Positions 1 through 36,823 of a DNA stretch of 36,823 nt are shown here, piece after piece. Each line of letters opens with the position of its first letter. Positions within the stretch are counted from its first letter, which is position 1. Under the pieces are notes generated by a model that made no database searches, was not told where the DNA came from, and saw only the letters and a program-made list of their open reading frames with translations. The stretch spans positions 1-36,823 of IMG/VR virus record IMGVR_UViG_3300037961_001224, one strand, 5' to 3'. The position numbers and the translations under genes were made by a program. The DNA is from a virus.

Positions 1-2519
1 TTAAGGCATTTGACTCCTCTGATTACGCTACTGCGGTCCAAGGCTCTACTGCCGACTCTGCACTACAAAACGTAGTAGAAGATACTACTCCTCAGCTAGG
101 CGGTAATCTTGATCTTAACGGTAATAATATTACTGGCACAGGCAACATTGACGTAACCGGCACAGTGACTGCTGATGGTTTGACTTTAGGCGCAGAAGGC
201 GACCAGATTAGCATTCCAACATCTAACGGCAGTATTAACGGAATTATTACAACTGGAGACTCGGTTTACGGGAATGCCTTTGAGTTTAAAAACGGCAACG
301 CCATAGTTCTTGTATCTGATACAAACGATTCTGGTGTTAGCGGCACAGACGCAACCCTTATTGCACGAGGAAGCAGTGCAACAAGAACAGCTTTATTTGA
401 TGCCAACGGCGATGTTTCGTTGTTTGAGGACACGGGTACGACTGCGAAGCTGTTCTGGGATGCTTCTGCAGAGTCGCTGGGTATTGGCACTACTAGTCCA
501 GCACAAAAGGTTCATGCTTCTAGCACTGGAATTACTTATTTTAGAGCAACAGGCGGAAGTGGGACCACAGGTATTGATTTTGGTCAGCACAGCAATACCA
601 ACGGCTATGTGTGGTTGAGAGACAATACCAGCTTATTGTTTGGTCAAAACAATACAGAGCGTATGCGTATTAACTCTAGCGGCAACGTCGGTATTGGCAC
701 TAGCAGTCCAGCTAACTTACTTCACGTTAAAGGCGCTTCTTCAGGAGCATTAGATTTAGCTCGATTTAGACTTGAAGGCGCTACAAACAATCCAATGCTA
801 AAGATTGAGGCTGATGAAGCAAATCAAACAGCAGGCATTGATGTTTCTGGTAGCACAACAACAGAGCTTACGTTTAGCCAAGGCGGTACGGAACGCATGC
901 GTATCGACTCCAGCGGCAACTTGTTGATTGGTAAAACGTCTGCAGACAACACGACTCAAGGAGTTAGGATTTATTCAACAGGCCGTCAGTCAATAGTTTC
1001 TGAAGCTGACACTGCACTAATTGTTAATCGTCTAACTTCTGACGGCACTCTTATAGATTTTCGCAAAAATAGTGCTTCACAGGGAGTCATTGGCATTGCT
1101 GGACAAGAGTTATTTATTGCACACGATGATGGCTCTACAGATTCGGGTCTGAGATTTAGAGATGGCGGCGAAATAATACCTTGTCAAGCCACAGGAACAG
1201 GTACAGATGGTGTTGCTACTTTAGGCTCGTCATCATTTAGGTTTAAAGATGTTTATTCTGACGGCTTAGATATTACTTCATCCGCAAGCAATGGCTTTAA
1301 TATAGTAGCAACAGATACAGCGCCTGACTCTGCATTTAATGCAATGAGGCTTGATTACAACATTTCAGGATCAGGTGCGACAACTAATGATCGAAACCAT
1401 ATTGGATTAAATATTGATGTAGATTCATCTGCAACAGGCGGTGACACAAATCATGAGCATCGAATTTATGGAGTTCATACTGCTGTTACTGCAAGCGGCG
1501 ATAGCGATTTAATTTATGGGAATTATTCGATTTCTCGTGCAGATAATTTTGGTAGTTCTAATCAAGTCACAAATATTAGATCAACAGTTGGAATAGGTCA
1601 GGCACACCAAGATGCTGGAACAGTATCTAACAATATAGGTACATATGGACAAGGGACAAACTTAAGTTCAGGCAGTGGAATAGTAACTCACACTTATGGT
1701 TTATATGGGCTTGCACTAGCTCAAAGCACAAGCTCACAAAGCAGCACTGGTTATTCTGCTGTTTTTGGAATAGCGCAAGTTACAAATACAAACACATCTG
1801 ACATTTCTCAACTTAATGGTGTTAGAGCAGAGATTCAATTAGATAACAAAACATCGTCTGCTATTACGATTTCAAATGCTTACGTTGTTCGAGCAGAGTA
1901 TGACGAAAACGACTCTGATGATGCTTCTTATACTGTAACAAATGGTTATCTATTCTACGGTAACTATTCAGGTACAAAACCAACAAACGCTTACGGTGTT
2001 TACATTACAGATGCCGTAAGAAATTACTTTGGCGGTTACATAACGACGGGTGACGGTAGCGTTTCTTCACCAAGCTATTCGTTTAATGGTGATTCAAACA
2101 CAGGAATGTTTAGCCCGCAGGATCATACACTCGGCTGGGCAACTAACGGTGCTGAAGAAATGCGCCTTACGAGTGGTGGGGATCTTCATGTAGATGGCAA
2201 TGTTATTGCTTACTCAACTACTATTTCGGATCGTCGCCTCAAGTCTGACATTACCAACATTTCTAATGCACTCGACAAGGTAGGTCAGATTAACGGTGTG
2301 ACCTTTGTACGAGACCACAATGGTGAAAAAGCGGCTGGTGTTGTAGCGCAAGAAATTATTGAGGTGTTGCCAGAAGCAGTTAAGTCTCAGGCACTGCCTT
2401 TGCAGACAGGCGATGATGAGTCTGAATACTATGTAGTTGAGTACGATGCTGTAACAGGTTTGTTAGTAGAAGCTGTTAAAGAACTCAAAGCTCGTGTTGA
2501 AGCATTGGAGTCTCAATAA
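1..2519 (+). CDS. Tail fibre/tailspike, C-terminal 839 codons, with S74 intramolecular chaperone
   Basis: This is the 3' part of the receptor-binding tail fibre. The frame is open from the first bases and continues the gene that begins at 36118; the split codon across the window ends is GTT (Val). A short region with the pattern LGGNLDLNGNNITGTG is followed by tail-fibre sequence with repeated 'GIGT(T/S)SPA' and 'ERMRI(N/D)SSGN' blocks at about 480-960. The C-terminus has the peptidase S74 (endosialidase chaperone) signature SDRRLKSDI near 2228-2255, then a helical tail ending in KARVEALESQ. In this family the chaperone trimerises the fibre and cleaves itself off at the serine before DRRLK. 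Full length across the junction is 1,074 residues. The stop overlaps the next ATG (TAATG). The receptor-binding middle (about 1200-2050) resembles nothing I can name. Confidence 0.9.
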   Translation, partial: KAFDSSDYATAVQGSTADSALQNVVEDTTPQLGGNLDLNGNNITGTGNIDVTGTVTADGLTLGAEGDQISIPTSNGSINGIITTGDSVYGNAFEFKNGNAIVLVSDTNDSGVSGTDATLIARGSSATRTALFDANGDVSLFEDTGTTAKLFWDASAESLGIGTTSPAQKVHASSTGITYFRATGGSGTTGIDFGQHSNTNGYVWLRDNTSLLFGQNNTERMRINSSGNVGIGTSSPANLLHVKGASSGALDLARFRLEGATNNPMLKIEADEANQTAGIDVSGSTTTELTFSQGGTERMRIDSSGNLLIGKTSADNTTQGVRIYSTGRQSIVSEADTALIVNRLTSDGTLIDFRKNSASQGVIGIAGQELFIAHDDGSTDSGLRFRDGGEIIPCQATGTGTDGVATLGSSSFRFKDVYSDGLDITSSASNGFNIVATDTAPDSAFNAMRLDYNISGSGATTNDRNHIGLNIDVDSSATGGDTNHEHRIYGVHTAVTASGDSDLIYGNYSISRADNFGSSNQVTNIRSTVGIGQAHQDAGTVSNNIGTYGQGTNLSSGSGIVTHTYGLYGLALAQSTSSQSSTGYSAVFGIAQVTNTNTSDISQLNGVRAEIQLDNKTSSAITISNAYVVRAEYDENDSDDASYTVTNGYLFYGNYSGTKPTNAYGVYITDAVRNYFGGYITTGDGSVSSPSYSFNGDSNTGMFSPQDHTLGWATNGAEEMRLTSGGDLHVDGNVIAYSTTISDRRLKSDITNISNALDKVGQINGVTFVRDHNGEKAAGVVAQEIIEVLPEAVKSQALPLQTGDDESEYYVVEYDAVTGLLVEAVKELKARVEALESQ

Positions 2520-3115
2520 TGGCTTTGCAATCTTCAGGACAAATTAGCTTAGACGATATTCATGTTGAAGCTGGAGGCACAACAGGCACTCAGGCGGCTA
2601 TTAACGATTCAGACATACGTGGATTAATTAGTGCTTCTTCGGCTTCTGAAATGGAGTTTGCAGACTTTTATGGGGCTAGTTCAGGATACTCAGCTACTCT
2701 ACTAACTGGTACGCAGACATATATAGGCGCTATTAACACTTCAAGCACAATTACATCTACTCCAATTACATACGCAAACAGCGCTACGCTAAGTGATCAG
2801 ACATTTGATCCCGGAAATCAAGGCATCGCTTCATCATCTTCAGTGTCAACGCCGGGTTATATAAGGGCAATCTTTAGTAATCGAATAAGCTTAAATAACT
2901 ACCTTGATATCTATTGCTTGACTGCACTAAGCAACACAGGTTTTACGACAATACGATCTACTCGAACAGGTCATGATGTTTCTTACAATAGAGTAGACGC
3001 AACATTTACTACTACAATTTCAAGCTCACCTGTAAAAGGATATGCGCGTTGGAGATGGCCGGGAACAAGATTGTTTCCAGATTTTTCTACTACTTATACC
3101 GTTTCAATTACTTAG
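2519..3115 (+). CDS. Tail-fibre-associated protein with 'MALQSSG' N-terminal module (paralogue 1)
   Basis: A 198-residue protein. Its first 55 residues (MALQSSGQISLDDIHVEAGG ... DFYGASS) closely match the start of the protein at 3743. The rest is Ser/Thr-rich and beta-like, and differs completely from the paralogue. Such N-terminal modules precede variable adhesin-like domains in tail-end gene clusters of marine phages, so I infer a virion-associated fibre or accessory adhesin. It starts one base inside the tail-fibre stop (TAATG), which implies translational coupling. Enzymatic motifs were not seen. The function is inferred from position and architecture only. Confidence 0.75.
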   Translation: MALQSSGQISLDDIHVEAGGTTGTQAAINDSDIRGLISASSASEMEFADFYGASSGYSATLLTGTQTYIGAINTSSTITSTPITYANSATLSDQTFDPGNQGIASSSSVSTPGYIRAIFSNRISLNNYLDIYCLTALSNTGFTTIRSTRTGHDVSYNRVDATFTTTISSSPVKGYARWRWPGTRLFPDFSTTYTVSIT

Positions 3116-3123
3116 GAATACAC

Positions 3124-3453
3124 ATGGCTATTACTTGGAAAATACTGCACATGGACCGTCTTAACACATCGGATGGTAGATCTGATGTAGTTAAAAACGT
3201 GTTTTGGTATTGCTCTGATTCTGATGCTGATGGAAATTATGGTTTTAGTTTCGGAAATCAACAAATAGAAACTACAGGAATTAATGATGATGACTTTATT
3301 GATTATGACTCGTTAACTGAAGAACAAGTTATTCAATGGGTAAAAGACGGTCTTGCGTCAGATGACAACTTTTTAGCTGATGTAGAGCAAAGCGTTGCAG
3401 ACGCAGTAGCAAATGGACAATATACTTTACGAACTCAAGGAGTGCCTTGGTAA
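3124..3453 (+). CDS. Small acidic tail-region protein, unknown function
   Basis: A 109-residue protein starting MAITWKILHMDRLNTSDGRS. I chose the ATG at 3124, with AGGAA upstream, instead of the longer frame that would begin inside the preceding gene. The N-terminus looks like a beta-rich phage domain often found beside tail fibres. The C-terminal half is acidic and helical (DYDSLTEEQVIQWVKDGL). It sits between two fibre-like modules and its stop overlaps the next start (TAATG). A tail-fibre accessory or assembly role is possible but unproven. Confidence 0.75.
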   Translation: MAITWKILHMDRLNTSDGRSDVVKNVFWYCSDSDADGNYGFSFGNQQIETTGINDDDFIDYDSLTEEQVIQWVKDGLASDDNFLADVEQSVADAVANGQYTLRTQGVPW

Positions 3454-3743
3454 TGGCTACTACAATTAAACTTAAAAACGGATCAGGCGCTCCTGCTGCC
3501 TCCGATCTTGTTCAAGGCGAACCAGCCTTTGACCTAACTAACAAAAGACTATATACCGAAGACACGGGTGGAAATGTCATCGAAGTGGGTACTAATCCAT
3601 CTACGTTAACTATTGGAAGTTGGACAGTGCAAGAAACAAGTAATAACTTAATATTCAGTTACAACGGTGCGGCTGTGTTTAAAGTAACCACAACAGGCGC
3701 TTTAGTTGCTGAAGGCGATGTTACAGCGTTTGGTACTGCATAA
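3453..3743 (+). CDS. Small tail-fibre-like protein (tropism-determinant-type N-terminal domain)
   Basis: A 96-residue protein. Residues 3-45 carry the pattern IKLKNGSGAPAASDLVQGEP followed by LTNKRLYTED, which resembles N-terminal domains of phage fibre and tropism-determinant proteins that attach adhesins to the virion. The remainder is beta-type sequence with 'TTGALVAEGDVTAFGT'. The ATG at 3453 overlaps the previous stop, and its own stop overlaps the next ATG, so it belongs to a tightly coupled tail cassette. It lacks a large receptor-binding domain and may be a connector or a reduced fibre. Confidence 0.75.
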   Translation: MATTIKLKNGSGAPAASDLVQGEPAFDLTNKRLYTEDTGGNVIEVGTNPSTLTIGSWTVQETSNNLIFSYNGAAVFKVTTTGALVAEGDVTAFGTA

Positions 3744-4396
3744 TGGCCTTACAATCTTCTGGTGCAATTAGTTTAAACGATATCCATGTAGAGGCGGGTG
3801 GCACTACAGGCACACCCGTAAATCTTAATGATTCAGATGTTCGTGACTTAATTAATGCGTCTGCCGGTTCAACAATGGACTTTTCAGACTGGTACGGCGC
3901 AAGTGCTAGTGATTTTCTTACCGATCTTGTTTCTCAAACATCAGTAACTGTTACTCAAGGAGATACAGGCAGCAGATTTAGTACTATCAGATATTATGGT
4001 TTTTATGGGTCGACTGGCGCTGATTCAGGATCTGTCAGTCCAACTACATTAACATTTTCAAGTCCAAACACATCGCTTGATATTATATACGCGGCACGCG
4101 GCCCAGTAATTATTCCGGGTCAGCCAGAAGATCCTTCTGCTAGTGCGTTTTGGTTTGGGGTAAAGAATGTAGCTGATCTTTCAATAAGACCAGTAAATAC
4201 AGCAATTACTGGCGTAACACTTGATATTACTGGCGGTACGGTTACTTTGGCACAGTCTGATTCAACATTTGTTGATAGCGAAACCATAGGCGTATACTGG
4301 GTGTGGTTTGCAAACGACTTTACTTCTTCAGAACACACTAACTTTATTTCTGAATGGGACGGCTCTGGCAATACTACAATGGTGGTTAATACATGA
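3743..4396 (+). CDS. Tail-fibre-associated protein with 'MALQSSG' N-terminal module (paralogue 2)
   Basis: A 217-residue protein whose first 55 residues (MALQSSGAISLNDIHVEAGG ... DWYGASA) are homologous to the protein at 2519. The C-terminal part is unrelated, beta-rich and includes a Pro/Gly patch (PGQPEDPSAS). The shared head with different bodies suggests a duplicated attachment module carrying alternative surface-binding domains. Its stop overlaps the next start as ATGA. No catalytic residues were recognised; a role in the tail or adhesin is inferred from architecture and neighbourhood. Confidence 0.75.
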   Translation: MALQSSGAISLNDIHVEAGGTTGTPVNLNDSDVRDLINASAGSTMDFSDWYGASASDFLTDLVSQTSVTVTQGDTGSRFSTIRYYGFYGSTGADSGSVSPTTLTFSSPNTSLDIIYAARGPVIIPGQPEDPSASAFWFGVKNVADLSIRPVNTAITGVTLDITGGTVTLAQSDSTFVDSETIGVYWVWFANDFTSSEHTNFISEWDGSGNTTMVVNT

Positions 4397-4578
4397 TTAC
4401 TTTAACATACGAAGCCCCATCAAATGGAGATACTAGAGTAGAAGGAAACTGGACTGATGGAGAAAACTCAGGAACTTTTTCTACAAAAGTAATTTATACT
4501 AACAACTCTATTGATATTACTGAAACAGAAAGTAGAGTAAAACAAGTAATACAACAAATCAACGAACTTAATGATTGA
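4393..4578 (+). CDS. Small protein of unknown function
   Basis: A 61-residue protein (MITLTYEAPSNGDTRVEGNW...) with a short beta-like N-terminal half and a charged helical end (ESRVKQVIQQINELND). It overlaps the upstream stop by ATGA and overlaps the next gene by eight bases. No family was recognised. The tight packing in the tail/lysis cassette supports a real gene, but nothing in the sequence shows its role. Confidence 0.65.
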   Translation: MITLTYEAPSNGDTRVEGNWTDGENSGTFSTKVIYTNNSIDITETESRVKQVIQQINELND

Positions 4579-5035
4579 TCCAGTAACAGCCATAGCCGCC
4601 GCTAGTAAAGCCTTTGCAATGACAAAAGCCTTTGTTGAGGCAGGACGTTCAGCAGAGGATACTCTGGGACAAGTGGCAAAATGGTACGGGGCAGCTAGTG
4701 ACGTACTGTTTGATGAGTCGAAGAAGAGCAACCCAAGCCCGTTTAAGAAAATGGTGTTTGCTAAGTCTGCCGAAGCTGAAGCACTAGAAGCTTTTGCAAG
4801 AAAGAAAAAGATAGAAGCTCAACGCAAAGAACTACACAGCATCATAGGCATGGCCTATGGTAACCAAGGTTTGAAAGAGTTGAGAGACATTAAGAAGCAA
4901 GTAATAAAACAAAGACAAGATGCTGTTTACCGACAGCAAGAAATGAAAGAACAAATACTAGGCATGTTGTTAGCTTCTGTTGGCTTAGGCGTCGTAGCAG
5001 TTCTAGTGATATTCATTGCAGGTGGTTTCAAATGA
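4571..5035 (+). CDS. Coiled-coil protein with C-terminal membrane anchor
   Basis: A 154-residue protein. Residues 1-50 are alanine-rich and helical (MIDPVTAIAAASKAFAMTKA). Residues 75-130 are highly charged and predicted coiled coil (FARKKKIEAQRKELH; RDIKKQVIKQRQDAVYRQQE). Residues 131-151 form one strong transmembrane segment (ILGMLLASVGLGVVAVLVIF). It lies directly before a small one-helix membrane protein and a holin, so a lysis-accessory or spanin-like role is possible. No lipobox or canonical spanin signature was seen, and a virion role is equally possible. Confidence 0.7.
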   Translation: MIDPVTAIAAASKAFAMTKAFVEAGRSAEDTLGQVAKWYGAASDVLFDESKKSNPSPFKKMVFAKSAEAEALEAFARKKKIEAQRKELHSIIGMAYGNQGLKELRDIKKQVIKQRQDAVYRQQEMKEQILGMLLASVGLGVVAVLVIFIAGGFK

Positions 5036-5217
5036 CAAAAACTGAAGAACTCTTAGCACGTATCGAAGGCCACGAACGAGAGTGTGCTGTGCGTTACGAA
5101 ATGATTAACAAGCAATTGGACGAAGGTGGTAAAAGGTTCGACAAACTGGAAAGACTTGTGTTGTCAATGTATCCATTTATTATTGCTAGTATTGTTGTTG
5201 CGGAGTACTTTAGATGA
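5032..5217 (+). CDS. Small one-helix membrane protein, possible holin-associated
   Basis: A 61-residue protein with a charged N-terminal helix (MTKTEELLARIEGHERECAV ... KRFDKLERL) and one C-terminal hydrophobic helix (VLSMYPFIIASIVVAEYF). This layout resembles small haemolysin-XhlA-like or holin-accessory proteins. It overlaps both neighbours by ATGA-type junctions (5032-5035 and 5214-5217), so it is probably co-translated with the holin. The specific role is inferred. Confidence 0.65.
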   Translation: MTKTEELLARIEGHERECAVRYEMINKQLDEGGKRFDKLERLVLSMYPFIIASIVVAEYFR

Positions 5218-5612
5218 TAGAGGCGCTCATAGGGCCTGTCACAGGGCTTCTAGACAAGTTCATACAGGACAAGGACCAGAAGGCTAGGTTGGCCCACGAG
5301 GTGGCGACCATGGCTCAGAGACACGCTCAGGAGCTTGCAAAGGCACAAATAGAAGTAAACAAGACAGAAGCAGCGCACAAGTCTTTGTTTGTCTCTGGTT
5401 GGAGACCTGCAGTTGGTTGGTGTTGTGTCTTAGGTATGGCAGGTAATTTTATGGTTATACCTTTTACCAACTTTGTATTAGCTCTGTTAGCTATTGAGGT
5501 TTCTGTACCGTTGATTGACTTAGAGACTATGATGCCTGTACTGATGGGTATGCTTGGTCTAGGTGCAATGCGCTCGTATGAAAAAACCAAAGGCGTATCG
5601 AGGGAAAAATAA
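5214..5612 (+). CDS. Holin, 3TM gene-transfer-agent type
   Basis: A 132-residue protein matching the Holin_3TMs pattern: a charged N-terminal helix (KARLAHEVATMAQRHAQELA), then 'SLFVSGWRPAVGWCCVLGMA', further hydrophobic segments, and the diagnostic C-terminal 'MPVLMGMLGLGAMRSYEKTK'. In this family the protein permeabilises the cytoplasmic membrane at the end of infection so that endolysin or host enzymes reach the wall. The probable endolysin is far away at 29290, beside the terminase genes. One base separates neither side: the next gene begins immediately at 5613. Confidence 0.85.
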   Translation: MIEALIGPVTGLLDKFIQDKDQKARLAHEVATMAQRHAQELAKAQIEVNKTEAAHKSLFVSGWRPAVGWCCVLGMAGNFMVIPFTNFVLALLAIEVSVPLIDLETMMPVLMGMLGLGAMRSYEKTKGVSREK

Positions 5613-7925
5613 ATGTCAAGAACACGCGGTAGCGATGACGACACTAGAGAAATCGAATACACTACAATTTTTAATGAAATGTATCGAGTTCGAGACACTG
5701 CTGGCGGTGCTGGTGGCAGAGCCAGAGCTACGCTTGAAGATTATATTACGGCCATACGTAATTATATAGGCAGAGAGCTAACAGAAGAAGAACAAGCAGA
5801 AGCTCAAAGACGTTACAACCAACAAACAATAGGTCGAATTAGAGAACGGCTTCCGGGTTATCGTGGGGACAATAGAGAAGAAGCCCAAGAGTTGCTTGAT
5901 GTTTTGGCTGAAATTGCTGAAACAGGAGAAGTACCTGAAGGCATAGACTCTAGAATTGTAGACATTCTTGACGGCTTAGATCCAACCGATGTTGACGACT
6001 ACCACGACATTGTAGATATTGTTGTTGATATTCTTGCGTCTGAGACAGGTGAAGTTAATGATTGGGTTCAGGACAACGTTGAGGAAGAAGAAGAAGATCC
6101 TGATGTTATTGATGATGAGCTAGAAGTAGACCCTCCTACTTTACCCGAACCGGAAGAGGAAGTAGAAGAGGAAGTAGAAGAGGAAGTAGAAGAGGAAGAA
6201 ACCCAAGAAGAAGAAGAAGGCGCTGCTGGTTCTCAAGATACTGATGACACTGAAGAAACAGAAGAAGACGATCCTATTCAGGATGCTATAGACGATACTA
6301 GTGAAGACGATGATCTTCCTTCTATGGAAGACGATGAATCAACAGAAGAACAAGAGGCTGAAGAAACGCCAGCCGAAGAGCCTGTAACAGAAGCTGAAGA
6401 GGAAGCTGAAGAGGAAGCTGAAGAGGAAGCTGAAGAGGAAGCCGAACCAGAGGAAGAAGAAGAAGAGCTTGATATTCTTGAAGACACTACTGACACTATA
6501 GACGACGACGCTGATGACATAGATGAGGATACCACTGAACAAGAAGAGCCAGAACCTGAGCCTGAGCCTGAACCAGAGCCTGAGCCAGAACCAGAACCTG
6601 AGCCAGAACCAGAACCTGAGCCTGAGCCTGAGCCAGCACCAGAGCCTCAACCAGAGCCAGCACCAGAGCCTGTAACGACTACTCCTACTTTAAACGAAGT
6701 TTTTAGTTTACTACAGTCAGGTCAAGGTGTTTCTAATGCAGTGCTTGCTGAAGTTATTAACAACAACTATGGCTCTATCCCTACTGAAACAGGCTTTGAA
6801 GATTTCTTTGACTGGTTACGTGGTATTATACCCGGAGGTCTCTTAGGAGGAGAAATAGACCGCATCATGAGTGGCATGATAGGCGTTATATTCCCCGACA
6901 TTGATTGGAGAAATGGGCGTATCTTCTTGCCCGGAATACCCGGACTTCCTTTACCACCTTCACCTACAATCATAGGAACTATACAAGACATCTTAGACGG
7001 TAACGTCACTGTACCTCAGGTTTTAGGGGAGTTAGGTAGCGACGTTTGGCAAGAAATAATGACTACTGTAGAAGACCCTATATCTGTTATTGAAGAGGTC
7101 TTTGGTGGAGAAATAGAAGAAGAAGACTTACCTCCGGGTCTGATAGAAGTTATTGTAGGTGGTGGCGTTGGGGGAGAACTTCTTGACTGGCTTAATGACC
7201 TGTTAGATGATGACGGCGATACCCCAAAAAGTGATGACGACGGTGGCTTGATGACTGGTGGGGTAGACCAAGAGGAAGACGAAGGTGACCCAACTACGGG
7301 TGCTGGTGACCCAACTACGGGTGCTGGTGACCCAACTACAGGCGGTAGTGACACAACTACAGGCGGTAGTGACACAACTACAGGCGAAGGTGACGCAACT
7401 ACGGGTACTGGTGACGCAACTACAGGCGAAGGTGACGCAACTACGGGCGGCGGTGACACAACTACAGGCGATAGTGGCACAACTCCGGGCGAAGGTGACA
7501 CAACTACAGGCGATAGTGGCACAACTCCGGGCGAAGGTGACACAACTGTGGGCGGCGGTGACGCAACTACAGGCGATAGTGGCACAACTCCGGGCGAAGG
7601 TGACACAACTGTGGGCGGTAGTGACACAACTACAGGCGATAGTGGCACAACTCCGGGCGAAGGTGACACAACTGTGGGTGGTGGCAGCACAACTACGGGT
7701 GGTGACGAGCCTGAAGAAACAGAAACCGGTGGAACAGATGATAGTGATGACGGGGGTGGATCTTCAACAGCAGGAGGTGGTGCCTTTGGAGGTATGTTGA
7801 CGCAACCTACATTTAGCTATGCCCAGACTCCTTTTGTAGGAGTACCCTATACAGTAAAAGATTATGATGTCGAGCTTCTCAAGATGATGTCGAGACTAGG
7901 AACAGGAAAAGGTTTATTCTCATGA
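5613..7925 (+). CDS. Large acidic low-complexity repeat protein, probably structural
   Basis: A 770-residue protein of unknown family with distinct zones. Residues about 1-150 are ordinary charged helical sequence. Residues 155-310 are extremely acidic, with [10 protein letters not shown] and [10 protein letters not shown] tandem blocks. Residues 312-353 are a Glu-Pro repeat. Residues 360-545 are ordinary sequence with hydrophobic Gly/Pro/Ile stretches ([16 protein letters not shown]). Residues 558-696 are a seven-residue repeat of the type GD(T/A)TTGx / DSGTTPGEG. The last 50 residues are again unique. It lies between the holin and the tail adaptor, so a virion or tail-associated protein is likely. 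The repeats suggest a flexible extended linker. No catalytic motif was recognised. Confidence 0.8.
6155..6680 (+). repeat. Acidic and Glu-Pro codon repeats within the 5613 gene
   Basis: Short in-frame tandem repeats: 12-base units of the gaagtagaagag type near 6160-6205, gaagctgaagag near 6392-6445, and Glu-Pro six-base units (gagcct/gaacca) from about 6547 to 6672. They encode the acidic and EP tracts. Near-identical units should allow slippage-driven length change without breaking the frame. Confidence 0.85.
7288..7700 (+). repeat. Tandem 21-base (higher-order 42-base) coding repeat
   Basis: About 20 degenerate in-frame copies of a 21-base unit encode a seven-residue motif (GDxTTGx). From about 7456 they become a 42-base higher-order unit encoding [14 protein letters not shown]-type 14-mers. 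The repetition lies wholly inside the 770-residue protein and keeps phase throughout. Confidence 0.9.
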
Positions 7926-8569
7926 CGTATTTAAACTTAGTAAATAATGTTTTACGTAGGCTTAGGGAGTCAGAAGTTACTTCTGTACAAGACACTGCCT
8001 ACAGTAAACTAATAGGTGATATTGTCAACGACGCTAAAGATTTAGTAGAAAACGCTTGGGACTGGTCTGCTTTAAGAACAACCTTAACGATTACTACTCA
8101 AGCAAATATTTTTAACTACTCGCTTACAGGCAGTCAAAACAGCATTAAAGAACTTAACGTGTTAAACGACACGTCAAACTCTGTTATGGAGTATCAAACA
8201 GCTAAGTGGTTTGATGCTAAGTTTTTGTTGTCTTCGCCAGAAACAGGATCGCCACAATACTTTAATTACAACGGCGTAGATAGCGATGGTGACACTTTAG
8301 TAGATTTGTACCCTAAACCTGACGGCGTGTACTCAATACGTTTTAATTGTGTGTTACGTAACGCAGATCTTAGTACAGACACTGACAAACTAAAAATACC
8401 TTCTGCTCCTGTTATTCATCTTGCCGTAGCACTAGCAGCACGAGAGCGAGGAGAGACTGGAGGAACATCAACTCAAGAGTACTTTAACATAGCTAATCAA
8501 TACTTGTCTGATGCAATAACACAAGATGCAGGACGACACCCAGAAGAAGTAGTATTCTATACACCTTGA
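7922..8569 (+). CDS. Tail tubular protein A-like head-tail adaptor
   Basis: A 215-residue protein resembling the T7 gp11 (tail tubular protein A/gatekeeper) class. It starts with a helical N-terminus ([16 protein letters not shown]) followed by '[20 protein letters not shown]', a typical adaptor pattern. A beta-rich middle and a C-terminal '[13 protein letters not shown]' helix precede '[13 protein letters not shown]'. In podoviruses this ring sits beneath the portal and connects to the nozzle protein, which is exactly the next gene. It overlaps the preceding stop by four bases (ATGA). Confidence 0.8.
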
Positions 8570-8576
8570 GGTACGT

Positions 8577-10370
8577 ATGGCTCAACAACTAAAAAGCATA
8601 AATCTTGTAGCTCCCGGCTTTAAAGGAATCAACACAGAAGATTCTCCGCTGGCGCAAGATCCGTCGTTTGCTGAAATAGCTGACAATGCAGTTATTGACA
8701 AGCGTGGTCGAGTTGCAGCACGTAAAGGTTTATCTGTAACTACTACTAATAAGACAGTACTAGGAGCAGCAAGCATACAAGCTGTAAAAGAATTTAAAGA
8801 CGATGCTGGTAACACGGTTATTTTTTCTGTTGGTAACAACAAAATTATGACTGGTACTACTACTCTTGTTGACGCTACGCCCGGCAGTTATACCATCAGT
8901 GCAAACAATTGGAAGATGGTCAACTTTAACGATCACTTATATTTTTATCAGCGTGGATATAAGCCGCTTGTCTATAACAATGCTAACGCGGCTATTGTTG
9001 AAATGGATGACAGCTCACTTACTGGCCAAGCTGGATTAACAACATCAATGTATGGCAATGAGGTGCTTGCCGCTTATGGTCGTTTGTGGACGGCTGACTT
9101 TACTACAGACAAATCTACTATCTATTGGTCTGACATACTTATAGGACATGCGTGGTCTGGAGGCTCGTCAGGGTCTATTGATATTACTACTGTATGGCCT
9201 GATGGTCGTGATGAGATTGTAGCATTAGCGGCTCACAACGAGGCTCTTATCATATTTGGTAAGCATAGTATTGTTGTGTACTCAGGCGCTACTGATCCAT
9301 CGAATATGGTATTGAAAGACACCGTGTCAGGCGTAGGATGTGTTGACAGAGACACTGTACAGTACACTGGTACAGACGTGTTGTTCTTGTCTTACACAGG
9401 ATTGCGTAGTTTTGGTAGGACAATACAAGAAAAGTCTATGCCTTTAAGCAATCTATCGGCAACAATAACAAAAGACATAATATCTTTACTGTCTTCTGTA
9501 GGAGAAACATTTACATCGGTGTACCATCCAGAAGAAAACTTTTATTTATTGACTTTCAGGGAGCAAGACGTAACCTTTTGTTTTGATGTTAGAGGTACGA
9601 TAGAAAACGGAGCGTACAGAGTAACTCGCTGGCCCGGCACTGGCTTTACTAGTTACGAAAGAAAAGATGACGGTACTCTACTTATTGGTAGTAGTCATGG
9701 CATAGGCACTTACTCTGGTAATCAAGACAACGGTAATTCCTATCGCTTTAAATACTTCAGTCCAGAACTTACTTTTGGTGACCCAGCCAGACTTAAGTTT
9801 CTTAAAAAATTAAGACCTACTATTGTTGGAGGTAGCGGCGCACGTTTGTTTTTAAACTGGGCTTACGATTTCAACACTACTTACGCTTCTGAATTTATAA
9901 ACTTAACTACACAGGGTATTGCAGAGTTTGGCGTATCAGAGTATCCCAGTTTTTCTGAGTTGTCTAGCTTGGGTATTTCTTCCACACTGACAAACGGAGT
10001 GTATGTAGTAAATAAGTACTTAGGTGAGTTTGATACGTTTGGACTTTTTCCTTATAAACCCACAGTAGGTTCGGGTGGTGGGTCTTTATTAAACGGAGAT
10101 AGTTGGTTTGAAAGACAACTACAACCTATTTCAGGCCCTCCTGTAGCAGGAATATTTTGGGTAGAGATAGGAGGAAATAAGACAAACGTTGCTACACTGA
10201 CGCCTGCTACTTCAAGCGAGTTTTCTTCTGGCGAATTAACATCAAGAAATTCTATCAATGCTAACGGCAGTGGTGGGACTTTAAATATTGGGGTTGAATC
10301 TGACATTGACGGGTTCAAATTATCTTTACAAGAAATAAATGTACTAGCACTAGTAGGTAAAACAATATGA
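8577..10370 (+). CDS. Tail tubular protein B-like nozzle
   Basis: A 597-residue protein. The N-terminus (LVAPGFKGINTEDSPLAQDP followed by ADNAVIDKRGRVAARKG) is characteristic of T7 gp12-like tail nozzle proteins of podoviruses. The body is beta-rich, with 'EALIIFGKHSIVVYSG' and 'VGCVDRDTVQYTGTDVLFLS' typical of the propeller-like nozzle fold. It follows the adaptor by seven bases with a GAGGTACGT leader. Its role is to form the distal tail tube through which DNA leaves. Its length is below T7 gp12 (794 residues) but within the range of marine relatives. Confidence 0.85.
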   Translation: MAQQLKSINLVAPGFKGINTEDSPLAQDPSFAEIADNAVIDKRGRVAARKGLSVTTTNKTVLGAASIQAVKEFKDDAGNTVIFSVGNNKIMTGTTTLVDATPGSYTISANNWKMVNFNDHLYFYQRGYKPLVYNNANAAIVEMDDSSLTGQAGLTTSMYGNEVLAAYGRLWTADFTTDKSTIYWSDILIGHAWSGGSSGSIDITTVWPDGRDEIVALAAHNEALIIFGKHSIVVYSGATDPSNMVLKDTVSGVGCVDRDTVQYTGTDVLFLSYTGLRSFGRTIQEKSMPLSNLSATITKDIISLLSSVGETFTSVYHPEENFYLLTFREQDVTFCFDVRGTIENGAYRVTRWPGTGFTSYERKDDGTLLIGSSHGIGTYSGNQDNGNSYRFKYFSPELTFGDPARLKFLKKLRPTIVGGSGARLFLNWAYDFNTTYASEFINLTTQGIAEFGVSEYPSFSELSSLGISSTLTNGVYVVNKYLGEFDTFGLFPYKPTVGSGGGSLLNGDSWFERQLQPISGPPVAGIFWVEIGGNKTNVATLTPATSSEFSSGELTSRNSINANGSGGTLNIGVESDIDGFKLSLQEINVLALVGKTI

Positions 10371-10600
10371 GTAATTATACAAAGACTACCGATTTTGCTG
10401 CTAAAGATAGTCTACCTTCTGGTGACGCTGGCAAAATTATTAGAGGAACAGAGTTTGAGACAGAGTTTGATAACATTGCTACGGCAATCGCAACGAAAGC
10501 TGATCTTGCTTCACCCACCTTTACAGGAACAGTAACAATTCCTGCATTGACCTTTAACGGAACTCTGTCAACAGGAACAATAGATGGAGGTACATACTAA
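10367..10600 (+). CDS. Small fibre-like/tail-associated protein
   Basis: A 77-residue protein. The N-terminal half (TTDFAAKDSLPSGDAGKIIR then EFDNIATAIATKADL) and the following 'ASPTFTGTVTIPALTFNGTL' are typical of phage tail-fibre shafts and their attachment segments. It is too short to be a fibre on its own, and may be a minor tail component or a remnant of a fibre N-terminus. It overlaps the nozzle stop by ATGA, and its own stop overlaps the next start (TAATG). Confidence 0.7.
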   Translation: MSNYTKTTDFAAKDSLPSGDAGKIIRGTEFETEFDNIATAIATKADLASPTFTGTVTIPALTFNGTLSTGTIDGGTY

Positions 10601-11460
10601 TGCCAGATTGGTTAAAAGAACTACTTGGGGATGTAGGGGATTTTGCCTCTTCCAGTGCAGGTGCCTTGGGTTTAGGCGCTGCAGGTCTTGCTTTAGCTGA
10701 AAGAGGCTACAGCGATCTTGGCGACATAGGCGAAAGAGCGTTTACTGAGCTTTCTGGTCCCGGCGGACTAGCAGACAGATTATCAGGAATGCTGGAGTTT
10801 CAACCTTATACTGTTACTACTGCGACAGGTGGACAGTTTGGTATGACTCAAGACCCTGTTACTGGTCAAATGTCATATGGCATACAAATGTCTCCAGAAG
10901 AGCAAGCGTTTCAGCAACAGCTATTCCAGAGCGCAGGTAATTTGTTTGGTCAAGCGGCTATGTCTCCAGAAGAAAGAGAGCAGCAAGTCTTTGATCGAAT
11001 GATGACGGCTATGTCTCCTCAGCAGGAGCGAGAGCGTCTAGCGTTAGAGAACAGACTAGCGGCACAAGGTCGTTTGGGTGTACGTACAGATATGTTTGGT
11101 GGTACTCCTGAAGGACTGGCTCTAGCTAAAGCGCAGGAAGAAGCCCGTAACACTGCTATGTTAAACGCTATGAACTTTGCAGGACAAGAACGAATGCAAA
11201 CGGCACAGTTAGGACAGGGTATGTTGGCTGGTAGCTACCTACCTCAGGCTCAACTGCTGAATGCTCTACAGCCCGGTATGACAGCGGCAGAGCAACGTCG
11301 TCAAGCCATTGCACAACAAGCAGGAACGTACGGACAAACGTACGCTACAGGTCTTCAGGGTCTTCTGGCAGCGGCTACAGGACAGGCAAACATTGCTGGT
11401 GGTGTAGGCGGTAGCATGCTGAGTGGCGCTATAGGCGGCTTATTTCCTAAAAGTACTTAA
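10600..11460 (+). CDS. Internal virion (ejection) protein 1
   Basis: A 286-residue Ala/Gly/Gln-rich protein. An amphipathic, glycine-alanine N-terminus (DFASSSAGALGLGAAGLALA) is followed by long helical Gln-rich segments (MSPEEQAFQQQLFQSAGNLF; AEQRRQAIAQQAGTYGQTYA) and a Gly-rich end (GGVGGSMLSGAIGGLF). This composition and its place immediately after the tail nozzle match the first of the three T7-like core/ejection proteins that enter the cell with DNA. No enzymatic motif was found. Confidence 0.65.
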   Translation: MPDWLKELLGDVGDFASSSAGALGLGAAGLALAERGYSDLGDIGERAFTELSGPGGLADRLSGMLEFQPYTVTTATGGQFGMTQDPVTGQMSYGIQMSPEEQAFQQQLFQSAGNLFGQAAMSPEEREQQVFDRMMTAMSPQQERERLALENRLAAQGRLGVRTDMFGGTPEGLALAKAQEEARNTAMLNAMNFAGQERMQTAQLGQGMLAGSYLPQAQLLNALQPGMTAAEQRRQAIAQQAGTYGQTYATGLQGLLAAATGQANIAGGVGGSMLSGAIGGLFPKST

Positions 11461-11474
11461 GTGAGGAAAGAATA

Positions 11475-12668
11475 ATGGTTAACTTTGCACAGAGTTTTTT
11501 AGCAAACTTAGCAAACCCTGCTATGTCTAAAAGTTTATTCGGGGCAGGTGCTGCTTTAGGTCAACTTCCCGGAATGCTGACTCAGAAGAAAAAAGATGAA
11601 GAAGAAATGGCATTGCTTAGAAATATGGGTGCTGTTGAACGCGCAGAATATATGCAACAAAAAGCAAAAACACCTGACCAACTTGCTGCTGCGACTACTG
11701 CCAGAGACACGGCTATGCGAGAAAGCGCTAAAAAAAGTCTTCTTGGTTTAGAGGCGGCAAGACAAGCAGCAGCTACCGAAAAAGAAAAGTTGCGTATTGA
11801 AGATATTATGGCAAAAGTTGCGGTTCAGGCAGGCGTAGATCCTTCTACTATTAAAGGACGTACTCAGGCAGAAGCCGATAGAGAAGTCAATAGAGAGTTG
11901 GCCCAGAATAGACTAGATAAGGAAAATCGTCTAAAACAAGAACAAGCTATAAGTCAAGCTTATTACAATGTACCTGAGAAATCTATTGCTGAGTTTGAAA
12001 GGAACGCTGAAAGATCTGGCTTTGGTAATGTTATTGATGCGATAAAAGATGATAAACTTAAAGATGATAAATTTCTTCTTGAATTTAAAAATGCTCAAAC
12101 AATAGCAGAAGAAAACGCAGCAATGAAAAAAGCACCGCTTCCAAAAACTGCGTTGAGAGAAAGAATTGAAAGTTCTAACATTGATCCTCAACTGAAGGAG
12201 CAGTTCTTATCAGAACTTAATGATATTAAAGAGCCTAATTTTAATGCAAAGGAGACATGGGATCCCGGTGAAAGAAAGCAAGCAATGCAAGCACTTAATT
12301 CTCTCAATACGGCTGTCCGAAACGAAGTGTCTAAAGAGGTATCAAGAAAGTCTGCAATTAAATCTGATATTAGATCACTAGAAAGACAACTAGCTAAACC
12401 TCCTACTGCGTCTCAAGTAAATGCGTTCTTAGATACGGCTGAAAAGCAATTAGATACTAGTTGGTTTAGTGATCCAAGCGAAGAGGAGATAAAAGCTCTT
12501 GCTTATGAGTTAGCTGAAGTTGCTAAAAACGGGCAAATTAAAGAATTACTTGAACAACGTAGAGCAGAGCTAGGAGAAGGTACTCCTGCCCCAGTTGAAG
12601 AGCCTCCAGAGGAAGAAGAGGCAGAAACAAAAACAATAGGTGGTTATAAGGTTAAGGAAATTAAATAA
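11475..12668 (+). CDS. Internal virion (ejection) protein 2, coiled coil
   Basis: A 397-residue helical, charged protein. Near the start is the alanine-rich 'LANLANPAMSKSLFGAGAAL'. Residues about 35-130 and 150-330 are lysine/glutamate-rich predicted coiled coil. The C-terminus is acidic (APVEEPPEEEEAETK). It begins 14 bases after the first ejection protein, with GAGGAAAG upstream, and its stop overlaps the third (TAATG). By position it corresponds to the T7 gp15-type component; sequence alone does not prove this. Confidence 0.65.
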   Translation: MVNFAQSFLANLANPAMSKSLFGAGAALGQLPGMLTQKKKDEEEMALLRNMGAVERAEYMQQKAKTPDQLAAATTARDTAMRESAKKSLLGLEAARQAAATEKEKLRIEDIMAKVAVQAGVDPSTIKGRTQAEADREVNRELAQNRLDKENRLKQEQAISQAYYNVPEKSIAEFERNAERSGFGNVIDAIKDDKLKDDKFLLEFKNAQTIAEENAAMKKAPLPKTALRERIESSNIDPQLKEQFLSELNDIKEPNFNAKETWDPGERKQAMQALNSLNTAVRNEVSKEVSRKSAIKSDIRSLERQLAKPPTASQVNAFLDTAEKQLDTSWFSDPSEEEIKALAYELAEVAKNGQIKELLEQRRAELGEGTPAPVEEPPEEEEAETKTIGGYKVKEIK

Positions 12669-15484
12669 TGCCTACTTATGAAGTTACAGACCCAACTAGT
12701 GGTCGTGTTCTTTCGTTAACTGGAGATAAACCTCCTACTGAGGAAGATCTTACAAACATTTTTAAAATGTATGAAGCGGCTCCTGAACGGGCGCGTCTAG
12801 AGGAAGAGCTTACCGAAGCACAGAAAGAACAGGCTCAGGCTGCGTACAACTTGGAGGCGGCTGAAGATACTGTACTTGAGAACTTAGCAGAGGGTATTCA
12901 AGAAATGTCTTCTGCTGGTGTAGGTCTTGCTGTAGATACCGTTGACTTTCTTGCGTCCCCTGCTCGTGTTGGTTATGAGTTTTTTACAGGCGACGATGTA
13001 CGTAGTCTTCGTGAAATGATGTCAGGAACAGCGGTTGATTTAGATCGTCCTTTTATGGAAGAACGTACTGCTGCTTTGTATGGACCTAGACTCTTAGCTA
13101 CTATAGCTACTGCAGGAGGCGGCGGTGCTGTTCAAATTGCTCGTGATCCTACTAAGTTTACCTCTGCGTTAAAAGATCTTGCTGGTTTGGGTATGACAAA
13201 GACAGCAGAGCAAATAGGTACTAAAGCTTTAGTAGAAGCTGCTCAAGAATCTGCTATTACTAAAGGCATATCAGACGACATCAAAAAGATGACTGATGCT
13301 AATAGACCTCAAATAGAAGCTCGATCCCTTACTCCTGACGGTAGTGGCGGTAAAGTTAAAAGAGTAGATGGAGGTTTTGAGTACGCAGGTATCAAGGCTA
13401 CTGGTGACGCTAAAAAAGGCTACGACATTCCCGGCATAGGTAAGGTTGATAAGAAGGCTGACATTAAAGCAGCTATTGACGATCAGTTTACTTCGTTTAT
13501 GAAAGCCAGAGAGCAAATGCAAACTGAATACAACTTACGTAGACAGTTTCAAAAGTCAGGAGATTTTTCTGAACTAAGAAGAATGACTGATGCCCCTAAA
13601 AGAATTACTTTTGAACTAGGAAGACAAGCCGCAAAGAAAGACGTAGGATTTTTTACTGAAACTTTAGATACAGCAGAAGATGCACTTTACTATAAAGTTA
13701 GTCCTCAGCTATCAGGATTAGTTAAAGTAGCGGCTGAGTCTTCTGGCGGTAAAATGAACAGAGCTTATGATGAAGTTCTTCTTCCTGCAGTACCTGTAAT
13801 ACAGATGTGGAGAACAAACAAAGAAGCTGCTAAAGCTATGCTTGACTACGCACGAGGAATAAAAGGAAATAATCGCGCTCAGTTTTTAAAGAGGCTTTCT
13901 GATGCGGGTGTTAACCGTGATCAATTAAAAGCAGTTAATAACTATCTGAACTTTAGAGGTCAGTTATTTAAAGAACAACGTCTAAATATAGGAGAAGAAG
14001 TATCTGTACAGACTGAAAGATTACACGTACAGGTTCAGCCTATAAGTAAGTCACTGCGTACTTATGCAGATAAAGGGCGAAAAAATTATTTAGAAGTACA
14101 ACAAGATCAATCTAGGAAGGCGTTGTCTAATAGGCGCGTAGCTGATGACGAGATGATTGAACAGTATCAGAATCCTTTTCTTACTGATTTTAGACTTTTA
14201 AGTCAAAACGACTTCCTTAATGAAATAGCCAAACGTACAGATGTAGGTACTCTAGGTGTTAAAAACCCTACTGGGCAAGAAGCATTTAGTAGTATTGCCA
14301 AAAGACTAGCTGAAGATTTACCAGAAGAAGTGGCGGCTAGAGGAGCTAGAATCATTGAAGATATGGTCATAGGTTCTCAACAACACGCTCCTGCTGTTGC
14401 TCAACTTATATCGACACTAAGCTACGGAGGTACTTTACTGTCATTAAAGTCAGCAGTGCTAAACCTTCATGATGTGTTTGTGTCTCCTCTTTTAAACGGA
14501 GTTGCTTCAACAATTCGTGGCGCTGCTCGTACTTTTAATATGAGACAAAAAAGTTTTGTTGATCCTAAGCTTTCAGGTATTAACAGACAAACACAGGGAG
14601 AGTTCGCCGGTAAATTAGTAGATGAGCTTAATCGCATGGCTGACGACCCTTCACGTTTGGACAAAGCAAACAGAGCTTTAGCTAGTGGATTAGAGAAAGG
14701 TTTTAAAGTAACGTTGTTCAGCAGTATGGACAGGCTAGGTAAAAGAGCCGTCATGAACAGTGTTATAGAAAACGGATATGACTTAGCTAAGAAAGGCGAG
14801 TTTAATAGTAAGTGGGCAAATTACTTTTCTGAAGCAGACAGGTTTACTATTATCAATGCTTTCCGCAAACACGGTAAGAACATAGAAGCTATGTCGGAAA
14901 AAGAAGTAAGGTTAATGACTGATCTTGCGTATGCAGGCTTAGGACAACAACAGCTTATCTCTGTAGCAGGTCGCCCTTTGCGTTGGGCTAAGTCTCCATA
15001 CCTTCGTCCATTGTATACTTTAATGGGCTTTGCTATTGTCCAACGTTCCATCTTACGTAAGAAAGTGTTCGACAATCTTATGGATGGTAATGTAGGTCAA
15101 GCTTCTCAAAACGCTGCTCTTTACATAGCTAGTGCAGGAGTAGGTTACTCTGTTATTGACGAAGCTCGTGACTTTGTTTTTTCAGGAGGAGAAGACAAGA
15201 TTACCGGAGAAGAGTTGCTGTTTAAAGCAGTGGTAGACCAACCTTTGTCTGTCCTGACCTTGAACAAAGCGCCAGTAGATCAGTACAGATTCAATCAATT
15301 TAAAGCTAACCCTTATGAGTTTGCTGTTCTTAGTATTGCACCTGCTGGTGGGTTGATTGAGCAGGGCGGAAAAGCAGGTATTGATCTTATTACGTTGGAG
15401 CCTGAAAAAGCTTTTAAGCATATTATGCAAATTCCTGCTCTTAAAAACTCTATAGGAACAGCGGCGGCTGTATTAGAAGATTAA
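12668..15484 (+). CDS. Large internal virion (ejection) protein 3
   Basis: A 938-residue protein and the last gene of the rightward arm. The N-terminus (PTYEVTDPTSGRVLSLTGDK followed by PTEEDLTNIF) is a short domain common at the start of phage ejection proteins. The rest is largely helical, with amphipathic stretches and hydrophobic segments near 585-615 and 790-830 (LRPLYTLMGFAIVQRSIL). It fits the gp16-like inner-core protein that spans the envelope during DNA entry. I saw no lytic-transglycosylase signature, so a wall-degrading activity is not claimed. The gene ends at the convergent terminator. Confidence 0.7.
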   Translation: MPTYEVTDPTSGRVLSLTGDKPPTEEDLTNIFKMYEAAPERARLEEELTEAQKEQAQAAYNLEAAEDTVLENLAEGIQEMSSAGVGLAVDTVDFLASPARVGYEFFTGDDVRSLREMMSGTAVDLDRPFMEERTAALYGPRLLATIATAGGGGAVQIARDPTKFTSALKDLAGLGMTKTAEQIGTKALVEAAQESAITKGISDDIKKMTDANRPQIEARSLTPDGSGGKVKRVDGGFEYAGIKATGDAKKGYDIPGIGKVDKKADIKAAIDDQFTSFMKAREQMQTEYNLRRQFQKSGDFSELRRMTDAPKRITFELGRQAAKKDVGFFTETLDTAEDALYYKVSPQLSGLVKVAAESSGGKMNRAYDEVLLPAVPVIQMWRTNKEAAKAMLDYARGIKGNNRAQFLKRLSDAGVNRDQLKAVNNYLNFRGQLFKEQRLNIGEEVSVQTERLHVQVQPISKSLRTYADKGRKNYLEVQQDQSRKALSNRRVADDEMIEQYQNPFLTDFRLLSQNDFLNEIAKRTDVGTLGVKNPTGQEAFSSIAKRLAEDLPEEVAARGARIIEDMVIGSQQHAPAVAQLISTLSYGGTLLSLKSAVLNLHDVFVSPLLNGVASTIRGAARTFNMRQKSFVDPKLSGINRQTQGEFAGKLVDELNRMADDPSRLDKANRALASGLEKGFKVTLFSSMDRLGKRAVMNSVIENGYDLAKKGEFNSKWANYFSEADRFTIINAFRKHGKNIEAMSEKEVRLMTDLAYAGLGQQQLISVAGRPLRWAKSPYLRPLYTLMGFAIVQRSILRKKVFDNLMDGNVGQASQNAALYIASAGVGYSVIDEARDFVFSGGEDKITGEELLFKAVVDQPLSVLTLNKAPVDQYRFNQFKANPYEFAVLSIAPAGGLIEQGGKAGIDLITLEPEKAFKHIMQIPALKNSIGTAAAVLED

Positions 15485-15511
15485 ATAAAAAAGGGGCCGA
15501 AGCCCCATAAG
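15485..15511 (-). terminator. Hairpin terminator at the convergence of both arms
   Basis: Stem GGGGC (15493-15497), loop CGAA, stem GCCCC (15502-15506). Read on the - strand it is followed by a run of six T, a classical intrinsic terminator ending the reductase operon. In the + direction the hairpin lacks a T-run, so it may act only weakly on the tail operon. Confidence 0.85.
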
Positions 15512-17383
15512 TTACAACTCACAGTTATTCCCGGTACAGGCTAACTGTTGAGACCCTTCCGTCATGTCAGAGTTCTCAGAGATGTTCCAATCAATCGTCT
15601 CTGGGAATTCCTCCTTCAGCTTCTCATAGGTCTCTAAATCTATAGGCTCGTAAGGAGCTTGTTGGTATGTGTGTTCGGAATAAGGAAGGAATGATACCCC
15701 ACTTATCTTATCGAACTTGTTGTAAAGCCATTGCCCTACTTCAAGGAACTCATCGTCCCTATAGTAGCACGTCATCGATGGCTTATGCTCACACCAAAAG
15801 TCCTGATAGATCTCCCATAGTTCAAGTTGTTCCATTGCACCCATCTCAGACGCCACTACAGCCCCGTCAGGAGACTTTATAGGGAAGCTAAATACCTTGG
15901 TACTGGGTGACATTACATCGTCCTCTACGGGGATTCCAGCGGCTTCTAGGACAGAACACAAAGGATCACGTGAGTCGGCCCTTACTCGCCTAATGTACTG
16001 GCTTGCATATCGAGGATGGATGCCAGATGCAGAATCCACCAACTGACTAACAGTACCGGAAGGCTTAACAGCAGTGATGGCAGCAGAAGTGTTAATGCCA
16101 AGACGCTTAGACCACTCCGCATTAGTTCTAATCGCTTCTTCCTTGAGTTCAGTAAGCCACGTTTTGAGGACACCTTTGTCTCTCCTTCCCGACAACGTCG
16201 GATGATCCATGATCCCTGTAAGTGATACTCCTAGTAATGCTTCTTCCTCTGTGTTGTTCTTCCATACCTTACGCAGGTAACGGAAGTCAGTTAAGGTAGC
16301 CTGTAAAGTTCCAAGGATAGTCGCAGTACGTACTTTTCGTTTGAGGTCTGACAACGTATCTGTTGCCCTGACAACAACTTCTGATAGATTGCAGAATTGG
16401 TAAGGCCGTAGGATGATCTCGCTACATGGATTAGTTCCAAAATCATAGGTAGCATCTCGTCGCTCGTTCTTTGCAGCTTGCTTTTGACTTGCGACTCTAG
16501 AGAACATACCTCGCTCTCCTGATCTTGACTCATATAAACTTGCCCATTCATTTAGGAATGCCTCGAAGTCTGGCTTTTCTGTGTAACATGCGCTGTTGTT
16601 AGCTAGGCCACGTTGAGGATTGTCTTGCCACCATTGTCCTGACTTACATCGTCGGAGTCTATCGTCAGTGAGGTTAGACAGACTGATGAGAGCGCTTCTC
16701 CTAACCCCGCCGACGACGACGATCTGTGCAATCTTACAGCAGAGATCGTGGCATTCAATTGAGGAGAGCCTACGTCCATGAGCTTCGCGAAAGACCTCAA
16801 CGGTAAAGTTAAAGAGATCGACAAGAGGTTCTGGACCAGATGCTCTACCGCCGAAGGTTTTAAGTGCTGCCCCTGCAGGTCGTACTCCAGATACGTCCCA
16901 CTTTGGAAGCTGACCCGAATAGAGCAAGCTGATAAGTTCTCTGTAGGCTTTAGCCCAGCCAATTTTAGAATCGGCGACGTGTATAACGGTATCGGTGTCA
17001 TGGAAATCCTCCGCAACTTCTGGTAGTTTAGATACGTATTGACGTTCAACGCTGAACCCTACGCCAGTACCACACATAAGGACGTACATCATTTCATCAA
17101 ACGCTTTGGGGTGGTCGATAGGCAAGTAGGAGCAGTTAAACCCAGCGACATTGTCACGGTCAAGTGCTTCTCCTGCAGTCATAAGTGCCCTCATGGAAGG
17201 CATTACATCTAGCTCGTGGATAGACTGAAAGATCTCTGATTGGTCAAACTCATTGAGATCTACACGGTCACACCAGTAGTTTAGGTATCTATTTACTGTC
17301 TCTTCCCAAGTCTCCCGTCGCTGCTCCTCTGGCAGGTAACGAGCGTACCTTGACTTGTGAATGTATTGCTGATATGCATCCAT
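15512..17383 (-). CDS. nrdJ: Adenosylcobalamin-dependent (class II) ribonucleoside-triphosphate reductase
   Basis: A 623-residue monomeric class II reductase that makes dNTPs for phage replication using vitamin B12. Compared with the Lactobacillus leichmannii enzyme, the key residues are visible: the redox Cys in 'VAGFNCSYLP' (C84), 'NPCSEI' with the thiyl-radical Cys (C320) and Glu (E322), and 'FCNLSE' (C331), eleven residues on as expected. A C-terminal CxxxxC pair (C616/C621) would be the re-reducing swivel arm. 'CGTGVGFSVER' near 104-114 is the class pattern. It is shorter than the bacterial enzyme (739 residues) but starts in register with phage relatives (SRYARYLPEEQRRETWEET). It is the last gene of the leftward arm, ending at a terminator. 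Confidence 0.95.
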   Translation of the reverse strand: MDAYQQYIHKSRYARYLPEEQRRETWEETVNRYLNYWCDRVDLNEFDQSEIFQSIHELDVMPSMRALMTAGEALDRDNVAGFNCSYLPIDHPKAFDEMMYVLMCGTGVGFSVERQYVSKLPEVAEDFHDTDTVIHVADSKIGWAKAYRELISLLYSGQLPKWDVSGVRPAGAALKTFGGRASGPEPLVDLFNFTVEVFREAHGRRLSSIECHDLCCKIAQIVVVGGVRRSALISLSNLTDDRLRRCKSGQWWQDNPQRGLANNSACYTEKPDFEAFLNEWASLYESRSGERGMFSRVASQKQAAKNERRDATYDFGTNPCSEIILRPYQFCNLSEVVVRATDTLSDLKRKVRTATILGTLQATLTDFRYLRKVWKNNTEEEALLGVSLTGIMDHPTLSGRRDKGVLKTWLTELKEEAIRTNAEWSKRLGINTSAAITAVKPSGTVSQLVDSASGIHPRYASQYIRRVRADSRDPLCSVLEAAGIPVEDDVMSPSTKVFSFPIKSPDGAVVASEMGAMEQLELWEIYQDFWCEHKPSMTCYYRDDEFLEVGQWLYNKFDKISGVSFLPYSEHTYQQAPYEPIDLETYEKLKEEFPETIDWNISENSDMTEGSQQLACTGNNCEL

Positions 17384-17384
17384 A

Positions 17385-17468
17385 TTAATTTCCTTCAGTT
17401 CCTACATGATGTCCAACGGTGTACCCAAGGCCGAAACAAATAAAAGCAATTATAAAAAACTCTATCAT
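17385..17468 (-). CDS. Tiny hydrophobic peptide, 27 residues
   Basis: The ORF starts inside the previous stop (ATGA overlap at 17465-17468) and ends two bases before the reductase ATG. It encodes one hydrophobic helix (MIEFFIIAFICFGLGYTVGH) followed by a short polar end. The fit between two coupled genes supports translation, perhaps mainly to couple the reductase to its upstream gene. It may be a membrane micropeptide; nothing shows its function. Confidence 0.55.
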   Translation of the reverse strand: MIEFFIIAFICFGLGYTVGHHVGTEGN

Positions 17469-17755
17469 CTGTTCACTTCCTTTATAAGCCTGTCGATGTA
17501 CCAACGGCACTTGCGTAGGTCTTCCACTGGCTTGCCCTTGTAGTCGTAGCGCCATAAGTATTTCAATGCATTACCTTTAAGATAACCATTAAACTCATTG
17601 TCTGGCATAGATGCTTTGATAGCTTCAATAGCTTCTATAGCACCTTTGTTGTAGTGGTCTGGTCGATCCACCGGGTCTGGCTTCTTTCTGATTGATAGGT
17701 TGTTAAGCGCTCTTACTGTATCCCACTCTTCGGGACTTGCGTCATCAATACTCAT
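17465..17755 (-). CDS. DUF3310 protein (nucleotide-kinase-like, T7 gp1.7 class)
   Basis: A 96-residue protein with the DUF3310 signature: 'VDRPDHYNKGAIEAIEAI' near residues 29-46, then 'GYLKGNALKYLWRYDYKGKP' and 'DLRKCRWYIDRLI'. Family members are widespread in T7-like phages, and the T7 member gp1.7 has been linked to nucleotide (dTMP/dGMP) kinase activity. Its place before the ribonucleotide reductase fits nucleotide metabolism. It overlaps its neighbours by four bases at both ends. Confidence 0.85.
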   Translation of the reverse strand: MSIDDASPEEWDTVRALNNLSIRKKPDPVDRPDHYNKGAIEAIEAIKASMPDNEFNGYLKGNALKYLWRYDYKGKPVEDLRKCRWYIDRLIKEVNR

Positions 17756-17901
17756 TCCATCTCCTTAAACTTGTAAACTTTTTCTAGCACACGATCTGCG
17801 AACCGCTCTACCAAATCTTCTGATGTAATCTCTAGTGCTTCCATGATTGTTACCTCATCGTAATGTTCGGCAACGTGTTCTAACAACTCGTCGAACGTCA
17901 T
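17752..17901 (-). CDS. Small acidic protein, 49 residues
   Basis: The ORF starts with an ATGA overlap on the phosphoesterase stop and ends with an ATGA overlap on the DUF3310 start. It encodes MTFDELLEHVAEHYDEVTIM and then a Glu-rich helix. The continuous four-base overlaps make a real coupled gene very likely. It is probably a small helical protein; no family was recognised. Confidence 0.75.
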   Translation of the reverse strand: MTFDELLEHVAEHYDEVTIMEALEITSEDLVERFADRVLEKVYKFKEME

Positions 17902-18656
17902 CCATACTTTCTCCTGAGGTAGTTGATGCTAATGGGTAACTCGTCAAAGGATCCGTTGTCTACTTCGTTCAACATCCAGATACCTGACCAGCTACCGTTA
18001 GTCTGGGGGTTTAGATAATCCTCAGAATGAGTATAAAAAATGCCAGCGAACAAACCAGTAATACTACTTCCATCTGCTTTTCTTGCATAAGCTATATCCC
18101 TATCCTGAACATGTCCCATGATACACGACATAAACTTCTTTTGTAACATTAGTTTTGCAGTAGTAACAGGACGACCCATCACACCGCTAGTAAAGTAATG
18201 ACAGTAGGCAATGCCATCAATAATAATAGGCTCAAGAAAAGGAACCACTTCCCAGTTCTCTAAGAAGAAGTCGCTATACGACATCAAACCGTCTAGCTTG
18301 GCGTCAGACTCGATAGCTCGTTCTATTCTGTACTCGTGGTTGCCTAACAGGAACACCATACGAGGCTTCCATGTGCGTCTTTTACCCTTACGTAGCCGCT
18401 TTTGTTCGTTACGTATAGGGTACATGAACGCTTCCATTGCCATGTTACCAGCTTCAATGTCATTGACATAGCGTCTACCTTCGAACGACTTCTTCCCAAC
18501 GTCATAGCTACTGAGACTTGGCATGTCCCAGTGATCCCCCAGATGAATGATAACGTCAGGTTTAGTTGCTGCGGCGTAGCGCCCTGCCCAGTACATATGA
18601 TCCCAGTTACTGTCAGGTTTTACTTGTGTATCAGGTATTACTAAGTGCCTAGTCAT
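17898..18656 (-). CDS. Calcineurin-like metallophosphoesterase
   Basis: A 252-residue protein. The metal-binding blocks of the calcineurin-like superfamily are visible: 'LVIPDTQVKPD' (first Asp, with Gln where many members have His), 'VIIHLGDHWDMPS', 'VFLLGNHEYRIER' and downstream 'MGHVQD' histidine. It would hydrolyse a phosphoester; the substrate (DNA 3'-phosphate, nucleotide or protein) cannot be deduced. I chose ATG at 18656 over a GTG two codons upstream because AAGGAG lies five bases before it and it makes an ATGA overlap with the endonuclease stop. It lies among DNA-processing genes. Confidence 0.85.
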   Translation of the reverse strand: MTRHLVIPDTQVKPDSNWDHMYWAGRYAAATKPDVIIHLGDHWDMPSLSSYDVGKKSFEGRRYVNDIEAGNMAMEAFMYPIRNEQKRLRKGKRRTWKPRMVFLLGNHEYRIERAIESDAKLDGLMSYSDFFLENWEVVPFLEPIIIDGIAYCHYFTSGVMGRPVTTAKLMLQKKFMSCIMGHVQDRDIAYARKADGSSITGLFAGIFYTHSEDYLNPQTNGSWSGIWMLNEVDNGSFDELPISINYLRRKYG

Positions 18657-19027
18657 AGCCACTCCTTAGGTAAAGTACTTGGTGTATACCAATCGAATCC
18701 ATTCTTCTCTGCCCAGTCTCTCATACGATAACGACTACCGTCCTTACGTCTCTTCGATCCCGGCATAGGTGTGTTAGGATTCTGAAATACAAATACAAGA
18801 TCTTCATATTTACCTAGCGCCTTACGTACCTCTACGTATTTACGCGCCTCCTCTCTAGTTCTGAATCTGCCTTTTACCTCTATGTACGTCATCCATCCGT
18901 TACTGTTGTAACAGAAGTCAGGCTCGTACATCTTAGGTATGATGTAGCTGATCTTCTGTGCAGGATGATAAGTACAACTCTTCATCTCTGCGTACAGCTT
19001 CTTTTCTAGGTTACTGTCAAACTTCAT
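18653..19027 (-). CDS. Endonuclease I-like Holliday junction resolvase
   Basis: A 124-residue protein of the T7 gp3 type. Candidate catalytic residues follow the family pattern: Glu8 in SNLEKKL, Asp37 in 'YEPDF', and Glu50/Lys52 in 'YIEVKGRF' (PD-(D/E)XK-like). In T7 this enzyme resolves branched DNA before packaging and degrades host DNA. The start at 19027 gives an eleven-base overlap with the exonuclease. A longer in-frame start would overlap much more and adds sequence unlike the family. It ends by overlapping the phosphoesterase start. Confidence 0.88.
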   Translation of the reverse strand: MKFDSNLEKKLYAEMKSCTYHPAQKISYIIPKMYEPDFCYNSNGWMTYIEVKGRFRTREEARKYVEVRKALGKYEDLVFVFQNPNTPMPGSKRRKDGSRYRMRDWAEKNGFDWYTPSTLPKEWL

Positions 19028-19706
19028 CAGGTATCCTATACTTGTCATCAGAAGATCTGAGAAGGTATAAAAGCTGAAGGTTCTCATAAAGTCTATCAGC
19101 ACTGAGTTCATTGTCTTCGTATAACTTAAGACACCGCTCATATAGTTCCCTCTCTGTTGTCCAATCTGCTAGTGCTTTCTCTGCTTTCTTAGGACCTACG
19201 CCTCGTACCCCTGCGATGTTATCCACCCTGTCACCCATCAAGGACTGACGATACAGCCACTCTGTTGCAGAGCGCTCGTCAACTTCCTTCATGACCTTCT
19301 TGGTGTAGTCATATATCTTAGTGGGTATCTGCAAAAAGTCTTTGTCAAGAGAACAGATAATAGACTTATGTTCTAACTCAGTAGACTTGATGGCTATGCA
19401 GTCATCAGCCTCCATGTTGTCAGAGAGTTCCGCTTTCCATGCATCGAGCATGTACTCACGGAGTAAGTCTTTATGCACTGGCTTACGCGATGGACGACTA
19501 CCTTTGTATGGCTGAGAAACAGCAACCTCGTTTCTGAAGTTGCTGCTGCCAGTCAGGTACAGCCTGTGATCGTTGTAATGCTCAGACAGATCAGAGATTA
19601 TCTCAGAGATATAGTTAGCCATAGTTTGGATTGCTATCTTCTCTGGTTCCTCGTCACAGGCAAAGCCTACACGATAGACAAGCATGTCACCATCGATCAG
19701 TATCAC
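19017..19706 (-). CDS. 5'-3' exonuclease (T7 gp6/FEN-type)
   Basis: A 229-residue protein. The signature blocks of the 5' nuclease superfamily are present: 'MILIDGDMLVYRVGF' at the start, 'NMEADDCIAI' acidic cluster, 'ICSLDKDFLQIP', and the helix-hairpin-helix region 'GDRVDNIAGVRGVGPKKA'. In T7-like phages this enzyme removes RNA primers, joins in recombination and degrades host DNA. The start codon is GTG (19704-19706), overlapping the previous stop as GTGA. Length is somewhat below T7 gp6 (300 residues). Confidence 0.9.
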   Translation of the reverse strand: MILIDGDMLVYRVGFACDEEPEKIAIQTMANYISEIISDLSEHYNDHRLYLTGSSNFRNEVAVSQPYKGSRPSRKPVHKDLLREYMLDAWKAELSDNMEADDCIAIKSTELEHKSIICSLDKDFLQIPTKIYDYTKKVMKEVDERSATEWLYRQSLMGDRVDNIAGVRGVGPKKAEKALADWTTERELYERCLKLYEDNELSADRLYENLQLLYLLRSSDDKYRIPDEV

Positions 19707-20143
19707 ACTGCCGCCTCTAGATCAAAGTCAGGTGTGTACTCAACTACGTTAGAGATAACCATGCGACGTAGGGTAGGTGAACGACCCTTCTTCTTCATGT
19801 ACTCCCAGTCGTAGAAACCAACAAGACACTTGGCTTCAGAACCATTAGCAACGATAACACCCATGTCAGGGTTGTCATCCTCAGACAAAGGAGTACGTCC
19901 CTTGATGAGAATCTCTTCACCGTCAGGATGGAACGCACGGTACTTGTTGTTTGACTTACACGTGATGTAGTAACCACGGTCGTCGCCCTTGTTGTTTACC
20001 TTCAAGCCCATGTCTTCGAGTGCTGTTACTGCCTCGTCTGACAACAGAGCTAGGTCAACTGTGTACTTATCAGCAAGTTGATTCTTGCTAGTAAGGCTAG
20101 GCCAGTAAAGCTGGCACTTCAGGTTGATGTTTGCTTCACTCAT
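19703..20143 (-). CDS. Single-stranded DNA-binding protein, gp2.5-like
   Basis: A 146-residue protein. The pattern NINLKCQLYWPSLTSKNQLA ... KYTVDLALL near the start, 'YITCKSNNKYRAFHPDGEEI' in the middle, and 'ANGSEAKCLVGFYDWEY' match OB-fold ssDNA-binding proteins of T7-like marine phages. The acidic end (DFDLEAAV) is shorter than that of T7 gp2.5. It would coat ssDNA and contact polymerase and helicase. It is first in its transcription block: an AGGAG site lies before the ATG, and a palindrome plus promoter-like element lie just upstream. Confidence 0.75.
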   Translation of the reverse strand: MSEANINLKCQLYWPSLTSKNQLADKYTVDLALLSDEAVTALEDMGLKVNNKGDDRGYYITCKSNNKYRAFHPDGEEILIKGRTPLSEDDNPDMGVIVANGSEAKCLVGFYDWEYMKKKGRSPTLRRMVISNVVEYTPDFDLEAAV

Positions 20144-20157
20144 AGGATCTCCTATTA

Positions 20158-20173
20158 ATTAATCCAGATTAAT
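20158..20173. promoter_or_regulatory. Palindromic operator-like site, copy 1
   Basis: ATTAATC-CA-GATTAAT, 16 bases with perfect seven-base arms. It lies between the ssDNA-binding protein start and a TATAAT box (- strand) that it directly abuts, so a bound protein would cover the transcription start. The same core recurs at 27599 and 28464. Confidence 0.7.
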
Positions 20174-20207
20174 ATTATACCACACTTTTACAGAATACGC
20201 TAATGCG
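20174..20207 (-). promoter_or_regulatory. Extended -10 promoter-like element upstream of ssDNA-binding protein
   Basis: On the - strand: CGCATTAGC, 12 bases, then AGTGTGGTATAAT, which includes an extended -10 (TGGTATAAT). The -35-like part is far from TTGACA. The same two blocks with the same 12-base spacing recur at 23977-24010. It overlaps the DNA polymerase stop codon. Confidence 0.6.
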
Positions 20208-21888
20208 TTTCGGCCCAACTACTACCAACGCGGTATTCTCCATCCAGTGGGCAGTTAAGGTTGAAGGTATCGCCAGCCTGAATGATTGCCTGTACAGCGG
20301 CTTTGCCTACGTACTCAGCATCCTCAGGATGACACTCTATTTGCCACTCATCGTGGACTTGTGCTACTAGCTTGAAGTCAACATGCTCTAGTAATTCATA
20401 CAGGTGTATCACTGCCTGTTTCATTACAACTGCACCCGCTCCCTGCAGTAGTGTGTTCAATGCAGCATGAGCAGAACGAACACGTAACCGTCTCCCGTCC
20501 AGCCCGTCTAGGAATCCAGACCCTGCTTGCATTGCTGTATCCTCTCGTAGTTTAGCCAAGGCAGGTGTGTTCTCAAGGAACTTATCTCTTAGCTCACCTC
20601 CTTTTCTTGCGTTGCCTCCCACTACAGATCCTATCTTGGCGTTGCCAGCACCATACAAAAACGCATAGATGAATGTCTTAGCTTGCGCCCTTGTAGTCAG
20701 CCCAGCCGCATGCTGGTTAGCCGTGTGTATATCACCCTCTAGGATCTCCTTCGTATACGCTTCATCATCCATGTAATGGGCGAGCATACGTAGTTCAAGA
20801 CCAGATGCATCAGCACCCACGAGGACACGGTCAGGAGGAACAACAAAAAGGCTACGACACTCAGTACCATAATCTGCATACACTGCAGGAACTTGTGCAA
20901 GATTAGGATTAGAATGAGCCATACGCCCCGTAACTGCCCCGATATGTTTAACCCTCCCATGTATACGTCCTCCGTTCTCTGCCTTGATCCACGACAACAC
21001 CTGCGAGTGTCGCTTCTGTAGCGTCAGATATTCCAAAACCATCTTCGCCTCAGGCACGTGTAGGTTCTTCTTCAGAGTAGACTCATCCACCTTGGGCTTG
21101 CCTGATGGTGTCTTCTCTTTCCATACAGCACCTCTCTGAGTCAGTCTCTCAGCTATCTGCTGACGTGACCCTACGTTAAAGTGCTGGTACTTCAAAGGCA
21201 ACGGCTTACCTGTTGTCTTGTGATACCTCTGCTCTTCTGCAATGGGTGGGAATACATTCTGTAACGCTGCCTCTATCCCCAACATCTTAGTCTCAAGCTG
21301 ACGTTCGAGTTGCTTTGCACCAGTAAGATTGAAAGCAAACCCATTCTCTTCTTGATCTCTGCATATGTGTGCAACAGCATGTTCAAGGTACACACTGGTA
21401 TCGGTGAAGTGATACATCTGTAGTTGCATGCACAGTGTTTCGTACAACCTCTCTGTCACCGATACATCGCGCATACAGTACTGGATCATCGCTTCAGACA
21501 ACTGACTCCAATCATCATGATCACCCTTGGGGAAACGTAACTTCTCACCCCACGTGGCTAGACTGTGACCACCTTGTACGTCTGGATGGAACAGCCTCGA
21601 CATCACCAGCGTATCCAGCACACGTTCAGGATGTACCCGAATGTCCCATAGCTTTTCCAGCACAGGTCCGTCAAAGCCTATGTAGTTGTGACCGCATACG
21701 TGACCACCCCTAGCTAGTTCCTCGAACAGTGACTCCCTACAGGTATGGAGAAAGTGATCCTCGTTTGGTCTCTTTGTCACCACGCAGTGTATTACCGATG
21801 GCTGGAGACCATCCGTTTCTATATCCAAGAACACTATATTCGTAGTAGGCAAGGTCCAGTTCTTCTCGCTCTGTGAGTTCTCTACCAT
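20200..21888 (-). CDS. Family A DNA polymerase with 3'-5' exonuclease
   Basis: A 562-residue replicative polymerase of the T7 gp5 type. Exonuclease motifs: 'VFLDIETDG' (D22, E24), 'GHNYIGFDGPVL', and 'QYCMRDVSVTERLY'. Polymerase motifs: A 'VGADASGLELRML' (about 357-369), B 'RAQAKTFIYAFLYGAG' (R400, K404, Y408) and C 'VAQVHDEWQIEC' (H512-D513-E514). The residue equivalent to E. coli Phe762 is Tyr (Y408), as in T7. It is shorter than T7 gp5 (704 residues). It starts inside the stop of the preceding zinc-binding gene, and its stop lies within the promoter-like element of the next block. Confidence 0.95.
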   Translation of the reverse strand: MVENSQSEKNWTLPTTNIVFLDIETDGLQPSVIHCVVTKRPNEDHFLHTCRESLFEELARGGHVCGHNYIGFDGPVLEKLWDIRVHPERVLDTLVMSRLFHPDVQGGHSLATWGEKLRFPKGDHDDWSQLSEAMIQYCMRDVSVTERLYETLCMQLQMYHFTDTSVYLEHAVAHICRDQEENGFAFNLTGAKQLERQLETKMLGIEAALQNVFPPIAEEQRYHKTTGKPLPLKYQHFNVGSRQQIAERLTQRGAVWKEKTPSGKPKVDESTLKKNLHVPEAKMVLEYLTLQKRHSQVLSWIKAENGGRIHGRVKHIGAVTGRMAHSNPNLAQVPAVYADYGTECRSLFVVPPDRVLVGADASGLELRMLAHYMDDEAYTKEILEGDIHTANQHAAGLTTRAQAKTFIYAFLYGAGNAKIGSVVGGNARKGGELRDKFLENTPALAKLREDTAMQAGSGFLDGLDGRRLRVRSAHAALNTLLQGAGAVVMKQAVIHLYELLEHVDFKLVAQVHDEWQIECHPEDAEYVGKAAVQAIIQAGDTFNLNCPLDGEYRVGSSWAETH

Positions 21889-22124
21889 TGGTCTTCATCT
21901 CCAAGTTCTGTTCCTGAGTAACTATCCAGTTCCCCATCTTCGACATCGTATGATTCCTCCATGTCTGATAAATGTGCATAGTCTAAGTTGCCTTCAATGG
22001 TAACATCATCTTCGATTAGAAATCTACTGCAGTTACCACACAAGTCAACGAACTCCCCCGACCCAGTGAATCTACGTGTTAGTTCGTAGTCATTGAGTAT
22101 CTTATCACAAGCAACGCATCTCAC
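21882..22124 (-). CDS. Small zinc-binding protein between helicase and polymerase
   Basis: An 80-residue protein with two Cys pairs (CVACDKIL near residue 3 and LCGNCSRFL near 29), forming a probable zinc ribbon, then a strongly acidic tail (DMEESYDVEDGELD). It starts with GTG overlapping the helicase stop (GTGA) and ends overlapping the polymerase ATG by seven bases. Its position suggests a replication-accessory role; no function is demonstrated by the sequence. Confidence 0.75.
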   Translation of the reverse strand: MRCVACDKILNDYELTRRFTGSGEFVDLCGNCSRFLIEDDVTIEGNLDYAHLSDMEESYDVEDGELDSYSGTELGDEDQW

Positions 22125-23707
22125 TCCATTATCTCCGTCAATCGACCTGAGTCCTTATTATACAGCAGCGAGCAGGATGGTCCAGTCATGCCACTGAATC
22201 TGTTCTTCAGCACACGCACGTTGGTAGTGTTACGTACCATCTTGTCCTCTGCCTGAGCATTACGTTCCAGACCAAGGACAATGTCAGACAACTGAGCAAT
22301 AGACGCACTACCCCGTAGCTGTCCAAGGCTGGTGACTGCACCGTCCTCATGTCCTTTTCCTTCTGGTCTACGTAGGTGACTAACAACAAACATACATATC
22401 TCCATCTCCTGACAGAACATACGTAGCTTGGTCATGATCTCATCGATAGCCTTACGCTCATCACCGTTAGCCTGATCCGACACCAGTATCGATATGTGGT
22501 CGAGGATGATGTACCTCACACCCAGCACCTTGACCTGATAACGGAACCTAGCCAGCACGTTTTCTATCTGGTTTGATCCGAACGAATCCCATAGGACAAC
22601 ACGGTCATCTAGATCTAACGTATTAAATACATACTCTACCTCATCAGGGGAGTAATCACATCCGGGCAAGTGTATTGGTTTGTTGATCTGTAGACCCACT
22701 AGTCCACGAGCAGTACGGTCAGGTGTCTCCTCAAGGAAAGCTAGACCTATCCTCTCGTTAGTCTGTGACGCGATGGAGAAGACTAGCTCACGCATGAACG
22801 TAGACTTACCCAGCCCAGATCCAGAACAGATAGTAACTAACTCAGTCGGTCTGATGCCAAAGGTCATATCATCCAGTCCCTTGTAAGGGTAGCGTACCTC
22901 TGCCTCCATCAGTGGCTTCTTCATTGCCTCACGGAGTGACCCTATCATCACCATGCCGTCAGGTGTGTACACCTTCGCAGCCCACCAGCGTTTGACAAAG
23001 TCATCCTTGTCTGCATTCATCAGGTAGTCGGAGGCATCCTTGTGTTCACCGTGTTGATAGATCTTCGCCTTACCACCAAACAGATCTGCACACTCATGTG
23101 CCGCCTTCTTCCCATGCTCATCATTGTCATAGCAGAAGATGATGTTGTCGAATAGATCGAGGAACTCATACGCCCTACGACAATCCGCCGCCGCACCCTG
23201 CGCCCCATTACGAATGGACACTACGGGATACTTATCACCAAACATTTGGTAAGCAGAGAGCGCATCTATCTCACCCTCCACCACGGTTATGTATTGACCA
23301 CCCGAAGGAAAGAGATGCTGACCGAATAGACCTGCACGTTTCCAGTCCCCTTCGATACTGAACTTCTTATCAGGTGTCCGCTTCTTCACTGCAGTCAACT
23401 CCCCATCTGGGGTGTAGTATCCGAAGTGTACCTCGTCACCACACAAGGTGGTGGAGTACCTCTCCATTGTACGTGCATCGAGACCCCTGTCCTGTAAGCT
23501 CCTAGATTGCCCTCTAAGCTCGACTGTTTTAACCCTAGGGTTAGGTACTCGATAGTCGTTAATGTCGCTCACAGAGCCTCCTGCGCCGTCTGGTGAGGGG
23601 GTAAACGTAGCACATGCGAAACAATAGCTAGACCCATCCTCATTGTAGGACAACGCATCACTAGATCCACAATCATTACACTTCTGGTGAAGCTCCACGA
23701 AAGCCAT
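22121..23707 (-). CDS. DNA primase-helicase, T7 gp4-like
   Basis: A 528-residue bifunctional protein. An N-terminal zinc-binding domain has C10xxC13...C29xxC32. The TOPRIM primase core shows 'VVEGEIDALSAY' (E144, D148) and 'FCYDNDEHG' (D194, D196). The RecA-like DnaB-type helicase domain has Walker A 'SGSGLGKST' (295-303), Walker B 'YIILDHISIL' and later 'VVSHLRRPEG'. It primes and unwinds DNA for the polymerase downstream. I prefer ATG 23707 (AGGAGG seven bases upstream, TGATG overlap) to the TTG one codon earlier. Length matches T7 gp4 (566 residues) well. Confidence 0.95.
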   Translation of the reverse strand: MAFVELHQKCNDCGSSDALSYNEDGSSYCFACATFTPSPDGAGGSVSDINDYRVPNPRVKTVELRGQSRSLQDRGLDARTMERYSTTLCGDEVHFGYYTPDGELTAVKKRTPDKKFSIEGDWKRAGLFGQHLFPSGGQYITVVEGEIDALSAYQMFGDKYPVVSIRNGAQGAAADCRRAYEFLDLFDNIIFCYDNDEHGKKAAHECADLFGGKAKIYQHGEHKDASDYLMNADKDDFVKRWWAAKVYTPDGMVMIGSLREAMKKPLMEAEVRYPYKGLDDMTFGIRPTELVTICSGSGLGKSTFMRELVFSIASQTNERIGLAFLEETPDRTARGLVGLQINKPIHLPGCDYSPDEVEYVFNTLDLDDRVVLWDSFGSNQIENVLARFRYQVKVLGVRYIILDHISILVSDQANGDERKAIDEIMTKLRMFCQEMEICMFVVSHLRRPEGKGHEDGAVTSLGQLRGSASIAQLSDIVLGLERNAQAEDKMVRNTTNVRVLKNRFSGMTGPSCSLLYNKDSGRLTEIME

Positions 23708-23892
23708 CAATGCACCTCCTGATTATTACTAAAACGAGAAAGGTAACGAGCCTTAAGTTGCTCATCCTCCAACGCTTCAAACTCCATCGCAAAAAGATTA
23801 AACAACATGTTCATTGCCTCCATGTAGTTGATGTTATACATATGATCTTCAGTCAACTCTTCAATCATACGAGTACGTTCTGCTTGTTCCAT
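23707..23892 (-). CDS. Small helical protein upstream of primase-helicase
   Basis: A 61-residue acidic helical protein (MEQAERTRMIEELTEDHMYN ... FEALEDEQLKARYLSRF). GGAGG lies seven to eight bases before the ATG at 23892. Its stop overlaps the helicase start (TGATG). It is the first gene behind the promoter-like element at 23977 and a long inverted repeat. The family is unknown. Confidence 0.7.
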   Translation of the reverse strand: MEQAERTRMIEELTEDHMYNINYMEAMNMLFNLFAMEFEALEDEQLKARYLSRFSNNQEVH

Positions 23893-23909
23893 GTTACCTC
23901 CCAATGTAG

Positions 23910-23953
23910 AAGTACTATGTATTATTAATACTTAATACTAATACATAGTACTT
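23910..23953 (-). repeat. 15-base-arm inverted repeat in the leader of the primase operon
   Basis: The arms AAGTACTATGTATTA (23910-23924) and TAATACATAGTACTT (23939-23953) are perfectly complementary. They enclose a 14-base loop made of two direct TTAATAC units. It lies between the -10-like element and the ribosome site, so the transcript would carry a stable A/U-rich hairpin; at DNA level it could also be an operator. Confidence 0.85.
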
Positions 23954-23971
23954 ACTGTATAGACTATATAG

Positions 23972-24085
23972 TTAGTAGTATACCACACTTCTTCGCTTTT
24001 TGCTAATGCGATTGTTGTCAGTATTACCTCTTGATTTACTGCGCGGTTTGTGCGTCTTAACATATCGGCGTGTATTCCTTCCCAT
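23972..24085 (-). CDS. Tiny very basic protein, 37 residues
   Basis: The ORF begins MGRNTRRYVKTHKPRSKSRG, is rich in Arg and Lys, and ends KKRRSVVYY. AGGAG lies seven bases before its ATG, an ideal site. It overlaps the 3' end of the sigma-like gene in another frame by 29 bases. The 3' half coincides with a promoter-like element, which complicates its interpretation. It could bind nucleic acid; otherwise unknown. Confidence 0.5.
   Translation of the reverse strand: MGRNTRRYVKTHKPRSKSRGNTDNNRISKKRRSVVYY
23977..24010 (-). promoter_or_regulatory. Extended -10 promoter-like element upstream of the primase operon
   Basis: On the - strand: CGCATTAGC, 12 bases, then AGTGTGGTATACT, containing TGGTATACT. 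Same blocks and spacing as at 20174-20207, while the 12-base spacer is unrelated. It would start a transcript for the block beginning at 23892. Confidence 0.6.
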
Positions 24086-24263
24086 ACCTTATCTCCTGCT
24101 CGTCATTAATATGCTCCAAGAAAGCACGTAGTTTGCCTGATCTCTTCAGCTTTGTCAACGCTTGATGCTCAATGATACGCACCATCTGTCGACTGATACC
24201 TAGCTCGTCCGCGATCTCCTGATGTGTCATGTGGTACGTAAGATAACTACTCCTCTTTCCCAC
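24057..24263 (-). CDS. Sigma70 region 4-like helix-turn-helix protein
   Basis: A 68-residue protein. Residues 13-40 (MTHQEIADELGISRQMVRII followed by EHQALTKLKR) match the region 4.2 pattern of sigma70 factors ('EIaxxLGvSRerVRqIExxALxKLr'), which contacts the -35 element and the RNAP beta flap. No region 2 or other sigma domain is present. The likely start is GTG at 24263, after AAGGAGG; the frame extends further upstream but there runs through another gene. As a lone region 4 domain it could redirect host RNAP to phage promoters or act as an ordinary DNA-binding regulator. Confidence 0.7.
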   Translation of the reverse strand: MGKRSSYLTYHMTHQEIADELGISRQMVRIIEHQALTKLKRSGKLRAFLEHINDEQEIRYGKEYTPIC

Positions 24264-24396
24264 TGTCTCTCTCCTCCTTGTACTTGGAGATATCATCCTC
24301 CTCGTGATACTCCTCTGCATAGTCCCAGATACAACGATCACCTTCCCAATAATCTTGGTAATCGTCATGCCATATTTCCCATTGTTCACGTCCCAT
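24247..24396 (-). CDS. Small acidic protein, 49 residues
   Basis: It starts at 24396 behind GGGGGAGG and encodes MGREQWEIWHDDYQDYWEGD and then a run of acidic residues (EEYHEEDDISKYKEE). It overlaps the sigma-like gene by 17 bases. The strong ribosome site and tight packing support translation. Its very acidic, aromatic composition resembles small host-takeover or DNA-mimic-like proteins, but no family is recognised. Confidence 0.65.
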   Translation of the reverse strand: MGREQWEIWHDDYQDYWEGDRCIWDYAEEYHEEDDISKYKEERDSGKEE

Positions 24397-24410
24397 AGAA
24401 ACCTCCCCCA

Positions 24411-25136
24411 TTACCCAGACACGATGATGTCATTCTCTACAACGAAACCGTTGTCGTTACCTCTTGCTGGCCCCTTCGCCACAAGACCCACTACCACACC
24501 ACGGTGATTGACGTTAACCCAGTCTGAGTTGTCACCGTTGATTACCTCTCTACCCATAAACGTCCACGGGAAAGTCTTGTGCCTGAACACAACAGCCATC
24601 GGCGCATCGCTGCCAGACTCCAAGAAACTTTGCACCTGCTTACGATAGGACTCCTTCCCACTGTAGCTGAACATCAATCTGTAGTTATCTGGTAGCTCAT
24701 GATGAAACCTACTTGCCCTCTTGGTGTAGTCGTAAAACTGCAAGCCGCTAAATTCCTGCGGTATGTCGTAGTCTTCCCACGCAATGTCGGACATGACGTT
24801 GAGTCTCACCACACCCTGCACGGATTGCTTCGCACACAACAACTGAAAGTTATACAACTCACGCTTAAGCTGATTTAAAAAAGAGGACTGGTCCGCATGC
24901 CAGTAGTCGGTACGCTTCTGCCTCGCCTCGTTGATTGAAGGGTACACACCACCCAGCCCGGATAGTTTCAGGCAGTCATCCATACAGCCCGCCGCCTTAG
25001 ATCCTGCACACAACACGGTGTCAGGATGCATAGTCAACGATGCCATACGGATAGCTTCACTGATACCACTCTTCCGTACCTTAGGGTTACCCAATGCCTT
25101 GCTAGTATCTAGCAGCTTTCTTACGGTTGGGATCAT
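24411..25136 (-). CDS. Phage protein resembling the GP88/DUF7227 type, function unknown
   Basis: A 241-residue protein. The Cys-containing segment 'LCAGSKAAGCMDDCLKLSG' (residues about 42-60) followed by 'RQKRTDYWHADQSSFLNQLK' and later 'VVRLNVMSDIAWE' and 'FYDYTKR' recalls a family of phage proteins found in many lytic phages (gene product 88-like). The biochemical role of this family is not known to me. The start at 25136 has AGGAGGTGATCTATG, a near-perfect Shine-Dalgarno site, and overlaps the preceding gene by 35 bases. Family assignment is from memory of motifs only. Confidence 0.7.
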   Translation of the reverse strand: MIPTVRKLLDTSKALGNPKVRKSGISEAIRMASLTMHPDTVLCAGSKAAGCMDDCLKLSGLGGVYPSINEARQKRTDYWHADQSSFLNQLKRELYNFQLLCAKQSVQGVVRLNVMSDIAWEDYDIPQEFSGLQFYDYTKRASRFHHELPDNYRLMFSYSGKESYRKQVQSFLESGSDAPMAVVFRHKTFPWTFMGREVINGDNSDWVNVNHRGVVVGLVAKGPARGNDNGFVVENDIIVSG

Positions 25137-25311
25137 AGATCACCTCCTCTCTGATTACACGGCACACCTCGCCGTTGTTGTTGTAACTATCGCAGAAGTA
25201 CTTCGCGTTGTCAAACGTACTGTACCAATCAGACCCATCAGGGCTACGATCTACCCAGTCATACACATCATCCTTCCACTTCTGCACATTGAACCACGTA
25301 TCAATAGCCAT
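25102..25311 (-). CDS. Small protein of unknown function, 69 residues
   Basis: Encodes MAIDTWFNVQKWKDDVYDWV with 'PDGSDWYSTFDNAKYFCDSY', an aromatic and acidic protein. GGAGGAG lies before its ATG. It overlaps the next gene by 35 bases, which itself has an excellent ribosome site, so both appear genuine. No family was recognised. Confidence 0.65.
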   Translation of the reverse strand: MAIDTWFNVQKWKDDVYDWVDRSPDGSDWYSTFDNAKYFCDSYNNNGEVCRVIREEVIYDPNRKKAARY

Positions 25312-25314
25312 ACA

Positions 25315-25455
25315 TTACTCCTCCTCTTTTATAAGCTTGTCTACTGGAAAAGAGACAACAACAATATTCTCGTCGGTACAGTCCATGTGAGCAAGTATCT
25401 CATAATCATCAGTAGGACATGTTGTCAACCACTCATACAATTCTCTGGTCTTCAT
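25315..25455 (-). CDS. Small protein of unknown function, 46 residues
   Basis: Encodes MKTRELYEWLTTCPTDDYEI ... and ends VDKLIKEEE. GGAGG lies seven bases before the ATG at 25455, and it fills the gap between two other genes almost exactly. No domain was recognised. The beta-type middle (NIVVVSFPV) suggests a folded mini-protein. Confidence 0.65.
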   Translation of the reverse strand: MKTRELYEWLTTCPTDDYEILAHMDCTDENIVVVSFPVDKLIKEEE

Positions 25456-25457
25456 AT

Positions 25458-25844
25458 TTACACCTCCACATCATAGACCGAAGTGGTCTCTTCATCTTCA
25501 TCACGACACACCTGCACATCGTCCTCGTTCCAGTCAATAGTACAATCCAACTCGTTGATGGCGAAGTCCATTGCGGCTTGCTCCGCATCATCCTCATCAC
25601 GAGCCTTGACCTTGACGCAACGACTGACAGTGATAGTCACCTCATACACGTACACATGCTCCTTCATCTTGTCATCGATCTCATCCAACTTACGCACTGC
25701 TTCGTCGAGTATTACTTCTAACTCCTCGAACTCAGTGTTAATCGGACTGTTGATTACATCGTACTCAATGGCACCACGTATCGTATTGATGCGCCGACGA
25801 TGCTCCACTACTTCTTCCCTACTTGTTAACAAAGTACTAGTCAT
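25458..25844 (-). CDS. Acidic small protein, 128 residues
   Basis: The N-terminal two thirds is helical (SREEVVEHRRRINTIRGAIE; EFEELEVILDEAVRKLDEID). Residues 68-95 form a beta-then-helix unit (YVYEVTITVSRCVKVKARDE then DDAEQAAMDFA) often seen in phage accessory proteins. The C-terminus is acidic. It overlaps the upstream gene by eight bases. Function unknown. Confidence 0.7.
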   Translation of the reverse strand: MTSTLLTSREEVVEHRRRINTIRGAIEYDVINSPINTEFEELEVILDEAVRKLDEIDDKMKEHVYVYEVTITVSRCVKVKARDEDDAEQAAMDFAINELDCTIDWNEDDVQVCRDEDEETTSVYDVEV

Positions 25845-26178
25845 GGCTAGTCATCTCCTCTAGTTGATTGTAAATACTATCAGCATACTCACCGGATGAG
25901 TAGTCACTGATCACCTCAATTGGATAACTATCAAAGTTATTATCCTCCACGTTGCCATACACAAACATGAACCACGCTACATACTTGTGTTCTTTACGGC
26001 TCCACACAGTAACGTCATCGTAGTCACACTCACCCATGTTGTCTAGCACAGTGGAATGCTCACGTGAACGCTCAACATCTGGGCCTTCACCCTCACCACA
26101 GACAGTAATACTTTTGTCCGGGTCACGTAGGACTACGTCAACAAAGCATTCTGCCACCTGCCTTTCTTTCACATTCAT
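25837..26178 (-). CDS. Acidic small protein, 113 residues
   Basis: Start chosen at 26178 (MNVKERQVAECFVDVVLRDP) because GGAGGAG lies seven to eight bases upstream; an earlier in-frame start lies inside the preceding gene. It has many Asp/Glu residues and aromatic segments (EHKYVAWFMFVYGNVED). No motif was recognised. It is part of the co-directional small-gene cluster. Confidence 0.7.
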   Translation of the reverse strand: MNVKERQVAECFVDVVLRDPDKSITVCGEGEGPDVERSREHSTVLDNMGECDYDDVTVWSRKEHKYVAWFMFVYGNVEDNNFDSYPIEVISDYSSGEYADSIYNQLEEMTSHD

Positions 26179-26180
26179 AG

Positions 26181-26438
26181 TTACTCCTCCCATTCATCAC
26201 AACACTTCTTACACATATACAGACTGCACCTGCCCTGTATACCTAAGTCTAAGCGAGCGGCAATGAGTATCTCTCTCGTCCACACGTCCTCATCTGGAAA
26301 GAGATCCTGCACCAGTCGCTTACTATTAATGTACCAGTTCCATGCATCACCGTCAACGATGCGCGTATGCACATCACCACATGACATACACCTAGCTGAT
26401 ACCTTCTTCTTGTTAAACAGATCTACTACTTCTCCCAT
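26181..26438 (-). CDS. Small cysteine-rich (zinc-binding) protein, 85 residues
   Basis: Two Cys pairs frame the protein: 'ARCMSCGDVHTR' near residue 16 and 'LYMCKKCCDEWEE' at the end, consistent with a zinc ribbon. Between them is a tryptophan-rich helical part (DAWNWYINSKRLVQDLFPDE). The start overlaps the previous stop by one base (TGATG). Role unknown; a nucleic-acid or protein-binding function is plausible. Confidence 0.7.
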   Translation of the reverse strand: MGEVVDLFNKKKVSARCMSCGDVHTRIVDGDAWNWYINSKRLVQDLFPDEDVWTREILIAARLDLGIQGRCSLYMCKKCCDEWEE

Positions 26439-26719
26439 CAGAACATCTCCTCTGCTACTTCTAGCATCATCTCAATCTCATCGGGACTGCTCCACTCATC
26501 AGGGTACGGTGACATATCCTGCGCCACACGTATTAGCTCCATCATCTCAGGTGGATAGATAGGACTGCGCCTACACGTTGGTAGTGGCGGCTCGAAACCG
26601 AACGCTCCACACCCATGCTTTAAGAACAACTTGACCGCATCCTTGTATGACGTGTCCTCAATATCATGAAGCTCGTCATGATCCCACGGTTCACCACAAT
26701 GTCTACAATGAATGTCCAT
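26438..26719 (-). CDS. Small zinc-ribbon-like protein, 93 residues
   Basis: It begins MDIHCRHCGEPWDHDELHDI, a pattern I associate with conserved small proteins of many phages (CRHCGEPWD...H). A further Cys pair (HGCGAF, PTCRRS) may complete the metal site. The second half is acidic and helical. ATG 26719 is preferred over the GTG just before it; it overlaps the previous stop as TGATG. Function unknown. Confidence 0.72.
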   Translation of the reverse strand: MDIHCRHCGEPWDHDELHDIEDTSYKDAVKLFLKHGCGAFGFEPPLPTCRRSPIYPPEMMELIRVAQDMSPYPDEWSSPDEIEMMLEVAEEMF

Positions 26720-26889
26720 CACTTCTCTCCTCTACATTTATTACAAATGTTTTTCTTACTAACTGTGTCATACAACAACCAATCAAACACCACCTTGGTT
26801 GTGCACACATCACACTGCTGGTGCCACTCACTGTTCTGACTCCAGAACCCAAGGTAAGTGGACCGATAAGGCTTTTTAAATCTTCCCAT
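26719..26889 (-). CDS. Small zinc-finger-like protein, 56 residues
   Basis: The ORF (MGRFKKPYRSTYLGFWSQNS...) has two CxxC pairs, CDVC at residue 26 and CNKC at residue 49, with a hydrophobic middle. GGGAGG lies just before the ATG, and the stop overlaps the following start. The spacing of the cysteines supports one zinc site. Function unknown; DNA or RNA contact is possible given its basic ends. Confidence 0.68.
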   Translation of the reverse strand: MGRFKKPYRSTYLGFWSQNSEWHQQCDVCTTKVVFDWLLYDTVSKKNICNKCRGEK

Positions 26890-26898
26890 ACATCCTCC

Positions 26899-27084
26899 CT
26901 ATGTACACACGTAACCGTTAGGTTCGATGCATAACCACATCGTCCACCACTTCACCACGACAGCACCATCACCACCAATCATAGGCTCAACACTACGCCT
27001 GAATTGTCGGTACGTCATGCCGTTGTCGTGATCCCTCCACTTCCGCAACAACGCCTGCTGTTGCGCCTTTGTGATACTAACCAT
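26899..27084 (-). CDS. Conserved small phage protein, 61 residues
   Basis: Encodes MVSITKAQQQALLRKWRDHD, then 'TYRQFRRSVEPMIG', and ends 'KWWTMWLCIEPNGYVCT'. The combination of an 'ITKAQ...L' helix, 'FRRSV' and a terminal 'MWL.IE..G' motif recurs in small proteins of many unrelated phages, so it is probably a conserved domain without known role. Start at 27084 with GAGGTGGGG upstream; it overlaps the previous ORF by eight bases. Confidence 0.72.
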   Translation of the reverse strand: MVSITKAQQQALLRKWRDHDNGMTYRQFRRSVEPMIGGDGAVVVKWWTMWLCIEPNGYVCT

Positions 27085-27253
27085 TACCCCACCTCTCCTC
27101 ATCGATGATATCGATTAGATCCAGTTTAAGATCAGCAAGCATAGCGAACACCTCAGGATGCTCATCAAATGCTCGCGGGTTTACAGTTAAGACTGACGAC
27201 ATTGCATCACTAGCAACACGCAAAGCGTCTAGTTTTTTCTGTGCATTTTCCAT
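27077..27253 (-). CDS. Small helical protein, 58 residues
   Basis: Encodes MENAQKKLDALRVASDAMSS ... ADLKLDLIDIIDEERWGNG, an amphipathic acidic helical protein. It starts by TAATG overlap on the preceding stop and ends overlapping the next gene by eight bases. No family was recognised; continuous coupling supports a real gene. Confidence 0.68.
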   Translation of the reverse strand: MENAQKKLDALRVASDAMSSVLTVNPRAFDEHPEVFAMLADLKLDLIDIIDEERWGNG

Positions 27254-27582
27254 TAGTCAAACCTCCCTACACGTTGATTGCCCACGTTGTCTTTGATGCC
27301 GAATATCTGATGTGGATACGCCCACATTGTCCACCCACCAAACGACACACTAGCGAATGGCTCCATCTTCTCGTGTTCATTGTGGTACACACCGTTATCG
27401 TCGATGTCACCCTTCCAATGATCACTGAATCCGCCCATGCCGTACGTTTCGTTCATCTCATCTGCGACGGTAGCAATGCCACCACCAGCAAACCTCGCGG
27501 CGATGACGCCCTGTGCAAAGAACGCAGGAACAATACCCAACCGCTCGTTATCTTCGCGACCACTTAAGAATTTAATCATCAT
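27253..27582 (-). CDS. Protein of unknown function, first gene of the small-gene operon
   Basis: A 109-residue protein beginning MMIKFLSGREDNERLGIVPA. It has a glycine- and aromatic-rich second half (FASVSFGGWTMWAYPHQIFG). GAGGG lies upstream. It follows the promoter at 27657 and the palindromic site at 27599, so it would be the first product of this transcription unit. No motif was recognised. Confidence 0.68.
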   Translation of the reverse strand: MMIKFLSGREDNERLGIVPAFFAQGVIAARFAGGGIATVADEMNETYGMGGFSDHWKGDIDDNGVYHNEHEKMEPFASVSFGGWTMWAYPHQIFGIKDNVGNQRVGRFD

Positions 27583-27598
27583 GTTGATGCCCTCTCAG

Positions 27599-27616
27599 AA
27601 TTAATCTGGATTAATT
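27599..27616. promoter_or_regulatory. Palindromic operator-like site, copy 2
   Basis: AATTAATC-TG-GATTAATT, 18 bases with perfect eight-base arms. It lies in the leader between the promoter at 27657 and the gene starting at 27582. Confidence 0.7.
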
Positions 27617-27656
27617 TTTGTCAGCCATATAAACAGAATGAATAACCGACCTACCT

Positions 27657-27685
27657 ATTATCTCAAATAGGAATAATGGTGTCAA
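27657..27685 (-). promoter_or_regulatory. Sigma70-type promoter for the small-gene operon
   Basis: On the - strand: TTGACA (27685-27680), a 17-base spacer, then GATAAT (27662-27657), one mismatch from TATAAT. It sits just past the terminator of the preceding gene, so it should restart transcription of the leftward arm. Confidence 0.75.
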
Positions 27686-27727
27686 ATCACCCATCACCCC
27701 ACAGTGTCAAGCGTAAATGACAGGCAC

Positions 27728-27750
27728 AAAAAAACCGCCCGAAGGCGGTC
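27728..27750 (-). terminator. Intrinsic terminator behind the first leftward gene
   Basis: On the - strand: ACCGCC, TTCG loop, GGCGGT, then a run of seven T. It lies 26 bases beyond the stop at 27776 and separates that gene from the rest of the leftward arm. Confidence 0.92.
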
Positions 27751-27775
27751 AAGGTTACTACTACGGTGTGGCGGT

Positions 27776-28357
27776 TTATTCGGCGTCGTTGTGAAGCTGA
27801 ATCGATACCTCTGCGAGATAGTGAGCGATTTCAAACTTCGTATGCCCGTTATCGTATGCCTTCTGCAAGAATTCAGAGAACAGATGACCGATAGGGCTGG
27901 CATCATTCGCTGTTGGCTCGCTGGATTCAGACTCCGACGCTACTTCAGCATCGCTTGCGACATCGTCCGCCTTAGGTATTGCCAGCGCTTCGTATGCTGT
28001 CTTCAGCGACGTCGCATAGCTAACGGCGTGAGACATGACGGCGATACCGTCCTCTACTGTCTGGATCTCGTGATAGTCGGATAACTTTTTATCCAGATTC
28101 GCCGCTACCTTTACCAATCGCATAACCTGTGAGGCTTGTACCTTCGCGGATGATTCCTCGTTACCCGCGTCGATGTACTGCGAAATGATGCTAGCGCGTA
28201 GTGGCTTAAGGTCCGCCTTAGTAATGCCAGACTGCGCTGCCTTGATTACCTCGTTACCAACTTTCTCAAGGGTAGTTAGTCGCGCCTTAGCTACTGCGTT
28301 GTCCTCTTTGATCATTGCCTTAGCGATTCGTGTACCTAATGTTTCGATATTTGTCAT
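27776..28357 (-). CDS. Helical acidic protein, first gene of the leftward arm
   Basis: A 193-residue protein of unknown family. Start chosen at 28357 (MTNIETLGTRIAKAMIKEDN) with AAGGAGAA upstream; the longer in-frame start at 28462 runs through the palindrome-proximal leader. It is helical with Lys/Ala/Glu periodicity, then a low-complexity acidic Ser/Glu/Ala stretch (about 143-160), and an amphipathic C-terminus (HLFSEFLQKAYDNGHTKFEI). As the promoter-proximal gene with its own terminator it is probably made in large amounts early. DNA-binding or host-takeover roles are possible but not shown. Confidence 0.75.
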   Translation of the reverse strand: MTNIETLGTRIAKAMIKEDNAVAKARLTTLEKVGNEVIKAAQSGITKADLKPLRASIISQYIDAGNEESSAKVQASQVMRLVKVAANLDKKLSDYHEIQTVEDGIAVMSHAVSYATSLKTAYEALAIPKADDVASDAEVASESESSEPTANDASPIGHLFSEFLQKAYDNGHTKFEIAHYLAEVSIQLHNDAE

Positions 28358-28463
28358 GGTTATGTTCTCCTTTGAACTATTTACCAAATGAATATGCCGT
28401 GCGTCATTGCCCGACCCCTTGAGTATCGTCGATTTCGGGATACCGGTCAAGTGACCTACCAAG

Positions 28464-28481
28464 AATTAATCCAGATTAATT
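28464..28481. promoter_or_regulatory. Palindromic operator-like site, copy 3
   Basis: AATTAATC-CA-GATTAATT, 18 bases with perfect eight-base arms, about 105 bases upstream of the leftward gene at 28357. The orientation of the central CA is opposite to that of copy 2. Confidence 0.7.
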
Positions 28482-28500
28482 TTAGATTCGCATGGCTATG

Positions 28501-28632
28501 CGGTCCTTCCTAGACTCTCACATTCGCCGATGACCGACCGAGAGCGATAAAGAGCGGCGTTGAAATGTTGAATTGCAAAGGCACGGGGGAGGGGCTGCAA
28601 CGACGCATCGACGTCACGGTCCTTCCTAGACA
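28501..28632 (+). repeat. Pair of 15-base direct repeats
   Basis: CGGTCCTTCCTAGAC occurs identically at 28501-28515 and 28618-28632. The 102 bases between are markedly richer in G+C than the surroundings and include GAGCG repeats. Confidence 0.85.
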
Positions 28633-28717
28633 CAAAAAAGAGCAAAATTGGGCTATGCTAGTATTAGTACTTTTAGTTATATATCAAAGGTTTATTATAA
28701 TCCAGGGAGATATGTAT

Positions 28718-28754
28718 AATCTGCACTGTAAAACCATAGAATCTGTACTGTAAA
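28718..28754 (+). repeat. Two 15-base repeats spaced by 22 bases upstream of the main promoter
   Basis: AATCTGCACTGTAAA (28718-28732) and AATCTGTACTGTAAA (28740-28754) differ at one base and start 22 bases apart, about two DNA turns. They end 24 bases before the -35 box at 28779, a place suited to an activator or repressor. Confidence 0.75.
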
Positions 28755-28778
28755 TACAATGTTTTTCCCTACAGGGGG

Positions 28779-28807
28779 TTGACAAATCTAAAAAAGTATG
28801 CTATAAT
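28779..28807 (+). promoter_or_regulatory. Consensus sigma70 promoter of the rightward arm
   Basis: TTGACA (28779-28784), a 17-base spacer, TATAAT (28802-28807), with an extended -10 TG (TGCTATAAT). Both hexamers match the consensus fully. It should drive the terminase-portal operon. Confidence 0.92.
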
Positions 28808-28922
28808 ATATGTATATATAGAGCTATAGCGGAAGTACGATGCATTAGGATTTTTACTTATGCATATTACCCACAAGTATAGATAACAAACCAAAAAGAA
28901 AACAAGGTAGAGCCTATACAGT

Positions 28923-29300
28923 ATGGACATTAAAAAGAACTCTGTTGGTCGTCCTAAGAAGTCTTCTGTTTCTAGTAAGACAAAGGGCAACAGAAAAGCA
29001 GTTGGACGACCTAAAGGCGATGCAGCAATCATCAACGAGTACAAGGCAAGGATGTTAAACTCGCCCCGCTCCCGCGCCGTGATGGATGCAATATTTGATG
29101 CAGCATTAGACCCAGAACATAAGAATCAATCAGCAGCATGGAAGCTGGTAATGGATAGAATCCTTCCTGTTGCTGCGTTTGAAAAAGATATTGTTAAGGA
29201 TGGTGGTAGAAGCGCCATTCAAATTAATATTACTGGTGTTGGCACAGTCGATGTCGAACAACCCACAACAATTGAAGGGGAAGTAGTGAATGAGTCTTAA
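28923..29300 (+). CDS. Putative small terminase subunit / AT-hook-like DNA-binding protein
   Basis: A 125-residue protein. The basic N-terminus holds two AT-hook-like motifs, 'VGRPKKSS' (about 8-15) and 'VGRPKGDA' (about 27-34). A helical region follows (NSPRSRAVMDAIFDAALDPE; SAAWKLVMDRILP). The end, with 'IQINITGVGTVDVE ... IEGEVVN', is a pattern seen in proteins encoded just before large terminases. It would recognise phage DNA for packaging. The ribosome site is weak. The assignment rests mainly on position and DNA-binding features. Confidence 0.6.
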   Translation: MDIKKNSVGRPKKSSVSSKTKGNRKAVGRPKGDAAIINEYKARMLNSPRSRAVMDAIFDAALDPEHKNQSAAWKLVMDRILPVAAFEKDIVKDGGRSAIQINITGVGTVDVEQPTTIEGEVVNES

Positions 29301-29640
29301 GTACTTTAAGCGCGAAGAGTTCGATTGTCAAGTTACTGGCACCAATAATATGGAGCAAGAGTTTTTAGAAAAGCTCGATAAATTGCGGGAGGCGTGTGGG
29401 TTCCCTATGCAGATAACGTCAGGTTATCGCCATCCAACCAAGCACCCTATAGAAATGAAAAAGGCGGTGCCGGGAACACATGCCCAAGGGATTGCGGCTG
29501 ACATAAAAATAACGAATGCCGCCCACCGCTACGCTATTGTGTCCAATGCCTTAAGACTAGGATTTACAGGCATAGGGGTAGACGATGATTTTATACACGT
29601 GGATACTAGAGGCACTGCTCCGGTTATCTGGTTGTATTAA
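29290..29640 (+). CDS. Endolysin, peptidase M15-type
   Basis: A 116-residue protein. The zinc-peptidase pattern of the M15 family is visible: 'ITSGYRHPTKHP' (His), 'GTHAQGIAADIKI' (His...Asp) and 'FIHVDTRG' (His). These enzymes cleave the peptidoglycan peptide bridge and serve as lysis proteins. No signal peptide was seen, so export would need the holin, which is encoded far away at 5214. It overlaps the preceding gene by eleven bases and the large terminase start by one (TAATG). Confidence 0.85.
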   Translation: MSLKYFKREEFDCQVTGTNNMEQEFLEKLDKLREACGFPMQITSGYRHPTKHPIEMKKAVPGTHAQGIAADIKITNAAHRYAIVSNALRLGFTGIGVDDDFIHVDTRGTAPVIWLY

Positions 29641-30893
29641 TGGATTTAAATATAGAACTACTGCCTTGGCAACAAGAAGTCTGGGCCGATCCAACAAGAT
29701 TTAAAATAGTAGCTGCTGGACGACGTACTGGAAAGTCTAGATTAGCAGCGTGGATGTTAATTGTTAACGCATTGCAAGCGGAAAAAGGCCATGTATTTTA
29801 CGTCGCACCTACTCAGGGACAAGCCAGAGACATCATGTGGTCCACCCTTCTCGATCTCGGGCATGATGTTATCAGTGGTAGTCATGTTAATAATCTTCAA
29901 ATTAAGCTTATTAATGGAGCCACTATCAGTCTCAAGGGAGCCGACCGCCCCGAAACAATGCGCGGAGTTAGCCTCAAGTTCTTAGTACTTGATGAATACG
30001 CAGACATGAAGCCAGAGGTCTTTGAGCAGATTCTGAGACCCGCCTTGGCTGACCAAAAAGGATGTGCAATGTTTATAGGCACACCTATGGGAAGAAACCA
30101 TTTTTACGAACTATACAAATATGCGGAACTGGGAGACGATGAAACTTATAAAGCGTGGCACTTTACTTCTTACGATAACCCAATTCTTGATTCGTCTGAA
30201 ATCGACATTGCTAAAAAGTCTATGTCATCTTATGCGTTTCGTCAAGAATTTATGGCGTCGTTTGAAGCGCGTGGTTCAGAAATGTTTAAAGAGGACTGGA
30301 TCTCTTTTAGCGACGACGAACCTGAAATAGGAGATTATTACATTGCCGCAGACTTGGCAAACTACTTGGACCCTACCGCCACCAAAAAAAGTAAAAACGC
30401 AAAAGCAGACGAAGCAGCAATTGCAATTGTTAAGGTTAATTCTCACGGTTGGTATGTTGATAATATTATTCACGGAGTCTGGACAACCGAAGAGACCGCT
30501 TCCAAAATATTTCAGGCCGTTAGAGATTACCGTCCCATTTCCGTTGGTATCGAAAGAGGTATATCTAGGAACGCAATAATGTCGCCATTACTTGACTTAC
30601 AAAAACGCTACGGTATATTTTTTAGAGTAGAAGAGTTAAGTCATAAAAATAAAACTAAAACAGATCGTATTATGTGGGCATTGCAAGGACGATTTGAAAA
30701 CGGACAGATTACACTAAATAGGGGAAGCTGGAATAGTAAATTTCTTGATCAACTATTTCAGTTTCCCGACCCATTAACCCATGACGACTTGGTAGACGCA
30801 TTAGCTTACGTTGACCAGTTGGCAAATGTGGCTTACGACTACGAATACGAAATCGAAGACCACGAAATCTTAGACGTAGTAGCAGGATACTAA
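29640..30893 (+). CDS. terL: Terminase large subunit
   Basis: A 417-residue DNA-packaging motor. The ATPase domain has Walker A 'AAGRRTGKS' (25-33) and Walker B 'FLVLDEYAD' (about 114-122), then a coupling motif region 'MFIGTPMGRNHFY'. The C-terminal nuclease domain shows 'YYIAADLANYLDP', 'VGIERGISRN' and 'DDLVDALAYV' with the expected acidic residues. It cuts concatemers and pumps DNA into the prohead through the portal encoded next. It is a short member of the family, complete by motifs. Confidence 0.95.
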   Translation: MDLNIELLPWQQEVWADPTRFKIVAAGRRTGKSRLAAWMLIVNALQAEKGHVFYVAPTQGQARDIMWSTLLDLGHDVISGSHVNNLQIKLINGATISLKGADRPETMRGVSLKFLVLDEYADMKPEVFEQILRPALADQKGCAMFIGTPMGRNHFYELYKYAELGDDETYKAWHFTSYDNPILDSSEIDIAKKSMSSYAFRQEFMASFEARGSEMFKEDWISFSDDEPEIGDYYIAADLANYLDPTATKKSKNAKADEAAIAIVKVNSHGWYVDNIIHGVWTTEETASKIFQAVRDYRPISVGIERGISRNAIMSPLLDLQKRYGIFFRVEELSHKNKTKTDRIMWALQGRFENGQITLNRGSWNSKFLDQLFQFPDPLTHDDLVDALAYVDQLANVAYDYEYEIEDHEILDVVAGY

Positions 30894-30894
30894 T

Positions 30895-32910
30895 ATGAGT
30901 GAAATATACGAACAAGACCCTCTGATGATCCAAGAAGCCCTAGAAGATTGGGTAATGGTTAAATGCGAAGACTGGAGGGATTATTACGAAAGCAATTATG
31001 AATACAAATTTGAAGAATATTATAGATTATGGCGTGGTATATGGGATCCTGCTGACAGTGAGCGTAAGTCTGAGCGTTCCCGCATTATTTCTCCTGCACT
31101 TCAACAGGCAGTTGAGTCTAATGTAGCAGAACTAGAAGAAGCTACTTTTGGTAGAGGCAAATGGTTTGATGTTTCCGACAACACCGGAGACACTAACAAA
31201 CAAGACGTACAGTTTCTCCGTAACAAACTTATGGAAGACTTCGAAAACTGTATGGTCCGTAAATCTGTAGCTGAATGTCTTATTAACTCAGCAGTGTTTG
31301 GTACAGGTATCGGTGAGATTGTTATTGAAGAAATCAAGGAAATGGCTCCTGCTACGCAACCTATAATGGGCGGTGACCTACAAGCAGTAGGAGTAAACAT
31401 TGCTGACAGAGTAGTTGTTAAGCTAAAGCCTGTACTTCCTCAAAACTTCCTAATTGATCCTGTAGCTACCTCTGTAGACGACGCTATGGGCGTAGCTATT
31501 GACGAGTTTGTAAGCAAGCACCATGTTGAAATGTTACAAGAACAAGGTGTTTATATTGATACTTACATAGGTAATGCAGCCCCTGACACTGATCTTGAGC
31601 CTGATCAAGACATTACAATTTACAACGATGACAAGGTCCGTCTTACTAAGTACTATGGCCTAGTACCACGAGAGTTGCTTGAAGAAGCTACCGATGGAAG
31701 CGATGAGGAAACTACTGAAGAGTCTAAGTCAAGGTATGTAGAAGCTATAGTTGTTATTGCTAACGGCGGTACATTGCTTAAAGCAGAAGCAAATCCCTAC
31801 ATGATGCAAGACCGTCCTGTAGTTGCTTTTCCTTGGGACGTAGTACCCGGACGTTTCTGGGGTCGTGGAGTCTGCGAAAAAGGTTACAACAGTCAGAAAG
31901 CTCTTGATACAGAACTACGTGCGCGTATTGATGCATTGAGCCTTACTATTCATCCAATGATGGCTGTTGACGCTACTAGACTACCTCGCGGTGCAAAACC
32001 TGAGGTACGTCCCGGTAAGATGATATTGACTAATGGAGATCCTAAAGATGTCTTACAGCCTTTCAACTTTGGGCAAGTCAATCAAATCACTTTTGCTCAA
32101 GCAGGAGCATTGCAGCAAATGGTACAGCAGGCAACAGGAGCCGTTGACTCAGCAGGAATTGCGGGTCAGGTTAACGGCGAAGCTACTGCCGCTGGTATTA
32201 GTATGTCTCTTGGCGCTATTATTAAACGCCACAAACGCACACTAATTAACTTTCAACAGTCATTTCTTATCCCATTTGTTAAAAAAGCTGCACATCGGTA
32301 CATGCAGTTTGATCCTGAAAACTACCCCGTTTCAGACTATAAGTTCAATGCCAGCAGTACACTAGGAATTATTGCTCGTGAGTACGAAGTTACTCAGCTT
32401 GTCCAGTTGTTACAGACTATGGGTAAAGACTCACCACTGTACAACACACTAATTCAATCTGTTATTGACAACATGAACTTGTCTAATCGAGAAGAACTGC
32501 TTGCTGCACTTCAACAAGCTATGCAACCTAATCCGCAAATGCAGCAATTACAACAAGCTCAACTACAGTTCCAGCAATCACAAACTGCTGCTCTGGCTGC
32601 TCAAGCACAAGAGTCTCAAGCACGAGCTACTAAGCTTGCGGCAGAAGCAGCGGTTGTTCCTGAAGAGCTTCAAATTGACAAGATCAATGCAATTACCCGT
32701 AACCTTAAAGAAGGTGATCAGGAAGACAAAGAGTTTGAACGACGCATGCGCGTTGCCGATGCTTTACTAAAAGAAGAAGAAATAAAAGGTAAAAATAATG
32801 TTGATAACACAGAAAGAAATGCAAATCCTCCTAGAGCAAATCAACCACAACTTCAGCGACCAGTTCGCCCGGTTGGACAAATTGGAGAAGCAGATAGAGG
32901 AACTCAGTAA
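30895..32910 (+). CDS. Portal protein (head-tail connector)
   Basis: A 671-residue protein. 'YRLWRGIWDPADSERKSERS', 'ISPALQQAVESNVAELEEAT' and 'FPWDVVPGRFWGRGVCEKGY' are typical of podovirus portal proteins. The C-terminus from about 540 is Gln/Ala-rich and helical (MQQLQQAQLQFQQSQTAALA), like the barrel/crown region. It forms the dodecameric DNA gate at the head vertex. It follows the large terminase directly. The last 113 bases overlap another ORF in a second frame. Confidence 0.9.
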   Translation: MSEIYEQDPLMIQEALEDWVMVKCEDWRDYYESNYEYKFEEYYRLWRGIWDPADSERKSERSRIISPALQQAVESNVAELEEATFGRGKWFDVSDNTGDTNKQDVQFLRNKLMEDFENCMVRKSVAECLINSAVFGTGIGEIVIEEIKEMAPATQPIMGGDLQAVGVNIADRVVVKLKPVLPQNFLIDPVATSVDDAMGVAIDEFVSKHHVEMLQEQGVYIDTYIGNAAPDTDLEPDQDITIYNDDKVRLTKYYGLVPRELLEEATDGSDEETTEESKSRYVEAIVVIANGGTLLKAEANPYMMQDRPVVAFPWDVVPGRFWGRGVCEKGYNSQKALDTELRARIDALSLTIHPMMAVDATRLPRGAKPEVRPGKMILTNGDPKDVLQPFNFGQVNQITFAQAGALQQMVQQATGAVDSAGIAGQVNGEATAAGISMSLGAIIKRHKRTLINFQQSFLIPFVKKAAHRYMQFDPENYPVSDYKFNASSTLGIIAREYEVTQLVQLLQTMGKDSPLYNTLIQSVIDNMNLSNREELLAALQQAMQPNPQMQQLQQAQLQFQQSQTAALAAQAQESQARATKLAAEAAVVPEELQIDKINAITRNLKEGDQEDKEFERRMRVADALLKEEEIKGKNNVDNTERNANPPRANQPQLQRPVRPVGQIGEADRGTQ

Positions 32911-32983
32911 TGCCAAAGTCGAAGGATCCAAAACTAGCACGGGCAGGCGTAAGCGGGTACAACAAACCAAAGCGGACGCCTAA
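32798..32983 (+). CDS. Small coiled-coil protein overlapping the portal 3' end
   Basis: A 61-residue ORF in a different frame from both neighbours: MLITQKEMQILLEQINHNFS, then 'FARLDKLEKQIEELSNAK', then a basic end. It overlaps the portal by 113 bases and the next gene by 74. The heptad-like helix with Leu/Ile spacing looks like a selected protein sequence, and AAAAGG precedes the ATG. It may be a real dual-coded gene; function unknown. Confidence 0.55.
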   Translation: MLITQKEMQILLEQINHNFSDQFARLDKLEKQIEELSNAKVEGSKTSTGRRKRVQQTKADA

Positions 32984-33176
32984 TCATCCTACTAAAAAGT
33001 TTGTAGTAGTCGCTAAAGAAGGCAATAAGACTAAAACTATTCGTTTTGGTGATGCCAAGATGACTATTAAGAAAAGCCAACCCGGACGACGTAAATCATT
33101 TAGAGCGCGTCACAAGTGTGACACAAACCCACCTAGCAAACTAACAGCCAGATACTGGTCATGTAAAAAATGGTAA
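32910..33176 (+). CDS. Small basic protein, DUF6321-like
   Basis: An 88-residue Lys/Arg-rich protein. 'KDPKLARAGVSGYNKPKRTP' and 'VVVAKEGNKTKTIRFGDAKM', followed by 'RRKSFRARHKCD' and a terminal 'ARYWSCKKW', match a family of small basic phage proteins encoded between portal and capsid genes. The role is unknown; the charge suggests DNA or RNA contact, perhaps within the virion. It starts one base inside the portal stop (TAATG). Confidence 0.8.
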   Translation: MPKSKDPKLARAGVSGYNKPKRTPNHPTKKFVVVAKEGNKTKTIRFGDAKMTIKKSQPGRRKSFRARHKCDTNPPSKLTARYWSCKKW

Positions 33177-33186
33177 GGAGATAACT

Positions 33187-33300
33187 ATGCCAATGGGAAA
33201 AGGAACATATGGAAGCAAAGTAGGACGACCACCTAAAAAGAAAAAGAAGGCTTGCCCCGCAACCCGAAGCAGAGGTACAGGAAGCCGTAGAGGTAGGTAA
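33187..33300 (+). CDS. Tiny basic protein, 37 residues
   Basis: The ORF begins MPMGKGTYGSKVGRPPKKKK and ends in RGTGSRRGR. AAGGAG lies six bases before the ATG. An AT-hook-like 'VGRPPKKKKK' suggests nucleic-acid binding. It sits in a run of four small basic genes. Confidence 0.7.
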   Translation: MPMGKGTYGSKVGRPPKKKKKACPATRSRGTGSRRGR

Positions 33301-33301
33301 A

Positions 33302-33460
33302 ATGCCAGCCAAAAAAAAGAAAGCTAACGATGCTTGTGCGCGAAAGGTCAAGGCTAGATATAAAGTTTGGCCTTCCGCGTATGCTTCTGGTGCAGTAGCA
33401 AAATGCCGAAAGGTAGGAGCTAAAAACTGGGGTAATAAAAGTGGCCGTAAGAAAAAGTAA
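33302..33460 (+). CDS. Small basic protein, 52 residues
   Basis: It starts MPAKKKKANDACARKVKARY and carries 'KVWPSAYASGAVAKCRKVGA', a motif block repeatedly found in small basic phage and virus proteins. Two Cys residues flank it. It starts two bases after the previous stop and overlaps the next gene (GTG start) by 20 bases. Function unknown. Confidence 0.72.
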   Translation: MPAKKKKANDACARKVKARYKVWPSAYASGAVAKCRKVGAKNWGNKSGRKKK

Positions 33461-33713
33461 GAAAGGTGCAGCACTTAAAAAGTGGTTTAAGGAAGAGTGG
33501 GTAGACGTTAAAACAGGTAAGCCGTGTGGTCGTAAGTCTGCAAAAAAAGGTAAATCTAACCGTCCTTATCCTTCTTGCCGTCCTAAAGCTGTCGCCGCTA
33601 AAATGACTAAAGCTGAAAAAGCATCTTCCGCTCGTCGCAAAACTGGACCCGCTAGAATTAAACACGCTGTTACTGCATCAGGCCGTCGCAGAAAAAAGAC
33701 AAGAAATGCTTGA
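33441..33713 (+). CDS. Small basic protein, DUF5872-like
   Basis: A 90-residue protein starting at GTG 33441. 'LKKWFKEEWVDVKTGKPCGR' followed by 'RPYPSCRPKAVA' is the pattern of DUF5872-type proteins. The remainder is Lys/Arg/Ala-rich (KMTKAEKASSARRKTGPARI) and resembles histone-tail-like sequence. Its end overlaps the -35 box of the next promoter. Possibly a virion or DNA-condensing protein; not shown. Confidence 0.78.
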   Translation: MAVRKSKKGAALKKWFKEEWVDVKTGKPCGRKSAKKGKSNRPYPSCRPKAVAAKMTKAEKASSARRKTGPARIKHAVTASGRRRKKTRNA

Positions 33714-33738
33714 CAAATGCATAAAAGTATGATATAAT
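33710..33738 (+). promoter_or_regulatory. Consensus sigma70 promoter of the capsid operon
   Basis: TTGACA (33710-33715), a 17-base spacer, TATAAT (33733-33738), with extended -10 (TGATATAAT). It is nearly a copy of the promoter at 28779, sharing AAAAGTATG just before the -10 and an A+T-rich start region after it. It drives the scaffold-capsid genes. Confidence 0.92.
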
Positions 33739-33769
33739 ATAACTATATATTATAACAATAGAGAACTAT

Positions 33770-34024
33770 ATGACTCCAGAGCTTGAAACTTATTTTAATA
33801 ATTATAACGAACTTTTTAACCACGAAGGTTTCAAACAACTCGTACAAGAACTTTCTAGCAATGCAACACAACTAGCAGATATACAATCAGTAAAAGATTT
33901 AGAAGATTTGTATTATCGTAAAGGCCAAGTTGCTGCATTTGCAACTATTATTAATCTACAGTCTACAATAGAAGCTGCCAGAGAGCAAGCTGAAGTTGAA
34001 GCTGAAGGTCCAGTAGATGTTTAA
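33770..34024 (+). CDS. Small helical protein, 84 residues
   Basis: MTPELETYFNNYNELFNHEG, then helical sequence (FKQLVQELSSNATQLADIQS; ATIINLQSTIEAAREQAEVE). It is the first gene of the capsid transcript, about 25 bases after the predicted start site, with only a weak ribosome site (GAGA). No family recognised. A head-assembly role is suggested only by position. Confidence 0.7.
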   Translation: MTPELETYFNNYNELFNHEGFKQLVQELSSNATQLADIQSVKDLEDLYYRKGQVAAFATIINLQSTIEAAREQAEVEAEGPVDV

Positions 34025-34235
34025 AATATATGACTTCCGTTGTACAAACGGGCATGTCTTTGAAGAAATGGTAGAGTCTGGCGTTACAACCAGTAGGTGC
34101 GGTTGTGGCGCTAATGCTACTAAAATGGTATCTGCCCCGTCTTTTCACCTTGACGGTGCTTCAGGGGACTTCCCCGGTCAGCACATGAAATGGGTACGAG
34201 AACACGAAAAAGCAGGTAAAAACAAGTCTCCATAA
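34017..34235 (+). CDS. FmdB-like zinc-ribbon protein
   Basis: A 72-residue protein. 'MFKIYDFRCTNGHVFEEMVE' and 'TTSRCGCGANATKMVSAPSF' give the Cys-x-x-x-His / Cys-x-Cys-type metal site of the FmdB zinc-ribbon family, often annotated as regulatory proteins. Between a capsid promoter and the scaffold gene it could regulate structural genes or take part in head assembly. It overlaps the preceding gene by eight bases. Confidence 0.8.
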   Translation: MFKIYDFRCTNGHVFEEMVESGVTTSRCGCGANATKMVSAPSFHLDGASGDFPGQHMKWVREHEKAGKNKSP

Positions 34236-34259
34236 TGATAATGATCACGGAGTTTAATT

Positions 34260-35054
34260 ATGTCAAGAGCAACGCTAATTGATCAGTCCCCTGAAGAGGA
34301 AAACACCGATCAAGTTGAACAAATCGAAGCCACAGAGATTCAACAAGAAGTTGAGCAACCTCCAGAACCTGAATCAACCTTACCAGAAAAGTACCAAGGT
34401 AAGTCTTTAGAAGAAGTAGTACAGATGCACCAAGAAGCTGAAAAGCTTTTAGGTCGTCAATCTTCTGAAGTAGGAGAGCTTCGTAAAGTGGTAGATGACT
34501 ACATTGCTAGTCAAGTACCCGATCCAGCACCTCAACAACACGTTGAGCCTGAAGACGATATTGATTATTTTACAGATCCTCAAGGTGCAGTTAATCGAGC
34601 AATTGAGAATCATCCTAAAATTAGAGAAGCTGAAGAGTACTCAATGCAGTACAAGAAGCAATCATCTCTTGCTACGCTTCAAGCTAAACATCCAGATATG
34701 CAGCAGATCCTTGGTGATCCTAAGTTTGCAGAGTGGATCAAGGCATCTAAAATTAGGACTCAACTATTTGTAGCGGCTGATCAACAATACGACGCTGACT
34801 CTGCAGACGAACTCTTTACACTCTGGAAGGAGCGAAAGACAGTAGCGCAGCAAACTGCCCAAGTTGAAAAACAGGCACGTAAACAGCAAGTAAAGGCAGC
34901 TAATACAGGTAACGCAAGAGGAAATAACTCTGCACCTCGTAAGAAAACATATCGTAGGGCCGACATTATTAAACTAATGAAAACAGATCCCGAGCGTTAT
35001 CAGTCTTTGTCTAATGAAATATTCCAAGCATACGCGGAGGGTCGAGTCAAGTAA
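34260..35054 (+). CDS. Capsid scaffold protein
   Basis: A 264-residue acidic, Gln/Glu-rich helical protein. 'LPEKYQGKSLEEVVQMHQEA' and 'LGRQSSEVGELRKVVDDYIA' (about 43-85) are typical of podovirus scaffolds. The C-terminus is basic (RKKTYRRADIIKLMKTDPER), as expected for a coat-binding end. It sits immediately before the major capsid gene. It would guide prohead assembly and then leave. GGAG is seen before the ATG. Confidence 0.85.
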   Translation: MSRATLIDQSPEEENTDQVEQIEATEIQQEVEQPPEPESTLPEKYQGKSLEEVVQMHQEAEKLLGRQSSEVGELRKVVDDYIASQVPDPAPQQHVEPEDDIDYFTDPQGAVNRAIENHPKIREAEEYSMQYKKQSSLATLQAKHPDMQQILGDPKFAEWIKASKIRTQLFVAADQQYDADSADELFTLWKERKTVAQQTAQVEKQARKQQVKAANTGNARGNNSAPRKKTYRRADIIKLMKTDPERYQSLSNEIFQAYAEGRVK

Positions 35055-35071
35055 TCTAAAGGAGATTAATC

Positions 35072-36064
35072 ATGGCTAACGAAACTTCCGGTGCCTATTT
35101 TACAGCTAATGCTGTAGTAGACAAAACCGCAGCGGGTACGTTTATTCCAGAAATCTGGAGTGACGAGATTATTGCTGCATACCAAAAGAACCTCAAGATG
35201 GCTCCTCTTGTTAAGCGCATTCAAATGGCTGGCAAGAAAGGCGATGTAATCCACATTCCTAAGCCTACTCGTGGTGCGGCATCTGCAAAAACAGAAGCTG
35301 CTGCTGTACAGATTCAAGCAAACCTTGAGTCAGAATTGACTATCACTGTTGATCGTCACTTCGAGTACTCACGTCTGATTGAAGACATCGTAGAAGTACA
35401 GGCTCTTAACAGCCTTCGTCAGTTCTACACTGAAGATGCTGGCTACCAGCTTGCTCTTAAAGTAGACACTGACCTTATCAACGCTGCTACTGGCTTTGGT
35501 AACGGTACTCGTACACAGTCTCCAGCTAACACTGGTGCTAACTGGGTTAACAGCAACAGCTATTACTTTGATGCTGCTACTGGTCTTACTGCTTACGCTG
35601 TTGATGAAGTAACTTCAGGTGATAACTTTACTGACCTTGGTTTCCGTGAGGCTATCAAGTTGATGGACGACGCTGATGTTCCTATGGAAAATCGTGTCCT
35701 AGTTGTTCCACCTGCAGTACGTAAGTCTATCTTGGGCAACACGCGTTACGTGTCTTCGGACTTCGTAGGCGGACGTAGTGTAGAGTCTGGCCTTATCGGT
35801 AACCTATACGGCGTAGACATCTACGTTTCAAGCAACGCTCCAGTAATCGAAGCAGCAGCACAGAACACCTCTTCTACTGCTGATGTTCGTGGTTGCTTGT
35901 TCTTCCACCAAGATGCTCTCGTAATGGCAGAGCAAATGGCTGTCCGTTCACAGACACAGTACAAGCAGGAATACCTGTCAACACTGTTCACTTCGGACAC
36001 TCTGTACGGTGTAGAAGTATACCGTCCAGAAGCTGGATTCATTCTCGCAGTCTGCGACGAGTAA
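35072..36064 (+). CDS. Major capsid protein
   Basis: A 330-residue protein with features of HK97-fold podovirus coat proteins. Examples are 'FIPEIWSDEIIAAYQKNLKM', 'DVIHIPKPTRG', 'TITVDRHFEYSRLIEDI', 'YTEDAGYQLALKVDTDLINA' and 'PMENRVLVVPPAVRKSIL'. The strong AGGAG site six bases before the ATG fits high expression. It is followed by a hairpin with a T-run. The protein forms the icosahedral shell. Confidence 0.93.
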   Translation: MANETSGAYFTANAVVDKTAAGTFIPEIWSDEIIAAYQKNLKMAPLVKRIQMAGKKGDVIHIPKPTRGAASAKTEAAAVQIQANLESELTITVDRHFEYSRLIEDIVEVQALNSLRQFYTEDAGYQLALKVDTDLINAATGFGNGTRTQSPANTGANWVNSNSYYFDAATGLTAYAVDEVTSGDNFTDLGFREAIKLMDDADVPMENRVLVVPPAVRKSILGNTRYVSSDFVGGRSVESGLIGNLYGVDIYVSSNAPVIEAAAQNTSSTADVRGCLFFHQDALVMAEQMAVRSQTQYKQEYLSTLFTSDTLYGVEVYRPEAGFILAVCDE

Positions 36065-36069
36065 TCCAC

Positions 36070-36094
36070 AGGGGGTCAGCAATGGCCCCTTTTT
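36070..36094 (+). terminator. Putative terminator after the capsid gene
   Basis: AGGGG (36070-36074) and CCCCT (36086-36090) can pair around an eleven-base loop, followed by a run of T. It may partly separate capsid from tail-fibre transcription; strength is uncertain because the stem is short. Confidence 0.6.
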
Positions 36095-36117
36095 CTTTTC
36101 TTTTTTTGGAGTAGTCT

Positions 36118-36823
36118 ATGGGTATCTTTCGCGGAGAAGGCGGCACTGGTGATGCAACTACTGATGCGGTAGCTTCACAGGTAGCTATTGATGCTCAGAC
36201 TGCCTCAACAAAAGCTTCAGAAGCAGCAAGTAGTGCAACCACTGCTTCAACTAAAGCTTCAGAAGCAGCAACTTCTGCAACTAATGCGGCCTCTTCTGCT
36301 AGTACAGCATCCACTCAAGCAACAAATGCAACAAACAGTGCGTCTGCCGCAGGTTCATCAGCTACCTCGGCTGGTATTTCAGCTAGTAATGCATCTTCAA
36401 GCGCAACTACCGCAGGTGTTAGTGCAAGCTCGGCAACAGCTGCAAAAGTTGCAGCAGAAACAGCTAAAACAGCCGCAGAAACAGCAGAAACTAATGCGGC
36501 CTCTTCAGCAACTACGGCTACTACCAAAGCATCTGAAGCGTCTACCAGCGCAAGCAATGCGTCTACCTCTGCAACAGCAGCAGCGTCCAGCGCTACAGCA
36601 GCGGCAAACTCAGCAACAGCAGCGGCTTCTAGTGCTACTGCTGCAGAAAATGCAAAAGAAGCTATTGATGGTTTGTACCTTGGCACTGCTACTTCTAACC
36701 CTACCGTAGATGGTAATGGCAATGCAGTTACTGCGGGTGACTGGTATTTCAACACAAGCGACAACACAACTCGTATTTACGATGGATCAAATTGGAATAC
36801 AGTAAACCCCGATCTTGTCGGTG
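36118..36823 (+). CDS. Tail fibre, N-terminal 235 residues (gene continues at window start)
   Basis: It begins MGIFRGEGGTGDATTDAVAS after a GGAG site. A long Ala/Ser/Thr helical repeat (TKASEAAS, SATAAASS units, about residues 25-180) follows, typical of podovirus fibre shafts. Next is 'GLYLGTATSNPTVDGNGNAV' and 'WYFNTSDNTTRIYDGSNWNT', a common fibre domain. The frame is open to the last base, and joining it to base 1 gives a continuous protein of 1,074 residues ending at 2519. No stop or frameshift occurs at the join. Confidence 0.9.
   Translation, partial: MGIFRGEGGTGDATTDAVASQVAIDAQTASTKASEAASSATTASTKASEAATSATNAASSASTASTQATNATNSASAAGSSATSAGISASNASSSATTAGVSASSATAAKVAAETAKTAAETAETNAASSATTATTKASEASTSASNASTSATAAASSATAAANSATAAASSATAAENAKEAIDGLYLGTATSNPTVDGNGNAVTAGDWYFNTSDNTTRIYDGSNWNTVNPDLVG

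Follow-up and report, generated by a model that had tools for sequence, protein, structure and literature searches.

Two leftward promoter-like sites among the replication genes of an uncultured phage are best explained as host-sigma70 extended -10 promoters

Introduction

Does a phage with T7-like replication genes carry a promoter class of its own? The question is raised by a bipartite motif, CGCATTAGC-N12-AGTGTGGTATAMT, of which the window analyzed here (the whole virus record, 36,823 bases) holds two exact copies, both on the minus strand, at 23977-24010 and 20174-20207. The initial annotation proposed that these copies could represent a phage-specific promoter class, in which a recognizable extended -10 is combined with an upstream block that is not a sigma70 -35, and connected them with a sigma-region-4-like protein encoded nearby. 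Our analysis points to a different answer: judged from the sequence and its conservation, both sites are most likely ordinary extended -10 promoters of host sigma70, with a weak -35, that drive replication genes.

Results

The genes around the two copies are T7-like replication genes transcribed leftward, encoding a primase/helicase, a family A DNA polymerase, an SSB-like protein, an exonuclease and an endonuclease (Table 1). The SSB-like protein has no match in Pfam or PHROGs, and no DNA-level match to 14000-36000 was found in the phage collection. When the whole window was searched, both copies of the motif were confirmed as exact, no further copy with up to three mismatches was detected, and 100 dinucleotide shuffles yielded no match. 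This shuffle null overstates the significance of the motif, because its right halves are the usual extended -10 of the phage and its left halves are mostly coding. The left block, CGCATTAGC, occurs a third time by itself on the plus strand (30797-30805), and with up to one mismatch it has 18 matches in the window where about 7 are expected.

Table 1. Features of the window discussed in the text (promoters are candidates recognized from sequence)
Feature	Position	Strand	Remarks
SSB-like gene, 146 aa	19703..20143	-	33% identity to a Pelagibacter phage HTVC115P protein annotated as ssDNA-binding
Candidate promoter before SSB-like gene	20174..20207	-	weak -35, 18-base spacer, extended -10
CGCATTAGC block, copy 1	20199..20207	-	overlaps last codons of DNA polymerase, ACG CAT TAG (Thr-His-stop)
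DNA polymerase, family A	20200..21888	-	T7-like replication gene
DNA primase/helicase	22121..23710	-	T7-like replication gene
Small ORF, first gene after primase-site promoter	23707..23892	-	probable ATG start at 23892, GGGAGGT ahead
AT-rich leader, promoter to next gene	23893..23976	-	21-nt inverted repeat 23910-23930/23933-23953
Small basic ORF, 37 aa (MGRNTRRYVKTHKPRSKSRG...)	23972..24085	-	ATG at 24085; overlaps end of sigma-like gene
Candidate promoter before primase genes	23977..24010	-	weak -35, 18-base spacer, extended -10
Helix-turn-helix protein like sigma70 region 4.2, 68 aa	24057..24263	-	Pfam Sigma70_r4, E 1e-10; GTG start
TTGACA-17-GATAAT promoter, with TG	27657..27685	-	conserved in relatives
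Sigma70 promoter TTGACA-17-TATAAT, TATG ahead	28779..28807	+	conserved in relatives
Sigma70 promoter TTGACA-17-TATAAT, with TG	33710..33738	+	conserved; carries GTGTGGTATAATAT box in some relatives

When the two sites are read as sigma70 promoters, each element finds a counterpart. At the site in front of the SSB-like gene (the SSB site), the -10 hexamer TATAAT (20179-20174, 6/6 matches) is preceded by TGTGG (20184-20180) and, at an 18-base spacer, by TTAGCG as the -35 (20203-20198, 3/6). At the primase site the corresponding elements are TATACT (23982-23977, 5/6), TGTGG (23987-23983) and, at the same spacer, TTAGCA (24006-24001, 4/6), and a generic promoter scan also listed 24006-23977 as a sigma70-type site. 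The extended -10 is as recognizable as had been proposed, and is conserved in relatives; with an 18-base spacer the upstream block does read as a weak sigma70 -35, contrary to the annotation, and many relatives have TTGGCA (5/6) there. In Gram-positive bacteria the extended motif of promoters stretches to -17, as TRTG, and a -35 that matches at three or more of six positions accompanies most TGn promoters (PMC2613000).

Relatives were collected by scans of public viral contigs, giving 80 loci by primase, 47 by motif and 80 by sigma-like protein, and were grouped by primase identity (93-100%, 84-85% and 79-80%). Because several loci represent one and the same contig, haplotypes, which are still related by descent, were used for statistics. 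The extended -10 TGTGGTATAMT stands before the SSB-like gene in all 95 loci, the one exception in form being CATGG in the L041 haplotype, and GGTATAAT is kept in 95 of 95, nearly always as TGTGGTATAAT. Before the primase genes, 102 loci retain the -10 as TGTGnTAnAnT, the 79-80% group included; the sequences for this conservation profile were chosen with that same pattern, which favors the -10, and an unfiltered listing agrees.

These loci also bear on the idea that the motif has no promoter function and is conserved through coding alone, which the initial annotation had named as an outcome that would undo its proposal. The left block is indeed coding at both sites, and the 37-residue ORF holds in frame both the second CGCATTAGC block (R-I-S) and the primase-site -10 (S-V-V-Y). 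However, the SSB-site -10 is located past the stop codon of the DNA polymerase and is kept in every locus, and the primase-site -10 persists in distant relatives without the 37-residue ORF, which is conserved as a protein in the two closer groups, is absent in the distant group and has no match in NCBIfam. Coding alone is thus an extremely unlikely explanation, and conservation of the extended -10 at both sites, also where no ORF overlaps it, supports the reading as promoters.

The search of related genomes upstream of the primase and SSB-like genes, which the annotation had suggested, recovers the extended -10 at both but not a constant CGCATTAGC block. Among the window and the relatives carrying both sites, the identical 9-mer is found at both in only 3 of 40 haplotype pairs, and the block is absent at distant primase sites; the activator box near -30 that promoters of the T4 middle type share is therefore not seen. 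At copy 1, relatives have ACG, ACT, ACC or ACA followed by CAT or CAC, always Thr-His-stop and with synonymous changes only (ACN CAY TAG). At the primase site they have ATTAGC, ATTGGC, GGTGGC, GGTGCC or GCCGCC, and unrelated sequence in the distant group. As the mark of a class, CGCATTAGC is not supported: it is coding at both sites, varies with the code and is missing at the primase site in more distant relatives, and the same -10 box is found with a consensus TTGACA elsewhere. A bipartite phage-specific class was rejected on this poor conservation and coding overlap.

What the two blocks do share is shorter. Compared between sites in the same genome, the columns of CGC (-28 to -26) agree in 22-41% of haplotype pairs and those of ATTnGCA in 57-97% (32% at the variable n), and the 9-mers agree in register at a mean of 4.92 of 9 positions (1.05-3.73 when the register is shifted). 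A short core is therefore shared beyond chance and the whole block is not. This core, approximately ATTRGCA, amounts to a weak sigma70 -35 (TTAGCA or TTGGCA) 18 bases from the -10. Scored against TTGACA, with the sigma70 preferences of the host assumed, the -35 match at spacers 16-18 averages 3.56/6 at one site (control spacings 1.2-3.1, random 2.48) and 3.80/6 at the other (control spacings 2.2-2.8, random 2.56), which counts for sigma70 promoters at both. Two observations stand against the ordinary-promoter reading: the in-register ATTnGCA core, being beyond chance, might be bound by some protein other than sigma70, and the GCCGCC found at the primase site in some close relatives is unlike any -35.

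The phage also has promoters with consensus or near-consensus elements (Table 1), and these link the two kinds of -35. In three relatives (L134, L128 and L058) the counterpart of the promoter at 33710 is a perfect TTGACA...AAAAGTGTGGTATAATAT, with the same box as the SSB site. Since the SSB-site box here lies behind TTGACA, a single promoter idiom with stronger and weaker -35s describes the phage better than two classes. No RNA polymerase family, the phage single-subunit type included, was detected among the ORFs scanned, which included every ORF >560 aa of a record that may be incomplete, and this counts for transcription by host RNA polymerase.

Several further features accompany these promoters. 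A strong terminator-like hairpin on the minus strand (27733-27750, GACCGCCTTCGGGCGGTT then a T run) follows ORF 27776-28462 and lies just before the leftward TTGACA promoter at 27685. Short inverted repeats, TTAATCTGGATTAA and ATAGGAGATCCTAT, surround the start of the SSB-like gene (20143-20173), where relatives carry TTAACTGGAGTTAA; they are possibly a site controlling this gene. In the window as in relatives, few 80-base stretches are as rich in AT as the leader downstream of the primase-site promoter, and by analogy with T7 one possibility is that it could serve as a transcription-primed replication origin.

We then turn to the 68-residue protein itself. Its Pfam match covers positions 19-49 of the 50 in the Sigma70_r4 profile, which is the 4.2 part only, and there are weak matches to sigma C-termini and to Tfx-type regulators (NCBIfam tfx). 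The AlphaFold model (mean pLDDT 74.8, with low-confidence ends) has helices at 14-21, 25-42 and 44-57, comprising region 4.2 and a C-terminal helix without region 4.1. The protein was rejected as a sigma factor of the sigma70 family, which requires region 2 and a complete region 4. A structure search gave no match at E <= 0.001, with sigma region 4 chains among the best-ranked; the named phages of the phage collection gave no match, and the genome collection only weak ones, 39-61% identical over short stretches, in bacterial genomes. By titles, a literature search found no paper on the protein or on the promoter. A second group of contigs (L139-L174) encodes the same small sigma-4.2-like protein (MTHQEIAD...) with no match to this primase.

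If this protein bound CGCATTAGC and stood in for region 4 of sigma70 at the -35, in the manner of MotA on T4 middle promoters, the two sites would form a phage-specific middle class. The geometry, an element near -30 plus an extended -10, is that of T4 middle promoters (PMC2988021), the protein matches region 4.2 and a C-terminal helix, and its gene lies directly upstream of one motif copy. Yet at least eight versions of the recognition helix occur in relatives (RQMVRI, RTTVRA, RERVRQ, GERVRM, RESVRN, SETVRN, VVKVRI and RQRVVQ), whereas the SSB-site block is constant within each clade, and no covariation between helix and block was seen among the relatives. The primase-site block is lost in distant relatives that retain the protein, and the coding nature of CGCATTAGC at both sites also speaks against such a class. 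Distant homologues of the protein occur in viral contigs without a match to this replication module, and none of the 13 inspected has such a promoter nearby, so they were discarded as carriers of the same promoter. In one relative, L008, the sigma-like gene is truncated yet both promoters are intact, with the caveat of a possible chimera. The conservation evidence thus argues against a role of the protein tied to CGCATTAGC, the link drawn in the annotation is not supported, and a MotA-like middle class appears very unlikely.

The L008 junction is an observation in its own right. At ~509-620 the sigma-like gene breaks off after ELGIS and runs into the small basic ORF, the two meeting at a shared ATTAGC; sequence upstream resembles the 84-85% group and sequence downstream the 93-100% group, so that either a natural recombinant or an assembly chimera is conceivable.

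The protein might instead target RNA polymerase, or -35 elements at large, so that promoters dependent on a -35 are weakened and extended -10 ones such as these two favored, much as AsiA blocks -35 promoters and spares TGn/-10 promoters (PMC2613000). Both kinds of promoter are present, with consensus TTGACA at 28779, 33710 and 27685 and a weak -35 at the two motif copies, and both the DNA-contact helices and the C-terminal helix of the protein are sigma-like. However, region 4.1 is missing from it, and helices H1 and H2 of that region make part of the contact with the beta-flap (PMC2988021); the TTGACA promoters here are also extended -10 promoters that might escape the switch. We consider such a general switch unlikely. 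It is similarly doubtful that the free-standing protein, which two groups of viral contigs encode, reprograms the RNA polymerase of the host through competition at the -35 or on the enzyme, with a shift to extended -10 promoters such as these two.

Discussion

The reading of both sites as ordinary host-sigma70 promoters suggests a straightforward mechanism. From what the sequence, its conservation and its overlap with coding regions show, and from the block and the sigma-like protein not covarying, we infer that transcription would start at both sites and that host RNA polymerase of the sigma70 type would suffice to read them as internal leftward promoters. Recognition would occur mainly through the extended -10 (TRTGn plus TATAMT), touched by sigma regions 2.4 and 3, with the weak -35 (TTAGCA or TTAGCG at an 18-base spacer) taking a minor share. 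A division of labor is plausible, in which the primase genes would be fed by one promoter and the genes of the SSB-like protein, exonuclease and endonuclease by the other; both would probably supply extra transcript to a leftward arm with a further TTGACA promoter upstream (27657-27685). The additional identity of the left blocks, the CGC before ATTAGC, would be incidental, stemming from the polymerase end at one site and from the small basic ORF at the other. Of the class proposed in the initial annotation, promoter-like sites with a conserved extended -10 before the primase genes and the SSB-like gene remain; its definition by CGCATTAGC and its tie to the sigma-region-4-like protein are not supported.

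As ordinary promoters, the two sites help to annotate a family of uncultured phages that seemingly relies on host RNA polymerase, and they illustrate how coding sequence that overlaps a promoter can make a short motif look like a new class. The 68-residue protein could matter more: should it indeed alter the polymerase of the host, the phage would have a simple means of takeover, a switch built from a fragment of sigma itself.

Among known systems, the closest likeness is to the sigma70 extended -10 (TGn/-10) promoters such as galP1 and lambda Pre (PMC2613000), which likewise join TRTGn to a good -10 hexamer and match the -35 weakly (3-5/6). The present sites, known from sequence, differ in their 18-base spacer, and the coding overlap at both is a peculiarity of this phage. 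T4 middle promoters (MotA box plus -10, with sigma appropriation; PMC2988021) are similar in having an element near -30, a -10 with TGn and replication genes downstream, and no phage RNA polymerase was found here among the ORFs scanned. Unlike in T4, the phage family does not conserve the upstream element, and a scan of its proteins against Pfam and PHROGs, which took in some of the small ORFs, yielded neither a MotA nor an AsiA homologue. Finally, the 68-residue protein resembles sigma70 region 4.2 and Tfx-type proteins in its helix-turn-helix, its Sigma70_r4 match and its weak tfx match, but it is free-standing, without region 2, 3 or 4.1.
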